Positions 1 through 64,000 of a stretch of 64,000 nucleotides of DNA are shown here, in pieces. The translations under genes were made by a program, and so were the position numbers. The stretch comes from Sphingobium cloacae (GTDB taxonomy: Bacteria; Pseudomonadota; Alphaproteobacteria; Sphingomonadales; Sphingomonadaceae): positions 1,426,001-1,490,000 of the forward strand of contig NZ_AP017655.1 in NCBI RefSeq assembly GCF_002355855.1, written 5' to 3'. The notes under the pieces were generated by a model. The model worked only from the letters and a program-made list of their open reading frames with translations, was not told the origin of the DNA and ran no database searches. How positions within the stretch are numbered: the stretch's first letter is position 1; every line of letters starts with the position of its first letter.

Positions 1-113
1 GACCGTTACACTTTACGACAACATTGCCATTGAGACACCGCCGCGATTTCGGCAGTTATTTCAACGAGCGCCTCGACATCGCCCCTGGGCGGCTGTCTGC
101 GGTGCCTTTAACG

Positions 114-1586
114 ATGACGGAGTGCAAGGAAAAGGTGCGATATCGCATTGCATGGATCAGCGGAACGGCGCTCCTGTTGACGGCCTGTGCCGCCGGTCCC
201 GATTACCGCCCGCCCCAAACGACGGCGCTGGGAGTTCCGCCTGCCTATAGCCAAGGCGCTTCCGTCCCGCTCAGCGAGGCCGATCTGGCCAATTGGTGGA
301 CACGGCTCAACGATCCCGCGCTCAGCCATCTGATCGATCAGGCCATCGCCAGCAATCTGGACATCGTGCAGGCGCAGGCGCGGCTGCGGCAGGCGCGGGA
401 ATCGCTGCGGCAGGCCAATGCCTCCTTCCTGCCGCAGGTGAACGCGTCGGGCAGCGGGGGACGCAATTACAGCAGCCAGGATGCGGGCGGGCGGCTCGAC
501 AGCAGCGGCAATCCCATCGGCGGCGCCGGAGGCAACTGGTCAAGCAGCTATTCCCTGCGCGCCAATGCAAGCTGGCAGATCGACCTGTTCGGCGAGCTTT
601 CCCGCTCCGCCGAAGCGGCCCGCGCCGACCTCGCCGCATCGGGCTATGACCTCGCCAATGTGCGGATGACCATCATTTCCGAACTGGTCACCAACTATGT
701 GCAGGCGCGGCTGGCGCAGGCCCAGCTTCAGGTGGCGCGCGAAACGCAGACGGTCCAGCAGGACAATTACGACATCGCCAACTGGCGCTTGCAGGCGGGC
801 CTCGTCTCCTCGCTGGACGAGCAGCAGGCCAAGGCGCAACTGGCGCAGACCAGAGCGTCCATCCCGCAACTGGAGACCAGCCTGAAAGGCAGCCTCAACC
901 GGATCGCGGTGCTGACCGGGCAGGCTCCGGGAGAAGCCACCCGCACCCTCGAAACCCCGGTCCCCATTCCCGCAGCCGCGACGCAGATCGCCACCGGCAT
1001 TCCCGCCGACACGCTGCGCCAGCGCCCGGACGTGCGCTCGGCGGAGCGCGCCCTCGCCGCCGCGACGGCGCGGATCGGCGTGGCGCAGGCGCAGCTTTAT
1101 CCGTCGCTGGGGATCAGCGGGAATATCGGCACCACCTCCAATGCTTTCAAAGACCTGTTCGACCTGGTGACGGGCGGCGTGTTCGCCAATGTCGCGCAGG
1201 TGATCTTCGACGGCGGGCGGCTCTCCTCGCAGGTCCGCTCGCAGAAAGCCGCCGCGGACGGGGCCTTCGCCTTCTATAAGCAAAGCGTGCTGACCGCGCT
1301 GGAAGATGTCGAAAATGCGATGGCCGCGCTCGCCAGCGCGCAGGCGCGAAAGGCGGAGTTCCAGACCGCCTTCGAAGCGTCCAACAACGCCGCGACCATG
1401 GCCCGCAGCCAGTATCAGTCGGGCCTGATCGACTTCCAAACGCTCTCCAACAGCGAATCCACGCTTTTGAACGCCCGCAACAGCCTCGCCTCCGCTCAGG
1501 CCGACGAAATCCTTGCCATCGCCCAGCTTTACAATGCGCTGGGCGGCGGCTGGCAGAACATGGAAAACCGCCCCAATGAGCAATGA
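114..1586 (+). CDS. NodT-family outer-membrane efflux lipoprotein
   Basis: TolC-like outer membrane factor of a tripartite efflux pump, forming the channel through which the MacA/MacB-like pump encoded downstream would expel substrate. The ATG at 114 gives a basic N-terminus followed by a hydrophobic stretch and a lipobox (LLTAC, then AAGPDYRPP), the typical NodT opening; the frame is open upstream to 24 but that extension lacks a signal. Two long alanine/glutamine-rich helical repeats (roughly residues 70-250 and 290-480) match the duplicated OEP domain. The 490-residue length is normal. The stop overlaps the next start by 11 bp, so the genes are probably co-transcribed and coupled. Substrate unknown. 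Confidence 0.9.
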   Translation: MTECKEKVRYRIAWISGTALLLTACAAGPDYRPPQTTALGVPPAYSQGASVPLSEADLANWWTRLNDPALSHLIDQAIASNLDIVQAQARLRQARESLRQANASFLPQVNASGSGGRNYSSQDAGGRLDSSGNPIGGAGGNWSSSYSLRANASWQIDLFGELSRSAEAARADLAASGYDLANVRMTIISELVTNYVQARLAQAQLQVARETQTVQQDNYDIANWRLQAGLVSSLDEQQAKAQLAQTRASIPQLETSLKGSLNRIAVLTGQAPGEATRTLETPVPIPAAATQIATGIPADTLRQRPDVRSAERALAAATARIGVAQAQLYPSLGISGNIGTTSNAFKDLFDLVTGGVFANVAQVIFDGGRLSSQVRSQKAAADGAFAFYKQSVLTALEDVENAMAALASAQARKAEFQTAFEASNNAATMARSQYQSGLIDFQTLSNSESTLLNARNSLASAQADEILAIAQLYNALGGGWQNMENRPNEQ

Positions 1587-3117
1587 TGTGACGACGGATC
1601 AGGATCTGAACGACTTCCTTGGCGCGAAGCCCGCAAAGCCGTGGCGCAAATGGATCATCCGGGGGGGTATCGGCGTGGCGCTGCTGATCGCCATCCTGCT
1701 GCTGGCTTATTGCTTCGGCGGCGATGACAAGCCCGACTATGCGACGCGCGAGGTGCGCAAGGGCGACCTGACCGTCACCGTCTCCGCGACCGGCAATCTG
1801 AAGCCCATCAATCAGGTGGATGTGGGCTCCGAACAGTCGGGCAAGATCACGGCGGTCTATGTCGACGTGAACGACCGGGTGACGAAGGGGCAGAGGCTGG
1901 CCGAACTCGACACCCGCCGTCTGGTCGACACCATCAACCAGAACCGGGCGCAGGTTTCCTCCTCGCAGGCCAGCGTGTCGCAGGCGCAGGCGCAGCTTGC
2001 CCTCGCCAAGGCGACGCTGGACCGGCAGCTCAACGTGTTCAACCTGTCGGGCGGGCGCGTCCCCGCCAAGACGGAACTGGACGCGGCCCGCGCCGATTAT
2101 CAGTCGGCCCTCGCCAACCTCAATTCCGCGCAGGCGCAGGTCCGCGTGTCGCAGGCCCAGCTTTCGACCGCGCAGACCAATCTTTCCATCGCCCAGATCG
2201 TGTCGCCGGTGACCGGCGTCGTCCTCTCCCGCGACATAGAGCCGGGGCAGACGGTGGCGGCGTCCCTCAACGCGCCGGTCCTCTTCACCATCGCCGAGGA
2301 CTTGACCAAGATGGAGGTCGAAGTCTCCGTCGACGAGGCCGATGTCGGGCAGGTGAAGGAAGGCCAGAGCGCCAATTTCTCCGTGGACGCCTTCCCCGGC
2401 CGGACCTTCCCGGCCAAGGTCACGCGGGTGAATGTGGGGTCGAACAGCTCCAGCAGTTCCTCATCCTCCTCCTCGTCCAGCAGCACGTCCAGCAGCACGG
2501 CAGGCACCGTGGTGGCCTATACCGCCGTGCTTTCGGTCGACAATCAGGACGAAACCCTGCGCCCCGGCATGACGGCGACGGCGGACATCGTGACGCAGGA
2601 ACTGCGTGACGTGCTGCTCGTCCCCAACGCCGCGCTGCGCTTCAAGCCCATCACGGATGCCGGCCAGGGCGGCGGCATCACCAGCCAGATCGTGCCCGGC
2701 CCCCGCCGCTTCCGCCGCGGCAACGCCCGGCAGGTCAGCTTCGGCGCGGGCAGCAGCCAGACCGTCTATGTGCAGGACGAAAATGGCGAGCCCAAAGCCG
2801 TGCAGGTCACGGTGGGCGCGAGCGACGGCGCGCGCACGGCCATCATCGGCGGCGACCTGAAAGCCGGAATGCGGGTCATCACCGGCCAGCTGGCCGCCGG
2901 GCAGCAACAGCCCGCCGAGGACCAGAAGGCCGACCAAAATGGCGGCGGCCGCAAGGCGGGCCCGCGCAACAAGGCGGCGGACGGCAGCCCCGCCACTGTC
3001 GGCAAGCTCGGCAATTCGGGCGACTCGCCGCCGGAAACCGCGCCGGTCGCTCCCACCCCCGCGCCGCAGGGCCAACGCAACGAACCGCGCGGCACGGGCC
3101 GGACGAACGGAACCTGA
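1576..3117 (+). CDS. MacA-like periplasmic adaptor (HlyD family)
   Basis: Membrane fusion protein linking the inner-membrane MacB-type permease to the outer-membrane channel. The start MSNDVTTDQDLNDF overlaps the upstream stop. One N-terminal membrane anchor (about residues 28-46), a lipoyl/biotinyl-like half (VDVGSEQSGKITAVYVDVND), an Ala/Gln-rich coiled-coil hairpin (about 110-210), the second lipoyl half (SPVTGVVLSRDIEPGQTV) and a beta-barrel region follow. Odd features are a serine homopolymer-like stretch near residues 294-312 inside the barrel region and a long Pro/Gly/Asn-rich C-terminal tail (about 440-513). At 513 residues it is longer than E. coli MacA. Family assignment is firm; substrate unknown. 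Confidence 0.9.
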   Translation: MSNDVTTDQDLNDFLGAKPAKPWRKWIIRGGIGVALLIAILLLAYCFGGDDKPDYATREVRKGDLTVTVSATGNLKPINQVDVGSEQSGKITAVYVDVNDRVTKGQRLAELDTRRLVDTINQNRAQVSSSQASVSQAQAQLALAKATLDRQLNVFNLSGGRVPAKTELDAARADYQSALANLNSAQAQVRVSQAQLSTAQTNLSIAQIVSPVTGVVLSRDIEPGQTVAASLNAPVLFTIAEDLTKMEVEVSVDEADVGQVKEGQSANFSVDAFPGRTFPAKVTRVNVGSNSSSSSSSSSSSSSTSSSTAGTVVAYTAVLSVDNQDETLRPGMTATADIVTQELRDVLLVPNAALRFKPITDAGQGGGITSQIVPGPRRFRRGNARQVSFGAGSSQTVYVQDENGEPKAVQVTVGASDGARTAIIGGDLKAGMRVITGQLAAGQQQPAEDQKADQNGGGRKAGPRNKAADGSPATVGKLGNSGDSPPETAPVAPTPAPQGQRNEPRGTGRTNGT

Positions 3118-3121
3118 CGCC

Positions 3122-3835
3122 ATGGCTTCCCCGCCCCCCTCCGCGCCGATCATATCGCTGCGCGGCATCACCAAGACGTTCGGCTCCGGCCCGACCGCGT
3201 TTCAGGCGCTCAAGGGCATCGACCTCGACATAAAGGAAGGCGATTTCGTCGCCGTCATGGGCCCGTCCGGCTCCGGCAAGTCGACGACGATGAACATATT
3301 GGGCTGCCTCGACGTGCCGACGGCGGGCGAGTTCCTGTTCAAGGGCCGCCATGTGGAGCAACTGGACCGCGACCAGCGCGCCCTGCTGCGCCGCCGGTAT
3401 CTGGGCTTCGTGTTCCAGGGCTTCAACCTGCTCGCCCGCACCAGCGCGCTGGAGAATGTGGAACTGCCCCTGCTCTACCGGGGCGAGGACAAGAAGATGC
3501 GCTATGACGCGGGCATGGCCGCGCTGGAGAAGGTGGGCCTCAAGGAATGGTGGGATCACACGCCCGCAGAGCTTTCCGGCGGCCAGCAGCAGCGCGTCGC
3601 CATCGCCCGTGCCATCGTGACGCAGCCCGCCGTGCTGCTGGCGGACGAGCCGACCGGCAATCTCGATTCGGAACGGTCGGTGGAGATCATGGAACTGCTG
3701 ACCGACCTCAACCGCAACAGCGGCATCACCGTCATCATGGTCACGCATGAGCCGGACATGGCCGCCTTCGCCCACACCATCGTCCATTTCAAGGACGGGC
3801 TTGTCGAACGGATCGAGGAAGGGGCGAGGGTTTGA
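3122..3835 (+). CDS. MacB-type ABC transporter ATPase
   Basis: Cytoplasmic ATPase of the tripartite pump. Residues 1-237 carry Walker A (GPSGSGKST), a Q-loop (VFQGFNLLART), the ABC signature (LSGGQQQRVAIARA), Walker B (VLLADEPTGNLDS) and the switch histidine (VMVTHEPD), so it should be catalytically competent. It resembles the LolD/MacB-N subfamily. The ATG at 3122 lies 4 bp after the adaptor stop. In E. coli MacB the ATPase and permease are one polypeptide; here they are separate genes divided by an intergenic repeat. Confidence 0.93.
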   Translation: MASPPPSAPIISLRGITKTFGSGPTAFQALKGIDLDIKEGDFVAVMGPSGSGKSTTMNILGCLDVPTAGEFLFKGRHVEQLDRDQRALLRRRYLGFVFQGFNLLARTSALENVELPLLYRGEDKKMRYDAGMAALEKVGLKEWWDHTPAELSGGQQQRVAIARAIVTQPAVLLADEPTGNLDSERSVEIMELLTDLNRNSGITVIMVTHEPDMAAFAHTIVHFKDGLVERIEEGARV

Positions 3836-3850
3836 CGATGTTCCCGACCA

Positions 3851-3970
3851 CCGTTCGCCCTGAGCGAAGTCGAAGGGCAAGTCTGAGCGAAGCGAAGGCA
3901 CGGCCAAGGCCCCTTCAACGCCGTCCGCGGCGGCACTCAGGACAGGCTTCGACAAGCTCAGCCCGAACGG
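3851..3970. repeat. Sphingomonad-type intergenic repeat, copy 1
   Basis: Begins CCGTTCGCCCTGAGCGAAGT and ends with TTCGACAAGCTCAGCCCGAA; the ends are imperfect inverted copies. It fills the gap between the ATPase and permease genes of the efflux operon. Related copies lie at 25971, 30238 and 33724. Such palindromic units are frequent between genes in sphingomonads and can form a long hairpin in the mRNA. Confidence 0.8.
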
Positions 3971-3989
3971 ATTTGAGGTTTGCATATCC

Positions 3990-5198
3990 ATGCTAGGCAC
4001 CACCGTCATCCTCGCCTTCCGCGCGATCAACCGGCACAAGCTGCGCTCGTTTCTGACGACGCTGGGCATCATCATCGGCGTCGCGGCGGTCGTGACCATG
4101 GTGACGCTGGGCAACGGCGCCACCGCCGCCGTGCGGGAACAGATCAGTTCGCTGGGCGCCAATGTGCTGCAACTGCGCCCCGGACAAGGCTTCGGGCGCG
4201 GCGGCGGTGGTCCCCGTCCGCCCGATTTCAAGCCGCAGGACCTGACGGCCATCGAAAACCAGCTCACCGGCGTTCGCGCGGTCGCTCCGCTGGTGCAATC
4301 GAGCGGCAGCACGGCCATTTACGAAGGCAGCAACTGGTCCACCACCGTCTATGGCACCACCGCCGCCTATTTCGAGGTGCAGAACTGGAAAGCCGAAACG
4401 GGCCGCCTGTTCATGACGGAGGAGGAGGAGGCCGGAAAACCCGTCTGCATCATTGGCAACACCGTCCGCACCAACCTCTTCCAGGGCAACGACCCCATCG
4501 GCAAGCGGATGCGGATCAAGGGCGTGTCCTGTCAGGTGATCGGCGTCCTCACCACGCGCGGGCAAGGCGGCTTCGGCGATCAGGACGACGTGGTCGTCAT
4601 GCCGATCAAGTTCGTGCAGCGCCGCTTCACCGGCGACCGCGACATCAGCCAGATCATGGTCGCGGTGGACGACGCCTATGACACCTCCGCCGTGCAGAGC
4701 AGCCTTGAGGAACTGATGCGCGAACGGCGCAAGGTGAAGGCGGGCGATCAGGACAATTTCAACGTATTCGACACCAAGCAGATTTCCGACACGCTGACCG
4801 GCACCACCACCATATTGACTCAGATCGTGGCCGCGGTGGCGGCGATTTCCCTGCTGGTCGGCGGGATCGGCATCATGAACATCATGCTGGTGTCCGTGAC
4901 GGAGCGGACGCGGGAAATCGGCATCCGCCTCGCCATCGGGGCGGTGGCGCGGGAAGTTCTCATGCAGTTTCTGGTGGAGGCCATCGTGCTGTCCTGCCTG
5001 GGCGGGCTGATCGGCCTGTTCCTGGCGCTCATCGCGTCCGTCGCCATCGCGCCGCTGATGCAGGTGCCCTTCATCTTCGACGTGAAGGTGAACCTCATCG
5101 CCTTCCTGTTCTCGGCCGCGATCGGGGTGGTGTTCGGCTATTTCCCGGCGCGGCGGGCCGCGGCGCTCAATCCCATCGACGCGCTGCGGCACGAATAG
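3990..5198 (+). CDS. MacB-type ABC transporter permease
   Basis: Inner-membrane permease of the efflux system (FtsX/MacB-like). MacB-PCD architecture: N-terminal membrane helix around residues 18-40 (LTTLGIIIGVAAVVTMVTLG), a large periplasmic domain (about 45-275), then three C-terminal helices within about 278-395. The motifs GGIGIMNIMLVSVTERTREIGIR and the terminal PARRAAALNPIDALRHE are diagnostic of the family (motif text shortened to key parts: GIMNIM and RTREIGIR). It is the last gene of the operon, separated from its ATPase by a repeat element of about 150 bp. Confidence 0.92.
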   Translation: MLGTTVILAFRAINRHKLRSFLTTLGIIIGVAAVVTMVTLGNGATAAVREQISSLGANVLQLRPGQGFGRGGGGPRPPDFKPQDLTAIENQLTGVRAVAPLVQSSGSTAIYEGSNWSTTVYGTTAAYFEVQNWKAETGRLFMTEEEEAGKPVCIIGNTVRTNLFQGNDPIGKRMRIKGVSCQVIGVLTTRGQGGFGDQDDVVVMPIKFVQRRFTGDRDISQIMVAVDDAYDTSAVQSSLEELMRERRKVKAGDQDNFNVFDTKQISDTLTGTTTILTQIVAAVAAISLLVGGIGIMNIMLVSVTERTREIGIRLAIGAVAREVLMQFLVEAIVLSCLGGLIGLFLALIASVAIAPLMQVPFIFDVKVNLIAFLFSAAIGVVFGYFPARRAAALNPIDALRHE

Positions 5199-5396
5199 GG
5201 GAGCATGGACCGGCTCCGCGCCTCTTCCGAACACCGCTCCTCGAATCGTTCCATGAACAGCCGTTCAGATTAAACCGCGCACCGATACAATTTCCGACAC
5301 AATTCTCTCTACCCGGCACATCCTTGCGACAATCGCCTCCTAATTCTGTGTTCGACGCCCCGGAAGGCGCCAGAGATCGAAGAAGGAGCAATAACG

Positions 5397-5771
5397 ATGA
5401 TGAAGAAGTTCCTGATGGCCCTTGCCGCCACCACGATGATCGCCAGCCCGATGGTCGCCGCGCAGGCGCAGGCTGCTCCCCATCGCGAAACCGTTCGCGT
5501 GGTGAAGCAGGGCCCGCACGGACGCACCATGGTCCGGCAGAAGACGGTCGTCCGCAAGCAGGCCTATCGCAACAATTATCGTCACTGGACGAAAGGCCAG
5601 CGGTTCGACCGTCGCCACGCAGCCCATTATCGGGTCGTGAACAACTATCGCGACTATCGCCTTTCGGCCCCGCCGCGCGGTTATCAGTGGGTGCGGTCCG
5701 GCAATGACGCCGTGCTGATCGCGATCACCAGCGGCATCATCGGCGCGGTGATCGGCGGCGCCCTGCGCTAA
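5397..5771 (+). CDS. RcnB-family periplasmic protein
   Basis: Small secreted protein of 124 residues. A Sec signal (KKFLMALAATTMIASPMVAAQAQA) is followed by a basic, Tyr/Arg-rich segment and the RcnB-type motif PPRGYQWVRSGNDAVLIA, then a small hydrophobic glycine-rich C-terminus (SGIIGAVIGGALR). In enterobacteria RcnB helps control nickel/cobalt efflux; sphingomonads carry many paralogues of unknown role, so metal function is not assured. An SD (GAAGGAG) precedes the ATG. It ends at a bidirectional terminator shared with the convergent permease. (Signal residues about 3-26.). Confidence 0.8.
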   Translation: MMKKFLMALAATTMIASPMVAAQAQAAPHRETVRVVKQGPHGRTMVRQKTVVRKQAYRNNYRHWTKGQRFDRRHAAHYRVVNNYRDYRLSAPPRGYQWVRSGNDAVLIAITSGIIGAVIGGALR

Positions 5772-5795
5772 GCAACTCGCCCGAGCGGTGGGCGG

Positions 5796-5823
5796 CGCCC
5801 CGGCAGGTGACCTTGCCGGGGCG
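5796..5823. terminator. Bidirectional rho-independent terminator
   Basis: GC-rich stem CGCCCCGGCAGG / CCTTGCCGGGGCG with a TGA loop and one bulged base, sitting between the convergent RcnB-like and permease genes, with T-containing flanks. Confidence 0.75.
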
Positions 5824-5831
5824 TTTCGCGT

Positions 5832-7232
5832 TTATACGAGGCCGGTCAGATAATAGACGGCGATCACGATGAAGACCGTGAGCGTCTTGATGATCGTCAA
5901 CGCGAAGATATCCTTGTAAGCCTGCCGATGCGTCAATCCCGTCACCGCCAGCAAGGTGATGATCGCCCCATTATGCGGCAGGCTGTCCATCCCGCCCGAA
6001 GCCATGGAAGCGACGCGATGCAGCACCTCCCTGGGGATGCCGGCCGCATCGCCCGCCGCGATGAACTGATCCGCCATGGCCGCCAGCGCGATCGACAGCC
6101 CGCCCGAAGCCGATCCGGTGATCCCGGCCAGCGACGTGACGGTGATCGCTTCGTTGATGAGCGGATTCGGCACGGATTTCAGCGCCTCCTTCACGATCAG
6201 GAAGCCCGGCAAGGCCGCGATCACCGCGCCGAAGCCATATTCGACCGCCGTATTCATTCCCGCCAGCAAAGCGCCGCCCACCGCCGCTTTCGATCCATCG
6301 GCGAAACGCTTCGCCACGGTTCGGAAAGCAAAGAGCAGGATGGTCGCGATGCCCAGCAGCAAGGCGCCCTCCACCGCCCAGAGCGCGGCCATCTGCGCGA
6401 CCTTGACCGACACCGGCTCGGCGAGGCCAGCCATGGACAGGCTGACCTCCTCTTCGGTCCAGATCCGGGGGATCAAGACGGTCAGCGCCAGATTGCCGAA
6501 ACCCACGACCAGCAGGGGCAGGATGGCGATGATGGCGGGCGTGCGCTCTTCATCCGCGACCGGCTCGGGCTCGTTGACCAGCGTTTCGGGCGCGCCATAG
6601 CCCTCTCCCGCCGCCATCAGCACGCGCCGCCGCCAACCCAGATAGGCCAGCCCCATCCCCATGATGCAGGCCGATCCGATCAGCCCCAGCACCGGCGCGG
6701 CCCATGTCGTCGTGCCGAAGAAGCTGGTGGGAATGATATTCTGGATCTGCGGCGTGCCCGGCATGGCGTCCATGGTGAAGGTGATCGCGCCCAGGCCGAT
6801 CGTCGCGGGCACCAGCCGCTTGGGGATGCCGGCGCGCCGGAACATCTCCGCCGCGAAGGGATAGACGGCGAACACCGCGACGAAGACCGACACGCCGCCA
6901 TAGGTCAGCAGCGCCGTCACCAGCATGATCGCGGGGATCGCCCTTTCCGCGCCCACGAAGCCGATCACCGCCGTCACGATGGAGCGGGAGAAGCCGGAAA
7001 TCTCGATCAGCTTGCCGAACAGCGCGCCCAGCAGGAAAACCGGGAAATAAAGCTTCAGGAAACTTGCCACCTTCTCCATGAACAGCCCGGAAAAGGCGGC
7101 GGGGACGGCGGACGGATCGGTCAGGAACACCGCCAGCATCGCCAGCAGCGGCGCCATCAATATGACGCTCATCCCGCGATAGGCCGCCAGCATCAGCAAG
7201 ATGAGCGATAATGCCGCAATGCCGACCGCCAT
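5832..7232 (-). CDS. GntP-family permease
   Basis: Polytopic inner-membrane transporter of 466 residues with about 11-13 predicted helices, resembling the gluconate/hydroxy-acid GntP family of proton symporters. Family-like features include the glycine-rich segment TYGGVSVFVAVFAVYPFA, the MDAMPGTPQIQNIIPT segment and the late SGSASGGLSIALAAMADQ-like loop (GSASGGLSIAL). The ATG at 7232 is preceded by a strong SD (GGGGGAGA); the frame extends upstream but that part is polar and unlikely. It stands alone. Substrate could be a sugar acid or short hydroxy acid, inferred only from the family. Confidence 0.8.
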   Translation of the reverse strand: MAVGIAALSLILLMLAAYRGMSVILMAPLLAMLAVFLTDPSAVPAAFSGLFMEKVASFLKLYFPVFLLGALFGKLIEISGFSRSIVTAVIGFVGAERAIPAIMLVTALLTYGGVSVFVAVFAVYPFAAEMFRRAGIPKRLVPATIGLGAITFTMDAMPGTPQIQNIIPTSFFGTTTWAAPVLGLIGSACIMGMGLAYLGWRRRVLMAAGEGYGAPETLVNEPEPVADEERTPAIIAILPLLVVGFGNLALTVLIPRIWTEEEVSLSMAGLAEPVSVKVAQMAALWAVEGALLLGIATILLFAFRTVAKRFADGSKAAVGGALLAGMNTAVEYGFGAVIAALPGFLIVKEALKSVPNPLINEAITVTSLAGITGSASGGLSIALAAMADQFIAAGDAAGIPREVLHRVASMASGGMDSLPHNGAIITLLAVTGLTHRQAYKDIFALTIIKTLTVFIVIAVYYLTGLV

Positions 7233-7450
7233 ATTTCTCCCCCTTCCCGCTGCGTTCGACGAAGAACTACGCGGAGACAGGCCGCAAGCCAACTGTCCCT
7301 TGCCTTTCACCGGCATTTCCGTCATAGGCGCGCCTTCGCACGGGACCGGGGTGACTCGGCCCCACGCGTTTCAATGCTTAAGACGACAGCCGGAGGGGCG
7401 TTCCACATGGGGTGGACGTCAGCGATCGGCCAACAGATGAGGCAATACCC

Positions 7451-7879
7451 ATGGCTCTTTACGAGCATGTGTTCCTTGCGCGCCAGGACCTGGCACAGGC
7501 GCAGGTGGACGCGCTGGCGGAAACCGCCACCAAGATCGTCGAGGATATGCAGGGCAAGGTGACCAAGGTCGAAACCTGGGGCCTGCGTTCGCTCGCGTAC
7601 AAGATCGCCAAGAACCGCAAGGCGCACTATGTGATGCTCAACATCGACGCCCCCGCCGGCGTCGTCGCGGAACTGGAGCGCCAGACCCAGATCAACGAAG
7701 ACGTGATCCGCTACATGACCATCAAGGTCGACGAGCTGGAAACCGGCCCGTCCGTGATGATGCGCAAGCAGGAACGCTCCGAGCGTGGCGATCGCGGCCC
7801 GCGCGGCGATCGTGGCGATCGCGGTCCCCGCGAAGATCGTGGCCCGCGCCGCGACCGCGAAGAAACCGCTGGCGAATAA
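7451..7879 (+). CDS. rpsF: 30S ribosomal protein S6
   Basis: Binds 16S rRNA in the small subunit platform together with S18. [20 protein letters not shown] is the canonical opening; the core runs to about residue 95 ([15 protein letters not shown]). The last 40 residues form an Arg/Gly/Asp-rich tail with repeated RGDRGPR units, longer than in E. coli but seen in other alphaproteobacteria. First gene of rpsF-rpsR-rplI. The 218 bp upstream (7233-7450) must hold its promoter and any S6:S18 leader; I could not identify these with confidence. Confidence 0.96.
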
Positions 7880-7892
7880 GGAGATCTGAAAC

Positions 7893-8117
7893 ATGGCACG
7901 CCCGTTTTTCCGCCGCCGCAAGAGCTGCCCTTTCGCCGCCAAGGATGCGCCGAAGATCGATTACAAGGACGTCCGTCTGCTGCAGGGCTTTGTGTCCGAG
8001 CGCGGCAAGATCGTCCCCAGCCGCATCACCGCGGTGTCCGCCAAGAAGCAGCGCGAGCTGGCCCAGGCCATCAAGCGCGCCCGTCATCTGGGCCTGCTGC
8101 CCTACATCGTGAAGTGA
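7893..8117 (+). CDS. rpsR: 30S ribosomal protein S18
   Basis: 74-residue S18, which pairs with S6 on the 30S platform. The segment [19 protein letters not shown] and the end [11 protein letters not shown] are diagnostic. It lies 13 bp after rpsF with an SD (AAGGAGA) in the gap, as in most bacteria. Confidence 0.97.
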
Positions 8118-8130
8118 GGGAGTAATCTCC

Positions 8131-8736
8131 ATGGAAATCATTCTCCTCGAACGGATCGAGAAGCTGGGCGCCATCGGCGACGTGGTCACCGTGAAGGACG
8201 GCTATGCCCGTAACTTCCTGCTGCCCAACAAGAAGGCTCTGCGTTCCAACGCCGCCAACAAAAAGGTCTTCGAAGCCAACCGCGCGAAGATCGAAGCCGA
8301 CAATGCGGCCCGCCGCTCGGATGCCGAAAAAGCCGCCGAAGGCGTCAACGGCAAGCAGATCGTCCTGATCCGCCAGTCGTCCAACGCCGGCCACCTCTAC
8401 GGTTCGGTCGCCGTCCGCGACATCGTGGACGCGCTGCATGCCGATGGCGTCACCAACGTGAGCAAGGCGATGGTGGTTCTGGAGCGCCCGATCAAGACGC
8501 TGGGCGTGTTCGACGTCAAGGTCGCGCTGCACCCCGAAGTCGCCGTCGCCATTTCGGTGAACGTCGCCCGCTCGCCGGAAGAGGCCGAATTGCAGGCGCA
8601 GGGCGTCGACGTGATGGCCGACCTGTTCGAAAAGGACGAGAGCGGCTTCACCGAAGATTACGATCCGAACGCCGAACCGGGCGAAATCGCCACAGAAACG
8701 GAAGAGACGGAAGAGGCTCCGGCCGCAGAAGCCTGA
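8131..8736 (+). CDS. rplI: 50S ribosomal protein L9
   Basis: Large-subunit protein at the base of the L1 stalk. The N-domain motif GDVVTVKDGYARNFLLP is diagnostic, followed by the connecting helix and a C-domain. At 201 residues it exceeds the usual ~150 because of an acidic C-terminal extension (ETEETEEAPAAEA at the end), typical of alphaproteobacterial L9. Third gene of the operon, ending in a strong terminator. Confidence 0.96.
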   Translation: MEIILLERIEKLGAIGDVVTVKDGYARNFLLPNKKALRSNAANKKVFEANRAKIEADNAARRSDAEKAAEGVNGKQIVLIRQSSNAGHLYGSVAVRDIVDALHADGVTNVSKAMVVLERPIKTLGVFDVKVALHPEVAVAISVNVARSPEEAELQAQGVDVMADLFEKDESGFTEDYDPNAEPGEIATETEETEEAPAAEA

Positions 8737-8760
8737 GCCCTCAGACAGGATCGAAAAGAA

Positions 8761-8789
8761 AGCCGCCCTTCACCGGGCGGCTTTTTTTG
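8761..8789 (+). terminator. Terminator of rpsF-rpsR-rplI
   Basis: Perfect 8-bp stem AGCCGCCC / GGGCGGCT with a TTCACC loop followed by seven T residues: a classic intrinsic terminator 25 bp after rplI. The preceding AAAAGAA run lets it work partly in reverse for the convergent gene. Confidence 0.93.
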
Positions 8790-8801
8790 TTTGCGCGCGG
8801 C

Positions 8802-9107
8802 TCATCCATGCGCCCGCTTGCGTCGTGTCTCCCATCCCTTCTTCGCCGCGGCCGAGCGGTCAGCGGCAGAACGTTGCGACGACGCGGCTCCGCCCTTGCG
8901 GCCGCCCTTACGGGATGAGGCATGGCTTTCGGGCTTTCCGCGTCCCGATCCGGATTTCTTGCCGCCGCCCGATTCCTTGTTCACCGTGGCCCAGGCGCGC
9001 CGTTCCGCTTCCTTGTGGGATACGCCGCGATCCTCATATCCTTCCTCGATATGCTCGGCCTTGCGCTTCTGCTTGTCCGTGTAGCTGCTCTTGTCGCCTT
9101 GAGGCAT
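8802..9107 (-). CDS. Small basic KGG/plasmid-stabilization-like protein
   Basis: 101-residue hydrophilic protein. N-terminal half (MPQGDKSSYTDKQKRKAEHI, then a GVSHKEAERRAWATVNKESGGG core) matches the family usually annotated as plasmid stabilization protein; the C-terminal half is Lys/Gly/Ser-rich with SSRKGGRKGG and KGWETRRKRAHG, like KGG stress-protein motifs. A good SD (GGCAGGAGA) supports the start at 9107. Role unproven; the family is often linked to general stress or DNA binding. No toxin partner is adjacent. Confidence 0.75.
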   Translation of the reverse strand: MPQGDKSSYTDKQKRKAEHIEEGYEDRGVSHKEAERRAWATVNKESGGGKKSGSGRGKPESHASSRKGGRKGGAASSQRSAADRSAAAKKGWETRRKRAHG

Positions 9108-9227
9108 CGTCTTTCTCCTGCCAGCCCCGACCCCATGGGAACCGATCAGGACCGCGTCGGTTGCCATCGCTGCAGGGGCGTTATGAAATAGCCGGAACAG
9201 GAGCCGGGCAGGGGCGTTCCCCTTGCC

Positions 9228-9563
9228 ATGGAGCAATGCGCCCTCATCGAACGCCTGGCTCGCCACCTTTCCGCCGATCGGCCCGATGAATGGGCCAGCC
9301 GGCTGGAGGAGGCGACGAGCATCCTCGCCATCCTGAAGGATCCGGACGAGGTCATGACGCAGGCAGGCCGTGGCGACATATGGCGTTCCATGATCGACGC
9401 GGCCCTGCGTCAGCGCTGGCAGGTTGTCCCTGCCCAAGCGAAGGCGCAGGAGGAATTGCCCGTCGGAGCCGATGAGGAAGGCGAGTTTACCCTGCCGGAA
9501 AAGGCTGTCGGCGGCGATCCGGCAGACTGGATACATCTTCAGGAATCGCGGGAGAAGAAATGA
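9228..9563 (+). CDS. Hypothetical protein
   Basis: 111-residue soluble, acidic-helical protein I do not recognise (MEQCALIERLARHLSADRPD...). GC3 is high and the stop overlaps the following ATG as ATGA, which supports it being real and translationally coupled. The SD is weak. Residues 60-111 are Glu/Ala/Pro-rich and probably disordered. Confidence 0.55.
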   Translation: MEQCALIERLARHLSADRPDEWASRLEEATSILAILKDPDEVMTQAGRGDIWRSMIDAALRQRWQVVPAQAKAQEELPVGADEEGEFTLPEKAVGGDPADWIHLQESREKK

Positions 9564-9808
9564 TGAAGACATTGTTGAAACTGGCGTTCCTGACTGGCCT
9601 GGGCACCGTGGCCTGGAAAAGCTGGCACGACTGGAGAGCGAAGGACGGCGATGACGACCGGGGCGCCGCAGGATCTTCGGGCGTCATCCGCGATGCCGGC
9701 CCCGCCGAACAGCATGTGGATGAGAAGGATTGGGATCTGGTGGACGAACAGTCGGACGAATCCTTCCCCGCGAGCGATCCGCCCGCCAATTTCCGCGGCG
9801 TGGCCTGA
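9560..9808 (+). CDS. Small membrane-anchored hypothetical protein
   Basis: 82 residues: a short hydrophobic N-terminus (about 4-18), a polar linker and a C-terminal DEQSDESFPASDPP motif. That motif occurs in small conserved proteins of sphingomonads and other alphaproteobacteria of unknown function (from memory, not searched). Coupled by ATGA overlap to the upstream gene. Confidence 0.6.
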   Translation: MMKTLLKLAFLTGLGTVAWKSWHDWRAKDGDDDRGAAGSSGVIRDAGPAEQHVDEKDWDLVDEQSDESFPASDPPANFRGVA

Positions 9809-9908
9809 ATCCGTCTTGCCGCATTGCCCGGCGCGCGCGACCCTTCTATGACCCGAAAGGCAGGAAAGCCGGCAACCGGCTTTCCAACAGGGGAAAGCTG
9901 AAAAATCC

Positions 9909-10841
9909 ATGCCTTCGGGTCTGATCGCGCTGCTGGATGATGTGGCGGGCATAGCCAAGCTGACGGCCACATCGCTGGACGATGTGGCGGCGGCGGCGGG
10001 CAAGGCCGGGAGCAAGGCCGCTGGCGTCGTGATCGACGACACGGCGGTTACGCCACGCTATGTCATGGGCCTTACCCCCGACCGCGAGCTTCCGATCATC
10101 TGGAAGATCGCCAAGGGCTCGCTCCGCAACAAGCTGCTGTTCCTTCTTCCCGCCGCGCTCGTCCTGAGCGCGCTCGCCCCGTGGCTGCTGCCGCCGCTCC
10201 TGATGGCAGGCGGCGCGTTCCTCTGTTTCGAGGCAGCGGAGAAGCTGCTGGAAGCGATCGGCAACGGTCATGACGTCGCGGACGAAGCGCTCGCCACGCA
10301 CAGTTCGGCGGAGTTGGAGAACCAGAAGGTTTCGGGCGCGATCCGAACCGACTTCATCCTTTCCGGCGAGATCATGGCGATCGCGCTCGGCACGGTCGCC
10401 AGCGAGCCGCTGTGGGAACAGGCCATCATCCTCGTGATCGTGGCGATCCTGATCACCGCAGGCGTCTATGGCGTGGTGGGCCTTATCGTGAAGATGGACG
10501 ATATCGGCCTTCACCTGGCGAAGCGATCCTCCGCCCTCGCGCGCGGCGTGGGACGCGGACTGGTCCACGCCATGCCGGTGCTGATGAAGATATTGAGCGT
10601 CGTGGGCACCGCCGCGATGCTCTGGGTCGGCGGCGGCCTGATCGTGCATGGACTGCACGAATTTCACTGGGACATGATCCCTGACGCCATCCATCATATG
10701 GCCAAGAGCGCGGCCCACGCCCTGCCCGCCATGGGATCGGTCGTCGAATGGGTGGTGAGCGCCATCGGCTCCGGCATACTGGGGCTGGCGATCGGAGCGA
10801 TCATCGTCGGCGTGCTGCACCTCATCCCCCGGAAACATTGA
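9909..10841 (+). CDS. DUF808 / YedI-family membrane protein
   Basis: 310-residue inner-membrane protein of the YedI family. The N-terminus (SGLIALLDDVAGIAKLTA, then DDVAAAAGKAGSKAAGVVIDD) and the block LPIIWKIAKGSLRNKLL are characteristic. At least five hydrophobic segments follow residue 75. Function of the family is unknown. Ends 10 bp before the MATE exporter gene, so the two may be co-transcribed. Confidence 0.85.
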   Translation: MPSGLIALLDDVAGIAKLTATSLDDVAAAAGKAGSKAAGVVIDDTAVTPRYVMGLTPDRELPIIWKIAKGSLRNKLLFLLPAALVLSALAPWLLPPLLMAGGAFLCFEAAEKLLEAIGNGHDVADEALATHSSAELENQKVSGAIRTDFILSGEIMAIALGTVASEPLWEQAIILVIVAILITAGVYGVVGLIVKMDDIGLHLAKRSSALARGVGRGLVHAMPVLMKILSVVGTAAMLWVGGGLIVHGLHEFHWDMIPDAIHHMAKSAAHALPAMGSVVEWVVSAIGSGILGLAIGAIIVGVLHLIPRKH

Positions 10842-10851
10842 AGCGCGGAGC

Positions 10852-12216
10852 ATGGGCCATCCATGGCGTTCCGAGGCGCGCGCCCTGCTGACGCTCGCCC
10901 TGCCCATGATAGCGGGCAATATCGCATGGTCGGCGATTGCGGCCACCGACCTGCTGCTGCTCGGCTGGCTGGGGACCGATGCGGTGGCGGCCGGCGCGCT
11001 GGCGATCAACCTGTTCGCGGCCATGCTGATCTTCGGCATGGGACTGGTCACCGCCGCCGCTCCGCTAATCGCGGAGGAACGGGGACGCCGCCGCCATTCA
11101 GTGCGGGACGTGCGGCGCACGGTGCATCAGACGCTGCGCGCCGCCCTGATCTTCGCCATCCCGGCCTGGCTCGTCCTGTGGCAATGCGAAGCGATCCTGC
11201 TCGCCATGGGACAGGATGCCCATCTGGCCCGCAAGGCCGGTGAGTTGATGCATGGACTGCAATGGGCGCTTCTGCCCTTTCTGGGCTTTTCCACGCTCCG
11301 CAATTTCATTTCGGCGCTTGAGCGGCCGTCATGGGCGGTCATCGTCATGCTCTGCGCGATCCCGTTCAACGTGCTGGTCGGATGGGTGTTGATCTTCGGC
11401 CATCTGGGTTTGCCCGCGCTGGGCATAGCGGGCGCGGGGCTGGCGAGCACCCTCTCCTCCTCCTTCCTGTTCTTCACCCTGTTGTTCGTCATTATGTATG
11501 ACCGGGGATTCCGCCGATACCGGCTGCTCGGCCGCTTCTGGCGAAGGGACAGCGAAAGACTGCGCGCCATATGGCGGCTGGGCTTGCCGATCGCGGTCAT
11601 GCTGGGGCTGGAAAGCGCGGTGTTCAATGCCTCGGCGCTGCTCATGGGCCTGATCGGCAAGGAGCCGCTGGCGGCCCATGCCGTCTCCATCCAGATCATA
11701 TCGCTGCTGTTCATGGTGCCCTTGGGCATTGGGCAGGCGGCCACGGTGCGGGTGGGCCTTGCCCATGGGCGCGGGGACAAAGACGGCGTCGGGCGTTCAG
11801 GCTGGCTTTCGCTGATGATCGGCATCGCATTCGCCTGTGCCGCCGCCGCGTCCCTGATCCTCTTTCCGCGATGGCTGATCGCGATCTTCCTCGATACGCA
11901 AGACCCGGCCAATGCCCGGACCGTCGCGCTGGCCATCGTCTTCCTGGGGGTGGCGGCGCTGTTCCAGCTGGTGGACGCGACGCAGGCGGTGGGCGCGGGC
12001 GTGCTGCGCGGTATCCGCGACACGAAGATCCCGATGATCTTCGCGCTGGTGGGCTACTGGATCATCGGCATCGGCGTCGGCACCTTCCTGGCCTTTCCGA
12101 TGCATATGGGCGGCCTTGGCATCTGGATCGGCCTTGCCAGCGGCCTCAGCGTCGTGGCCGCGTTGCTGGTCGCGCGCTGGGCCATGCGGAAGAAACTGGG
12201 CTTGCTTTCGCGCTAG
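10852..12216 (+). CDS. MATE-family multidrug exporter (NorM-like)
   Basis: 454-residue cation-coupled exporter with twelve hydrophobic segments and two homologous MatE halves (about 10-170 and 235-395). The N-terminal LALPMIAGNIAWSAIAATD and the second-half LGLPIAVMLGLESAVF are typical of the NorM branch. Substrates would be cationic drugs or metabolites, by family. The start at 10852 leaves a 10-bp gap from the YedI-like gene. Confidence 0.9.
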   Translation: MGHPWRSEARALLTLALPMIAGNIAWSAIAATDLLLLGWLGTDAVAAGALAINLFAAMLIFGMGLVTAAAPLIAEERGRRRHSVRDVRRTVHQTLRAALIFAIPAWLVLWQCEAILLAMGQDAHLARKAGELMHGLQWALLPFLGFSTLRNFISALERPSWAVIVMLCAIPFNVLVGWVLIFGHLGLPALGIAGAGLASTLSSSFLFFTLLFVIMYDRGFRRYRLLGRFWRRDSERLRAIWRLGLPIAVMLGLESAVFNASALLMGLIGKEPLAAHAVSIQIISLLFMVPLGIGQAATVRVGLAHGRGDKDGVGRSGWLSLMIGIAFACAAAASLILFPRWLIAIFLDTQDPANARTVALAIVFLGVAALFQLVDATQAVGAGVLRGIRDTKIPMIFALVGYWIIGIGVGTFLAFPMHMGGLGIWIGLASGLSVVAALLVARWAMRKKLGLLSR

Positions 12217-12318
12217 CGAAGGGCACGCCCTCTTTTCCTTCCATCATGTCCCCCGTCAGAATGACGCGGTGCACAAAACAATTGAAGAGAGCCTGCGAAT
12301 CGGTAATGATCGCGGATT

Positions 12319-12639
12319 ATGCAAGCGCCGACCGAAATCCTCCAAGCCATCGCCCAGCAGAAATGCCTGATCGTGACCTATAACAAGATGGTCGTGAAGC
12401 TGGCGCCTCACATCCTCTATACCCGTCATGACGAGATGTTCATCGACGCCGTGACGGTGGACCGGGACGGCCGCCCCCCGCGCGAACTGAAGCTGGGCAC
12501 CTTCAAGCTGACCGGCCTCAGCAACATGGCGGTGGTGGATGAACCGTTCGAGGCCATGCATGGCCTTTATGACGAAACGGACGGCAAATATAAGGGCGTG
12601 ACCCTGTTCGCCGTCCAGTCCGAGAGCGCGACGGCCTGA
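12319..12639 (+). CDS. Hypothetical protein, possibly WYL-like
   Basis: 106 residues, soluble. The segment CLIVTYNKMVVKLAPHILY and the later ELKLGTFKLTGLSNM resemble the strand pattern of WYL ligand-sensing domains (Y near the first strand, then KLGTFKLTGL before the end) but the match is weak and there is no HTH. Single gene between the MATE exporter and a convergent ABC transporter. Confidence 0.6.
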   Translation: MQAPTEILQAIAQQKCLIVTYNKMVVKLAPHILYTRHDEMFIDAVTVDRDGRPPRELKLGTFKLTGLSNMAVVDEPFEAMHGLYDETDGKYKGVTLFAVQSESATA

Positions 12640-12669
12640 CCCATTCCGGAACGAAGCGACGGCCCGCTC

Positions 12670-13440
12670 CTATTTCTTGAGCCGGTAGCCCGTTCGGAAA
12701 ACCCATCCAACGATGGCGAGACACAGCGCCAGCATGGCCCCGATGAAGGCGATGCTGAATTCGATCCCGACATCGCCCCTGCCGAAGAAGGTCCAGCGGA
12801 AGCCGGAGATCAGATAGACGATCGGATTGAACAGGGTGATCGTCCGCCACGGCTCCGCCAGCATGTGGATCGAATAGAAAGCGCCGCCCAGGAATGTCAT
12901 CGGCATGATGAGCAGCAGCGGGATCACCTGCAACTGTTCGAAACTCTGCGCCCATATGCCCAGGATGAAGCCGAACAGGCAGAAACTGATCGCGATCAGC
13001 GCCATGAAAGCGATCATGGCGATGGGATGGGCGACGGAAATATCGACGAACAGATGCGCGGTCACGAAGATGACGATGCCGACGAGGAACGCCTTGGTCG
13101 CCGCCGCCCCGACATAGGCCGTGACCGTTTCCGCGGCTGAAACCGGGGCCGACAGCAGTTCATAGATGGTGCCGTTGAATTTCGGCATGTAGATGCCGAA
13201 ACTGGCGTTGAAGATGCTTTCCGTGAACATCGACATCATGATGAGGCCCGGCACGATGAAGGCGGCATAGGGAATGCCGTCGATCTCCGTCATGCGCGAA
13301 CCTATCGCTCCGCCGAAGACCACGAAATAGAGGGAGGTCGTGATGACCGGCACCAGCAGTCCGGTCATGAGCGTGCGGCGGAAGCGATGCAGCTCGAATT
13401 TGTAGATCGCCCAGATGGCGCGCAGATTGGGGCCGCTCAT
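12670..13440 (-). CDS. ABC-2 type transporter permease (YadH-like)
   Basis: 256-residue permease with six hydrophobic segments, matching the ABC-2 membrane family; the block [20 protein letters not shown] and the [18 protein letters not shown] segment resemble E. coli YadH. It pairs with the upstream ATPase, whose stop overlaps this ATG as ATGA. Likely an exporter; substrate unknown. Confidence 0.88.
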
Positions 13441-14369
13441 GCCGCCTGCTCCTGGTGCACGAGGCTGACGAAAATATCCTCCAGGCTGCTTTGCTGGGTG
13501 TTGAGGTCCTTGTAGCCGATGCCCAGATCGCCCAGCTTGCGCAGCAGGGAAGACACGCCCGTGCGCTCGGCGCGCGTGTCGAACAGATATTCCATCTCAT
13601 TCCCTTCGGCCTTCAGCGTCACGCCCCATTCCGCCAACTCGCCGGGCACCGTGGGAAGCGGCTCCGTCAGGGCGATCGTCAGCGTCTTCTGGCCGAGTTT
13701 GCGCATGAGGACATCCTTGTCCTCCACGAGCATCAGCTCGCCCTTGTTGATGACGCCCACGCGGTCCGCCATCTCTTCCGCTTCCTCGATATAGTGGGTG
13801 GTGAGGATGATCGTGACGCCGGTCTGGCGCAGTTCGCCGATCAGCTTCCACATGTCGCGCCGCAATTCCACGTCCACGCCCGCCGTCGGCTCGTCCAGGA
13901 ACAGGACGCGCGGTTCGTGGCTGAGCGCCTTGGCGATCATGACGCGGCGCTTCATGCCGCCCGACAGCTCCAATATCTTGTTGTTGCGCTTGTCCCACAG
14001 CGACAGGTCGCGCAATATCTTCTCGACATAGGCATCGTTGCGAGGCTTGCCGAAGAGGCCGCGGGAAAATGCCACGGTGTCGATCACCCGCTCGAACTGG
14101 TCGGTGGACAGTTCCTGCGGGACGAGGCCGATAGTCGAGCGCGCGCCGCGATAGTCGCGGATGATGTCGTGGCCTGCCACCGTCACCGTCCCGCCGCTCG
14201 GCCGCACATTGCCGCAGACAATGGAAATGAGGGTCGTCTTGCCCGCGCCGTTCGGGCCGAGCAGAGCGAAAATTTCCCCCTCTTCAATCGAAAGGTCGAT
14301 GCCCTTCAAAGCCTGAAAACCGGAAGCATAGCTTTTGGTCAGGCCGGAAATAGTGATGATCGATGCCAT
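13437..14369 (-). CDS. ABC transporter ATPase (YadG-like)
   Basis: 310-residue ATPase: Walker A (GPNGAGKTT), signature ([15 protein letters not shown]), Walker B ([17 protein letters not shown]) and switch His ([16 protein letters not shown]). C-terminal ~90 residues form the domain seen in YadG/CcmA-type ATPases. The ATG at 14369 ([14 protein letters not shown]) is preferred over an in-frame TTG at 14378. Operon with the permease. Confidence 0.9.
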
Positions 14370-14435
14370 ATGCGGCAAGGCCCTTTCTGCTTCGCCGGGA
14401 ACATAGGCGCCCGGTCCCGCCAGGCAAGCCCGCCC

Positions 14436-15065
14436 TCATTCTCCCCGGCGGAAAAAGCGGAACACCGTTGCTGGCGGAAAATTCCTGACCGTCTGGCCCA
14501 CCCGGACGACATCCAGGTCGAGCAGGTCCAGAATGTCGCGATTGACCGGCGGGCGCATGGAGTAGGTGAACTGGATGAAGGCGCCCCCCGGCCGCAGCAT
14601 GCGGAAGGCTTCCGTCAATATGTCCACATGCAGGGTGCGGTCCATCGCGAGCAGCGGCAGGCCGCTGATGACCGTCTGATATTCGCCGGGCCCTCCGGCG
14701 GCGGCGGTCGACACGATCTGGGCGGGCGTTTCCAGAATCGTCACATGGGGGAAGTGCCGCCGCAATCCTCTGGCGAAGGCCGGATTGATTTCCACCACTT
14801 CCAGCTTTGCCGCAGGGAGGCCGGTTTCCAATATGGCGCGCGTGAAGACGCCCGTGCCGCCGCCCAATTCCAGCACGCGTCCGTCCGCCGGATCGATATG
14901 CGACACCATGAGCCGCGCCAGATAGCGGCTGCTGGGAACGACGGACGCGGTCTGGCGGGGCTTTTTCAGCCAGGCGCCGAGAAAGTCCAGATATTCGGAG
15001 GCCCGGGCGCGAAATTCATTCCGGGGCATGGCGATCGCCCGGCTGCGCTTCGACTTATGCTGCAT
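14436..15065 (-). CDS. SAM-dependent methyltransferase, phospholipid N-methyltransferase-like
   Basis: 209-residue class I methyltransferase. Motif I is VLELGGGTGVFTRAIL (about residues 64-79), motif II LEVVEINPAF. The opening (LDFLGAWLKKPRQTASVVPSS) and PPATVFRF end resemble soluble PmtA-type phosphatidylethanolamine N-methyltransferases of alphaproteobacteria, which make phosphatidylcholine precursors. The lipid role is inferred from resemblance. Stands alone. Confidence 0.75.
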   Translation of the reverse strand: MQHKSKRSRAIAMPRNEFRARASEYLDFLGAWLKKPRQTASVVPSSRYLARLMVSHIDPADGRVLELGGGTGVFTRAILETGLPAAKLEVVEINPAFARGLRRHFPHVTILETPAQIVSTAAAGGPGEYQTVISGLPLLAMDRTLHVDILTEAFRMLRPGGAFIQFTYSMRPPVNRDILDLLDLDVVRVGQTVRNFPPATVFRFFRRGE

Positions 15066-15183
15066 GGGCGAAATACGACCGCTCCGTTACCGTTGTGAGT
15101 CCTCTTAGCCATGACACAGGGCCACGTCGATTATGTTTCCGCACAACACCCGCCCGGTGACCGGTCCATGGGACAAAATGACA

Positions 15184-15224
15184 GGCCCCGCACGATCGCC
15201 CTTCGATGGCCGATCGTGCGGGCC
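15184..15224 (-). terminator. Terminator downstream of enoyl-CoA hydratase gene
   Basis: Perfect 12-bp stem CCCGCACGATCG / CGATCGTGCGGG around a 12-nt loop, starting 12 bp past the minus-strand stop at 15234. On that strand it is followed by GTCATTTTG, a weak T tract. Confidence 0.65.
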
Positions 15225-15233
15225 GAATGGCTG

Positions 15234-16010
15234 TCAGCGCCCTTTCCACACGCCGGGCCGCTTTTCAATGAAGGCGGCCATGCCTTCCTTCCTGTCGTCC
15301 GTCGCGGACAGGATCTGAAACAGGCGGCGTTCGGTCAGCAATCCCTGCGCCAGCCCCGTTTCGAAGGCGATGTTGACCATTTCCTTGTTCACCATCGCCG
15401 CCATCGGCGGCATGGACGCGATTGCGGCGGCCGTTTTCAGGGCGTCGTCCAGCAGGTCCGCCGCCGGAACGATCCGCGCGACCAACCCGGAACGCTCCGC
15501 TTCCTGCGCGTCCATCATCCGTCCCGTCAGGCACATGTCCATCGCCTTGGCCTTGCCGACCGCGCGGGTCAGACGCTGCGACCCCCCCATGCCCGGCGCC
15601 ACAGCCAGCTTGATTTCGGGCTGGCCGAATCTGGCGGTGTCCGCCGCGATGATGAAATCGGCCATCATCGCAAGCTCGCACCCGCCGCCCAAAGCGAAAC
15701 CCGCTACGGCGGCGATCCACGGCTTGCGTGTCGCGACCACCTTCGACTGCCAGCCGGAGAAGAAATCCTCCAGGAAGAAGTCGGCGGCGAGCTTGTCGGC
15801 CATTTCCTTGATGTCGGCGCCCGCCGCAAAGGCCTTTTCACTGCCGGTCAGGACGGCGCAATGCTGTGACGGGTCGGCATCGAAGGCGGCGAAGGCGGCG
15901 CCCAGATCAACAAGCACCTGGCTGTTGAGCGCATTGAGCGCCTGTGGCCGGTTGAGCGTGATGAGTGTCACCGCGTCGCGTTGTTCCACCAAAATCGTTT
16001 CATAAGCCAT
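15234..16010 (-). CDS. Enoyl-CoA hydratase
   Basis: 258-residue crotonase that hydrates 2-enoyl-CoA during fatty-acid or amino-acid breakdown. The oxyanion motifs [11 protein letters not shown] and [15 protein letters not shown] are intact; the catalytic Glu pair corresponds to the [20 protein letters not shown] block. The ATG at 16010 has an SD (GGAGAC). It matches the short-chain EchA1/FadB1-type enzymes. Upstream by 26 bp is the end of the SDR gene, so it may belong to the folE transcript. Confidence 0.92.
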
Positions 16011-16036
16011 GGCTGTCTCCTTCGATCCCTGAGCCA

Positions 16037-16873
16037 TTAACGGCACAGATGCATGAAATCCCGGTCGTAGCCGCGCATATGCGCGCCCGCGTCGATATAG
16101 AGGGTCTGGCCCGTCACCGCGGTCGCCTGCGCCAGATAGAGGACGGCCTGGGCAATCTGTTCGGGCTGCGGCAGACGGTCGAGCGGCATGAGCTTTTCCA
16201 GCCGCTCGATCTGCGCCTCGTCATAATCGGCCGTGGGAATGGTGAGGCCAGGGGCCACCGCATTCACCCTGATCCGGGGCGCCAGATTGCTGGCGCTCAA
16301 CCGGGTCAGGCCCGCCAGCGCCAGCTTGGAAAGCGTGTAGGCCAGTTGGTCCTCATGCGGATGGTCGATCCGCTGGTCCAGGATATTGACGATGCACCGG
16401 TCGACCACGCCGGCGGGCACCATCGCGAAGGCCTTGGTCAGCAGGGCGGGCGCGGCGCAGTTGACGGCATAATGCCGCATCAGATCGTCGGCGGTCACGT
16501 CGCCCAGCCGGTCCTGACCGAACAGGGCCGCGCCGTTCACCAGCACGTCCGGCGGACGGCCGAAGCGTTCGGCCACCTGGCCGATCAGTTCTTCCGCGCT
16601 TTCGGGGTCGGAAAAATCGGCGACGAAGCCTTCCCACTCGGTGCCATTCTGCTCCAGCGCCAGCGCCAGATGGGAATCGAGCCGCGTGTCGTGGCTGCCA
16701 TGGATGGCGAGCGAGAATCCCTCCCCCGCGAAGGCGGCGGCGATATGCGCGCCCAGCCGCCGGTGCCCGCCGGTGACCAGCGCCAGCCGCTTGCCCGCCA
16801 GGGGAGCGGCGCGCCCCTCTCCTTCCGGCCGCGCGCGTCCCAGCGGACGGTAGATCGGATCGCTCCCGCTCAC
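16037..16873 (-). CDS. SDR oxidoreductase, pteridine-reductase/FolM-like
   Basis: 278-residue short-chain dehydrogenase. The nucleotide motif is [15 protein letters not shown] (TGxxRRxG, the arginine-containing form of pteridine reductases and FolM, which favours NADPH), active site YTLSK, and INAVAPG-like VNAVAPGL. Its GTG start overlaps the folE stop as GTGA, so translation is coupled to GTP cyclohydrolase. Together this suggests reduction of dihydropterin or dihydromonapterin, but the assignment is inference; a generic SDR is possible. Confidence 0.8.
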
Positions 16874-17478
16874 GATTCGATGAGTTTCAGCACTTCCTCG
16901 CGACTCTTCACATCGTCGCGGAAGACGCCCAGCATGCGGCTGGTCTTCATGATGACGTCGGGCGTCCGCACGCCACGGCCGGTCATGCAGCCATGCGTCG
17001 CCTCGACCACCACGGCGACGCCCTGGGGCTTCAGATGCTCCCAGATGCAGTTGGCGACCTGCGAAGTAAGCCGCTCCTGCACCTGCAGGCGATGGGCAAA
17101 GGCATGAAGGACACGGGCCAGCTTCGATATACCCACGACATAATCCCCCGGCAGATAGGCGATATGGGCATGGCCGACGATCGGCGCCATATGATGTTCG
17201 CAATGCGACTGGAACGGAATGTCCTTGAGCAGCACGACATCGTCATAACCGCCCACCTCATGAAAGATGCGGGACAAATGATAAGCCGGATCGTCGCCAT
17301 AGCCGCGGCAATATTCCCGCCAGGCCCTGGCTACGCGCTCGGGCGTCTCCATCAACCCTTCCCGGCGCGGATCGTCGCCCGACCATTTGATGAGCGTGCG
17401 GATGGCATCGGCTACCTCGGCCGGAACCGATTCCTTGACGGATTCTCTCACCGTTTCCGCATCGGGATCATAGATCAT
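16870..17478 (-). CDS. folE: GTP cyclohydrolase I
   Basis: Converts GTP to 7,8-dihydroneopterin triphosphate, first step of folate synthesis. 202 residues. Zn/catalytic motifs are intact: SHCEHHMAPIVGHAHIAYLP with Cys/His ligands, ISKLARVLHAFAHRLQVQERLT, and the C-terminal Cys in ATHGCMTGRG. The ATG at 17478 (MIYDPDAETVRES) with SD GGAGCGG is chosen; the longer open frame lacks homology-like sequence. Followed by the overlapping SDR. Confidence 0.95.
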   Translation of the reverse strand: MIYDPDAETVRESVKESVPAEVADAIRTLIKWSGDDPRREGLMETPERVARAWREYCRGYGDDPAYHLSRIFHEVGGYDDVVLLKDIPFQSHCEHHMAPIVGHAHIAYLPGDYVVGISKLARVLHAFAHRLQVQERLTSQVANCIWEHLKPQGVAVVVEATHGCMTGRGVRTPDVIMKTSRMLGVFRDDVKSREEVLKLIES

Positions 17479-17630
17479 GAAAAGACCGCTCCTTGCTTCC
17501 GGCCCTGCATATGGCGTCTCGTCCCGGCGAAGGCCAGCCCTTTCCGGCATGCTGGACACAAGAGCCCGCCCATGGCAAATCCACCCCCCAGGGAGCCTTA
17601 TCAAGCACATGCCCTCCTTTCCGGCCTTTC

Positions 17631-18230
17631 ATGCGCACTGAACAGATCGCGGCGGTCTTGCTGGCGGCCGGTCCGTCGTCCCGCTTCGGCGAGGCGGATA
17701 AGCTGATGGCCCCGCTGCGCGGCAAGCCCGTCATCCAGCATACGATGGAGACGGTCGCTTCGATGGCCTTTGCGGAACTGGTCGCCGTGGTCCGTCCCGC
17801 CGCGCAAGCCCCGGTCATCCACCGGAAGCTGGAACGACGCGGCTACGCCATCATCGTCAACGAACAGCCCGAAGAGGGGATTGCCGGCAGCATCGTGCGC
17901 GCGGTAGGGCATGTCATGCCGATCCGGCGGGTTCGCGGTATCCTCCTATGCCTGGCCGACATGCCCGACGTGCCGCAGACCCATTATAATCGCCTCTGCA
18001 TGGCCGCGACGGACATCCGGTCCGTGATCGCCAGCACCGACGGCTTCTCCTCCTCCCCGCCCGCCTTCATCGGGCGCCGGCATTTCCCCGAATTGCTGGC
18101 GCTGCGCGGCGATCAGGGCGCCCGCGTCCTGCTGAGCCACGGCGTGCAGATCGAAACGCACGGCAATCTGCTGCGCGATATCGACACGCCGGAGGATCTG
18201 GCGAACTGGCAGTCCGACCCCGAAGGATGA
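17631..18230 (+). CDS. MobA/MocA-like nucleotidyltransferase
   Basis: 199 residues. The N-terminal signature LLAAGPSSRFGEADKLMAPL (LAAGxSxRxGxxKL) and LCLADMP (metal-binding Asp) place it with molybdenum-cofactor cytidylyl/guanylyltransferases and related NTP transferases. The first glycine of the usual AAGxSxR is followed by PSS here, a small variation. No Moco or XdhC gene is adjacent, so the nucleotide partner is unknown. Convergent with, and ending 0 bp from, the MFS gene. Confidence 0.75.
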   Translation: MRTEQIAAVLLAAGPSSRFGEADKLMAPLRGKPVIQHTMETVASMAFAELVAVVRPAAQAPVIHRKLERRGYAIIVNEQPEEGIAGSIVRAVGHVMPIRRVRGILLCLADMPDVPQTHYNRLCMAATDIRSVIASTDGFSSSPPAFIGRRHFPELLALRGDQGARVLLSHGVQIETHGNLLRDIDTPEDLANWQSDPEG

Positions 18231-19892
18231 TCAGCTCGAACGGGTGGGATCGGTCATGGGATCGCCCATTTCGCGCGGATCGGGCGCGCGGCTGAACGGC
18301 AGCGATCCGGTCTGCCGCTCCAGCATCCGGTGGACGACAGGCGGGTTGGGTCCGTTATGGAGCGCCCGGATGGCTTCACTATTGGCCTGATCGGCGAAGG
18401 TGCGGCGCTGATTGTGCCGGACATAATCGAGCCAGGTGGACACATGATAACGCTCGATCCACAATTCCGGATCGCCCAGGTCGCGCATCAACGACCAGCC
18501 ATGCGCGCCATCGCGACGCCTGATCCGGCGGCGCTCCCCCATGGCCGCCAGGAAGGGCACGATGGAGCCGGGCGGGATGCGATATTCGATCGTCACCACC
18601 ACCGGACCGCTGCGCGGTTCGACCGGCACCGCCGTTTCGGGCTCCCGCCAAAGATTCTGGAGATCGAGATTATCGTCGCCCGATTGCGGCAAGGGACGGA
18701 CGAGGCCGATGACCATCGTCAGCACCTGCCCCGCCGCCGCCGCCTGAAGCGCCGTCACCACGCCATGCGCCTCGGCTATGGAACCGAAAATCCAGGCTCC
18801 CCCCGCCATCGCGCCGAAAACCACCATCTGATAGAGCGCGATCGCCCTGGCCACGACCCAGCGCGGAGCGGACATCTGGACCGACACGTTGAAGGTGGCG
18901 AGCGCCAGTATCCAGCCGAACCCGGCAAGCAGATACCCCGCCAACGCCAGCGCCAGCCAGCCGCTCAGGCTCATGATCGCAAGGCCGCCCCCCAGGCAAA
19001 GGGTGCCGAGTTGCACGATCTGCTCGATGGAGTAGCGCGCCCGCAACCTGCTGGTGACAAGCGCCGCGCCCACCGCGCCGATGCCGAAGGCGCCGCTCAG
19101 CAGGCCGAAGGTCAGGGCGCTGCCCGCCAGCACATCCCGCGCGACGAGGGGCATCAGGGCCGACACAGCCGCCGCGCCGAAACCGAAGGCGAGCGCCCGC
19201 ACCAGCACCAGCTGGATATTGGGCGACATCGCGACATAGCGGACCCCCGCCCGCATCGCGAGGCCGAGCCGTTCGCGGGGGAGAAGTTGTGGCGGCCTTT
19301 CCGGCCGCCAGCGCGACAGGACCGCGATCAACGGGATGTAGCTGACCGCGTTGGTCAGGAAAGCAGCCGCCGCGCCCGCAGTTGCGACGATGACGCCGCC
19401 CAGCGCCGGTCCCATGCTGCGCGCCAGATTGAAACCCATGGCGTTGAACCCCACCGCATTGGGCAACACCGAACGCGGCACCATGTCGCCCACGGACGCC
19501 TGCCATGCCGGGCCGTTCACCGCCGTCGCGCAACCGATGAGGAAGGTGAGCGCCAGCAGGCTCCACGGCGTCAGCAGGTCGCGCCAGGCCGCGAAGGAGA
19601 GAATCGCCGAGACGAGCAGCATGAAGCACTGGCAGGCCAGCATCACCTTGCGCCGTTCCAGATTGTCCGCGATCGCCCCGGCCCAGAGCGAGAGCAGCAT
19701 GATGGGGAGCGTGGTCGCGGCGGGCACCAGCGCCACCATCAGCGAGGAGCCGGAGAGCGACGTCATGATCCATGCCGCGCCGACCGACTGGATCAGGCCG
19801 CCGAAGTTCGAGGAGAGGCTGGCGAGCCAGACGGAGCGGAAGATCGGGACGGAAAGGGGCGAAGGAGCGGGGTGGGAATCGGCTTCGGACAC
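18231..19892 (-). CDS. MFS exporter with C-terminal stress-response-like domain (MFS_3/EntS type)
   Basis: About 553 residues. Twelve transmembrane segments in the first ~400 residues (family with EntS-like exporters, DUF894), then a soluble C-terminal domain of ~110 residues (VTIEYRIPPGSIVPFLAAMG ... GAHGWSLMRDLGDPELWIE) that regularly accompanies this subfamily and resembles dimeric ferredoxin-like (antibiotic monooxygenase/EthD) folds. Start uncertain: GTG at 19892 or TTG at 19928; neither has a strong SD. Substrate unknown. Confidence 0.85.
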   Translation of the reverse strand: MSEADSHPAPSPLSVPIFRSVWLASLSSNFGGLIQSVGAAWIMTSLSGSSLMVALVPAATTLPIMLLSLWAGAIADNLERRKVMLACQCFMLLVSAILSFAAWRDLLTPWSLLALTFLIGCATAVNGPAWQASVGDMVPRSVLPNAVGFNAMGFNLARSMGPALGGVIVATAGAAAAFLTNAVSYIPLIAVLSRWRPERPPQLLPRERLGLAMRAGVRYVAMSPNIQLVLVRALAFGFGAAAVSALMPLVARDVLAGSALTFGLLSGAFGIGAVGAALVTSRLRARYSIEQIVQLGTLCLGGGLAIMSLSGWLALALAGYLLAGFGWILALATFNVSVQMSAPRWVVARAIALYQMVVFGAMAGGAWIFGSIAEAHGVVTALQAAAAGQVLTMVIGLVRPLPQSGDDNLDLQNLWREPETAVPVEPRSGPVVVTIEYRIPPGSIVPFLAAMGERRRIRRRDGAHGWSLMRDLGDPELWIERYHVSTWLDYVRHNQRRTFADQANSEAIRALHNGPNPPVVHRMLERQTGSLPFSRAPDPREMGDPMTDPTRSS

Positions 19893-20280
19893 GGGGCAAG
19901 GTGAAGCGGAAAATGGCGGGGGCGTCAAATCGGCGATTCGGCTGTGGACCGCGAATCCATGAACGAAGTAGCGAAGGGAACGGGTTTTGCCTTGGGCGGT
20001 TGCCCCTACGGCGGGTGGGGATGGGCATGTTCCGCTTGCACTTTACGTAAACGTAAATACATTCCGGGGCGTGAACCGTAGGCCGGATCGGGATTCAGGA
20101 GACGGCGTGACGAAAATGGCGGATTTCCGTGACCCGGAGCGCGGCGTGCCTGCGGCATGCCAGCGCCGGGCGCATGGAAGGAAGCGGGGCAGGTGACTCG
20201 CTCCGACGCCATGGACCGATCGCCGGAACCGGATGCCGGTCCAGCCCAACCCAGCCCGTGGTCAGCGGAGAGGAATATCC
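19893..20280. other. Divergent intergenic region MFS exporter / fadA
   Basis: About 390 bp between divergent genes. It contains the palindromic operator at 20042-20057 and the fadA SD (GAGAGGAA) just before 20281. No RNA gene or convincing small ORF seen. Confidence 0.6.
20042..20057. promoter_or_regulatory. Palindromic operator TTTACGT-AA-ACGTAAA
   Basis: Perfect 7-bp inverted repeat with a 2-bp spacer, 224 bp upstream of fadA. The ACGT-centred form resembles operators of MerR-family LiuR-type regulators of branched-chain/fatty-acid catabolism; a TetR-type repressor is also possible. No regulator gene is adjacent. Confidence 0.6.
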
Positions 20281-21489
20281 ATGGAAGCCTATGTCTACGA
20301 CGCCGTCAGGACGCCCCGCGGAAAGGGGAAAGCCGACGGGTCGCTGCACGAGATCACGCCCATCCAGCTTGCGACGCAGGTGCTGGAGGGCATTCGCGAC
20401 CGGAACGCCATCGACACGGCTGATGTGGATGATGTCATCCTGGGCTGCGTCGCGCCGGTGGGCGAACAGGGCGCGGACATTGCGCGGGTCGCGGTGCTGA
20501 ACGCCGATTACGACCAGACGGTGCCGGGGGTGCAGATCAACCGCTTCTGCGCTTCGGGGCTGGAAGCGGTCAACATGGCGGCGGGCAAAATCGTGTCGGG
20601 CGAAGCGGGCTTCGTCGTCGCGGGCGGCGTCGAATCCATGAGCCGCGTGCCGATGGCTTCGGACGGCGGGGCCTGGGCCATGGACCCGGCCGTCGCCTAC
20701 AAGACCTATTTCGCGCCGCAGGGCATCGGGGCGGACGTGATCGCGACCAAGTTCGGTTTTTCGCGGGACGATGTGGACGCCTATTCTGTCGAGAGCCAGC
20801 GGCGCGCCAAGATGGCATGGGACGAAGGGCGCTTCGCCAGGTCGATCCTGCCGGTGAAGGACGTGATCGGGCGCGTGGTGCTGGACCATGACGAGCATAT
20901 GCGGCCCGATGCGACCATGCAGTCGCTGGCGGCTCTCAAGCCGAGCTTCGCGGCGCTGGGCGAAGAGATGCCGGGCTTCGACGCGGTGGCGCTGCTGCGC
21001 TATCCGGAACTGGAGAAGGTCAATCATGTCCACCATGCGGGGAACAGCTCCGGCATCGTGGACGGCGCGGCGGCCGTCCTGGTCGGCAGCAAGGCGATGG
21101 GCGAGAAATATGGGCTGAAACCCCGCGCGCGCATCCGGGCGGCGGCCTCCATTGGGTCGGAACCGCTCATCATGCTGACCGGGCCGGAATTCGTCGCGGG
21201 CAAGCTGCTGAAGCGCGCCGGGATGAGCGAGGCGGACATCGACCTTTGGGAACTCAACGAAGCCTTCGCCGCCGTGGTGCTGCGCTACATGCAGGCGATG
21301 AAGCTCGACCACAGCCAGATCAACGTCAATGGCGGCGCGATCGCCATGGGACACCCGCTGGGCGCGACGGGCGCGATGGTGCTGGGGACGGCACTGGACG
21401 AGCTGGAACGGTCGGGCAAGGGCACGGCTCTGGTCAACCTGTGCGTGGGCGCGGGCATGGGCACGGGCACGATCATCGAGCGGCTGTAA
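20281..21489 (+). CDS. fadA: Acetyl-CoA C-acyltransferase (thiolase)
   Basis: 402-residue thiolase that cleaves 3-ketoacyl-CoA. The nucleophile lies in [15 protein letters not shown] (Cys near residue 90), the base in [16 protein letters not shown], and the second Cys in [28 protein letters not shown] is the usual opening, with an SD before 20281. It precedes the multifunctional FadB/FadJ-type gene by 21 bp: a two-gene beta-oxidation operon. Confidence 0.95.
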
Positions 21490-21510
21490 GGCGGAATCAG
21501 GAGAGACGAT

Positions 21511-23688
21511 ATGAACACCATCCGCTTCGACATTGACGGCGACGGTATCGCCACGCTGACCATCGACGTGCCGGGGCAGTCGATGAACGTCATCGGCCCC
21601 GACTTCATCGCCGATCTGGATGCGGCGATCACGCGCATCGCTTCGGAAGAAGGGATCAAGGGCGCGGTGATCGCTTCGGGCAAGGACAGCGGCTTCATGG
21701 CGGGCATGGACCTCAAATATTTCGGGTCCATGCTGGCGAGCGCGGAAGGGCAGCGCCCCTCCCCCGCCGCCATTTTCGACAATGTGTTCACGCTGAACCA
21801 ACTTTTCCGGCGGCTGGAAACCTGCGGCAAGCCGGTGGCCTGCGCCATCGAGGGCACCTGCGTGGGCGGCGGTTTCGAACTGGCGCTGGCCTGCCACCGG
21901 CGCGTGGTCGGGGACAGCAGCAAAACGCAACTGGGCCTGCCCGAAGTGCTGATCGGGCTTTTCCCCGGTGGCGGCGGGTCGCAGCGTCTGCCGCGCCTGA
22001 TGGGCGTGCAGGCGGCGCTCTTGTATATGCTTCAGGGCAAGCTGTTCCGGCCCGCGGAAGCCGCGATGCTGAAGGTCGTCGATGAAGTGGTGCCGCAGGG
22101 CACGGCAATCGAGAAGGCGCGGGAGTGGGTGAAGGCGAACCCGACCGCTTCGGTCCAGCCCTGGGACGTGAAGGGCTTCAAATTCCCCGGCGGCGCGGGC
22201 GGGTTCAACCCCGCTTTCGTGCAGACCATGGCGGGTGCTGTGCCGATGACGGTCAAGCAGACGCAGCGCAACATGAATGCGCCCATCGCCCTGCTGTCGG
22301 CGGTCTATGAAGGCGCGATCCTGCCGATCGACCAGGCGATCAGGGTCGAGAGCAAATATTTCGCCAGGGTCGCCGCCGATCCGCAGGCGGGCAACATGGT
22401 CCGCAGCCTGTTCGTCAACAAACAGGCGGCCGAGCGCGGGGCGCGGCGTCCGAAGGATCAGCCCAAGGCGCCGACGAAGAAGCTCGCCATGCTGGGCGCG
22501 GGAATGATGGGCGCGGGGATCGCGACCGTCGCGGCGCAGGCGGGGATGGAGGTCGTGCTGTTCGACCGCGACCTCGCTTATGCCGAGAAGGGCAAGGCCC
22601 ATGTTGAGGAGCAGCTTAAAAAGCGGCTGGGCAAGGGCATGACGCCGGAGAAAATGGCGGAGACGCTGGCGCGGGTGACGCCGACGACCGATTATGCGGC
22701 GCTGGCCGGGGCGGACTTCGTGATCGAGGCGGTGTTCGAGGATGTCGCGATCAAGGCGGAGGTGACCAAGAAGGTCGAGGAAGTGCTGGGCGCGGATACG
22801 ATCTTCGGGTCCAATACTTCGACCTTGCCGATCACCAAGCTCGCCAAGGCATGGAGCAAGCCGGAGAATTTCATCGGCATCCACTTCTTCTCGCCGGTCG
22901 AGAAGATGCCGCTGGTGGAGATTATCCTCGGCAAGGAAACCGGGCCTGCCGCCATCGCCAAGGCGCTGGATTTCGTGGCGCAGATCAAGAAGACGCCCAT
23001 CGTCGTCAATGATTCGCGGGGGTTCTATACGTCGCGATGCTTCGGCACCTATGTGCAGGAGGGCGTGGAGATGGTCGCGGAAGGGATCAACCCGGCGCTG
23101 ATCGAGAATGGCGGGCGGCAATTGGGGATGCCCGTGGGGCCGCTGGCCGTGGGCGATGAAGTGTCCATCGAACTGGGCAACAAGATCGTGCTCGCCGCGA
23201 AGAAGGAACTGGGCGACGCCTATGTCGCGCAGCGATCCGACGAACTGATGGCGCAGATGGTCGAGATGGGCCGTCTGGGGCGCAAGAGCGCCAAGGGGTG
23301 GTATGACTATCCCGAAGGCGGCAAGAAGCATCTTTGGCCGGGGCTGGCGGAACTGTTCCCGCTGGCCGCCGATCAGCCCGGCGTGGAAGCGGTGAAGGAG
23401 CGGCTGCTCTATCGGCAGTTGATCGAATGCGCGCGCTGCTTCGAAGAGGGCGTGCTGGAGACGCCGGAGGATGGCGACATCGGCGCGATCTTCGGATGGG
23501 GCTTCGCGCCCTGGACCGGCGGGCCGTTCAGCCATATGGACACGGTCGGCATCGCGCATGTCGTGGCGGTGCTGGACCGGCTGGCGGCGGCCCATGGCGA
23601 CCGCTTTGCCCCCACGAAGCAGTTGCGGGAGATGGCGGCGAGCGGCGCGACCTTCTACCGCCCCGCCCCATCCCGCGCTGCGGCATAA
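21511..23688 (+). CDS. fadB: 3-hydroxyacyl-CoA dehydrogenase / enoyl-CoA hydratase (FadB/FadJ type)
   Basis: 725-residue bifunctional beta-oxidation enzyme, partner of the thiolase upstream. N-terminal crotonase domain (about 1-200; [18 protein letters not shown] oxyanion motif), a linker, NAD-binding Rossmann domain ([18 protein letters not shown] near 329), [14 protein letters not shown] and [15 protein letters not shown] of the dehydrogenase domains. Length and order match alphaproteobacterial FadJ-like proteins. Ends 31 bp before a terminator. Confidence 0.95.
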
Positions 23689-23719
23689 ACAGGCTGACAA
23701 TCCCCCTTCCCCTGAGTTA

Positions 23720-23756
23720 GGTCTTCCCGGAGCATTTCCGGGAGGACCTTCTTTTT
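23720..23756 (+). terminator. Terminator-like hairpin overlapping the galE SD
   Basis: Stem GGTCTTCCCGGA / TCCGGGAGGACC (12 pairs, one G-U) with loop GCATT, followed by TTCTTTTT. The T tract ends one base before the galE ATG, and the SD-like GGGAGG lies in the 3' arm. It can end fadAB transcription and could also mask the galE ribosome site. Confidence 0.85.
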
Positions 23757-24761
23757 ATGAGCGACAAGCCCACGGTTTTGGTGACGGGCGGGGCCGGCTA
23801 TATCGGCAGCCATGCGGTGCTGGCGTTGAAGGACGCGGGCTATGGCGTGGTGGTGATCGACAATCTCGTCACCGGGTTCGACTGGGCGGTGCCCGAAGGG
23901 GTGCCTCTGGTGCGGGGGGATATTGCCGATCAGCCGCTGGTGGAGGCGGCTATGCGGGACCATGGCGTCAGGGCGATCATGCATTTCGCCGGTTCGGTCG
24001 TGGTGCCAGAGTCGGTCGAGAACCCTCTGAAATATTATCATAACAACAGCGCCAAGACCCGCGACCTGATCGAAAGCGCGGTGCGGGTGGGCGTGCCGCA
24101 TTTCATCTTCTCCTCGACGGCGGCGACCTATGGGATACCGGAGGAAAGCCCGGTCAGGGAGACGACGCCGCAGCGGCCGATCAATCCCTATGGCATGTCG
24201 AAGCTGATGACCGAATATATGCTACGCGATGTGAGCGCGGCGCATCCGATGAACTTCTGCGCGCTGCGTTATTTCAACGTGGCGGGGGCCGATCCGCAGG
24301 GGCGTAGCGGGCAATCGACGGCGGGCGCGACGCACCTCATCAAGGTGGCGGTCGAGGCGGCGCTGGGCAAGCGCGAGGCGGTCAGCGTGTTCGGGACGGA
24401 TTTCGACACGCCCGACGGGACGGGGGTGCGCGACTATATCCATGTGACCGACCTGGCCGCCGCGCATGTGCTGGCGCTGGAGGCGCTGATGAAGGCGCCG
24501 GAGCGGAATTACCTGCTGAACTGCGGTTATGGGCGCGGTTTTTCGGTGCTGGAGGTGCTGGACGCGGTGGATCGCGTGACCAACATCAAGATCGAGCGGC
24601 GGATGGAAGGACGGCGGGCGGGCGATCCCGACTCGCTGATTTCCGATAACCGGGCGATTATGAATGAGTTTCCGTGGGAGCCGCGCCATGCCGATCTGGA
24701 GCAGATCGTGACCCATGCGCTGGCATGGGAACGCAAGCTGTCGGAGATCCGCGGGGCATGA
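23757..24761 (+). CDS. galE: UDP-glucose 4-epimerase
   Basis: 334-residue extended SDR that interconverts UDP-glucose and UDP-galactose for polysaccharide synthesis. NAD motif TGGAGYIGSHAVLAL, active site SSTAATYG with YGMSK, and DYIHVTDLAAAHVLAL are diagnostic. The ATG at 23757 directly follows the T tract of the terminator hairpin; overlaps the YbaK gene as ATGA. Confidence 0.95.
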   Translation: MSDKPTVLVTGGAGYIGSHAVLALKDAGYGVVVIDNLVTGFDWAVPEGVPLVRGDIADQPLVEAAMRDHGVRAIMHFAGSVVVPESVENPLKYYHNNSAKTRDLIESAVRVGVPHFIFSSTAATYGIPEESPVRETTPQRPINPYGMSKLMTEYMLRDVSAAHPMNFCALRYFNVAGADPQGRSGQSTAGATHLIKVAVEAALGKREAVSVFGTDFDTPDGTGVRDYIHVTDLAAAHVLALEALMKAPERNYLLNCGYGRGFSVLEVLDAVDRVTNIKIERRMEGRRAGDPDSLISDNRAIMNEFPWEPRHADLEQIVTHALAWERKLSEIRGA

Positions 24762-25234
24762 GCGAGGCGAGCGTTCGGGCCTTCTTCGCCGCGCTGGCCC
24801 CTGACGTGGCGATCATCGACCAGGGCGTGAGCACGGCGACGGTGGTGGAGGCCGCCGCCGCGCTGGGCGTCGAACCGGCGCGGATCGCCAAGACGCTTTC
24901 GCTGCGGATCGGGGATCAGGTCGCGCTGGTGGTGGCGCGGGGCGATGCGCGGCTGAGCAACGGCAAGGCGAAGGCGGCGCTGGGCGGCAAGCCCCGGATG
25001 CTGGGCGCGGACGAGGTGGAGGCGATCACCGGGCATCCGGTGGGGGGCGTGTGTCCCTTCGGCCTCGCATCCCCCCTGCCCGTCTATTGCGATGTGACCC
25101 TGCGGGCGTTCGAGACGGTGTTTCCGGCGGCGGGATCGCGGACGGCTTCGGTGGAACTGACGCCGGATCGGCTGGCCGAACTGACCGGCGCGCGGTGGAT
25201 CGATGCCTGCACCCTGCCGGAGGAAGTCGCTTGA
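24758..25234 (+). CDS. YbaK/EbsC-family aminoacyl-tRNA deacylase
   Basis: 158 residues. The core KTLSLRIGDQVALVVARGDARLSNGKAK and the GHPVGGVCPFGL motif are typical of YbaK/ProX editing domains that hydrolyse mischarged tRNA. Translationally coupled to galE upstream and to pgl downstream (TTGA overlap). Exact specificity unknown. Confidence 0.9.
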   Translation: MSEASVRAFFAALAPDVAIIDQGVSTATVVEAAAALGVEPARIAKTLSLRIGDQVALVVARGDARLSNGKAKAALGGKPRMLGADEVEAITGHPVGGVCPFGLASPLPVYCDVTLRAFETVFPAAGSRTASVELTPDRLAELTGARWIDACTLPEEVA

Positions 25235-25926
25235 GCAAGCCCATGGAGCATGTTTTTGCCGATGGCGCGCAGGCGGCGGGCGATCTGGCGCGACGGATCG
25301 GGGATGTGCTGGGCGAGGCCATCGTGGCGCGGGGGGTGGCCAGCATTGCCTTGTCCGGCGGGCGGTCGCCGCGGGCGGTGCTGGAGGCGCTGGCGGGATT
25401 GCCGCTCGACTGGAGCAAGGTGGTGGTGACGCTGGTGGACGAACGATGGGTCGCGCCGGATCAGGCCGACAGCAATGAGAAGCTGGTTCGCGAGGCGCTG
25501 CTGACCGGAGAGGCGGCCAAGGCGCGGTTCGTGGGGATGAAGAATGATGCGGCGGATGCCTATGCGGGGGTGGAAGCCTGCGAGGCGGCTTTGGCCGCGC
25601 TGCCATGGCCGCTCGACATCGTGCTGCTGGGCATGGGGGAGGACGGGCATACCGCCTCGCTTTTCCCGGAGGCCAGGGAACTGGCGGAGGGACTTTCCAC
25701 GCAGGCGCGGGTGCTGGCGGTGACGCCGCCCGCCGCGCCGCATCAGCGCATGACGCTTAGCGCCAGCGCGATCCTCGATAGCCGCCATATCTTTCTCCAG
25801 ATCGGCGGGGCGGCGAAGAGGACGGTCTATGAGCGGGCGCTGGCGGGCGGCGCGGCGGAGGATCTGCCGGTCCGGGTCGCGCTGTGCCAGGACAAGGTGC
25901 CGGTGGAGGTGTGGATCGGCGGGTAA
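25231..25926 (+). CDS. pgl: 6-phosphogluconolactonase (DevB type)
   Basis: Hydrolyses 6-phosphogluconolactone between Zwf and Edd of the Entner-Doudoroff route, whose other genes lie at 39.7-44.6 kb. 231 residues from a TTG start at 25231, chosen because GGAGGAA lies 6 nt upstream and the TTGA overlap fits; an ATG at 25243 is the alternative. Family motifs SGGRSPRAVLEAL, VTLVDERWV and LLGMGEDGHTASLFP are intact. Confidence 0.93.
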   Translation: MSKPMEHVFADGAQAAGDLARRIGDVLGEAIVARGVASIALSGGRSPRAVLEALAGLPLDWSKVVVTLVDERWVAPDQADSNEKLVREALLTGEAAKARFVGMKNDAADAYAGVEACEAALAALPWPLDIVLLGMGEDGHTASLFPEARELAEGLSTQARVLAVTPPAAPHQRMTLSASAILDSRHIFLQIGGAAKRTVYERALAGGAAEDLPVRVALCQDKVPVEVWIGG

Positions 25927-25970
25927 AATGTCCAGGATGGGTGGATTGGCGACGGTCCGCTTTCCTCATT

Positions 25971-26084
25971 CCGTTCGCCCTGAGCGAAGTCGAAGGGCAC
26001 GGCCGACCGTAGAGAGGCCACTTCGCTCAGTGGAGGGCTCTTCGGCAAGCTCAGGACAGGCTTCGACTTCGCTCAGCCCGAACA
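25971..26084. repeat. Sphingomonad-type intergenic repeat, copy 2
   Basis: Starts CCGTTCGCCCTGAGCGAAGT and ends GCTCAGCCCGAA, between the convergent pgl and sspB genes. It also contains a partial inner duplicate (CTCAGGACAGGCTTCGACTT). Confidence 0.8.
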
Positions 26085-26120
26085 GAGGAAGGAGTGTCCC
26101 CTCCTGCCCGGAACCGGCGC

Positions 26121-26597
26121 TTATTTCTTCTTGCCGAAATCCACCGTCACGACATTGGAGCCGTCTTCGGCCTTCACCTCGGGCGCGTCGTTTTCCGCTT
26201 CGTCATGGGGTTCGGGCACGGCGTCGGCCTGCACCTGGAACTGGAGCGCGAAATTGACCGCCGGATCGACGAACGCCGTGATCGCGGAGAAGGGAATGGT
26301 GAGGTGCGCCGCGACCTGGTTGAAGGTCAGGCTGACCTGGAACATATCCTCGCTGACCTTCAAGTCCCAGAATTTGTTCTGGAGGACGATGGTCATTTCA
26401 TCGGGAAAACGCTCGATCAGCCGGGCCGGGATGTCGACTCCGGCCGCCTGCGTCTTGAAGGTGATATAGAAATGGTGATTCCCCGGCAAACCGCCGGTCT
26501 GCTCCACCTCGCCCAGCACACGGCCGACGACGGCGCGCAAAGCTTCCTGCACGATCTCGTCATAGGGAATCAGGCTGTCGGGCAGGTCTTCGCTCAT
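26121..26597 (-). CDS. sspB: SspB-family ClpXP adaptor
   Basis: 158-residue stringent-starvation protein B homologue. It delivers ssrA-tagged peptides to ClpXP. The N-terminal substrate-binding domain covers about 1-120 ([17 protein letters not shown], then [14 protein letters not shown] and [20 protein letters not shown]); after an acidic linker the C-terminal [10 protein letters not shown] resembles the ClpX-binding tail. Divergent from hisB with about 97 bp between starts. Confidence 0.92.
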
Positions 26598-26694
26598 GGC
26601 GCACTGTCCTAACGAGGCCGCGCGGCGGGTCAAGTCCGCGCGTCATCCTGCGCGCGCGGATTGCATGGCGCGCGCAAGGCGCTATAGGGCAGCC

Positions 26695-27282
26695 ATGCGC
26701 AGGGCCGAGATTCACCGCAACACTGCGGAAACGCAGATCGACGTCACCGTCAACCTCGACGGCACGGGCGTCTATTCCGTTTCGACCGGCATCGGCTTCC
26801 TCGACCATATGATCGAGCAATTGTCGCGCCATTCGCTGATCGACATGGACGTGAAGACGGTGGGCGACCTGCATGTCGACCAGCATCACACGACCGAGGA
26901 TACCGCCATCGCCATCGGCGAGGCGGTCGCCAGGGCGCTGGGCGACAAGCGCGGCATATCCCGCTACGGCACCGCCTATGCGCCGATGGACGAGACGCTG
27001 ACGCGCGTGGCGCTCGACATTTCGGGGCGGCCGTGGCTGGTGTTCAAGGCGCCCTTCACCGTGGAGCGGCTGGGCGAATGGGACACCGAGCTGATCGAAC
27101 ACTGGTTCCAGAGCTTCGCGCAGGCGGCGGGGATCACGCTGCATGTCGAAAATCTCCATGGCGGCAATAACCACCATATCGTCGAAAGCTGCTTCAAGGG
27201 GCTGGCGCGGGCGTTGCGGCAGGCGGTCGAGATCGACCCGCGCAAGGCGGACGCGATCCCTTCGACCAAGGGGATGCTGTGA
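26695..27282 (+). CDS. hisB: Imidazoleglycerol-phosphate dehydratase
   Basis: Dehydrates imidazoleglycerol phosphate in histidine synthesis. 195 residues, the monofunctional form. Metal/catalytic motifs [33 protein letters not shown] and [13 protein letters not shown] are intact. First gene of hisB-H-A-F; its stop overlaps the hisH GTG. Confidence 0.96.
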
Positions 27283-27896
27283 CGGTCCTTGCCCTTATCG
27301 ACTATGGCGCGGGCAATCTTCATTCGGTCCATAACGCCCTGCGGAAAGCAGGCGCGCGGGATGTGACGATCACCGCCGACGCCGATGCGGTGGCGAAGGC
27401 CGACCGGATCGTGCTGCCGGGCGTGGGCGCTTTCCGGGCCTGCCGCGACGCGCTGGTCGCGATCCCCGGCATGGTCGAGGCGATGGACGAAGCCGTCAAC
27501 GGGCGCGGGACGCCCTTTCTGGGCGTGTGCGTGGGGATGCAGTTGCTCGCCGGCGCGGGCGAGGAGTTCGGGCGGCATGAAGGGCTGGGCTGGATTCCCG
27601 GAACCGTCAAGCTGATCGAACCGCGCGATCCGGCGATCAAGGTGCCGCATATGGGCTGGAACGACGTGATCCTGCGGGGCGCGCCGCCGCTGCTGGAGGC
27701 GGGGGAAGCCTATTTCCTGCACAGCTATCATTTCGAAGCCGACGATCCGGCGCATGTCGCCGCCGTCACCGACCATGGCGGGCCGCTGGCCGCCGCCGTG
27801 GCGCGCGACACCATCATCGGCTGCCAGTTTCACCCGGAAAAGAGCCAGAGCTACGGCCTTTCCTTCCTCTCCCGCTTTCTGGAGTGGCGTCCTTGA
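27279..27896 (+). CDS. hisH: Imidazole glycerol phosphate synthase glutaminase subunit
   Basis: 205-residue glutamine amidotransferase feeding ammonia to HisF. Catalytic Cys in [11 protein letters not shown], His/Glu in [12 protein letters not shown] start overlapping the hisB stop (GTGA), so coupled. Confidence 0.96.
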
Positions 27897-28630
27897 GCCT
27901 GATCGTCTTTCCCGCCATCGACCTCAAGGGCGGACAGGTCGTCCGCCTGGCCGAGGGCGACATGAACCGCGCCACCGTTTATGGCGACGATCCCGCCGCG
28001 CAGGCTTTGCTCTTCGCGGAGGCGGGCGCGCAGCATCTGCATGTGGTGGACCTCGACGGCAGCTTCGCGGGCCATGCGGTCAATGCCGAGGCGGTGGAGA
28101 AGATCGTCGCGGCCTTCCCCGGCCATGTGCAGCTGGGCGGCGGCATCCGCAATCGCGAGGCGGTGGAACGCTGGTTCGACATCGGCGTATCGCGGATCGT
28201 GATCGGGACGGCGGCGCTCAAAGACCCGGCCTTCGTCAAGGCGGCGGCGCGGGATTTCCCCGGCGGGATCGTGGTCGCGGTGGATGCGCGGGACGGCTTC
28301 GTCGCGACGGACGGCTGGGCGGAGAAGTCCGACATGCCGGTGGTCGACCTCGCCCGGCGGTTCGAGGATGCGGGGGTGGCGAGCCTGCTCTTCACCGATG
28401 TGGGGCGCGACGGGCTGCTGAAAGGATGCAATATCGACGCGACCGTCGACCTGGCGCGGGCGACCGCCATTCCGGTGATCGCCAGCGGCGGCGTGGCGGG
28501 GATCGCGGATATTCGCGTGCTGAGCCTTCACGCGGACGAGGGGATCGAGGGCGTCATCACCGGGCGGGCGCTCTATGACGGGCGGCTGGACCTCAAGACC
28601 GCGCTGGCGGTCGCGCGGGCGGCGGCATGA
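27893..28630 (+). CDS. hisA: Phosphoribosylformimino-5-aminoimidazole carboxamide ribotide isomerase
   Basis: 245-residue TIM barrel catalysing the Amadori step of histidine synthesis. [17 protein letters not shown] at the N-terminus and the phosphate-binding VIASGGVAG at the C-terminus are diagnostic. Start is TTG at 27893 with GGAG 7 nt upstream and a TTGA overlap with hisH; GTG at 27884 is an alternative. Confidence 0.95.
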
Positions 28631-29391
28631 CCGTCCGCACCCGCGTCATCCCCTGCCTCGACGTGGCCCATGGCCGCGTGGTCAAGGGCGTGAACTTCGT
28701 CGACCTGCGCGATGCGGGCGATCCGGTCGAGCAGGCGAAAATCTATGACGCGGCAGGAGCGGACGAACTCTGCTTCCTCGACATCACCGCCAGCCATGAG
28801 GCGCGGGGCACCATCCTCGACGTGGTGCGGCGCACGGCGGAGGTCTGCTTCATGCCCGTGACCGTCGGCGGCGGCGTGCGCGGCGCGGAGGATGCGCGGG
28901 CGCTGCTGCTCGCCGGGGCGGACAAGGTGGCGGTGAACAGCGCCGCCGTGGCGCGACCCGACGTGGTGGCGGAGATCGCCGACCGCTTCGGCAGCCAGTG
29001 CGTCGTGGGATCGGTCGATGCGCGGCGCGTGGGTGAGGGCCGGTGGGAAATCTTCACCCATGGCGGGCGCAAGCCGACCGGGATCGACGCGCTGGACCAT
29101 GCGGTGCGGCTGGCGGAACGGGGCGCGGGAGAATTGCTGGTCACCTCGATGGACGGGGACGGCACGAAACAGGGCTATGACCTTGCGCTCACCCGCGCCA
29201 TCGCCGACGCCGTATCCGTGCCGGTGATCGCGAGCGGGGGCGTCGGAACCCTCGAACATCTGGTGGAAGGCGTGATCGAGGGCCATGCCAGCGCCGTGCT
29301 GGCGGCATCCATCTTCCATTTCGGGCAGCATACGATCGCGCAGGCGCACCGGGCGCTGGCGGCGGCTGGCGTGCCGGTGCGATCCGCCTGA
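28627..29391 (+). CDS. hisF: Imidazole glycerol phosphate synthase cyclase subunit
   Basis: 254-residue TIM barrel partner of HisH making imidazoleglycerol phosphate and [24 protein letters not shown] and [15 protein letters not shown] are diagnostic; catalytic Asp residues present. ATGA overlap with hisA. Confidence 0.96.
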
Positions 29392-29420
29392 AAAGCTGGA
29401 AAAGCGTCGGCTGATCTTAC

Positions 29421-29452
29421 ATTAACCAAAGTGCCCGGAAGGCCATTAACCT
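29421..29452 (+). repeat. Direct repeat CATTAACC upstream of sigma-54-like promoter
   Basis: Two exact CATTAACC copies at 29421-29428 and 29445-29452, 24 bp apart start to start, about 36-60 bp upstream of the -24/-12 element. They could bind an enhancer-type activator; function not shown. Confidence 0.4.
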
Positions 29453-29487
29453 TTTTGAGCAGCGCAAATGCGCCGCCCGGTCCTTTC

Positions 29488-29503
29488 TGGCACGGCTCCT
29501 GCT
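29488..29503 (+). promoter_or_regulatory. Sigma-54-type (-24/-12) promoter
   Basis: TGGCACGG-CTC-CTGCT fits the consensus TGGCACGrNNNTTGCW with one mismatch. The GG and GC are correctly spaced. It lies 43 bp before the ATG of the PEP-CTERM gene. In other bacteria, PEP-CTERM genes are often RpoN-dependent with the PrsK/PrsR system, which supports the call. Confidence 0.65.
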
Positions 29504-29545
29504 TAACTCTCCTGCATCATGTTCTGGGAAACAGGGAGTAAGAGG

Positions 29546-29818
29546 ATGAAGATGAACAAGTTGCTTCTCGCCGTTGGCGTCGCCGGCCTGGTCGGCGCGG
29601 CCACCCCCGCCAATGCGACCTTCGGCTGCTGGTTCGGCGGCAAGTGCGGCGGCGGTTCGTCCTCGGGCGGCCACTCCTCGTCGGGCGGCAACAGCAGCTC
29701 GGGCGGTTCGTCGGGCGGCGCGACGCAGGTGCCCGAGCCGGAACAGCTCGGCCTGTTCGCCATGGGCATCGCGGTGCTCGGCGCCCGCGCCTTCCGCGCC
29801 CGCCGCAAGCGCAAATAA
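29546..29818 (+). CDS. PEP-CTERM sorting-domain protein
   Basis: 90-residue secreted protein: signal peptide (LLLAVGVAGLVGAATPANA), a low-complexity Gly/Ser/His linker with repeated SSSGG units, then the C-terminal PEP-CTERM tripartite signal: VPEPEQ, a hydrophobic helix (LGLFAMGIAVLGARAF) and a basic RRKRK tail. It should be cleaved by exosortase and delivered to the envelope or exopolysaccharide. SD GGGAG precedes the ATG. It sits between hisF and hisE and appears to have its own promoter. Confidence 0.88.
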   Translation: MKMNKLLLAVGVAGLVGAATPANATFGCWFGGKCGGGSSSGGHSSSGGNSSSGGSSGGATQVPEPEQLGLFAMGIAVLGARAFRARRKRK

Positions 29819-29874
29819 GCGCTTCGTACACGGATTTCGGTTGACGGGTCGCGTGCCGGGCGCTTGATGGCGCC

Positions 29875-30192
29875 ATGCGCGCGACCCTTCATCATCTGGA
29901 ACAGACCATCGCGGAGCGGCGGAGCGCCGATCCGTCGCAATCCTATGTGGCGAAGCTGACCGCCAAGGGGCGCGGCAAGATCGCGCAGAAGGTCGGCGAA
30001 GAAGCGGTCGAGACCGTCATAGCGGCCCTGAGCGGCGAGAGCGCCGAAATCGTCGGCGAAAGCGCCGACCTGCTGTTCCATTGGCTCATGCTGCTGGCCG
30101 ATTGCGGCGTATCGCTCGATTCCGTGCTGGATGAACTGGAACGGCGCGAGGGACTGTCGGGGCTGGCGGAAAAGGCGGCGCGCAAGGAGTGA
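29875..30192 (+). CDS. hisE: Phosphoribosyl-ATP diphosphatase
   Basis: 105-residue all-alpha NTP-PPase fold enzyme, second step of histidine synthesis. SYVAKLTAKGRGKIAQKVGEE and the metal-binding EEAVETVIAA ... ESADLLFHWLMLLAD motifs are intact. Separated from hisF by the PEP-CTERM gene. Confidence 0.95.
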   Translation: MRATLHHLEQTIAERRSADPSQSYVAKLTAKGRGKIAQKVGEEAVETVIAALSGESAEIVGESADLLFHWLMLLADCGVSLDSVLDELERREGLSGLAEKAARKE

Positions 30193-30237
30193 TGCGGTTT
30201 TTCAGGCGACTGCCGGCCCTGCCTTGCCTTGACAGCT

Positions 30238-30324
30238 AGTCGAAGGGGACAGGCTGAGTTTACCGAAGGCCGTCCCGCACCTCTCTTCGTCCGGCGGAGG
30301 GCTTCGACAAGCTCAGCCCGAACG
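30238..30324. repeat. Sphingomonad-type intergenic repeat, copy 3
   Basis: Shorter, diverged 5' arm (AGTCGAAGGGGACAGGCTGA) and a well-conserved 3' arm (CTTCGACAAGCTCAGCCCGA), in the 232-bp gap after hisE. Confidence 0.7.
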
Positions 30325-30424
30325 GAAATCGAGTGTCTGGAATCCGCCCATCATCGCCTCCGGATAAATATTGCCTCACCGGCGTTTCTGCTTCAGCTTC
30401 GGTGGAAAGACGATGGAGGGCATC

Positions 30425-30997
30425 ATGGTGCGGACGATCCTGGGCGGACTGCTGGGCGGGTTCGCCCTGTATATCACCGGCTTCATCTTCTGGGGGACGC
30501 CGCTGGGCGCGCTGGCCTTCCACAGGGCCGATCCGCAGGCGGGCGCCAATCTCCAGGCCGCCATGGCGCAGGCGCTCAATCCCACCGGCACCGGCGTCTA
30601 TATCGTGCCCGACCCCGCGACCGCGCAGGGCACCGTGCTGTTCGGCAAGGGGCCGGTCGCGCAGATCTTCTACAATAGCGGCGGGTTTCCGGTGACGGAC
30701 GGCTCCGCGCTGATCGGCGGGTTCGTGCTGGCGCTCGCGGTGGGCGTCGTCATCGCGCTGGCGCTGCGCTTCACGGCGGCGGATTTCGGAAGCCGGGCGC
30801 GCGTGGTGCTGCTCTTCGCGCTGGCGGGGGCGCTGTGGCTGCATGTCGGGCAGGCGGTCTTCAACCATGCGCCATGGGGTTATATCCTCTACAAGGCGCT
30901 CAGCGATTTCGTGGGGCTGGCGGTCGCCGGGCTGGTCGCCGCGAAGCTGATGGAGCCCAGGACGGCGGCTTCGCCCGCGGCCGACACCCTTCACTGA
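30425..30997 (+). CDS. Hypothetical inner-membrane protein
   Basis: 190 residues with about four hydrophobic segments (about 2-24, 98-122, 131-150 and 162-180). I do not recognise a characterised family. The ATG at 30425 is chosen over 30413 because GGAGG lies 5 nt upstream of it. Residues 45-95 are likely periplasmic. Confidence 0.7.
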   Translation: MVRTILGGLLGGFALYITGFIFWGTPLGALAFHRADPQAGANLQAAMAQALNPTGTGVYIVPDPATAQGTVLFGKGPVAQIFYNSGGFPVTDGSALIGGFVLALAVGVVIALALRFTAADFGSRARVVLLFALAGALWLHVGQAVFNHAPWGYILYKALSDFVGLAVAGLVAAKLMEPRTAASPAADTLH

Positions 30998-31128
30998 CGA
31001 AGCGCCACCGGCGAGCCAGGCCGCGAACGTTGCCCGAAAGACATAGGGCGAACGGGCAATGGCTCGTCCCATCCTCTTTTACGCGATCGGAGTTTGATCG
31101 CGGCAGGCTTTGCGCTATCTGGACCAGC

Positions 31129-32601
31129 ATGAACCGTCCCCATCCGATCCTTTTTTCCAGTGCCTTGGCGCTGACTCTCGCCGCCATGCCGGTTGCCGCG
31201 CAACCGCCCGCGCCCACGTCCATCCTGCCTCCGCCGGTGTCGGCGCCGCCGGTCATGCCCGCGCCCGTGGCGCCGCCCGCCATCGTGACGCCGCCGCCCC
31301 TTCCGCTGCCGCCGCTCTCGTCCGCGCAGGAGAAATGGCTGAACGACTGGCTGCGCAGGGGCGCGGCCGAAGGGCTGATGGCGAAGAGCAAGGCGGGAAC
31401 CGCGCTGTCGGGCGACGCGCTGCTGTCGGCCACGCTGGACCGCGCGCGGGCGCTCAGCACCGGGCGGGTCGATACGGCCGACTTCCTCAATATCTGGGCG
31501 CTGCGCCCCGCGCCCTTCGACCCGCGCCCGTCGCTGGCGAAGGCGATCGCGGAGGACCGGCTGCCGCAATGGGCCGCCACGCTGACGCCGCCCTGGTCGG
31601 GCTATGACGGGCTGCGCAAGGGCCTCGTCAATTATGAGCGCATCCGCGATACGGGCGGCTGGCCGAAGCTGAGCGCGGATTCCTCGCCCGACGCGATCCG
31701 CAAGCGGCTCGCCATCGAGGACAAGGCGGTCACGCCCGACGAGAAGCTGGTGGACGCCATCCAGCGGGCGCAGCGCCGCTACGGCCTCAATCCCACGGGG
31801 CAGCTCGGCACGCGGACGCTGGCGGAACTCAACGTGCCGGTGGAGGACCGCATCGCCGCGATCATGGCGAACATGGAACGCTGGCGCTGGATGCCGCGCA
31901 CCCTGCCCGTCAACCGGGTCCAGGTGAACATCGCCGCCGCCGTGCTGACCATGTTCGAAGGCGACCAGCCGGTGAAGTCGATGCGCGCCGTCACGGGCAG
32001 CCCGGACAACCAGACGCCGATGCTGGCGTCGAGCATCCATTCGATCGTCGTCAATCCGCCCTGGAACGTCCCCGCCTCCATCGCGAAGAAGGAGTTGTTC
32101 CCCAAGGGCCGCGCGACGCTGATCCGGCAGGGATACAAGATCGTCGGCACGCCGGGCGGCGGCGAGCGGATCGTGCAGCCCGCCGGGCCGAACAGCGCGC
32201 TCGGCCGGTTGAAGTTCGATTTCAACAACCCCTTCGCGGTCTATCTGCACGACACCCCATCGCGGGCGAAGTTCCAGAGTTACGACCGGCTGGCCAGCCA
32301 TGGCTGCATCCGCCTCGAAAAGCCGGTGCCGCTCGCCGAGATGATGGTGGCGGGCGATCCGCAGCTGGCTGGGCAGATCCAGTCGCTGATCGACGAAGGC
32401 AAGACGCAGCGGGTGTCGCTGCCCAGCGAGGTCGCCGTCTATCTGCTCTACTGGACCGCCTTCGCGGGGAGCGACGGGGTGATGAACTTCCGGTCCGACC
32501 CCTATGGCTGGGACAAGCTGCTCGCCCAGAAGATCGAGGCGTCCAGCCGCCGCCTGGACCCCACCGCCGACCATTCCACCGCCATTGCATCCAAGGATTG
32601 A
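31129..32601 (+). CDS. L,D-transpeptidase (YcbB-like)
   Basis: 490-residue periplasmic enzyme forming 3-3 peptidoglycan cross-links or anchoring envelope proteins. Signal peptide (LFSSALALTLAAMPVAA) then a proline-rich linker, a peptidoglycan-binding-like region (QRAQRRYGLNPTGQLGTRTL), and a C-terminal YkuD domain with the catalytic SHGCIRLEKP (Cys near 391) and VNPPWNVPASI. Architecture matches YcbB/LdtD. Upstream open frame lacks a signal. Confidence 0.92.
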   Translation: MNRPHPILFSSALALTLAAMPVAAQPPAPTSILPPPVSAPPVMPAPVAPPAIVTPPPLPLPPLSSAQEKWLNDWLRRGAAEGLMAKSKAGTALSGDALLSATLDRARALSTGRVDTADFLNIWALRPAPFDPRPSLAKAIAEDRLPQWAATLTPPWSGYDGLRKGLVNYERIRDTGGWPKLSADSSPDAIRKRLAIEDKAVTPDEKLVDAIQRAQRRYGLNPTGQLGTRTLAELNVPVEDRIAAIMANMERWRWMPRTLPVNRVQVNIAAAVLTMFEGDQPVKSMRAVTGSPDNQTPMLASSIHSIVVNPPWNVPASIAKKELFPKGRATLIRQGYKIVGTPGGGERIVQPAGPNSALGRLKFDFNNPFAVYLHDTPSRAKFQSYDRLASHGCIRLEKPVPLAEMMVAGDPQLAGQIQSLIDEGKTQRVSLPSEVAVYLLYWTAFAGSDGVMNFRSDPYGWDKLLAQKIEASSRRLDPTADHSTAIASKD

Positions 32602-32605
32602 TCCC

Positions 32606-32917
32606 ATGCGCAAGATCGCCCTTTTCGCCCTTTGCGGCGCGCTCGCCCTTTCCGCCTGCGGGAAGAAGGAAGAGGAAGCGCCCGCGACCAACAATCTGGT
32701 CGAACCGCCGGTCGAGAATGTCATCATCGAAGAACCGGATGCCGTCCCGAACGTCAGCCAAAACCTCACCAACAGCGCGCCCGCCGCGCCGCCGCCCGAA
32801 GTGTCCGATGACCAGCAGATGCTGGACGACGCCGCCGCCACGGGCATGACGTCGCGCCTGCCTTCGCAGGCCGAGGCGGACCATCACGCCGACGAAGCGA
32901 ATAACACGAGCGGTTGA
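32606..32917 (+). CDS. Small lipoprotein, hypothetical
   Basis: 103 residues. Lipobox LALSACGKKEEE after a short signal; the rest is acidic and Asn/Pro/Ala-rich, likely disordered. It follows the transpeptidase by 4 bp, suggesting an envelope role. No recognised domain. Confidence 0.75.
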   Translation: MRKIALFALCGALALSACGKKEEEAPATNNLVEPPVENVIIEEPDAVPNVSQNLTNSAPAAPPPEVSDDQQMLDDAAATGMTSRLPSQAEADHHADEANNTSG

Positions 32918-32969
32918 TGCGCAGCGCGGCGGCCTTGGACCGGGGCCGCCGCTCTGCTATATTGATTCG

Positions 32970-33653
32970 ATGGATCGCCGCAGTTTTACGAAGTTCGCTT
33001 TGAGCGGACTGGCCTTATCGTTTCTTTCCGACAGCATCGGCAAGGCCGCCGCGCCGGAAATGCCGTCTCCCCGGAATGCGCCTCCCGCGCCGGTTCCCGC
33101 CGCGCCGCGCGCCGTTTCCTTCGCGGGCAAGCCTTATGAGCGGCTGCTGGAAAAGGCGAAGGCGGCGCTGGACAGCCATGCCCATGCCTTCACCCTGCGC
33201 GACCGGATCGCCATCGCCGATTTCAACGCGCCCTCGCGCGACCTGCGGCTGCATGTGGTGGACCTGATCGGCGGGCAGTCCAGTTCCTATCTGGTCGCCC
33301 ATGGCCGCGGATCGGACCCCGGACATTCCGGCTGGCTCCAGAGCTTCTCCAACGAGCCCAATTCGCTGGCGAGTTCGTCCGGCGCCTACCGGACGGGCGA
33401 CATCTATTTCGGCCAGCATGGGCAGGCGATGCGCCTCATCGGGCTGGACCCGACCAACAACAATGCCGAAAACCGCGCCATCGTCATCCATGGCGCGGAC
33501 TATGTGAGCGAGGACCATATCGCCGCATGGGGCAAATGCGGGCGCAGCGAAGGCTGCCTGGCGGTGGCGCGGCACATGCTGCCGCAACTGGTCGGGCTGC
33601 TGGGCCCGGACCGCATGGTCTATGCGGACAAGGTCCTGGTGGCGGGGGCCTAG
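32970..33653 (+). CDS. Murein L,D-transpeptidase catalytic-domain protein (YkuD_2)
   Basis: 227 residues. The N-terminus (MDRRSFTKFALSGLALSFL) is Tat-like. The C-terminal domain carries IVIHGADYVSE and the catalytic CGRSEGCLAVARHMLPQLV segment (Ser-x-Gly-Cys), as in the YkuD_2 family. Third envelope gene in a row with the YcbB-like enzyme and lipoprotein. Confidence 0.88.
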   Translation: MDRRSFTKFALSGLALSFLSDSIGKAAAPEMPSPRNAPPAPVPAAPRAVSFAGKPYERLLEKAKAALDSHAHAFTLRDRIAIADFNAPSRDLRLHVVDLIGGQSSSYLVAHGRGSDPGHSGWLQSFSNEPNSLASSSGAYRTGDIYFGQHGQAMRLIGLDPTNNNAENRAIVIHGADYVSEDHIAAWGKCGRSEGCLAVARHMLPQLVGLLGPDRMVYADKVLVAGA

Positions 33654-33723
33654 ACCCGGATGTGCGGGACGCTCCGGCTTGATGGCCGGCGAGGGCGGTT
33701 TGCGTGCGGCCTGCTTTTTCCAT

Positions 33724-33842
33724 TCCGTTCGCCCTGAGCCCATTCCGTTCACCCTGGGCAAAGTCGAAGGGCAGGACCGGCCGTAGGGAAGCCACTTCGC
33801 TCCGATCAGCGGCGGGCCCTTCGACAAGCTCAGCCCGAACGG
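33724..33842. repeat. Sphingomonad-type intergenic repeat, copy 4
   Basis: Contains a duplicated 5' end (CATTCCGTTCGCCCTGAGCC then CATTCCGTTCACCCTGGGCA) and the conserved 3' arm TTCGACAAGCTCAGCCCGAA, in the 298-bp gap before the nuclease-fold gene. Confidence 0.75.
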
Positions 33843-33951
33843 ATGAACCAGCGTCCTCGAATGGCCGATATCCGCCGATCGCCGGATATAATCGGCGGTC
33901 TCGCGCATTGCCCTCTTGGAAACAGGGCGCCCGCTGGCGCATTAGGTCATC

Positions 33952-34650
33952 ATGAAGTCCATTCGCGTCGCAAGCTACAATATCCGCAAGGCCATCGGCA
34001 CCGACCGCCGCCGAATCCCCGAACGGGTGATCGACGTCATCAATGAAGTGGATGCCGACATCGTCGCGCTTCAGGAGGCCGACCGGCGGTTCGGCATTCG
34101 ATCCGCTGCCCTCCCGCCGCTGCTGCTCGACAGCCAGAGCGGGTACAAGGCCGTGCCGCTCAATGTGCAGACCGACTCGATGGGGTGGCATGGCAACGCC
34201 ATCCTCGTCCGCAAGGAGACGCAGGTCGCGGCCTATGACGTGATCCACCTGCCCTGCCTGGAGCCGCGCGGCGCGACCATGGCGGAAGTCACGCTGGACG
34301 GCGCGAAGCTGCGCGTGTTCGGGATGCATCTGGACCTGTCGGGCCTGTGGCGGCGGCGGCAGGCTTCGGCGATGATCCATGCGGCAGCGCAGGGGGAAGC
34401 CATGCCCACGGTGCTGATGGGCGACCTCAACGAATGGAGCGCGGACCGGGGCTGCCTGGCCGACTTCGCGCGGCATTTCAGCTTCGCGCCGTGCGGGCGG
34501 AGCTTCCATGCGCGGCGGCCGGTGGCGCGGCTGGACCGGATCATGCATTGCGGCAGGCTGAGACTGGTGGACAGCGGCGTGCATGAAAGCGCGGCGGCGC
34601 GCAAGGCGTCGGACCATCTGCCGATCTGGGCGGAGTTCGCGATTGGCTGA
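33952..34650 (+). CDS. Endonuclease/exonuclease/phosphatase family protein
   Basis: 232 residues with the DNase I-like fold: SYNIRKAIGTDRR, LQEADRRFG (metal Glu), HLDLSGLWRRRQ, GDLNEWS (Asp/Asn) and SDHLPIWAEF (catalytic His). No signal peptide. Substrate could be DNA, a phospholipid or sugar phosphate. Stands 43 bp before the patatin gene. Confidence 0.85.
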   Translation: MKSIRVASYNIRKAIGTDRRRIPERVIDVINEVDADIVALQEADRRFGIRSAALPPLLLDSQSGYKAVPLNVQTDSMGWHGNAILVRKETQVAAYDVIHLPCLEPRGATMAEVTLDGAKLRVFGMHLDLSGLWRRRQASAMIHAAAQGEAMPTVLMGDLNEWSADRGCLADFARHFSFAPCGRSFHARRPVARLDRIMHCGRLRLVDSGVHESAAARKASDHLPIWAEFAIG

Positions 34651-34692
34651 CGCCCTCTCGACAAGCCCGGCCCGCTCTGCGATCCATGGGGC

Positions 34693-37023
34693 ATGAGGGA
34701 GAAGGAACTCCGGCTGGCGCTGGTCTGCTATGGCGGGATCAGCCTTGCGGTCTACATGCACGGCATCAGCAAGGAAATCTGGCGGCTGGCGCGGGCGAGC
34801 CGGTCCTTCCATGACGGGACGCCGGCCGAAGGCAGCACCGAGGCCGTCTATCGCCGCCTGCTGGAAGCGATGGCGCGGGAAAGCGGCATCAAGCTGCGCA
34901 TCATGCCCGACATCATCGCCGGGGCCAGCGCGGGCGGGATCAACGGCATCTTCCTGGCGCAGGCGATCGAGACGGGACAGTCACTGGAGCCATTGACCGA
35001 CATGTGGCTGGAAAATGCCGATGTCGACCAGTTGCTGGACCCCGATGCGCGGCCCGCGCGGGCGATCACGAAATTCTGGGCGGCGCCGCTGGTGTGGATG
35101 GCGGCGCGGCGGCCCGGCGACACGGTGGAGCGCACGGTCGCCCCCGACACGCGGGAGGAGGTGCGGCAGAAACTGTCCCGCTTCATCCGGTCGCGCTGGT
35201 TCGAGCCGCCCTTCGGCGGGGAGATATTCTCCGCCATGATCCTCGATGCCTTCGACGCGATGGCGGCGACGGGGCGCGGCCCTTCGCTGCTGCCGGACGG
35301 GCATCCGCTGGACCTGTTCGTCACCGTCACCGATTTCGAGGGCCATCCGCAAAGCCTGACGCTCAACAGCCCGCCGCAGGTGATCGAGACGGAACATCGC
35401 CTGTCCATCGGCTTCCGCGCGGAAGGGCATGGCGCGCGGCCCTTCGCCGATGCGGTGGAACTGGTCTTCGCGGCGCGGGCGACGGCGAGTTTTCCGGGCG
35501 CCTTCCCGCCCTTCACCGTGCGGGAGCTGGATGCGGTGCTGAAGCATCGCCATCGCGCATGGCCGACGCGCGACGCCTTCCTCGCGCGCGCCCTGCCCCG
35601 CCATGTGGCGCAGGGCGTGGCGGAGGATGCGGTGCTGATCGACGGATCGGTGCTGGCCAACGCCCCCTTCGCCCAGGCCATCGGCGCGCTCAGGAACCGG
35701 CCGTCCCGGCGGGAGGTGGATCGCCGCTTCGTCTATATCGACCCCAAGCCGGGGCATCGTTCCATCCGCCTGAACCGCGAAGGCGAGCAAATGGAGGAGG
35801 AACGCAACGACACGCGGCTTCCCGGTTTCTTCCGCACCATTTTCGGCGCGCTGAGCGACATTCCGCGCGAACAGCCGATCCGCGACAATCTGGAGGCGAT
35901 CGACCGCCATTCGTCGGGCATCCGCCGCATGATGCGGATATTGCACGCGCTGCGCCCCGGCATCGAGGCGGAGGTCGAGAACGCCATCGGCGGGATGCTG
36001 TTCCTCGACCGGCCGACCCCGGCGCGCCTGTCGAACTGGCGCGCCAAGGCGCAGCAGCGGGCGGCGGCTTCGGCCGGGTTCGCCTTTCCGGCCTATGGGC
36101 ATCTGAAATTGTCGGGCATCGTCGAATCGCTGGCGGAGCGGCTGTTCTGCCTCAGCGGGGAGGAAAGCCCGATGATGCGCGAAAGCTATCGCCAGGCCGT
36201 CTGGGCGGAAGTGCGCGCGACCGGGGCGGACAAGCTGACCGAGGATGCCGGGCCGTCCTCCGCGCCGGTGCAGTTCTTCCGCACGCATGACATGGCGTTC
36301 CGGGTGCGGCGGCTGCGTTTCCTGGCGCGGCGCCTGACCGAGGCGCTGGAGATCGAGAGCGCGGCGGACGAGGCGGCGGTCGAAAAGCTGCGCGACGCCA
36401 TCTATCAGGCGCTGGCCCATTATACCGAATGCGACCAGGCGGATTTCCATGGGGAAGCCGTGCGCGCCGCCGCGCGGGAGGTGCCGACCGACGCCGCCGC
36501 CGCCCTCGCCGCGCTGGCGCGGGAACGCGACCTGCGCGCGCGGGACGAGGCGGCGGACATGATGCTGGCCGATGCGCTGGCGGCGCTGCCGAAGAAGGAG
36601 CGGCGGACGATGCTGCTCGCTTATCTGGGCTTCCCCTTCTACGATATCGCCACCCTGCCGCTGCTCCAGGGGGAATCGCTGGACGAATATGATCCGATCA
36701 AGGTGGACCGCATTTCACCGGAGGATTGCACCGCGATCCGCTCGGGCGGCGCGGAGGCGACGCTCAAGGGGATCGAGTTCAACAGTTTCGGCGCTTTCTT
36801 CAGCCGCGCCTATCGGGAAAACGACTATCTGTGGGGGCGGCTGCATGGCGTGGAGCGGCTGCTGGACATCGTGAATTCGACAATGCCCGCAGCAAGCCGC
36901 CTTTCGCCCGAACGGCTCGCCGACTATAGGCGGGAGGCGTTTCTGGCGATCCTGGACGAGGAGGAGGAAAGGCTGCCGCATGTCGCGGACCTGATCGCCA
37001 GCCTGCGGAAGGAGATCGGATGA
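34693..37023 (+). CDS. Patatin-like phospholipase (DUF3376 type)
   Basis: 776-residue protein of the large patatin-related family with a C-terminal DUF3376 part. Catalytic dyad: GASAGGINGIF (nucleophile Ser near 79) and DGSVLANAPFAQAI (Asp near 317). The opening ELRLALVCYGGISLAVYMHG is typical. Probably acts on lipids at the inner membrane; one late segment (about 630-650) is hydrophobic. Its stop overlaps the next ATG. Confidence 0.88.
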   Translation: MREKELRLALVCYGGISLAVYMHGISKEIWRLARASRSFHDGTPAEGSTEAVYRRLLEAMARESGIKLRIMPDIIAGASAGGINGIFLAQAIETGQSLEPLTDMWLENADVDQLLDPDARPARAITKFWAAPLVWMAARRPGDTVERTVAPDTREEVRQKLSRFIRSRWFEPPFGGEIFSAMILDAFDAMAATGRGPSLLPDGHPLDLFVTVTDFEGHPQSLTLNSPPQVIETEHRLSIGFRAEGHGARPFADAVELVFAARATASFPGAFPPFTVRELDAVLKHRHRAWPTRDAFLARALPRHVAQGVAEDAVLIDGSVLANAPFAQAIGALRNRPSRREVDRRFVYIDPKPGHRSIRLNREGEQMEEERNDTRLPGFFRTIFGALSDIPREQPIRDNLEAIDRHSSGIRRMMRILHALRPGIEAEVENAIGGMLFLDRPTPARLSNWRAKAQQRAAASAGFAFPAYGHLKLSGIVESLAERLFCLSGEESPMMRESYRQAVWAEVRATGADKLTEDAGPSSAPVQFFRTHDMAFRVRRLRFLARRLTEALEIESAADEAAVEKLRDAIYQALAHYTECDQADFHGEAVRAAAREVPTDAAAALAALARERDLRARDEAADMMLADALAALPKKERRTMLLAYLGFPFYDIATLPLLQGESLDEYDPIKVDRISPEDCTAIRSGGAEATLKGIEFNSFGAFFSRAYRENDYLWGRLHGVERLLDIVNSTMPAASRLSPERLADYRREAFLAILDEEEERLPHVADLIASLRKEIG

Positions 37024-37613
37024 CCGCTCGTGCGACCCTGATGGCGATGACGATGCTGGCCTTCGCCGGCGGCTGCTCGTCATCGGGCGGAGAGCGCGGC
37101 GCCGATCCCGCGCGGCAGGAAAGCGCCGTGTCCACGACGCCCGTCTCCGCGCCGCCGCCGTTGGCGGAAGCGCCGCGACCACGCCCTCCCCTGCCCGCCA
37201 AGGCCAGGGACCTGCCGCCCGACAAGATGCTGTCGTCGATCGAGACCGAAACCGCCATGCAGGCGAAAATGCCGGACGAACAGCCTTTGTCCGACCCCGG
37301 TCGCCCGCCCTATCGCCCGGTCGACCTCCCGGCTTCGGGATCGACCGCGCCCGTCGCGCCCTTCCCGCAGGAGGTGACGAACTATATGGTCGAGCGCGAC
37401 AGTTGCGACCATTTCCGGGGCGAGGAACCCTATGACGCGGACCGGCGCGCCTATCTGGCGGAAAATATAGCGGAACTGTGCACCGGGACGGACGGACGGC
37501 TGGCGGCGCTTCGGATGCGCTATGCCGACGATCCCACGGTGCTCGCCGCGCTTTCGGGCTATGAGGAGCGGATCGAAAGCGGATCGGGCAGCGGCAAATA
37601 TATCGGGAAGTGA
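37020..37613 (+). CDS. Hypothetical lipoprotein
   Basis: 197 residues. Short signal with lipobox LAFAGGCSSSGG, a proline-rich linker, then a small domain with two Cys (DSCDHFRGEEPYDADR and ELCTGTDGRLAAL) that may form a disulfide. Coupled to the patatin gene by ATGA. Function unknown. Confidence 0.72.
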   Translation: MTARATLMAMTMLAFAGGCSSSGGERGADPARQESAVSTTPVSAPPPLAEAPRPRPPLPAKARDLPPDKMLSSIETETAMQAKMPDEQPLSDPGRPPYRPVDLPASGSTAPVAPFPQEVTNYMVERDSCDHFRGEEPYDADRRAYLAENIAELCTGTDGRLAALRMRYADDPTVLAALSGYEERIESGSGSGKYIGK

Positions 37614-37658
37614 TCCGGGAGGATTGCGGAGGCGGTATCGAAGGGCGGTTTGCTGTCC

Positions 37659-38153
37659 CTACTTCCGCTGTTCCGCCACGAATTCGCTGATGGCCTGTCC
37701 GCTGGCGTTGAGGAGGGGATAGGTGCGGGCGTCGGAGAGCCAGTCGGGGCGGCGGGCGCCACTGCCGTAGACGGTGTCGTAGACGAGGCTGAAGGCCAGG
37801 AAGAGCAAGGTCGCGCCGATCAGGCCCTTGACCGCGCCGAAGCCGCCGCCCAGCACGCGGTCGACAGGGCCGAGGATCGACTGGCGCGTCCGCTTGCCGA
37901 TGGCGTGGGCGAGGAGCTTGCCCGCCGCGAAGGTCACGCCGAAGACCAATAGCAGCGCCAGCATGGCCGCGCCGCTTTCCGTGCCGATGAGCGGCGTCAG
38001 CAGCTCCGCGACCGAGGCATGGAACAGGCGGATCGCGAAGATCGCCAGCACCCAGGCGATGAGCGAGAGGGTTTCCTGCACGAAACCGCGCAACAGGCCG
38101 AAGATGGCGCAGCCGCCGATGGCGAGCAGGACGAGGATGTCGACGGCGTTCAT
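37659..38153 (-). CDS. cvpA: CvpA-family membrane protein
   Basis: 164 residues with four hydrophobic helices; NAVDILVLLAIGGCAIFGLL and the GAVKGLIGATLL region match CvpA (colicin V production). Thought to affect envelope homeostasis; molecular function unknown. Lies 11 bp downstream of radA in the same direction. Confidence 0.88.
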   Translation of the reverse strand: MNAVDILVLLAIGGCAIFGLLRGFVQETLSLIAWVLAIFAIRLFHASVAELLTPLIGTESGAAMLALLLVFGVTFAAGKLLAHAIGKRTRQSILGPVDRVLGGGFGAVKGLIGATLLFLAFSLVYDTVYGSGARRPDWLSDARTYPLLNASGQAISEFVAEQRK

Positions 38154-38164
38154 GGCCTGGCTGG

Positions 38165-39532
38165 CTATCCGCGCCCGAGCATCTGGTCAACAAGCTGCGA
38201 CAGGGCGCGATAGCCGCTGACGGAGATGCCCTTCACGCCGTCCGCGGCGGCGGCCGGAATATATGCACGATTGAAGCCGAGCTTCGCCGATTCGCGCAGG
38301 CGCAGCGGGGCGTGGGCGACCGGGCGGATTTCGCCCGACAGAGCGATCTCGCCGAAGAGGACGACATCGGCGGGGACGGGACGTTCGGTCAAAGCGGAGA
38401 TGAGCGCGGCGGCGACGGCGAGATCCGCCGCCGGGTCCGACAGGCGGTATCCGCCCGCGACGTTCAGATAGACTTCGCAGGTGGAGAAGCTGAGGCCGCA
38501 ACGCGCCTCCAGCACGGCGAGGATCATGGCGAGCCGCCCGCTGTCCCAGCCGACCACCGCGCGGCGGGGCGTGGCTCCGCTGGAGAGGCGGACGACCAGC
38601 GCCTGTATTTCGACCAGCACCGGGCGCGTGCCTTCCAATGCGGGGAAGACCGTCGCGCCGGTCACGCTTTCGTCGCGATGGGTGAGGAACAGCGCGGAGG
38701 GATTGGCGACTTCCTCCAGCCCTTCGGCGACCATGGCGAAGACGCCGATCTCGTCCGTGCCGCCGAAGCGGTTCTTGATCGCGCGCAGGATGCGATACTG
38801 GTGGCTGCGCTCGCCCTCGAAGCTCAGGACGGTATCGACCATATGTTCGAGCACGCGGGGACCCGCGATGCTGCCGTCCTTGGTCACATGGCCGACCATG
38901 ACGAGCGCGGTGCCGCGCTGCTTGGCGAAGCGGATGAGTTCCTGGGCCGAGGCGCGGACCTGGCTGACGGTGCCGGGCGCGCCTTCGATCAGGTCGCTGT
39001 GCATCGTCTGGATCGAATCGATGACGAGCAGCGCGGGCGGCTCGCCCTCCCCCAAGGTCGTGAGGATGTCGCGGACGGAGGTGGCGCTGGCAAGCTGCAC
39101 GGGAGCGTCGCCAAGACCGAGGCGCCGGGCGCGCAGGCGCACCTGATCGGCGGCTTCCTCCCCGCTGATATAGGCGACGGCAAGGCCGCGCGCGGCGATG
39201 CGGGCGGCGGCTTGCAGCAGCAGCGTGGACTTGCCGATGCCGGGGTCGCCGCCGATCAGCGTGGCCGAGCCGGAGACGATGCCGCCGCCCAGCGCACGGT
39301 CGAATTCCGCGATGCCGGTGCCGGTGCGGTCGGGAAGCTGGACCGCGCTGTCGAGACCGACGAGGGAGATGGCGCGGCCCCCGGTCTGAAGGTCGTGGCG
39401 CGAGGAGAAAACGGTTTCGGCGGCTTCCTCGACGATGCTGTTCCATTCGCCGCAATCGTCGCACTGGCCCTGCCACCGGCTCGATACGGCGCCGCATTGC
39501 TGACAGACGAATTTGCGCTTTGCCTTGGCCAT
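38165..39532 (-). CDS. radA: DNA repair protein RadA
   Basis: 455-residue branch-migration helicase. N-terminal zinc finger (CQQCG ... CDDCG, residues 9-27), Walker A GDPGIGKST, the RadA-specific KNRFGGTDEIG motif and the C-terminal Lon-like domain (AGGYRLSDPAADLAVAAALI). Usual length. No obvious SD before the ATG at 39532; the 198 bp upstream (39533-39730) shows only a short CCTCC/GGAGG hairpin. Confidence 0.95.
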   Translation of the reverse strand: MAKAKRKFVCQQCGAVSSRWQGQCDDCGEWNSIVEEAAETVFSSRHDLQTGGRAISLVGLDSAVQLPDRTGTGIAEFDRALGGGIVSGSATLIGGDPGIGKSTLLLQAAARIAARGLAVAYISGEEAADQVRLRARRLGLGDAPVQLASATSVRDILTTLGEGEPPALLVIDSIQTMHSDLIEGAPGTVSQVRASAQELIRFAKQRGTALVMVGHVTKDGSIAGPRVLEHMVDTVLSFEGERSHQYRILRAIKNRFGGTDEIGVFAMVAEGLEEVANPSALFLTHRDESVTGATVFPALEGTRPVLVEIQALVVRLSSGATPRRAVVGWDSGRLAMILAVLEARCGLSFSTCEVYLNVAGGYRLSDPAADLAVAAALISALTERPVPADVVLFGEIALSGEIRPVAHAPLRLRESAKLGFNRAYIPAAAADGVKGISVSGYRALSQLVDQMLGRG

Positions 39533-39730
39533 GAAGGAGGCATATCAGAACATATGCGGAACGCAATCCCGTTGGCGCCGGGGCGGGCATCTTTCAAAGG
39601 GAACAACGGGAAGATGCGGTGGGATTGGGCGGAGAGCGGATATAAGTCCTCCCCCTTCAGAGGAGGGGAAAACAGAATGCCCGCCATTGGCCGCTGCCGG
39701 TCATTGGGGATCGGGCACGCGCAACCCGCC

Positions 39731-40363
39731 TCATTTTGATGAAGCATTGCTCCCTAGACTCGCCGCCTCGCGGGCCAGTGCCTCGATCCGTGCGGGATCG
39801 ACCGGGCCTTTCGGCACGACCCAGCTTCCGCCCACGCATTTTACGAAGGGTTCGGCGAGCCATTGGGGGGCGCTTTGCGCCGTGATGCCGCCGGTGGGGC
39901 AGAAGCGGGCTTCGTGGAGCGGGGCGGCCAGAGCTTTCAAGGCGGGGAGGCCGCCGGAGGTCTCGGCGGGGAAGAATTTGAAGTGGGTGAGACCCAAGTC
40001 CATGCCGCGCATAATGTCGCCTGCCGTGGCCGTGCCGGGGAGGAACGGGATGTTCGCGGCGATGGCGGCCCGGGCCAAAGGTTCAGTGAGGCCGGGGCTG
40101 ACGATGAAGCGCGCGCCTGCTTCCATGGCGGCGTCGAGTTGCTGCGGGTTGAGGACAGTGCCCGCGCCGACGACCGCGCCTTCGACCTTTGCCATTTCGC
40201 GGATCACGTCCAGGGCGGCGGGCGTGCGCAGGGTGACTTCCAGCGCGGGGAGGCCGCCCTTCACCAGCGCCTGCGCGATGGGGAGCGCGTCCTCCACCCG
40301 TTCCACCACCAGCACGGGGATGACGGGGGCCAGTTCCATCACCTGAGCGACATCGAGCGGCAT
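39731..40363 (-). CDS. eda: KDPG aldolase
   Basis: Splits 2-keto-3-deoxy-6-phosphogluconate into pyruvate and glyceraldehyde 3-phosphate. 210 residues. The Schiff-base lysine lies in LTHFKFFPAETSGG, and the catalytic Glu in LPALEVTLRT. SD GGAGAAG lies inside the end of glk. Last gene of zwf-edd-glk-eda. Confidence 0.95.
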   Translation of the reverse strand: MPLDVAQVMELAPVIPVLVVERVEDALPIAQALVKGGLPALEVTLRTPAALDVIREMAKVEGAVVGAGTVLNPQQLDAAMEAGARFIVSPGLTEPLARAAIAANIPFLPGTATAGDIMRGMDLGLTHFKFFPAETSGGLPALKALAAPLHEARFCPTGGITAQSAPQWLAEPFVKCVGGSWVVPKGPVDPARIEALAREAASLGSNASSK

Positions 40364-40364
40364 T

Positions 40365-41330
40365 TCACTTCTTCTCCCGGAAGGCGGCGGCGGCGCCGAA
40401 CAGCCCGATCTCGTCATGCAGGGCAAGGCGGATGGGAATGGATTTCATGAGGCTTTCGAAACGGCCCTTGGCGGTGAAGCGGCTGTGAAAACCGCTTTGG
40501 GGCAGAAGGTCGCGCATCCGCTGGGTGAGGCCCCCCGCCAGCACGACCGCATGGGGGCCGTGGGCCAGCGCCAGATCGCCCGCGACCGCGCCATAGCAAA
40601 GGCAGAAACGGTCGAAGGCGGTACGGGCGAAGGGGTCGCTTCCGTCCAGCGCGGCCTGCCAGAGTGCGGGGTCCTCCATCAGCAGGATGCGTTCATGGCC
40701 GATGGTCGCCATCGCCTTGTAGATATTGTTGAGACCGGGGCCGGACACGATCCGCTCGACCGACACGCGCAGGAATTTGTCGCGCAGATAGTCGAGGATT
40801 TTCTCCTCCATCGTGTCGAGCGGCGCGAAATTCATATGCCCGCCCTCGGTCGCCATGACGTGAGGCACGCCGTCGTCATAGGCGATCATCGCGACGCCAA
40901 GGCCGGTGCCGGGGCCGATCACCGTCACGCCGCCATCGTCGGGGAAAGGCCGGTCCTCGCCGAAGAGAAGCGGCAGGTTCTCGGGCGGCAGGCGGGTGAC
41001 GGCGTGGGCGACCGCTTCGAAATCGTTGACGAGGCGCATCTGGTCGAGGCCCAGTTCATCGTCCAGCGTCTCGGGGCGGATGACCCAATTGCTGTTGGTG
41101 AGCTTGATGACGTCGCGGCCGATGGCGGTGGCGAAGGCGATGGAGGCGGCTTTGGGGAGGTCGCCTCCCTCCTCCTGCGCGAAGGCGGCCCAGCAGGCTT
41201 GCAGGCTGGGATAGTCAGCGACCTTGTATTTGCGGACCTTGCCAAGCATTGGGACGCCCTGCGCGTCGACCGTTGCGCGGGCGAAGCGGGCGTTGGTGCC
41301 GCCGATGTCGGCTGCGATGATGTCGGTCAT
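40365..41330 (-). CDS. glk: Glucokinase
   Basis: 321-residue ROK-independent (proteobacterial type) glucokinase. ATP site [13 protein letters not shown], substrate loop [10 protein letters not shown], catalytic Asp in [13 protein letters not shown], and [10 protein letters not shown]. Phosphorylates glucose ahead of Zwf. Start ATG overlaps the edd stop as ATGA. Confidence 0.95.
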
Positions 41331-43159
41331 GATCCTAGCTCGCTTTCCATCGCCGCGAGGATGGGTGATGCGCCCGCTTCGGCCAGATCGCTGTGCTGGC
41401 GGAAGAGCGCGAACAGTTCGCGGCCGGTGTCGTAGGGCGGCGGCGGGGCTGGCGGCGCGGGACGGGCTTCCCATTCGGCGGCGTCCACCAGCGCCTCGAC
41501 CGAGCCGGTCTGGGCGCAGACGCGGACCGGATCGCCGTCGCGCAGTTTGCCGATGGGGCCGCCGCCCAGGGCTTCGGGCGAAAGGTGGATGGCGGCGGGC
41601 ACCTTGCCCGAAGCGCCGGACATGCGGCCGTCGGTCAGCAGCGCGACCTTGAAGCCGCGATCCTGCAACACGCCCAATGCCGGGGTAAGCTTGTGGAGTT
41701 CGGGCATCCCGTTGGCGCGTGGACCCTGAAAGCGGACGACGACGACCACGTCGCGTTCCAGTTCGCCCGCCTTGAAGGCGCGCAGCACGTCGTCCTGATC
41801 GTGGAAAACGGCGGCGGGAGCTTCGATGGTCCAGCGGGAGGGATCGACAGCGCTCACCTTCATGACGCAGCGGCCGAGATTGCCCGCGAGCAGCTTCATG
41901 CCGCCGTCCGGGCTGAAGGGACTGGAGACGGGCCGGAGCATCGCGTCGTCGCGGGATGCGGGGACTTCGCGCCATGTGAGCGCCTCATCCTCCAGCACCG
42001 GCTCCTTGCCGTAATCGGTAAGGTCGGCGCGGGCGACGGTCAGGATGTCGCGGTGCAGCAGCCCGTTGTCGAGCAGCTCGCGAATGACATAGGCCATGCC
42101 GCCCGCCGCCTCGAACGCGTTCACGTCGCCCGATCCATTGGGATAGACGCGGGCGAGCAGCGGCACGGCTTCCGACAGTTCGGCGAAGTCGGTCCAGTCG
42201 ACGCTGATCCCGGCGGCTCGCGCCATGGCGGGGACGTGGATGGCGTGATTAGTGGAGCCGCCTGTCGCCATCAGGCCGATGATGGCGTTCACGATGGCCT
42301 TTTCATCGATGCAATGGCCGAGCGGACGATAATCCTTCCCGTCCCATCCTATGTCGGCGAGCCGGTGGACGGCGGCGCGGGTGAGTTCGCTGCGCAGCTT
42401 CGTGCCGGGGTTGACGAAGGCGGCGCCGGGCATGTGGAGACCCATCACCTCCATCATCATCTGGTTGCTGTTCGCCGTGCCGTAGAAGGTGCAGGTGCCA
42501 GCGCCGTGATAGCTGGCGCTTTCGGCTTCGAGCAGTTCGGTCTTGCCGACCTTTCCTTCCGCATAAAGCTGGCGGATGCGGACCTTTTCCTTGTTGGAGA
42601 GGCCGGACGGCATGGGGCCTGCCGGGATCAGGATCGTGGGCAGATGCCCGAAACGCAGCGCGCCGATCAGGAGGCCGGGCACGATCTTGTCGCAGATGCC
42701 GAGCAGCAGCGCGCCTTCGAACATGGCGTGGCTGAGCGCCACGGCGGTGCCGAGCGCGATGGTGTCGCGGGAAAAGAGCGACAGGTCCATGCCCGCCTGC
42801 CCCTGCGTCACGCCGTCGCACATGGCGGGGACGCCGCCCGCCACCTGCGCCGTCGCGCCGACTTCGCGGGCGGCGATCTTGATGGCTTCGGGATAGCGGC
42901 CATAGGGCTGATGCGCGGAGAGCATGTCGTTATAGGCGGTGACGATGCCCATGTTCATCGACCCGCCGGTGCGGATGACGGGCTTGTCCTCCCCGCTCGC
43001 CGCGAATCCGTGGGCGAGGTTGCCGCAGGACAGTTGCGCGCGGTTGGTGCCCGCGTCGCGGCCCCGCTCGATCAGGTCGAGATATTGGCGGCGGCGCGCG
43101 GCGCTCCTCCGGACGATGCGGTCGGTGACCCTGGCGATCACCGGGTTGAGGTCAGTCAT
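41327..43159 (-). CDS. edd: 6-phosphogluconate dehydratase
   Basis: 610-residue IlvD/Edd-family enzyme producing KDPG. Fe-S ligands appear in [11 protein letters not shown] and [12 protein letters not shown], with [18 protein letters not shown] conserved. [15 protein letters not shown] start at 43159 overlaps the zwf stop by 8 bp. Confidence 0.96.
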
Positions 43160-44627
43160 GCCAGCTTGCTCCATCGCGTTCGATAAGGGCAATGGCCGAA
43201 GACGGTCCCCAGTTCCCCGACGCATAGGGGGAAATCTTCATTCCGGCTGCCTTCCAGCCATCGATGATGGAATCGATCCATGTCCATTGCGCCTCCACCT
43301 CGTCGCGGCGGACGAAAAGGGTCTGGTCGCCCGCCAGCAGGTCGAGCAGCAGCCGCTCATAGGCGATGCGGCGGCGCTGTCCGGCGAAGGCGGCGGTGAG
43401 GGATACGTCGAGCGACACTTCCTCCAGATGGACCTGCCGTTCGAGGCCGGGGCGTTTGCTCATGATGAGCAGGCGGATATATTCCTCCGGCTGGAGGCGG
43501 ATGATGAGGGTGTTGGGTTCCAGACCCGAACCCCCGCCCCCATGCTGTCCGTCGCGGCCGAAGATGGAGTGGCGGACGGGCTTGAACTGGATCAGGATTT
43601 CCGACTGGCGGGCGGGCATCCGCTTGCCGGTGCGGAGGTAAAAGGGCACGCCCTGCCAGCGCCAGTTGTCGATATGGGCTTTCAAGGCGACGAAGGTTTC
43701 GGTGTCGGAGGACTTGCCCAGTTCGTCGGCATAGCCGGTGACGATCTGGCCGCCGACCGCGCCGGGGGTATATTGGCCGCGGACGCTGTGGGTCTTGACG
43801 GTTTCGGCGGTCATCGGGCGGAGCGAACGGAGCGCCTTCACCTTCTCGTCGCGCACGGCGGTGGGGTCCATGCGGGCGGGCGGTTCCATCGCGATGATGG
43901 AGAGGATCTGGAGCACATGGTTCTGCACCATGTCGCGCAGCGCGCCCACGCCGTCATAATAGGAGACGCGGCCTTCAAGGCCCACCGTCTCGCCCACGGT
44001 GATCTGCACATGGTCGATGGCCGACGCGTTCCACAGCGGTTCGAACATGACGTTGCCGAAGCGCAGGGCGAGGAGGTTCTGGACCGTTTCCTTGCCCAGA
44101 TAATGGTCGACGCGGAAAATCTGGTCCTCCGCGAACAGCGCGCCGATGGCGTCGTTGACCTGCTTCGAGGAGGCGAGGTCCTTGCCGATGGGCTTTTCCA
44201 TGGCGATCCGGGTCTTGGACGTGATGAGGCCCGCCTCCGCCAGCCCCTGCGCGGTGGGCGCGAAGAGCGAGGGCGGCGTCGACAGATAGACCGACAGGCC
44301 GCGCTCCAGCCGCCCGTCGAGCCGCTCGGCCAGCGCCGCGAACTGCTCCGCATTGCCCGCCTCCACCGGCTGATAGCAGATGATCGCGGCGAGCCGGTCG
44401 GCCACGGCTGGATCATGACGGTCGGCGGGGAGGAATCGGGGCAGGCTTTCCTGGATGTCCTTGCGGAAGGCATCGTCCGTCATGTCGGAACGGCCCGACG
44501 CGATGACGAGGAAGTCGTCGGGCAACAGCCCGTCCGCCAGCAGATTGTAGAGCGAGGGAAAGATCATCCGGTGCGCCAGATCGCCGGTGGCGCCGAAGAG
44601 CAGGAACGTGGCAGACGGTTCGGTCAA
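43152..44627 (-). CDS. zwf: Glucose-6-phosphate dehydrogenase
   Basis: 491-residue first enzyme of the Entner-Doudoroff operon. NADP motif [10 protein letters not shown], active site [19 protein letters not shown]. The start is TTG at 44627 ([14 protein letters not shown] follows) with AAAGGG upstream; no ATG is suitably placed. The 199 bp upstream also serve the tRNA-Leu on the other strand. Confidence 0.95.
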
Positions 44628-44826
44628 AGGATCGCCCTTTTCCGTTGGAGTGTTATGTCTGCACGAAGCCGCCCTTATAGCGGGCCGCTTTGGAGACGCA
44701 AGACAGGCTATCGGGCCGGGTCCGCTCCCGCAATATGAGGCGGACATTATCCGTTCCGATCCCGCGCGGTGATTTTTGGCTGGACGGCTGGGCCGGTTTT
44801 TGTCATCTGGCCCTCCGCAACCATGC

Positions 44827-44865
44827 GCGGGCGTGGTGAAATTGGTAGACGCGCCGGACTCAAAA
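44827..44865 (+). pseudogene. 5' half of disrupted host tRNA-Leu(CAA)
   Basis: Acceptor 5' strand GCGGGCG, D-arm GTGAAATTGGTAGAC, anticodon 5' stem CCGGA and loop CTCAAAA; the sequence then changes abruptly at 44866 (GCATGTGCTAATC) with no 3' half. This is the left junction of the integrated element. The matching 3' half (expected TCCGG...) was not seen in the window. Confidence 0.85.
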
Positions 44866-44984
44866 GCATGTGCTAATCAATAGGTTAGACACAAAACATA
44901 GCAAAAACAGTCGTTTAATGGCATAATTGAAAGATGAACGGCTAGCACAGCGCTAGCACAAAATCGCTCATGAGGTGCCCGGCT
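44866..44984. other. Left end of element: attachment region with arm-type repeats
   Basis: Between the tRNA break and the integrase. TAGCACA occurs inverted at 44869-44875 and directly at 44943-44949 and 44954-44960, the latter two inside GCTAGCACA repeats 11 bp apart. They fit integrase arm sites of an attP. The stretch is AT-rich compared with flanking DNA. Confidence 0.6.
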
Positions 44985-46145
44985 ATGACGACCACCGCTC
45001 GCCACAAGCTTTTGGACGGAAAAGTCCAACTCTATATGCGTTCAAACAGCCCGCATTGGCAGTGCTCCTGCTCAATCGCGGGCAAGCAGATGCGAACCAG
45101 TACAAAGGAAGAGAGCCTAGCCCGCGCCAAGGACGTGGCGCGGGACTGGTATCTCGGCCTGATGGGAAAATACCGTGCTGGAGAGATTAAAGAAGGCACG
45201 CCCTTCCGAAAAGCGGCGCAGCAGTTCCTTGCCGAATATACCATCATCACCGAAGGCGAGCGGAACGCGAAGTATGTGGAGGGCCACGGCATCCGCCTTC
45301 GCGTTCATCTGCTCCCGTTTTTCGGTGACAAAATGGTGGAGGAAATCACTCCCGGCCTCGTGCAAGAGTACCGCGCCCATCGCATGACGTCGCGGGTCGA
45401 TAGGGAGGGAAACCCCAAGCGGCCCGCACGTTCGACCATCCATTCTGAAATCATCACTCTTCGCCACGTCCTGAAAACAGCCCAGCGGCATGGCTGGCTG
45501 CCCTATCTGCCGGATATTTCCGCACCCTATAAAACCTCAGGAAAAATCGCTCACCGCGCTTGGTTCTCTCCGACGGAGTATAAGGAGCTTTACAAGGCGA
45601 CTGGCGAGCGGGCGAAGAACCCGAAAAAGGAACGCTGGCGCTCGGCTTGCGAAGACCTCCACGACTATGTGCTATTCATGGTGAACAGCGGCCTGCGTCC
45701 CGACGAGGCAAAGCGCATTGAGGTGCGCGACGTGGAGATCGCCACCGAAGGCGCCAAGGGTGAGCGCATCCTTCATATCGCGGTGCGTGGCAAACGTGGC
45801 GTGGGCTATTGCAAGACTATGCCGGGAGCGGTGCTCCCGTTCACGCGGATGAAGAAGCGCCACAATCTCGGCCCCACTGATCTTATTTTCCCTAAGATTC
45901 AAAGGGAACTTTTTAACACCATCCTCGACGAACTCGGCATGAAGGAGGATAGGGAAGGCAATCCGCGCACGGCGTATAGCCTGCGCCACACCTATATTAG
46001 CTTCCGACTCATGGAAGGAGCTGACATTTATCAAGTTGCCAAAAATTGCCGAACCAGCGTTGAGATGATTGAAAAATTCTACGCTTCCCATATTAAGGAC
46101 ATGATTGACGCTTCCGCCATCAATACACGAAGGAAGAAGCGCTAA
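44985..46145 (+). CDS. int: Tyrosine site-specific integrase
   Basis: 386-residue recombinase that probably inserted the element into tRNA-Leu. N-terminal arm-binding and SAM-like core-binding parts (about 1-180), catalytic domain with the first Arg in SGLRPDEAKRIEVRDV, then SLRHTYISFRLMEGADIYQVA (His-x-x-Arg box) and the nucleophile in EKFYASHI. ATG at 44985 has AGGTG 8 nt upstream; an ATG at 44970 is also in frame. It points away from the left junction. Confidence 0.92.
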   Translation: MTTTARHKLLDGKVQLYMRSNSPHWQCSCSIAGKQMRTSTKEESLARAKDVARDWYLGLMGKYRAGEIKEGTPFRKAAQQFLAEYTIITEGERNAKYVEGHGIRLRVHLLPFFGDKMVEEITPGLVQEYRAHRMTSRVDREGNPKRPARSTIHSEIITLRHVLKTAQRHGWLPYLPDISAPYKTSGKIAHRAWFSPTEYKELYKATGERAKNPKKERWRSACEDLHDYVLFMVNSGLRPDEAKRIEVRDVEIATEGAKGERILHIAVRGKRGVGYCKTMPGAVLPFTRMKKRHNLGPTDLIFPKIQRELFNTILDELGMKEDREGNPRTAYSLRHTYISFRLMEGADIYQVAKNCRTSVEMIEKFYASHIKDMIDASAINTRRKKR

Positions 46146-46238
46146 TCGAGATCATTGACGGCAGGCTGCTGATTGTAGTCAAATGGCCGTCCAGTTGGTT
46201 GACGTGACGGCCTCCGCGCCGCATAGGCACAGCCACAT

Positions 46239-46322
46239 GCGGGCGTGGTGAAATGGTAGACACGAGGGTCTCAAAAACCCTTTCCTCACGGAGTGTCGGT
46301 TCGAGTCCGACCGCCCGCACCA
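46239..46322 (+). tRNA. tRNA-Leu (anticodon CAA), complete
   Basis: 84-nt class II tRNA: acceptor GCGGGCG/CGCCCGC, anticodon stem AGGGT / ACCCT with loop CTCAAAA, a long variable arm, T-arm GTCGG-TTCGAGT-CCGAC, discriminator A and encoded CCA. Its anticodon stem and D-loop differ from the broken copy at 44827, so it is not simply the missing half. Probably element-borne and replacing the disrupted tRNA. Confidence 0.92.
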
Positions 46323-46346
46323 ACTTTCTAGTTTTGAGGTATCGCC

Positions 46347-46568
46347 TTGCGAGGCTTCCGCCATAATTCCCGCCGTGGACCTGTCTTTATCTTACCCAGT
46401 CATGGACGATGGATGATCGTCTACAATGGCGAGGAACTGGGCTCTTACCATTCTCCCGGCGCCGCCGCAGATGACGCGGCAGGCGGGCATACATTCTCCC
46501 CATCAAATGGAATCGACCTTGGCGACCTGAACCTTTCGCCTGACATAGCAGATTGGGAAACGATCTAA
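46347..46568 (+). CDS. Hypothetical small protein
   Basis: 73 residues from a TTG preceded by GAGGT. Segment RWMIVYNGEELGSYHSPGAAADDAAGGHTF looks like a compact alpha/beta fold seen in small proteins of sphingomonad elements, unnamed (residues about 21-50; key words VYNGEELGSY). Alternative ATG start at 46413 would remove most of it. Confidence 0.55.
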   Translation: MRGFRHNSRRGPVFILPSHGRWMIVYNGEELGSYHSPGAAADDAAGGHTFSPSNGIDLGDLNLSPDIADWETI

Positions 46569-47151
46569 TCCAATAAAGCGCCGAACGGCGATTTTATGCC
46601 AGCCTGAGCAGCCTCGTTGGCTGGCTTTCGCGAAGGTCCGCCCTGAACAGGGCGGACCGCTGGCCGTCAGGTTCCCGAACGGGAACCGGCCATCGCAGTA
46701 TGTTCATCAACTTCCGCTCCTTAAATGATATGCCTTCCGCACACCGGCAGCGGGTACCACGCCTCCGCCTGCATCAACCTTCGGGAGAAGCGGCAGAAGA
46801 GGGAAGGCCGCCCAGCCGATGTTTCGGCGATACGCCGTGGCCGCGCCACCGGATAGCCAATGGCTCACATCACGCTCCGAGCGATGCTTTCGCTTGGGTA
46901 TGACCTTGTGCCGTCAAGGGGCGGCGCTATGGCTCCGGCTCCGCCCTGATTTCCCCTTGTGTCATTTGCATCCCCATCGGGCAGGTTCGAGCCCCCTGCC
47001 ATGCGCGGGCGCTACTGCCATCAACAGGAAGCCTCGGCTCCCCCGTCCGCAGGCGTCCGGTTCCCCCAATTTTCCTGTGTGACGCCGCGCCATCGCGCCT
47101 GGCTCTCCGTGGGCACGCCCGAAAGGGCAATGCAAACCAAGGAGAAAAGAC
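46569..47151 (+). ncRNA. Noncoding hairpin-rich leader A
   Basis: 583 bp without a credible gene. Stems found by eye: CGCC-GAAC-GGCG (46579), GCCAGCC/GGCTGGC (46598/46619), a 10-bp stem at 46635/46649 with loop GAAC, GGTTCCC-GAAC-GGGAACC (46670), GCCGA/TCGGC (46815), GTGGC/GCCAC (46837), AGCGA/TCGCT (46880), CCTTG/CAAGG (46904), GGCAGG/CCTGCC (46980), GGGC/GCCC (47111). It ends at the SD AAGGAGAAAA of the next gene. Typed as ncRNA only as a structured leader; transcription is not shown. Confidence 0.5.
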
Positions 47152-47367
47152 ATGACGAAGAAATCCGAAACCAAAGCCCCGACATTGATTGCCTGGCACG
47201 TCCGCGAAGCCAAAGGCGGCAAAGCCTTCTGGACCCGCGTCGGAGCCGCTTGGCAGCACCAGAACAGCGACGGCCACACGCTCCAGCTCGATCTCTACCC
47301 TTTGGATGGCCGCATCGTTCTTCTACCCCCGAAGGCCGGTGAAGTGGCGGAAGGCGGTGCAGCATGA
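47152..47367 (+). CDS. Hypothetical element protein
   Basis: 71 residues with a strong SD (AAGGAGAAAA). Core AWHVREAKGGKAFWTRVGAAW ... LQLDLYPLDGRIVLLPP reads like a small beta-rich domain common in conjugative elements of alphaproteobacteria (related in style to DUF736 proteins); function unknown. First of three overlapping genes (ATGA overlap downstream). Confidence 0.75.
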   Translation: MTKKSETKAPTLIAWHVREAKGGKAFWTRVGAAWQHQNSDGHTLQLDLYPLDGRIVLLPPKAGEVAEGGAA

Positions 47368-47597
47368 CCTACGAGGTTCAAACGCTCACCATCTGCGATG
47401 GCTGGATCAACACCTGGACCGTCCATTATCCGGACGGCTCCAGCGAGCCAGAAACCTTTGAGACCGCCGCACAGGCGCAAGAAGCGCTCGACGAGTTCTT
47501 CGCCGACATTCAGGCGGAGATCGACGCTGGACAGCGCACCGAAGACGAAGGGTACAGCCGCGACGAGTTTCGCATCGTGAAGGGAGGTGCCGCATGA
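47364..47597 (+). CDS. Hypothetical element protein
   Basis: 77 residues, acidic. YEVQTLTICDGWINTWTVHY and ETFETAAQAQEALDEFFADI look like a small alpha/beta fold. Coupled on both sides by ATGA overlaps. Function unknown. Confidence 0.72.
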   Translation: MTYEVQTLTICDGWINTWTVHYPDGSSEPETFETAAQAQEALDEFFADIQAEIDAGQRTEDEGYSRDEFRIVKGGAA

Positions 47598-48121
47598 GCC
47601 GCACGTTCAAGCGCTACATCGAGCATTACGAAACCGTCTGGCACGGCGTGACCATCACCATCAGCTATGAGCCGCGATGGCTGAGCCTCGCCGATGACTA
47701 CGGCCTCGATACGGCCCACCTCGAAATCGAGGCCATCGCGCCCGAGCGCGCTCCGCTCCCGATCACGGAGACCGGCTACCGCTCGCACTTCACAACGGCT
47801 CACGCCGTCGCCGCGATGGGCGGGCCGGTGGCCCTTGTGCGGACATGGCTCGACGAAGAAGCCTCGTCGCCCGCGTGGCAACAACAAGCCGCCGCCGCGC
47901 GCCAGCTCACCCTCTTTTTTTTTAGGGTGACGCTGCGCGGCCTTGTGGCGCGCTGGCCGTCGCTTGCGGCCAGCAGCGGCTATGGCTGCTCGCCATCGAG
48001 TTTATCGAATGCAGAAAACCCTAAGTCTCACTTAGCGAATCCGGAACGGCAGTTATCGCGTCGCAAAAAGTTCATCAAATATGCAGAAGTTCGCATTTTC
48101 GGAGAATTACGGCGTCTATAA
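47594..48121 (+). CDS. Hypothetical element protein with possible frameshifted tail
   Basis: 175 residues as read. Residues 1-107 form the plausible domain (YETVWHGVTITISYEPRWLS ... AHAVAAMGGPVALVRTWLDE). At 47915-47923 a run of nine T encodes FFF; one extra T would give a TAG stop immediately, ending the protein at about 110 residues. The following 65 residues are compositionally unlike the rest and overlap the AbiE promoter. The tail may be an artefact of a T-run deletion or slippage. Confidence 0.65.
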   Translation: MSRTFKRYIEHYETVWHGVTITISYEPRWLSLADDYGLDTAHLEIEAIAPERAPLPITETGYRSHFTTAHAVAAMGGPVALVRTWLDEEASSPAWQQQAAAARQLTLFFFRVTLRGLVARWPSLAASSGYGCSPSSLSNAENPKSHLANPERQLSRRKKFIKYAEVRIFGELRRL

Positions 48122-48188
48122 TGCACTGGACGCCAGAACAGGGGCTTGATATAATGGTTATGTAGAAATTCGCGTTTATCAGGAATTT
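48087..48188 (+). promoter_or_regulatory. Promoter with paired 23-bp inverted-repeat operators for abiE
   Basis: Site 1 AAGTTC-N11-GAATTA (48087-48109) and site 2 AAATTC-N11-GAATTT (48166-48188) lie in similar direct-repeat contexts 79 bp apart. TATAAT occurs at 48117-48122 and 48150-48155 between them. AbiEi antitoxins are known to autoregulate by binding paired inverted repeats at their promoter. Confidence 0.65.
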
Positions 48189-48194
48189 CAGCAT

Positions 48195-49007
48195 ATGGAA
48201 TATACCGATTCATCCTCGCTGCCCGAAGGTCGTCAGCGTCTTACCGCACTGGTAGGCGGGGCAGGAGACGTCATTAGCGTCGATGACGCCGTGCGTCTTC
48301 TACACCTCGACCGCTCCACCGCTGCCAAAACACTTGCCCGCTGGACAGAGCAGGGATGGCTCCGCCGTGTCCGGCGTGGAGCCTATGTGCCAGTGACGCT
48401 CGACACACTGGACAGCAAGCATGTGCTTGATGACCCGTGGGTACTTGTCCCGAGCCTCTTCTCGCCGGGATATGTCGGGGGCCGTACGGCGGCTGAATAT
48501 TGGGACCTGACCGAGCAGATTTTCAACGACATCGTGGTCTTCACGGCCAAACCGATCCGCGAGAAGTCTCAAAAGCACCACGGGGCAAACTTTACCGTGA
48601 AGCATGTCGCAGTCGAGCGATTGTTCGGAACGAAGGCGGTCTGGCGGGGGCAGAGCAAGGTTCTCGTTTCCGACTTGCAGCGCACCATCGTCGATATGCT
48701 CGACGATCCGTCCGTTGGCGGCGGCATCCAGCATGTTGCGGATTGCCTCGCCGAGTATCTTCGCCGGAACGACCGCAACGACACGCAGTTGCTGGCCTAT
48801 ATCGAACAGCTTGGAAACGGTGCTGTATTCAAGCGTCTCGGCTTTCTCGCCGAAGATAGCGCAAGCGCCGAATGGTTGGTCGAGCAATGCAGGTCACGGC
48901 TGACCAAGGGCAATGTCAAGATTGACCCAAGCCTTGACTGTCCCCGCATGGTGACGCGCTGGCGCTTGCGGATTCCCGACTACTGGGTTCAGCGAGGCCG
49001 CGCATGA
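48195..49007 (+). CDS. abiEi: AbiEi-family antitoxin
   Basis: 270-residue antitoxin of a type IV AbiE system. N-terminal winged HTH (VISVDDAVRLLHLDRSTAAKTLARW, about 26-75; key parts LDRSTAAKTLARW) and the middle YVGGRTAAEYWDLTEQIF and KHHGANFTVKHV blocks are typical. It should repress its own promoter and counteract the toxin. ATGA overlap with the toxin gene. Confidence 0.88.
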   Translation: MEYTDSSSLPEGRQRLTALVGGAGDVISVDDAVRLLHLDRSTAAKTLARWTEQGWLRRVRRGAYVPVTLDTLDSKHVLDDPWVLVPSLFSPGYVGGRTAAEYWDLTEQIFNDIVVFTAKPIREKSQKHHGANFTVKHVAVERLFGTKAVWRGQSKVLVSDLQRTIVDMLDDPSVGGGIQHVADCLAEYLRRNDRNDTQLLAYIEQLGNGAVFKRLGFLAEDSASAEWLVEQCRSRLTKGNVKIDPSLDCPRMVTRWRLRIPDYWVQRGRA

Positions 49008-50437
49008 TCGAGCGGCGCGAGATACTCGAAACAGCCACGCGCATGTCGCTCACGCCGCATGTCGTGGAGAAGGATTATGTGCTGGGCTGGATGCTGGCTG
49101 GCATCAGCGCCCATCCGAGCTTGCGCGACAGTTGGCTGTTTAAAGGCGGAACCTGCCTGAAAAAGTGCTTCTTTGAGACCTACCGCTTCTCTGAAGACCT
49201 CGATTTTACCCTTTCCGATGCTGCACATCTGGACGCTGCGTTTCTGACACAGACGTTCAACGAGATCGGCGAATGGATTTACGAGCGGACGGGCATCGAG
49301 ATTCCGGCCAATCTGCAAACCTTCGATATTTACACTAACCCGCGCGGCTCCGTATCTTGCCAAGGCAAGATCAGTTATCGCGGGCCGGTCGCTACCCGCG
49401 ATCTTCCTCGCATCAAACTGGACCTGACCGCCGACGAACGGGTCGTGCTGGCTCCTGTGCGAGTAGCTGTATTTCATCCCTATACCGACGCCCCGGCTGA
49501 AGGCATCGACGTGCTGGCCTATGCCTATGAGGAATTGTTCGGCGAGAAAGTGAGAGCCTTGGCGGAACGTACCCGCCCGCGCGACCTCTACGATGTGGTC
49601 AACCTGTTCAGGAACCACGAGGCGCGGCCACATTCCGCCGTGATGCTCGATGTGCTGCGTCAAAAATGTGAGTTCAAGGGAATTGGAGTGCCGGTACTGG
49701 CCGATCTTGAACCGCATCGCGGGGAGCTGGCCAATTTGTGGGAGAATATGCTCGCCCACCAGCTTCCGGCTCTGCCACCTTACGAGAGCTTTTGGGAGGT
49801 GCTGCCAGCCTTCTTTGATTGGCTGCACAGCAATGTCGAGCCGGTGATCCCCGCAGCCGTCGCCGTCGGGGCTGGCGACGTTGTATTGCGTCAGCGTGAC
49901 CTTCGCTTACCCGTGTCGGGCCAGGCACAATCCATCATGGAGATTATTCGTTTCGCCGCGGGCAACCGCCTGCTGGTCGATCTCGATTATCAGGGCTCCA
50001 CCCGTCGCATCGAGCCATATTCGCTACGCCGCACCCAGAGCGGTGACATTATCCTTCACGCACACAGCGTCGATCGGAACGAACACCGCAGCTACCGTGT
50101 GGATCGGATTCAAGGTGCGCGCGTCACGAATACGTCCTTTACGCCGCGCCATCAGGTCGAATTGAGTCCGCAAGGTCCCGTTCTGGCTCCGCCAACAACT
50201 GCACAACCACAATCGTCTGCTCCGCGTCAATCCGTAGCCAGAGCGCGCAGCATCGCGCCACGCAAAGCACCCAAGCGGGCCAAGGCGTTTGGCAAGCCGG
50301 TGCATATTTACCAGTGTCCGATCTGCAATAAAAAGTTCCGCCGTGACCGCTTCGACGGGAGTCTCAACCCGCATAAGAACCAATGGGGCGGGCAATGCTC
50401 GGGCCGTACCGGCTTTTTCGTTGAGACGAAATATTAA
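49004..50437 (+). CDS. abiEii: AbiEii nucleotidyltransferase toxin fused to WYL-like and Zn-binding domains
   Basis: 477 residues. Residues 1-270 are an AbiEii/AbiGii nucleotidyltransferase: FKGGTCLKK (46-54), RFSEDLDFTL (61-70, metal Asp pair) and FGEKVRALAERTRPRDLYD. The family modifies tRNA or other acceptors to stop growth in phage-infected cells. About 310-382 reads as a WYL-like domain (IRFAAGNRLLVDLDYQGSTR, IEPYSL, HRSYRVDRI). A basic linker leads to a C-terminal CPIC-x-H-x-C Zn-binding segment (about 435-477). The last two parts are unusual for AbiEii, which is normally ~300 residues. Confidence 0.85.
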   Translation: MIERREILETATRMSLTPHVVEKDYVLGWMLAGISAHPSLRDSWLFKGGTCLKKCFFETYRFSEDLDFTLSDAAHLDAAFLTQTFNEIGEWIYERTGIEIPANLQTFDIYTNPRGSVSCQGKISYRGPVATRDLPRIKLDLTADERVVLAPVRVAVFHPYTDAPAEGIDVLAYAYEELFGEKVRALAERTRPRDLYDVVNLFRNHEARPHSAVMLDVLRQKCEFKGIGVPVLADLEPHRGELANLWENMLAHQLPALPPYESFWEVLPAFFDWLHSNVEPVIPAAVAVGAGDVVLRQRDLRLPVSGQAQSIMEIIRFAAGNRLLVDLDYQGSTRRIEPYSLRRTQSGDIILHAHSVDRNEHRSYRVDRIQGARVTNTSFTPRHQVELSPQGPVLAPPTTAQPQSSAPRQSVARARSIAPRKAPKRAKAFGKPVHIYQCPICNKKFRRDRFDGSLNPHKNQWGGQCSGRTGFFVETKY

Positions 50438-50449
50438 GCCCGCGTCCTT

Positions 50450-50803
50450 TCACGACTTCAAAAACCGCGAGCCGACAATCGCGGCGCGGGCGGTTTCATC
50501 GCTCCAATGCAGACGGTCTACCTTGCCTTGGCCGATTTTGCCGCGCTGGCGGCGGATCGCTTCGCCGCGCTTGAGCGGATAGAGCGGGCGCAGCCATTGC
50601 GGCGCAGGCTCGACCGTGCAGGCCGTCACCTCGATATGCACCCAGCCGCCCCGGTCAATCTTGACGATTTGTCCGGTTATGACGCGATGGCCGGTGATGA
50701 CCGGCCTTTTCTTGGAATGGCGCGGCTGCGGTTTCCAGACCGGCTCGCGCCAGCGGATCACGTCCGCCACGATGAAATCAGTGCCGCAAGACAACCATTT
50801 CAC
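50450..50803 (-). CDS. Hypothetical element protein
   Basis: 117 residues, basic, one in a convergent position to abiE. KWLSCGTDFIVADVIRWREP and GQIVKIDRGGWVHIEVTAC suggest an OB- or SH3-like beta barrel. GTG start at 50803 has a strong SD (GGGGGAGAC). Function unknown. Confidence 0.7.
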   Translation of the reverse strand: MKWLSCGTDFIVADVIRWREPVWKPQPRHSKKRPVITGHRVITGQIVKIDRGGWVHIEVTACTVEPAPQWLRPLYPLKRGEAIRRQRGKIGQGKVDRLHWSDETARAAIVGSRFLKS

Positions 50804-50936
50804 GTCTCCCCCAATCCGGGGGCGCTTTTCATGCGCGGCATTGCCAGCGCATCTTCGCTTACGCGTTCTCTGTGGTAAGCTTGACGCGCCCCCTGTCTCT
50901 TTAGATTGTGAAGGGGAAAGACGTTTGTGCGCAAGT

Positions 50937-50981
50937 ACATCTGCAATGCCCTGTCCGCGATGCAGGACATTGCAAAGATGT
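50937..50981. repeat. Imperfect inverted repeat
   Basis: Left arm ACATCTGCAATGCCCTG (50937-50953), right arm CAGGACATTGCAAAGATGT (50963-50981), one mismatch and a 2-nt bulge. It lies in the 238-bp region between the divergent genes at 50803 and 51042. Could be a hairpin or protein-binding site. Confidence 0.5.
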
Positions 50982-51006
50982 GCCTAGACGGGTTGCCGCT
51001 CCGCAC

Positions 51007-51026
51007 AAACATACAGGCGTATGTTT
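51007..51026. promoter_or_regulatory. Operator palindrome AAACATAC-N4-GTATGTTT
   Basis: Perfect 8-bp inverted repeat upstream of the gene preceding the coupling protein. The core CATAC-N4-GTATG recurs at 53974-53987 before the relaxosome genes, so one repressor may control both. Confidence 0.55.
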
Positions 51027-51041
51027 ACTAACGGGGGCCAC

Positions 51042-51527
51042 ATGCCGGAGGACAAGCCGAGCGCACCAAAAGTAGATGAAGCGCTAAGCGCTTGGGAACG
51101 CGGCGCAGGCGATACGCCCGATGCGCCGCCCCATCCCAAACTCGCCACTCTCAAATCCCGCTTCGCCGCGCATACCGATGTATGCAGCTTGGAAGACGTA
51201 CTTTCCACCGCGATGAATGATGCGGGTGACGCCGTGCCCGTGACGGTGGCGGTGCAACCGGGATTGCTCGCGCTTCTCGCGCACATCGAGAAACTCGATT
51301 CGGCCCGAGTCGGGCGGAATCCCGCGCCGCCGTCGCGTTTGCTCGCGCAGATCGTCAGCAATCACCTCGAAAATCTACTGCATACCATCGTAACCGACCC
51401 GACAAGCCATCCGCACTATGCGGCACTCTGGAACGCCCTCTGCGCCGCCGAGGGCGCGCCGGAATTGGCCGTGCCGACCGACGACGCGGCGAACGGGACG
51501 CCGCCCGCCGATAGAGGGCCGTTCTGA
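51042..51527 (+). CDS. Hypothetical protein upstream of coupling protein
   Basis: 161 residues, soluble. LATLKSRFAAHTDVCSLEDV and PSRLLAQIVSNHLENLLHTI are helical; ends Pro/Ala-rich. ATG at 51042 (after GGGGG) preferred; ATG at 51021 overlaps the operator palindrome. The stop overlaps the traG start (TGATG). Probably a conjugation accessory protein by position only. Confidence 0.68.
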   Translation: MPEDKPSAPKVDEALSAWERGAGDTPDAPPHPKLATLKSRFAAHTDVCSLEDVLSTAMNDAGDAVPVTVAVQPGLLALLAHIEKLDSARVGRNPAPPSRLLAQIVSNHLENLLHTIVTDPTSHPHYAALWNALCAAEGAPELAVPTDDAANGTPPADRGPF

Positions 51528-53911
51528 TGCTCGCGGCGACGAAGCCCTTGCGGGCCGTCGCCTTATCGCTGGCGCTTGCCGCGTTGCCTTTGGCTGCCGC
51601 CGCGCAAGAATCCGTGCCAAGCTGGCAGAAAGATAACCCGATATTCCGGCAGGGCGGAGAGCCGCGTGGGCTGGTGCTGCCGCCCGCGCAGCAGCGTGTC
51701 TTTGACCGCGACGCGGCTTTGCTGGCCGATATCCGCGTGGAGCTTGCGGAGGGCGAGTATCGACGCAAGGCAGGCGAGATTGACGCGGCGGCATGGCGCA
51801 GCCGCGCCACAGAACTGCAAGCAGCGGAAACCGCCCTGCGCCGGAAATGGCAGGGCATCGGCACAGGCCAAGACTTGATGCTGAGCAGCGCCGCTGACAG
51901 CATCGCCCGCGCGCGCATGGCGGCGCTCAGGGCGCAATACGACCCGCCCAAAGAGCCGACGCCTTGGAACTACGTCACCGAGCTTGCAGGGATTGCCAAG
52001 GATATGGCCGTGGGCCTGTTCCGAGAGGGCATGGACCTTCTCGGCAGGCTGTTCGCCAGACTGTTCGGCCCGCTGGCCGTGCTCGTGGGCGTTGTCGGAC
52101 TGATTTGGCTCGTGAAGGACAAACGGCGCAAACCGAAGCTAAGACCCGCCCTGTCCGACAATTACGGCTCCGCCCGCTATGCGGACGTGCGCAATAGCCT
52201 TGCCGACGCATACGACGGCCACAGGGGCGTGTTTTTTGGCAAGAGCAGCGCGCCGGAGCTTTCAGCCATCCCCGTTGAGCAGCAAACGGGTGCGCCAGTG
52301 CTCTCGACGCCGGAACACCATACATTGATTGTGGCGCGCACCCGCACGGGCAAAGGCACCCGCGTCATCGTGCCGACGCTCTTGCGCTATGGCGGCTCGG
52401 CGATTGTCATCGACCCCAAGGGCGAAAACGCCGCCATCACAGCGCGCATCCGGCGCGGTGCGCTCAATAGCGCCGTCCACGTCATCAACCCGTGGGGCGA
52501 ACTGGCGGAGACGTTCAAGGAGCGCGGCCTTGCGCCCGCGACCTTCAATCCGCTGGACGTGCTGGTGCGCGACGACCCTAACGCCGTCGCGGTGGCGCAG
52601 GCGCTTGCTGCGGCGGTCTGTCCAACGACCCCCGGCGACAAAGACCGCTATTGGCAGGGCAGCGCCGCTAACGTCCTGACCGCCGTGCTCTTGTGGATCA
52701 CCGACCAGCCGGGCGAGCAAAAGACGCTCGCCCGCGCGCGGGAGATTGTGAGCCTGAGCCGCAAGGATTTTACGGACAGGTTTCTGGTGCCGATGGCGGC
52801 CAGCAGCGCCTTCGGCGGGGCGATAAGGGAGATGGTCAGCCCGTATCTGGACCTCGCGCAGGAAACCTATTCGGGCATCATGTCCAACCTGTCGGAGGCC
52901 ACCAAGTTCCTGTCCGACCCACAAGTAAAGGCCGCCACCGCCACATCATCCTTCGACATGGCCGACCTGATACGGGAGGCGGTGACGGTCTATCTGGTCA
53001 TCCCGCCCGACCGTATCGACACCCAGCGCACATGGCTGCGGCTCATGACCACGGCGGCCATGCACACCTTCAAGCGGTATCCGCTGGGCGGGCGTCCGCC
53101 GCACCGCTGCATGATCTTGATGGACGAGTTTCCGGCGCTGGGACGCATCGAGGATTTGCCGCGCGATATCGCCACCATGTCGGGCTACGGCATCGACTTC
53201 ACCCTGATTGTGCAGGGCCTCGACCAGCTCAAAGACCTCTATGGCGCTGCGGCGGGCACCATCCTGTCCAACTGCGCTTACAAATGGTTTTGCAACGTCA
53301 ACGACCTTGAGAGCGCCAATTACCTCTCCGAAACCTTGGGCAAAGTGACCGTGCAGACGGTTGGGCATGGCGAGGGCCAGAACTTCGGCCCCGGTGGCGG
53401 TGGCCAGAGCGAGAACGTCAATTACGGGGAGACCGGTAGGCCGCTGCTCATGCCCGACGAGGTGCTGGCCTTGGGGCGCGACGTGGCGATTGTCCTGAAC
53501 CCTACCGACCGTCCGCACTACGTCCGGCCCGTGGATTACTGGCGGCTCCCCGACGCCTTCGCGTCGCTCGCCGCTGTCTATCCGCATCTCTATTGGGAAC
53601 CGCCCTTAGCCTACGACGACAACCCTTATTTTGTGCGGGGCGGCAAATCGGACGGCGGCCATAATGGCCGCCAGTCCGGCGGCGCGCGCCAGCGCGCCGC
53701 AAAACCCAACGGCAAAATGACGCGCGCGGAAGCGCTCGACCTTCTCGGCCTCTCGGAAGGCGCAACCGCCGCTGAGGTGCGGGCCGCTTGGAAGCGGCTG
53801 ATGCAGAAGGTGCATCCCGACACCGGCGGCTCGGCCCGTTTCGCGCAAATGCTCAACGAGGCCCGCGACGTGCTTAGCACTGGCAGCGTTGAAGAGGATG
53901 GCGCGCGATGA
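51527..53911 (+). CDS. traG: VirD4/TraG-type conjugative coupling protein with C-terminal J domain
   Basis: 794-residue type IV coupling protein that would deliver the relaxase-DNA complex to the secretion channel. N-terminal signal-like helix, coiled region, a membrane helix (about 174-195), Walker A ARTRTGKGT (about 268), Walker B CMILMDEFPALG (about 528), and motifs such as QGLDQLKDLYG. Residues about 730-794 form a DnaJ-like J domain (ALDLLGLSEGATAAEVRAAW ... KVHPDTGGSARF with HPD). The fusion is unusual against textbook VirD4. Confidence 0.92.
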   Translation: MLAATKPLRAVALSLALAALPLAAAAQESVPSWQKDNPIFRQGGEPRGLVLPPAQQRVFDRDAALLADIRVELAEGEYRRKAGEIDAAAWRSRATELQAAETALRRKWQGIGTGQDLMLSSAADSIARARMAALRAQYDPPKEPTPWNYVTELAGIAKDMAVGLFREGMDLLGRLFARLFGPLAVLVGVVGLIWLVKDKRRKPKLRPALSDNYGSARYADVRNSLADAYDGHRGVFFGKSSAPELSAIPVEQQTGAPVLSTPEHHTLIVARTRTGKGTRVIVPTLLRYGGSAIVIDPKGENAAITARIRRGALNSAVHVINPWGELAETFKERGLAPATFNPLDVLVRDDPNAVAVAQALAAAVCPTTPGDKDRYWQGSAANVLTAVLLWITDQPGEQKTLARAREIVSLSRKDFTDRFLVPMAASSAFGGAIREMVSPYLDLAQETYSGIMSNLSEATKFLSDPQVKAATATSSFDMADLIREAVTVYLVIPPDRIDTQRTWLRLMTTAAMHTFKRYPLGGRPPHRCMILMDEFPALGRIEDLPRDIATMSGYGIDFTLIVQGLDQLKDLYGAAAGTILSNCAYKWFCNVNDLESANYLSETLGKVTVQTVGHGEGQNFGPGGGGQSENVNYGETGRPLLMPDEVLALGRDVAIVLNPTDRPHYVRPVDYWRLPDAFASLAAVYPHLYWEPPLAYDDNPYFVRGGKSDGGHNGRQSGGARQRAAKPNGKMTRAEALDLLGLSEGATAAEVRAAWKRLMQKVHPDTGGSARFAQMLNEARDVLSTGSVEEDGAR

Positions 53912-53940
53912 AAGCTTCGCCGCATCGTCCGCCTTCGTGC

Positions 53941-54072
53941 TATCCTGCGGCTCATCACGCGCTGAGCGAGTCGCATACGATTGTATGCAGACGGCGATAC
54001 CCGCCCTTGCCGCAAGCGCTCGCTACCCCACACCCCAGCACGTCCCGTGCTATCCTAAGTTATGGCTTAGGA
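53941..54072 (+). other. Candidate origin of transfer (oriT)
   Basis: Between coupling protein and relaxosome genes. TATCCTGC at 53941-53948 matches the nic core of IncP/VirD2-type (MOBP) origins. It is followed by hairpin GCTCA/TGAGC (53950/53963). A second candidate follows hairpin GCACG-TCC-CGTGC (54038-54050): TATCCTAAG (54051), within hairpin TCCTAAG/CTTAGGA (54053/54066). The exact nick site is not determined. Confidence 0.5.
53973..53988. promoter_or_regulatory. Operator palindrome GCATAC-GATT-GTATGC
   Basis: Perfect 6-bp inverted repeat with 4-nt spacer inside the oriT candidate region, sharing CATAC-N4-GTATG with 51007-51026. It may control the mobC-relaxase transcript. Confidence 0.55.
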
Positions 54073-54140
54073 GAGTGTGCAAGCCATGTGCGGACTGACC
54101 GTCCACACCCCGCGCCTGAAGGCGCTGGCTTGGCAAGGAA

Positions 54141-54445
54141 GGCGCTTCGCCCTCCCGTTGCATCCCTCCAGAGCAAGGGGTTTCATACCCCTGCACCCGT
54201 GCGGGGAGCCTTCGTGCTCCCTGCGACCCATGACCGGGGCTTTGCCCTCGGCACCCACCAAGGCACGTCGTCCTTGGAACCAGACAAGGGGTTATCGCAC
54301 CCCTCGACCACTCGCCGGAGACTTCCGCGTCCCGGCACCCACGGCCAGAGCTTGCGCGCTCTGGACGACACGCAGGCGGCTTTCATGCCCCTGCACCCTG
54401 ACGGAGGGGGATACCCCCTCGACCCCGCAGCCGGACACGTCCGGC
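54141..54445 (+). ncRNA. Noncoding hairpin-array leader B before mobC
   Basis: About eleven short stems: GGCG/CGCC 54141, AGGGG/CCCCT 54176, GGGAGC/GCTCCC 54204, CCGGGGC/GCCC-TCGG 54234, CCAAGG/CCTTGG 54258, AGGGG/CCCCT 54287, GCCGG/CCGGC 54314, CCAGAGC/GCTCTGG 54345, CAGG-GGC/GCC-CCTG 54373, GAGGGGG/CCCCCTC 54404, GCCGGAC/GTCCGGC 54430. From 54176 on the starts are 24-31 nt apart; most linkers contain ACC. It ends 2 nt before the SD region of mobC. With 53912-54140 it makes 549 bp without a gene. Typed ncRNA as structured leader; transcription not shown. Confidence 0.55.
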
Positions 54446-54460
54446 AGAAAGGAGATGCGC

Positions 54461-54982
54461 TTGAGCGATAGCGGCTCAGAGCACAGCCCTTCCGGGCGGC
54501 GCAAGTCGGAACGGCGGCAACGCACCGCCACCATCTATGCCCGCGTCACGCCCGACGAGAAGTCGGCGTTTCTCGCCCGCGCCGACAGGGCGGGTATGGC
54601 CGCCGCCGCCTTCGCCCGTGCGGCGCTCATCGGCGAAGCCGGTCCCCGCGCGCAGCGTCGCATCCCTGCCGACAGTGCTGCGCTGCGTCAAATACTCGGC
54701 CACCTTGGCAAGACCGGCAGCAATCTGAACCAGATTGCCCGCTACCTGCATACAGGCGGCGAGGCGGAAACCGTCTTGCCGGACCTGCGCGAAGCGCTGG
54801 CCGACTTCGCGCGCCTTCGCGCCCTCATCTATGGCGCGCTTGGCAAGGAACCGGATAGCGCCCCAGCGGCGGCACCGCCGCTGGTCTCGACATCTGCACC
54901 GGCTCCAATCCCGGCACCGGCAGCGCCGGAGGCCGCCCCGCCTGCGGGATTGTCCAAGTTCATCCCGCCTCCCAAACCGTGA
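54461..54982 (+). CDS. mobC: MobC-like relaxosome accessory protein
   Basis: 173 residues. N-terminal ribbon-helix-helix-like part (RTATIYARVTPDEKSAFLARA) then the BacMobC signature LRQILGHLGKTGSNLNQIARYLH, and a Pro/Ala-rich tail. It should bind oriT and help the relaxase. Start TTG at 54461, 6 nt after AAAGGAG; ATG at 54455 abuts the SD and is unlikely. Precedes the relaxase by 9 bp. Confidence 0.85.
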   Translation: MSDSGSEHSPSGRRKSERRQRTATIYARVTPDEKSAFLARADRAGMAAAAFARAALIGEAGPRAQRRIPADSAALRQILGHLGKTGSNLNQIARYLHTGGEAETVLPDLREALADFARLRALIYGALGKEPDSAPAAAPPLVSTSAPAPIPAPAAPEAAPPAGLSKFIPPPKP

Positions 54983-54991
54983 GGCGGCGGC

Positions 54992-56476
54992 ATGATTATC
55001 AAAGGAGGCTCACGCGCCGGACCCCGCCAGCTTGCCGCCCACCTTCAGCGCACCGACACCAACGAGCGCATGGAGGTGCTGGAACTACACTCCGGCATCG
55101 ATGACCTGGCCGCGACCTTCCGCGACTGGCAAACCCTCTCGGAGGGCACGCGCGGCAAGAAGGGACTCTATCACGTCAATATCGACCCCGACGCCCGCTA
55201 TGACATGACGCCCCAGCAATGGGCGCGTGCCGTGGAGGTTCTGGAACAAGAACTCGGGCTGGACGGTCAGCCCCGCGCCGTCGTCCTGCACGAAAAGAAA
55301 GGCCGCCAGCACATCCATATCGTCTGGTGCCGCACCGACCTCGAAACCATGACCATGCGCTCGGATAGCAATAACTATCTCGCCCATGAGCGCGCCAGCC
55401 TCAAACTGGAACGCGAGTTCGGCCATGAGCATGTGCCGGGGAAACACGCGAAACGCGACCGCGCCAAGCAGCCGGAGTTCCCGCGCGCGGATGTCAGCCA
55501 TGCGGAGCATCAACAGGCCGAACGCAGCGGCCTTTCCACCCAAGAGCGGCGCGCGCAGCTCGCGGCGCTCAAATCATCCTGTGATAGCGGCATGGCGTTC
55601 AAGGCCGCCGTGGAAGAAACAGGCTATGTGCTGGCGCGGGGCGACAGCAAGGACTTCGTGCTCGTCGGGCCGGAGGGCAGCGTTTACAGCCTGAGCCGCG
55701 AACTCAAAATGAAGGCCGGCGAGGCGCGGGCCTTCATGGCGGATGTGGACCGCGATGCGCTCCCCACCGCCAGCGACGCCAAAGCCCAGCAGCGCGACCG
55801 GCAGAAGGATGCCGAGCCGCCCGCATTCGAGATGCAGCGCCCGCCCGTCGAAGATCTCGCGCCAGAGCCGGAGACGCAGGGCGAGATAACGGACGCGCAG
55901 GAGCAAGATTCCGGCGCACCGGAACTCGCCCCCGCCGTCGCGGCGGCATTGGCCGCGCGCGAACAGGCCGAGGCCGAGAAACTGGCCAAGTGGCATCATG
56001 CCGAATTGCGCCAGCTCCGGCATGTGCTCGTTCTTGAAGCGCGGGAAAAGATAGACGGCCTGCGCCGCCAGCAGCAGGCCGAGCGCGAGCGCTTCATCCG
56101 CGATGGAAAATTGTCCGGTATCGAGGGATATATCGAAGCCCTGCAAAACCGCCTCAATCCGGGGCGCGGTGCGGAGAAACGCCTTGAGCGTGAGACCGCA
56201 TGGAAACACCTGCACAAGCGGCAGGCCATCGAGCGCGCCGATCTTCGCACATTGCTCCGGCAGGACAGGGCCGAACACATCGCGGAACTGAAAGAACGCC
56301 ACGAACAGCAGCGACGCGATCAACAGGCGGGGTTTGCGCGGGAGCGCATCCGCTATGCGGAAGATTCAGCCCGCGCGGCGCGATTGCTCGCGCAGGTCGA
56401 AGAAGACCGCCGCGAGGCAGAGCGGCGACGGCAGGAGGGGCGCGCGGCGGAACCGCCGCCAAGACCCGCAAAGTAA
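54992..56476 (+). CDS. Relaxase / mobilization nuclease (MobA/VirD2-like)
   Basis: 494 residues. It nicks oriT and pilots the strand. MIIKGGSRAGPRQLAAHLQR opening and motif III GRQHIHIVWCR (about 104-113, His-x-His metal ligands) define a MOBP-like relaxase of the alphaproteobacterial element type. The classical N-terminal Tyr motif is not obvious; YHVNIDP (about 60) is near. From about 300 it is a long charged coiled coil (EREQ-rich). The coding pattern continues past the stop in another frame (see 56590). Confidence 0.88.
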   Translation: MIIKGGSRAGPRQLAAHLQRTDTNERMEVLELHSGIDDLAATFRDWQTLSEGTRGKKGLYHVNIDPDARYDMTPQQWARAVEVLEQELGLDGQPRAVVLHEKKGRQHIHIVWCRTDLETMTMRSDSNNYLAHERASLKLEREFGHEHVPGKHAKRDRAKQPEFPRADVSHAEHQQAERSGLSTQERRAQLAALKSSCDSGMAFKAAVEETGYVLARGDSKDFVLVGPEGSVYSLSRELKMKAGEARAFMADVDRDALPTASDAKAQQRDRQKDAEPPAFEMQRPPVEDLAPEPETQGEITDAQEQDSGAPELAPAVAAALAAREQAEAEKLAKWHHAELRQLRHVLVLEAREKIDGLRRQQQAERERFIRDGKLSGIEGYIEALQNRLNPGRGAEKRLERETAWKHLHKRQAIERADLRTLLRQDRAEHIAELKERHEQQRRDQQAGFARERIRYAEDSARAARLLAQVEEDRREAERRRQEGRAAEPPPRPAK

Positions 56477-56589
56477 GCGGCTCGCGTTTCCTGCAACCAG
56501 AACCGGGCCGCAAGAAAAGGAAGAAAAAGGTTGCCACAGGTCAGCAGGGCGAAGCCGCCGCCGAAGGGCTATTTGGCTGGCTTCCCGAT

Positions 56590-56988
56590 ATGGCCGCGAT
56601 ATCCGCCGCCGTGTCGCGCTTCCTGCATCTGGACGCTGCGCCGTCGCCGGAACAGGTGGATACAGGCGCGACCGCGAAGGACAGCGAAGGGTTTGAAGAC
56701 CCGCCCGAGCTTGTGCCCACGTTCATACCGACCGTGCGGCGCGTGCTCTCGCGTTTCATGAATCCGGCCAAGAAGCGCAGCGTGAAAAACCGCCGTGCGC
56801 GCGGCCTTCGCGCGCTACTTGCGCGTACAGGATTCAGGTCGAAATTCCTCGGGCAGCCATCTCCGCCGCCTGCACCGAAACCCCTACCTCCACCGCCGCC
56901 GAAGTCGGCACAGCAAACACCCGCATCGCCATCATCACCTAAGCCGCCATCGCTGCGCGGGAAATTCAACAAGCCTATGGGGCCGTAG
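56590..56988 (+). CDS. Hypothetical protein or displaced relaxase C-terminus
   Basis: 132 residues from ATG 56590, but coding-like GC3 extends upstream to about 56477 in the same frame with no start codon (…RKKRKKKVATGQQGEAAAEG). The reading is basic with helical FIPTVRRVLSRFMNPAKK and a long Pro-rich end (PPPAPKPLPPPPPKS). The frame lies -1 relative to the relaxase, so a frameshift near 56470 would fuse it to the relaxase. Start and independence uncertain. Confidence 0.5.
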   Translation: MAAISAAVSRFLHLDAAPSPEQVDTGATAKDSEGFEDPPELVPTFIPTVRRVLSRFMNPAKKRSVKNRRARGLRALLARTGFRSKFLGQPSPPPAPKPLPPPPPKSAQQTPASPSSPKPPSLRGKFNKPMGP

Positions 56989-57006
56989 CCGAATTGACGG
57001 AGAAGA

Positions 57007-57040
57007 CCGCCAGCGGCTTCCCGCTGGCGGCTTTCTCTTG
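57007..57040 (+). terminator. Terminator after relaxase transcript
   Basis: Perfect 10-bp stem CCGCCAGCGG / CCGCTGGCGG with CTTC loop followed by CTTTCTCTTG, between converging genes. Confidence 0.8.
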
Positions 57041-57050
57041 CGGGCAGGGC

Positions 57051-57239
57051 TTAAAAGCCCGGCCCTTTGACGCGGCGCGTGATGATCGCGCGGTTGATGT
57101 TTTCCAGCGAGGCCAGCGCATTCGCGCGCTCGGTGGTGGCGGGCTCGGTGAAGGCCAGTTCCTGCTGCACACGGTAGAATTTGGAGTGCAGAGCGGTTTC
57201 CGGCAGGTTCTCAAGTTCGGAAGCGACAATGAGGCGCAT
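57051..57239 (-). CDS. Small hypothetical element protein
   Basis: 62 residues, helical. LIVASELENLPETALHSKFY and ERANALASLENINRAIITRR suggest a small helical regulator or structural protein conserved in sphingomonad mobile elements. ATG at 57239 has SD GGGAGAC. Function unknown. Confidence 0.68.
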   Translation of the reverse strand: MRLIVASELENLPETALHSKFYRVQQELAFTEPATTERANALASLENINRAIITRRVKGPGF

Positions 57240-57521
57240 GGGCTGTCTCCCTATTGCTTGAGGCCGCAACCACTACGGCCTTTCATGCCCCCGATGACGC
57301 CAGCGCGATTGCCGGGGGCATCCGAAGGACCGCAACGGAGAGAAGGAGCCCGCACGGGCTTGCGCCCAGCAGGCAAAACCGCTGGCAGGGTGCATGATGA
57401 ATAGGACGTATGGAGGTGGACGGTAGGGAGACTTCTCCGCACCGGTTTCTGACTTGTCCCGAACCTCGATACCGCTGGAGCAAAAACCGCGTGCATTCTA
57501 TCGGCGCGCGGTTGGAAGCAC
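57240..57521 (-). ncRNA. Noncoding hairpin-rich region D
   Basis: 282 bp upstream of the small gene at 57239. Stems: AGGCCG/CGGCCT (57261/57276), ATGCCCCC/GGGGGCAT (57285/57314), AGCCCG/CGGGCT (57347/57355), CCAGC/GCTGG (57366/57381), CCGCG/CGCGG (57487/57507). Similar in style to leaders A-C but less dense. Typed as possible structured leader only. Confidence 0.4.
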
Positions 57522-57941
57522 TCAAGCCCTGAGCATGTTCGCCGCCCGCGTGTAGTTGGACGCCTCGTAGAGCGTCCAAGCGCCGCCCGCGATGAACACG
57601 ACGCCGATCAGGAACACCAGCGTCATCACGCCGAGCGCGATGAACGTCGCGCCCATCAGATAGCCGACCGTCGTCGGGATGCTGTAGACGGCCCGCGTCT
57701 TGTCGTTGCGCAGCGCCAGCGCCTTGAACACGCCATTCTTCTCGCGTCCTGCCAGCGTCACTTCATCCCCATCGCGGATATCCGGCACATCAGCCAGTTT
57801 GATTTGCGCGGAGCGCTCGCCCACCCGAAACGCGATGACCTGTCCGGTTTTCACGGAGCCGCCATTGCGGCCCACCGTGCCGCGCGTTTCAGTCGAATGA
57901 CGGATGCCGCTGACGGTTCCGCACAGTGTAGTCAGTCCCAT
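57522..57941 (-). CDS. Hypothetical membrane protein
   Basis: 139 residues: a soluble N-terminal beta-rich part (VGRNGGSVKTGQVIAFRVGE ... DIRDGDEVTLAGREKNG, OB-like) followed by two membrane helices (about 85-125). ATG at 57941. Two further minus-strand envelope genes lie upstream. Function unknown. Confidence 0.7.
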   Translation of the reverse strand: MGLTTLCGTVSGIRHSTETRGTVGRNGGSVKTGQVIAFRVGERSAQIKLADVPDIRDGDEVTLAGREKNGVFKALALRNDKTRAVYSIPTTVGYLMGATFIALGVMTLVFLIGVVFIAGGAWTLYEASNYTRAANMLRA

Positions 57942-57960
57942 ATCATCCCCTTCATTCCTG

Positions 57961-58761
57961 CTACAGCTTCGGCGCTTGCGCCTGCGCATCCGCCTTGCGC
58001 TTGGCCTCGGCCTTGAGGCCGTTCACCCATTGGCTACTGCGTATCTCCGCCGACCACACCGCCCCGAGGTCGATGAGGGAGGCTTTGGCCGCGCGTACCG
58101 GCCCGCTCCAAATCCCATAGGTATAGGTAAGCACCTGCCCGCAGGCGGCGGGATCGCTGGCCAGCGTCAGGCCGAGGGATTGATACCGGCGTTCATTCTG
58201 GAACGTCGGGACAATCCGGTTGCGGGAGAGTTCGTGCCCGACATAGGGGCGATTGCCCCGGCGGGTGAAAGCGCAGCGCGGCTTGCCTGCTTCTTCCCAA
58301 ACAAGCTGGTGCGGCTCGGCAAAGGACGGCTGGCCGTATTTAGCGAGAAGGCCTGCGCGGAATTGCTGCTGAGTCGGCGGGTTTTGCGTATGCGCGAGAT
58401 TGGGGCGCTCAATGGCGATGACGCGCGGCTCGGACGGCGGCGTCGCGAAATACACAATGAACAGTTCAAACCCGCCGCCCGCAGGCTGAACTTCCAGTCT
58501 GTCGAGAAATTCCGGCGTCGAAAGATTCTCCGGCCTGCCTTCTCCGGCAGCGTAATTATAGCGCGAGGTCGTACGGATAATCCGCATACTCGGGTCGAAG
58601 GCCGTCAGCGCCGCGCGGGCTTCCGCTTCCGTCATGCCGATGCGCACCCCCGCCATGTCCATCTTGGCCGCAGGTGTGGACGCGGTTTGTGCAAAGGCGG
58701 GCGTGAGCGTGGTCAAAGCCGCGCCGATAAAAGCAGAACAAAGCGCAGCCCTTCGCTGCAT
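57961..58761 (-). CDS. Hypothetical secreted protein
   Basis: 266 residues with a Sec signal (AALCSAFIGAALTTLTPAFA). The VRIGMTEAEARAAL segment is the motif of small envelope proteins with SmpA/BLIP-like repeats. Middle contains PTQQQFRAGLLAKYGQPSFA and two Cys that may pair. Part of a three-gene envelope cluster. Confidence 0.72.
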   Translation of the reverse strand: MQRRAALCSAFIGAALTTLTPAFAQTASTPAAKMDMAGVRIGMTEAEARAALTAFDPSMRIIRTTSRYNYAAGEGRPENLSTPEFLDRLEVQPAGGGFELFIVYFATPPSEPRVIAIERPNLAHTQNPPTQQQFRAGLLAKYGQPSFAEPHQLVWEEAGKPRCAFTRRGNRPYVGHELSRNRIVPTFQNERRYQSLGLTLASDPAACGQVLTYTYGIWSGPVRAAKASLIDLGAVWSAEIRSSQWVNGLKAEAKRKADAQAQAPKL

Positions 58762-58800
58762 CGGGAATCTCCTTACAGGGTATGGATGGAGACGGCAGGC

Positions 58801-59385
58801 TCAGCCCGTCACGTCGCTGATATCGTTGGCGCGCCAGTCGGGCGGCATGGTCGATTGCGCGCAATAGCGGGCGCTGCGCTCCCAGCCGTGCTCGCTCTTG
58901 GCGGTGAAGGCCGTATCCCCCGTAACGGTGTAGATGGAGGTGCTGGTTTCCGGCGGGGCGCTGTCCTGCAAGTCCCCGCAGGCTTCCGTCACGCGGTAGG
59001 TGTTCGGCCCTGTTTGCTCGATTTTCTTGAACTCGCAGAAATCCCGCGCGCCGCCGATGCCTTCACGGCGCAGCAGCGTTGTGGTGGCGTTGGAGGCTTG
59101 GCCGCACGGGGTATCGCTCTCGACGTAATAACCGCGCTTGAGCGGCAGCGCCGCGATGGTGGCCGCTTGCGCCTTGGCCGGAACGGCTTCTGGTATCGCG
59201 GGCGCGGCGGCTTGGTTTGCGGCGGCATCGACTTCAGCGGCAGCCATGCCCGCCGTGTTGCCGGACTCTGCCTCTACCGCGCTCTCCGTGGCGGCGGTAT
59301 TCTCCGCTGTCGCGGCGTTCTGGCCGCAGGCGGCAAGCCCCGCCGCGAGCAGCAACGGCACGACAAGGGAACGGGTTTTGCTCAT
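58801..59385 (-). CDS. Hypothetical lipoprotein
   Basis: 194 residues. Signal with lipobox LAAGLAACGQNAA; Ala/Glu-rich linker; a C-terminal domain with several Cys (ESDTPCGQASNATT, RDFCEFKKIEQTG, TEACGDLQDS) likely in disulfides. ATG at 59385 chosen as it begins the signal. Function unknown. Confidence 0.72.
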   Translation of the reverse strand: MSKTRSLVVPLLLAAGLAACGQNAATAENTAATESAVEAESGNTAGMAAAEVDAAANQAAAPAIPEAVPAKAQAATIAALPLKRGYYVESDTPCGQASNATTTLLRREGIGGARDFCEFKKIEQTGPNTYRVTEACGDLQDSAPPETSTSIYTVTGDTAFTAKSEHGWERSARYCAQSTMPPDWRANDISDVTG

Positions 59386-59575
59386 GACATCTCCGCGCGT
59401 GAAAATCCTTCCCGCTATGGTTAAGGTGGCGCGGAGGCCCATTCGTCCCCTAAACAGGGGAGAAATCACGCAGCCTTGAGCAATGCCGCCGTGCAGCGTT
59501 GTTCATGCGGGGTTATTTGAAGAGCGGATAAGGTTGACTTTGTAACCGCATAAATACGGGGAGCGTTACGCGGCC

Positions 59576-60718
59576 ATGCTGTCCCAAGAAGTCCTTGAAC
59601 CCCGTCTTTCGGGACTGATTGCGCATCTATACGATGCAGCGGTGGACGATAGCCTTTGGGCGGGAACAGCGACGCGCATTGCGGAAACGCTCGGCTCGAC
59701 CAGCACCGTTCTTAAACTGCACGGCGACAATGCCCGCGTGAATTTGCTGGAATGCACGGACAACCTGATGGTGTCCGAGCGGGAACAGGCATGGGCCGAC
59801 GACTGGCACCGCAAGGACTTATGGGTAGAGCGCAGCGTGGCCTATGGCATGCAGCGTATCATCACCGATGAGGATTTGGTGACCCCCGAGGAGCAGGCGC
59901 GCAGCGGCTTCTATCAGGATTGGCTCCGGCATCTGGATATTCATCACATGCTCGGGGCGGTATTCCCCGCAGCAGACGGCGCTATTGGCGTTCTCGGCAT
60001 CCACAGGCCGCAGGGTGCGGGAGCCTATACCAACCACGAACGGAAGCAGGCGGCACTGGTGCTGCCGCACTTGCAGCGGGCGCTGCGCCTTGGGCAGCGG
60101 TTTGCGGCGGTATCCCAATCCCATGCCGCCGCCTTGGAGGCGCTCGACAGGCTGGATACGGGCGTGCTGATGGTGGACGGCGCGGGCTGCGTTATTCAGG
60201 CGAGCAGCATGGCGGAGCGACTGTTGCGCGAGAATGCGGAGCTTGCGGTTATTCGCGGACGGCTGGCGCTGCGCCCGCCAGCCCTTCACGACAAGTTGCT
60301 GGCGCTGGTGCGCGGGGCGATGGATACCGCGCGGGGCAAGATTGCCAATCCCGGCGCGGCGCTGTCCGTTCCGCGTCCGCATCGCATGCCGCTGGCCCTT
60401 GAGGTTGCCCCCTTGCGCCCCTCGGCTTCCGCCTTTGGCGAACAGAGGCCTGCCGTGCTGGTGTTCATCCGCGACCCCCAAGCGCCGATTGAGGTTACGC
60501 GGCTTCGCGAACTCTTTGGTTTAACACGCACCGAAGGTGCCGTTGCCGCCGCACTCGGGCGGGGAGCATCGCTTGAAGATATCGCGGTAACTATGGGCAT
60601 CGAGCTTTCGACCGTGCGCAGCCATCTCAAACGCATCCTCGCCAAGACGGGCACCCATCGGCAAGCGGAAGCGGTGGCATTGCTGGCGCGGAGCACCCCA
60701 GCAAGTTCCAGTCACTAG
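59576..60718 (+). CDS. LuxR-type HTH transcriptional regulator
   Basis: 380 residues. The C-terminal HTH (LFGLTRTEGAVAAALGRGAS, then IAVTMGIELSTVRSHLKRILAKTGTHRQ) is a LuxR/FixJ DNA-binding domain; the N-terminal ~300 residues look like PAS/GAF-style sensors (LDTGVLMVDGAGCVIQASSM). Divergent from the envelope cluster (190 bp between starts), so it may control it. Ligand unknown. Confidence 0.82.
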   Translation: MLSQEVLEPRLSGLIAHLYDAAVDDSLWAGTATRIAETLGSTSTVLKLHGDNARVNLLECTDNLMVSEREQAWADDWHRKDLWVERSVAYGMQRIITDEDLVTPEEQARSGFYQDWLRHLDIHHMLGAVFPAADGAIGVLGIHRPQGAGAYTNHERKQAALVLPHLQRALRLGQRFAAVSQSHAAALEALDRLDTGVLMVDGAGCVIQASSMAERLLRENAELAVIRGRLALRPPALHDKLLALVRGAMDTARGKIANPGAALSVPRPHRMPLALEVAPLRPSASAFGEQRPAVLVFIRDPQAPIEVTRLRELFGLTRTEGAVAAALGRGASLEDIAVTMGIELSTVRSHLKRILAKTGTHRQAEAVALLARSTPASSSH

Positions 60719-60750
60719 TTGCTCATTCAATCCTTGTGCTCAAGCAAATA

Positions 60751-61524
60751 TCAGGGCTTGAGGATAATCCCCTGACCTGTGGGCAGAGAAGCGACTGATA
60801 CAGAATGGCTTCTAGCGAATTCATCCCACATATCCTGTTGTAGACGGCATTTTGTGAAGGCGTAATCGTCAAGAACGACAATTGCCCCTGAAACCAGCTT
60901 CGGCCAAAGCGCATCAATGCATGCTTTTTCGTAGGTTGCGTTGTTAAGGTCGATCGAAAGGTATGCGATCTTCTTGATATCGGCCTTTTCTAAAGTGCCA
61001 GGAAGCTCCCCTCTAACCAGAGAACAGTTTGGGAAGCTTTTAAAAGCCTTTTGGACGTCATTGAATATATCTCGGCGATGGTAATCCTTATTGTAGGATT
61101 TGGCGACCGCCGCTTCGTCCGAATTTAGCCCTGTCACAGGAACACCTGACCACGTATCGAATAGCCAGAAATGTCTATCTTGTTTTGACCAGTCGAGCGC
61201 ACGGCATATAACACCCGAAAATATTCCAGTGTGCACTCCGCATTCAACGAAATCACCTTCTCTATTCAGGCCATTTTGCGCTGCCCAAAGAGCAATATGA
61301 GCACGCCACCTAACATCCGGGGCCTTCTCGCCAGTCATCCTTTTTATTTCATATGCCGTGGCATCCCAAGCGCTCGCAAAGAGATCATCCTCTAAAAACT
61401 TTGTGGATTTTCCTTTAGTTCCGAATCCATCTCCTCGATAATCGCATTTCATCGAGAATGGTCGCTTTGAAACGCCAATCTTGTAAAGAAATGAATGTCT
61501 CTTTGTATTAGTGTTACTTTCCAT
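60751..61524 (-). CDS. TylF/macrocin O-methyltransferase-like protein
   Basis: 257 residues. GDFVECGVHTGIFSGVICRA (SAM motif), FWLFDTWSGVP, AYLSIDLNNATYEKACIDAL and VLDDYAFTKC are diagnostic of the TylF family of metal-dependent O-methyltransferases, often acting on sugars or polysaccharides. Codon use and base composition are far more AT-rich than neighbours, suggesting recent transfer. Start ATG 61524 (GTG 61527 also possible). Confidence 0.82.
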   Translation of the reverse strand: MESNTNTKRHSFLYKIGVSKRPFSMKCDYRGDGFGTKGKSTKFLEDDLFASAWDATAYEIKRMTGEKAPDVRWRAHIALWAAQNGLNREGDFVECGVHTGIFSGVICRALDWSKQDRHFWLFDTWSGVPVTGLNSDEAAVAKSYNKDYHRRDIFNDVQKAFKSFPNCSLVRGELPGTLEKADIKKIAYLSIDLNNATYEKACIDALWPKLVSGAIVVLDDYAFTKCRLQQDMWDEFARSHSVSVASLPTGQGIILKP

Positions 61525-62009
61525 CACGCGCTTCTCATATTTTATGAATTATATTTTCTTTAAGCTACATGATGATAATTCAATTGTAAAAATTTATATT
61601 TCTCATTTTATTTAGATATTATTGATAATAATCATCCGATTTTACGTCGTGCGAAATGCCCGAACCGGGCTCTATGGCGCTGGCTGTGCAATAGCGCCAC
61701 CAAGCCACCGAAGGCGTCTTGGCCAGTCGGTGACGATCCCTCGTGCGAGGCTGCCCGTGGCAGCTGGCAGACGCGGCAGAAGCACCGCGATCCCTTCATT
61801 CTGGCGGCTATGGCCGCCTTGCGTTCGGGGCGTGCCGCCCCCTTGCTGTCAAGACCAAGCCCTTGAGGGCGGAAAACGCTCGACCGTGTAGTCGCTGCGT
61901 TCCGGCCCGCACCTTCGACCGTTTTCCGGTCCTGACAGCAGAACCCCCGCTCATTGCCGCGTGGCTAGTCGGTTGCATGCGCAACCCATCAGCCAAGGAA
62001 GAAAAGGCA
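61525..62009 (+). ncRNA. Noncoding AT-rich spacer and hairpin-array leader C before ardC
   Basis: 485 bp. 61525-61650 is AT-rich. From 61658 a run of stems: GCCCG/CGGGC 61658, TGGCGC/GCGCCA 61675, CACCGA/TCGGTG 61706, CCTCG/CGAGG 61739, GCTGCC/GGCAGC 61750, CGCGG/CCGCG 61772, GGCGGC/GCCGCC 61803, GGGGCG/CGCCCC 61827, TCAAG/CTTGA 61849, CGAC/GTCG 61881, GACCG/CGGTC 61917, GGTTGC/GCAACC 61971. It ends at the SD of ardC (AAGGAAGAAAAGG). Typed ncRNA as possible structured leader. Confidence 0.55.
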
Positions 62010-62909
62010 ATGAAACAGGATGTTTATGAACGTGTAACCGCCCATATCGTGACCGCATTGGAAAATGGCGTCCGTCCGTGGTTTCAGCCGTGGAACGCCG
62101 AGCATGCCGCTGGCCGGATTACCCGTCCTTTGCGGTCTAATGGCCAGCCCTACCGTGGAATCAATGTCCTGATGCTGTGGGGCGCAGCGTGCGAGCGCGG
62201 CTATAACGCGCCGATCTGGATGACCTACAAACAGGCGCAGGAGCTTGGCGGCAACGTCCGCAAGGGCGAGAAGGGCAATCTTGTCGTGTACGCCAACACC
62301 ATCACCAAAACCGAAACCGATGAAAACGGGCAGGAATCCGAGCGCGATATTCCTTTTATGAAGGGCTATACCGTGTTCAACGTGGAGCAGGTGGAAGGAT
62401 TGCCCGCGCATTTCTATGCGCTGGCCGAGCGTCCCGCCGATACCGTGCAGCGCATCGCGCATGCGGAGGCTTTCTTTGCTGCGACCCGTGCGGATATTCG
62501 CCACGGCGGCAGCCGAGCATTTTTCAGCCCCGCACAGGACTTTGTGCAAATGCCGCCCTTTGAAGCCTTCCGCGAGGCCGAAGCCTATTACGCCACCCTT
62601 GCCCATGAAATGACCCACTGGACGAAAGGCGCGAACCGCTTGGAGCGAGATTTTGGCCGCAAGCGCTGGGGCGATGAAGGCTATGCGATGGAAGAGCTTG
62701 TCGCAGAGCTTGGCGCGGCTTTCCTTTGCGCCGACCTTTCCTTGTCGCCTCGACCCCGCGACGAACACGCCGCCTATATTGGCAACTGGCTCAAGGTGCT
62801 GAAGGAGGACAAGCGCGCCATCTTCAGCGCCGCCGCCCATGCGCAGCGCGCCGCTGATTATCTCCACAGCTTGCAGCCGCAACCCGACGCATTGCAGGAC
62901 GCCGCCTGA
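62010..62909 (+). CDS. ardC: ArdC-family antirestriction protein
   Basis: 299 residues. N-terminal ssDNA-binding ArdC_N domain (ERVTAHIVTALENGVRPWFQ ... PYRGINVLMLW) and C-terminal zincin-like domain with HEMTHW (about 200; HExxH) and ELVAELGAAFLC (third ligand Glu). Homologues on conjugative plasmids protect incoming single-stranded DNA from host nucleases and restriction. Preceded by hairpin array C. Confidence 0.92.
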   Translation: MKQDVYERVTAHIVTALENGVRPWFQPWNAEHAAGRITRPLRSNGQPYRGINVLMLWGAACERGYNAPIWMTYKQAQELGGNVRKGEKGNLVVYANTITKTETDENGQESERDIPFMKGYTVFNVEQVEGLPAHFYALAERPADTVQRIAHAEAFFAATRADIRHGGSRAFFSPAQDFVQMPPFEAFREAEAYYATLAHEMTHWTKGANRLERDFGRKRWGDEGYAMEELVAELGAAFLCADLSLSPRPRDEHAAYIGNWLKVLKEDKRAIFSAAAHAQRAADYLHSLQPQPDALQDAA

Positions 62910-62918
62910 AACGGCAAC

Positions 62919-62980
62919 GCCGGAGGGGCGACCCTCCGGCATCTGGCGGAGCCGCCGTCATGGTAAACGGCGGCTATTTC
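62919..62980 (+). terminator. Tandem terminator hairpins after ardC
   Basis: Stem GCCGGAGGG-GCGA-CCCTCCGGC (62919-62940), then GCCGCCGT / ACGGCGGC (62951/62967) followed by TATTTCTTA. Confidence 0.75.
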
Positions 62981-63045
62981 TTATCCCGCCCAACCCACCC
63001 CTGAGTAGGCGGCGCGACCTTTGGGCCGCGCCGGACAGAAGGCTT

Positions 63046-63270
63046 TCAGCCCTGATAATCCTCGAAGCCGCGCTCGCGCTTGCGCGGCACATCTTTATGG
63101 CCGCTACACAGCCAGCAGGAGCAAGGGCGGCAATGCGTAGAGGCATTGCGCCCGACCGCGCGCGGCGAATGCGCAGGCGCATCGGAGAGGCCGCGCGACC
63201 ACAGCTTCATGACACGGCGTGCCCGCGCTTTCATCCGCTCCTCGTCTTGTCTGCGCCTTGCCCGTGCCAT
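63046..63270 (-). CDS. Small Cys-rich hypothetical protein
   Basis: 74 residues, strongly basic, with a CxCxxC-like cluster (HCRPCSCWLCSGHKD) that may bind zinc. Similar tiny Cys-His proteins accompany RNA or element functions in alphaproteobacteria. ATG at 63270 with AAGG upstream. Function unknown. The 211 bp to 63482 show nothing else recognised. Confidence 0.55.
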   Translation of the reverse strand: MARARRRQDEERMKARARRVMKLWSRGLSDAPAHSPRAVGRNASTHCRPCSCWLCSGHKDVPRKRERGFEDYQG

Positions 63271-63481
63271 TGCTACCTTGCCGATTTTTCGCTGTGCCCG
63301 CCGATACTTGGCATAATGAGTTATCTGACTGTATTTGAAAGAATATTATAGAGATTTGCGGCTACATTCGAGAATGTCTCGACAACGATTCGATAGGCAA
63401 GTCCGGCTGACGCTGCGGCCCATAAAGTCGTAACCGTATGGCGTAACTTGACGCCGAACGCAAGGCTCGGTAGCCTGAGCC

Positions 63482-63772
63482 ATGAAGATCGGAAGCGTGA
63501 TCCACGCAGGGTTGCAGCGGCTCATCGAAGGCGATGATGTCAGCGGGTTCCAGCCCGCCGTTGCCTCTGAAATCCGGCGCATGTTGTCCTTCCTCCAGGA
63601 CATGGAGAACGAGGGCAATTTGCGGACCATGCCGAACTGGAAAGCAGACCTGCTGACCGGCGAGCGCAAGCATACATGGAGCCTTTACGTCACCTCGCAC
63701 TGCCGGATGACGTTTCGGATCAACCACGACGAAATCGAGATCATCGACCTCGATCTCGAAGATGACCACTAG
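63482..63772 (+). CDS. higB: HigB-like RelE/ParE-family toxin
   Basis: 96 residues. RLIEGDDVSGFQPAVASEIR ... LLTGERKHTWSLYVTSHCRM and FRINHDEIEIIDLDLEDDH fit the HigB/killer-protein branch of ribosome-dependent mRNA interferases. Toxin gene before antitoxin, the HigBA order. It may stabilise the element. Confidence 0.85.
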   Translation: MKIGSVIHAGLQRLIEGDDVSGFQPAVASEIRRMLSFLQDMENEGNLRTMPNWKADLLTGERKHTWSLYVTSHCRMTFRINHDEIEIIDLDLEDDH

Positions 63773-63781
63773 GAGGCCGCT

Positions 63782-64000
63782 ATGAGCGCCAATATCGGAA
63801 TCCGCTTGAAGAGCCCGGCTCATCCCGGCGGCTTTATCAAGCACGAGATTATCGAGCCGCTAGGCCTGTCGGTGACCGCCGCAGCCGAGGCGCTGGGCGT
63901 GACGCGGGCGACTCTCTCAACGCTGCTCAACGAGCGCGCGCATCTCTCGCCGGAAATGGCGCTGCGCATCGAGAAGGCTTTCGGCGTGTCGATGGACACG
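63782..64000 (+). CDS. higA: HigA-like antitoxin, partial (window end)
   Basis: First 73 residues visible; continues past 64000. SPAHPGGFIKHEIIEPLGLS and the HTH LSVTAAAEALGVTRATLSTL are diagnostic of HigA/XRE antitoxins. Starts 9 bp after higB. It binds HigB and represses the operon. Confidence 0.88.
   Translation, partial: MSANIGIRLKSPAHPGGFIKHEIIEPLGLSVTAAAEALGVTRATLSTLLNERAHLSPEMALRIEKAFGVSMDT

Follow-up and report, generated by a model that had tools for sequence, protein, structure and literature searches.

Gene context of the hairpin array

We analyzed a 64,000-nt stretch of the Sphingobium cloacae genome (contig NZ_AP017655.1, positions 1,426,001 to 1,490,000), referred to below as the window; all coordinates are positions within it. 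The locus under study lies between a coupling protein gene and the mobC and relaxase genes, and combines a conserved segment, here called the head, with a row of ten short hairpins:

51527..53911, + strand: TraG/VirD4-type coupling protein with a C-terminal DnaJ domain (Pfam PF02534, 1.6e-74; PF00226, 2.5e-07)
54048..54056, + strand: extended -10-like box TGCTATCCT before the head (TGnTAnnnT pattern, conserved in relatives)
54053..54072, no strand assigned: inverted repeat TCCTAAG..CTTAGGA over the -10 box, possibly operator-like (read in the sequence)
54080..54166, + strand: head, candidate oriT of two hairpins, IR1 and IR2, then ATCCC (conserved, arms covary)
54161..54167, + strand: presumed nick region CATCCCT, following IR2
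54173..54194, + strand: array hairpin 1 (this and the following hairpins from local folding)
54200..54225, + strand: array hairpin 2, loop CTTCGT
54231..54253, + strand: array hairpin 3
54258..54277, + strand: array hairpin 4
54287..54304, + strand: array hairpin 5, loop TATCGC
54314..54336, + strand: array hairpin 6
54342..54367, + strand: array hairpin 7
54372..54394, + strand: array hairpin 8, loop TTTCAT, then ACCCTGACG
54404..54420, + strand: array hairpin 9
54430..54445, + strand: array hairpin 10
54449..54454, + strand: Shine-Dalgarno sequence AAGGAG of mobC (read in the sequence)
54461..54982, + strand: mobC, NikA-like (Pfam NikA-like, 1.1e-13; MobC, 0.00045, below the cut-off)
54992..56476, + strand: MobA/VirD2-type relaxase (Pfam PF03432, 6.2e-18)

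TTG was chosen as the start codon of mobC, with ATG at 54455 as an alternative. The C-terminal DnaJ domain of the coupling protein is common to several relatives. Relatives are classified as MOBP in the PLSDB typing. A relaxase alignment of 22 rows was used to scan genomes, which yielded 52 related loci, and further ones were taken from family genomes and plasmids; 54 loci, the window included, possess both the head and an identifiable mobC. Counts out of 52 or 54 loci are not independent, since several loci represent the same place from two collections (the near-duplicates L004/L037 and L063/L065, for example, differ little). Removal from the 52 of those sharing at least 60% of 10-mers left 31 non-redundant mobC-linked arrays.

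Folding and regularity of the array

Local folding of positions 54141-54445 (pairs at most 45 nt apart) gives ten hairpins with a centre spacing of 28.2 nt (sd 1.5), which bears out the ten evenly spaced stems described in an earlier note made from the sequence alone. The mean spacing sd in 1000 dinucleotide shuffles of this segment is 10.3, and none of them is as regular as the array. The fold energy (-131.6) lies below that of all 1000 shuffles (-98.7 ± 6.4), and the segment has seven perfect stems of at least 5 bp compared to a shuffle mean of 1.93, a number that 0/1000 shuffles reach. The bare number of hairpins is mildly high (10 versus 7.7, equalled by 39/1000 shuffles). Folding of the wider segment 54100-54470 against shuffles gives z-scores of -3.53 (RNA) and -3.19 (DNA) on the + strand and -2.61 (RNA) on the - strand, and the 294 nt behind the head reach -6.85 on the + strand and -3.81 on the - strand.

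An equal density of perfect stems was found in 18 of the 1274 305-nt tiles of the window, the array's own tiles counted in. Three other stem-dense places were inspected; they contain no comparable hairpin row, look ordinary, and the densest of them is located inside an ORF. A DNA search of the genome with positions 54077-54470 returned a single copy, the array itself.

The array ends at the mobC ribosome-binding site, as had been noticed before, hairpin 10 closing at 54445 and the Shine-Dalgarno sequence occupying 54449-54454. Its start has to be moved: positions 54141-54165, previously counted into the array, are a part of the conserved head that precedes it. The unit sequences are not wholly unrelated to each other, a correction to the earlier note: GGGTTTCATACCCCTGCACCC and GGCTTTCATGCCCCTGCACCC are 90% alike, and many loops share the pattern YWTCRY across relatives. 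The linkers between hairpins are 4-9 nt long, and the ACC motif ascribed to them is present within 7/9 linkers, or in 8/9 with the final base of the stem included.

The head as a candidate origin of transfer

The arms of IR1, CAAGCC and GGCTTG, are located at 54080-54085 and 54127-54132 with one or more inner hairpins between them, and IR2 (54133-54161) consists of GCAAGG, a loop and CCGTTGC, followed by ATCCC. We aligned 38 heads chosen from 70. The sequence GTTGCATCCC at the presumed nick region is invariant in all 38, an outer invariance that is partly by construction, since all of these heads were found with the exact core pattern. The inner arms change pairwise, with 101 double-change cells versus 33.7 in shuffled alignments (0/500), and G-U pairs occupy 4/816 arm cells.

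The exact head core was identified in 22 of the 298 family genomes (25 places), and all 22 are among the 29 genomes that have a relaxase match (Fisher p 1.4e-27, genomes treated as independent). A reversed control pattern of the core has no match in the 298 genomes. Seven of the 29 relaxase genomes do not have the exact core. Of the 25 head places, ten are linked to mobC, 12 share their contig with a divergent relaxase, and for two such a relaxase lies on another contig; for one place, the second head of genome G007, none is listed. A reading of the family heads away from mobC as relaxase-less hitchhikers was dropped once the divergent relaxases had been found. The class-wide search detected the core in 6/384 other genomes, in which divergent relaxases would be missed because the relaxase search was done at E <= 1e-100 only, so that relaxase-less hitchhikers are conceivable there. 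The core is also present in seven IMG/VR contigs; a coupling-protein gene was found on L090, and serine-recombinase-type integrases on L093 and L094.

The head precedes mobC and a relaxase gene on plasmids of Nitrosospira, Methylomagnum and Desulfosarcina, and pTF4.1 and pACMV8 (1729 bp) carry a looser form of it. No gene of pACMV8 is named relaxase, its three genes all being annotated as hypothetical. Despite the looser head and the head, respectively, pACMV8 (L110) and the Methylomagnum plasmid pRS11DPr7 (L114) are typed as non-mobilizable in PLSDB; pRS11DPr7 has an annotated mobC and relaxase. Looser head variants also occur in L064, L079 and L081, and no variant was found in L080. A look at loci L011-L030, whose relaxases are mostly 28-40% identical, did not reveal the head, and the lowest structure z-score there is -4.8.

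Origins of transfer of the MOBP class are described as having the nick consensus (C/T)ATCCTG(C/T) with an inverted repeat upstream (PMC3772185). In the head, an inverted repeat (IR2) stands directly 5' of the presumed nick sequence ATCCC, and the cognate relaxase co-occurs in 22/22 head genomes, pACMV8 being a counter-example. The core ATCCTG is not found after IR2, where most heads have ATCCC(C/T), and pTF4.1 and pACMV8 have ACCCC. An exact consensus match, TATCCTGC, lies upstream of the head at 53941-53948. Within the segment searched, 6/54 loci, not all of them independent, have such a match; in close relatives, TATGCTGC or TATGCTAC stands at this position. The surrounding segment 53936-53948, which contains TATCCTGC, is a second copy of CGTGCTATCCT and can also be read as an extended -10 box.

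Compared with the MOBP origins of RP4, VirD2 and tfs4, as they are presented in PMC3772185, the locus is alike in having an inverted repeat 5' of a conserved short sequence and adjoining mobC and relaxase genes, but differs in ATCCC instead of ATCCTG, in its two hairpins, and in a long row of hairpins lying 3' of it. The head behaves like an oriT, and we propose positions 54080-54166 as the candidate oriT of this MOBP relaxase family; the earlier placement of the array behind a candidate oriT was thus right in substance. The head would offer a sequence by which transfer origins of this large relaxase family can be recognised, also on plasmids that PLSDB types as non-mobilizable.

Array units in related loci

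The stretch from the head to mobC is strongly structured in the 54 loci, with z-scores per 200 nt as low as -8.5 (L008), and structure is present in all 31 non-redundant mobC-linked loci (z from -2.0 to -10.1); these z-scores, like those above for the 294 nt behind the head and for L011-L030 and those below for heads away from mobC and for the strand comparison, come from 40-50 shuffles each. The 31 arrays contain 329 hairpins with a unit spacing of 29.6 ± 5.7 nt, versus 37.5 ± 11.7 nt in shuffles, and G-U pairs make up 4.3% of the pairs, versus 9.3%. Regular, modular and covarying hairpin rows of this kind were found in Alphaproteobacteria and Acidobacteriota.

Three short signatures recur among the mobC-linked units. 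The hexaloop YWTCRY is present in 75/329 units, compared to 2/2566 in shuffles and 1/260 hairpins of the downstream coding stretch. ACC occurs in the linker after the hairpin in 182/329 units (408/2566 shuffled, 33/260 coding), and A[TC]CC stands immediately 3' of the stem in 88/329 (112/2566 shuffled, 12/260 coding). The linkers resemble the bases that follow IR2, ATCCC in most heads and ACCCC in pTF4.1 and pACMV8. The loop and linker signs are weaker in 12 arrays away from mobC, with YWTCRY in 13/132 units (8/2401 shuffled) and ACC linkers in 32/132 (270/2401 shuffled); these arrays were hand-picked after an array scan in a way that favours loci with an array, L094, L104, L105, L108, L110-L116 and L119 being left out.

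In an alignment of 14 homologous leaders, 94.7% of the cells pair. Pairs changed on both sides number 21, versus 14.4 ± 1.8 in shuffled alignments (0/500, kinship ignored) and 3-6 when the alignment is slid, so that the compensatory changes exceed both controls. Together with the loops and linkers that the units share far beyond shuffles and the coding control, this supports, from comparative sequence data, the earlier proposal that the array structure is kept by selection. Single stem mismatches are mostly A-C (22 versus 3 G-T), many of which seem to come from a single homologous unit, and some one-sided stem changes appear as G-U on the + strand. Both strands of the 31 arrays fold, with mean z-scores of -5.07 (+) and -4.52 (-), the + strand being stronger in 23/31. 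The folding of both strands and the predominance of A-C mismatches do not favour the + strand, and are neutral between RNA and DNA.

Whole units have been gained and lost among relatives. L034, L036 and L041 have one extra unit each, L041 has another 30-nt hairpin besides, and L056 has a tandem pair; array size ranges from none to about 13 units. At a fixed array position (L058, about 3416-3458; alignment A2, columns 195-240) there is an imperfect hairpin of ~42 nt with very divergent sequence, most of which is missing in L052 and L055. A small ORF is located between the array and mobC in some relatives (L032, 2604-2783, about 60 aa; L044; L046).

Two settings of the head

The heads were found in two settings. 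In the first, the -10-like box, the head, the array and mobC follow each other in this order. The pattern TGnTAnnnT is present at most 62 nt upstream of the head in 52/54 mobC-linked loci (29/31 non-redundant), compared to 0/17 heads away from mobC and 2% of random 62-mers. A full sigma-70 -35/-10 pair was sought in 53900-54480, with 0 promoter-like sites. Inverted repeats similar to TCCTAAG..CTTAGGA, of changing sequence, are present in many relatives (TGTTAT..ATAACA in L058) and might be an operator or a relaxosome site.

In the second setting, the head lies away from mobC, the box is absent, and the first hairpin is CAAGATG..CATCTTG or similar. In 12 family genomes of this type, a 29-37% identical relaxase is encoded on the same contig at a distance of 6.4-27.9 kb, and always converges on the head. 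An array (z <= -3 over 200 nt starting 100 nt past the core start) was found in 7/23 loci, the other 16 lying above z = -3, in a mixed set that includes three mobC-linked plasmids, none of them at z <= -3. Within 350 nt behind the core, an array by the same z threshold is present at 5/15 heads away from mobC, the other ten lying above it, versus 9/9 mobC-linked heads. One of the seven loci, L119, looks like one large hairpin, not a row; L124, also away from mobC, has a clear hairpin row with the same linkers. In L089, L112 and L118, the segment upstream of a head away from mobC is likewise structured (z <= -3). On the Nitrosospira, Methylomagnum and Desulfosarcina plasmids, the head directly precedes mobC and no array was seen. 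Arrays are therefore not confined to a place between a promoter and mobC, as they also stand behind box-less heads away from it.

Defence or restriction genes are located on the array side in 9/21 loci inspected (in L090 solely by matches below the Pfam cut-off). The genes beside the head in L103, L109, L145, L147, L148 and L149 encode GajA, type III and C5 methyltransferases, Vsr, MmeI-type enzymes and a QatC-like protein. Defence genes on this side fit a leading region as it is outlined in PMC11541004, but would also fit a cargo hot spot.

Comparison with known elements

The head appears to belong among the known oriTs or to be a variant of them, and the array seems to be without a counterpart in Rfam or in the open-access literature. 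Rfam matches above the gathering score in the window and 29 further loci are tRNAs only, leaving the array unmatched, and a description of such a hairpin array was not found in the open-access library searched, a scope outside which most subscription papers lie; the earlier note, too, knew of no described family. A search of the open-access literature for the letters of the head sequence returned no plasmid paper by title.

Several known elements share single properties with the locus. The plasmid pTF4.1 (Acidithiobacillus) and those of Nitrosospira, Methylomagnum and Desulfosarcina have the same head type before mobC and relaxase, but no array or a single hairpin. The Frpo/ssi single-strand promoters (PMC11541004) likewise consist of single-stranded DNA that folds close to oriT on the strand being transferred, in the leading region; they are described there as one long fold with promoter boxes, whereas the array has many short units and no boxes in the hairpins. 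Identity with Frpo/ssi was rejected, with 0 promoter-like sites in 53900-54480 and TATAAT (at most one mismatch) in 1/31 arrays. The sgm-sRNA of SGI1 is also a non-coding element beside oriT, needed for mobilization, but it belongs with tyrosine-recombinase-type mobilization proteins, and the cited part of the source describes no hairpin row (PMC9299015). The oriT of pPDL2/pLB1 from Sphingobium, compared by its description only, is a sphingomonad oriT with secondary structure and four tandem repeats immediately downstream; it differs in involving a RepB protein, mobC being unmentioned in the cited part of that description (PMC3516476).

Possible roles of the array

The reading we favour, at a little short of even confidence, is that the array is a part of the mobile element's transfer-origin region and serves as folded leading single-stranded DNA, probably bound by protein. 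The relaxase and MobC would recognise IR2, and the + strand would be cut in or just after CATCCC. According to the rule that the MOBP inverted repeat stands 5' of the nick, the array would be on the leading side; the + strand would leave with its 5' end first, so the ten hairpins would be the first DNA to travel. Each 28-nt unit would fold, in the single strand, into a short hairpin of Watson-Crick pairs, and the ACC-type linker behind it, similar to the sequence following IR2, would stay unpaired. Judging by the even spacing, each unit may bind one protein or accommodate a single step of a multimer; the relaxase, MobC, the coupling protein and a single-strand-binding factor are candidates. 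Where the array stands before mobC, it is probably transcribed as well, forming the mobC leader.

The association of head and relaxase, the arrays that occur with neither box nor mobC, the covariation, the scarcity of G-U pairs and the defence genes on the array side all argue for this single-stranded DNA reading. Against it stand ATCCC in place of ATCCTG, the upstream TATCCTGC, the majority of heads away from mobC, which have no clear array, and the conserved -10 box, with which the mobC-linked arrays are probably transcribed. Folded transfer DNA, one of two roles suggested in the earlier note, is accordingly the preferred candidate, arrays behind box-less heads away from mobC being in its favour, and it stays a candidate. 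The array is a concrete, testable object for asking what the leading few hundred nucleotides of a conjugative strand do.

A special form of the single-stranded DNA reading, which we consider doubtful, sees in each unit, a hairpin with an A(T)CCC-like tail, a tandemly repeated mimic of the oriT nick hairpin. The units would make up a modular landing array on the DNA that leaves the donor first, and would load the relaxase or another transfer protein onto the single strand in 28-nt steps; if true, this would be a packaging or coating signal for conjugation without a described counterpart. An origin of the units by duplication of the nick hairpin is thinkable, although the shared motif is short.

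The other role suggested at first, that of a structured 5' leader, is possible but rather unlikely as the main function. In this reading, the mobC-relaxase operon would begin with a long folded leader RNA whose hairpins and ACC linkers would bind a protein, or protect the untranslated leader against Rho and RNases, and so tune the expression of the transfer genes. The extended -10 box in 52/54 mobC-linked loci (duplicates included), the end of the array at the mobC ribosome site, the slightly stronger + strand (23/31) and the one-sided changes that are G-U on that strand speak for a leader. It also stays a candidate because 31/31 non-redundant mobC-linked loci are structured, compared to a minority of the others. 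As a sole role it is weakened, since arrays also stand behind a minority of the heads away from mobC, with no box, and no array accompanies head and mobC on the three plasmids of Nitrosospira, Methylomagnum and Desulfosarcina. The low G-U share (4.3%) and the lack of an Rfam match point the same way. Pairing between the nick region of the head and the mobC start does not exceed chance, 0/52 loci (not all independent) being at or below 5 of 100 shuffles, and was rejected. On balance, a DNA role is somewhat ahead of an RNA role.

It is improbable that one stretch has been selected both as transfer DNA and as leader RNA. The + strand would be at once the presumed T-strand and the mRNA sense, and two settings of the head exist, but neither function has separate support. 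Even less probable is a functionless by-product, in which nick-like hairpins pile up by duplication at a recombination-prone single-stranded end. The gain and loss of whole units, the range from none to about 13 of them and the likeness of the unit tail to the bases after IR2 would agree with such an origin, but compensatory changes and even spacing point to selection.

A TIGR-type array of guide-RNA stem-loops is very improbable: tandem stem-loops do exist there, but each TIGR unit is described as having two spacers of 8-12 nt and the system as having a Nop-domain Tas protein (PMC12045711), compared to linkers of 4-9 nt here and no match to the Nop domain (PF01798) in the one genome searched, that of the window. 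Least credible of all is a protein-coding repeat across the array: the window has two open frames there (53908-54471 and 54077-54982), but the first has no Pfam match, and stops in all three frames in 23/54 relatives, some of them duplicates, contradict it.
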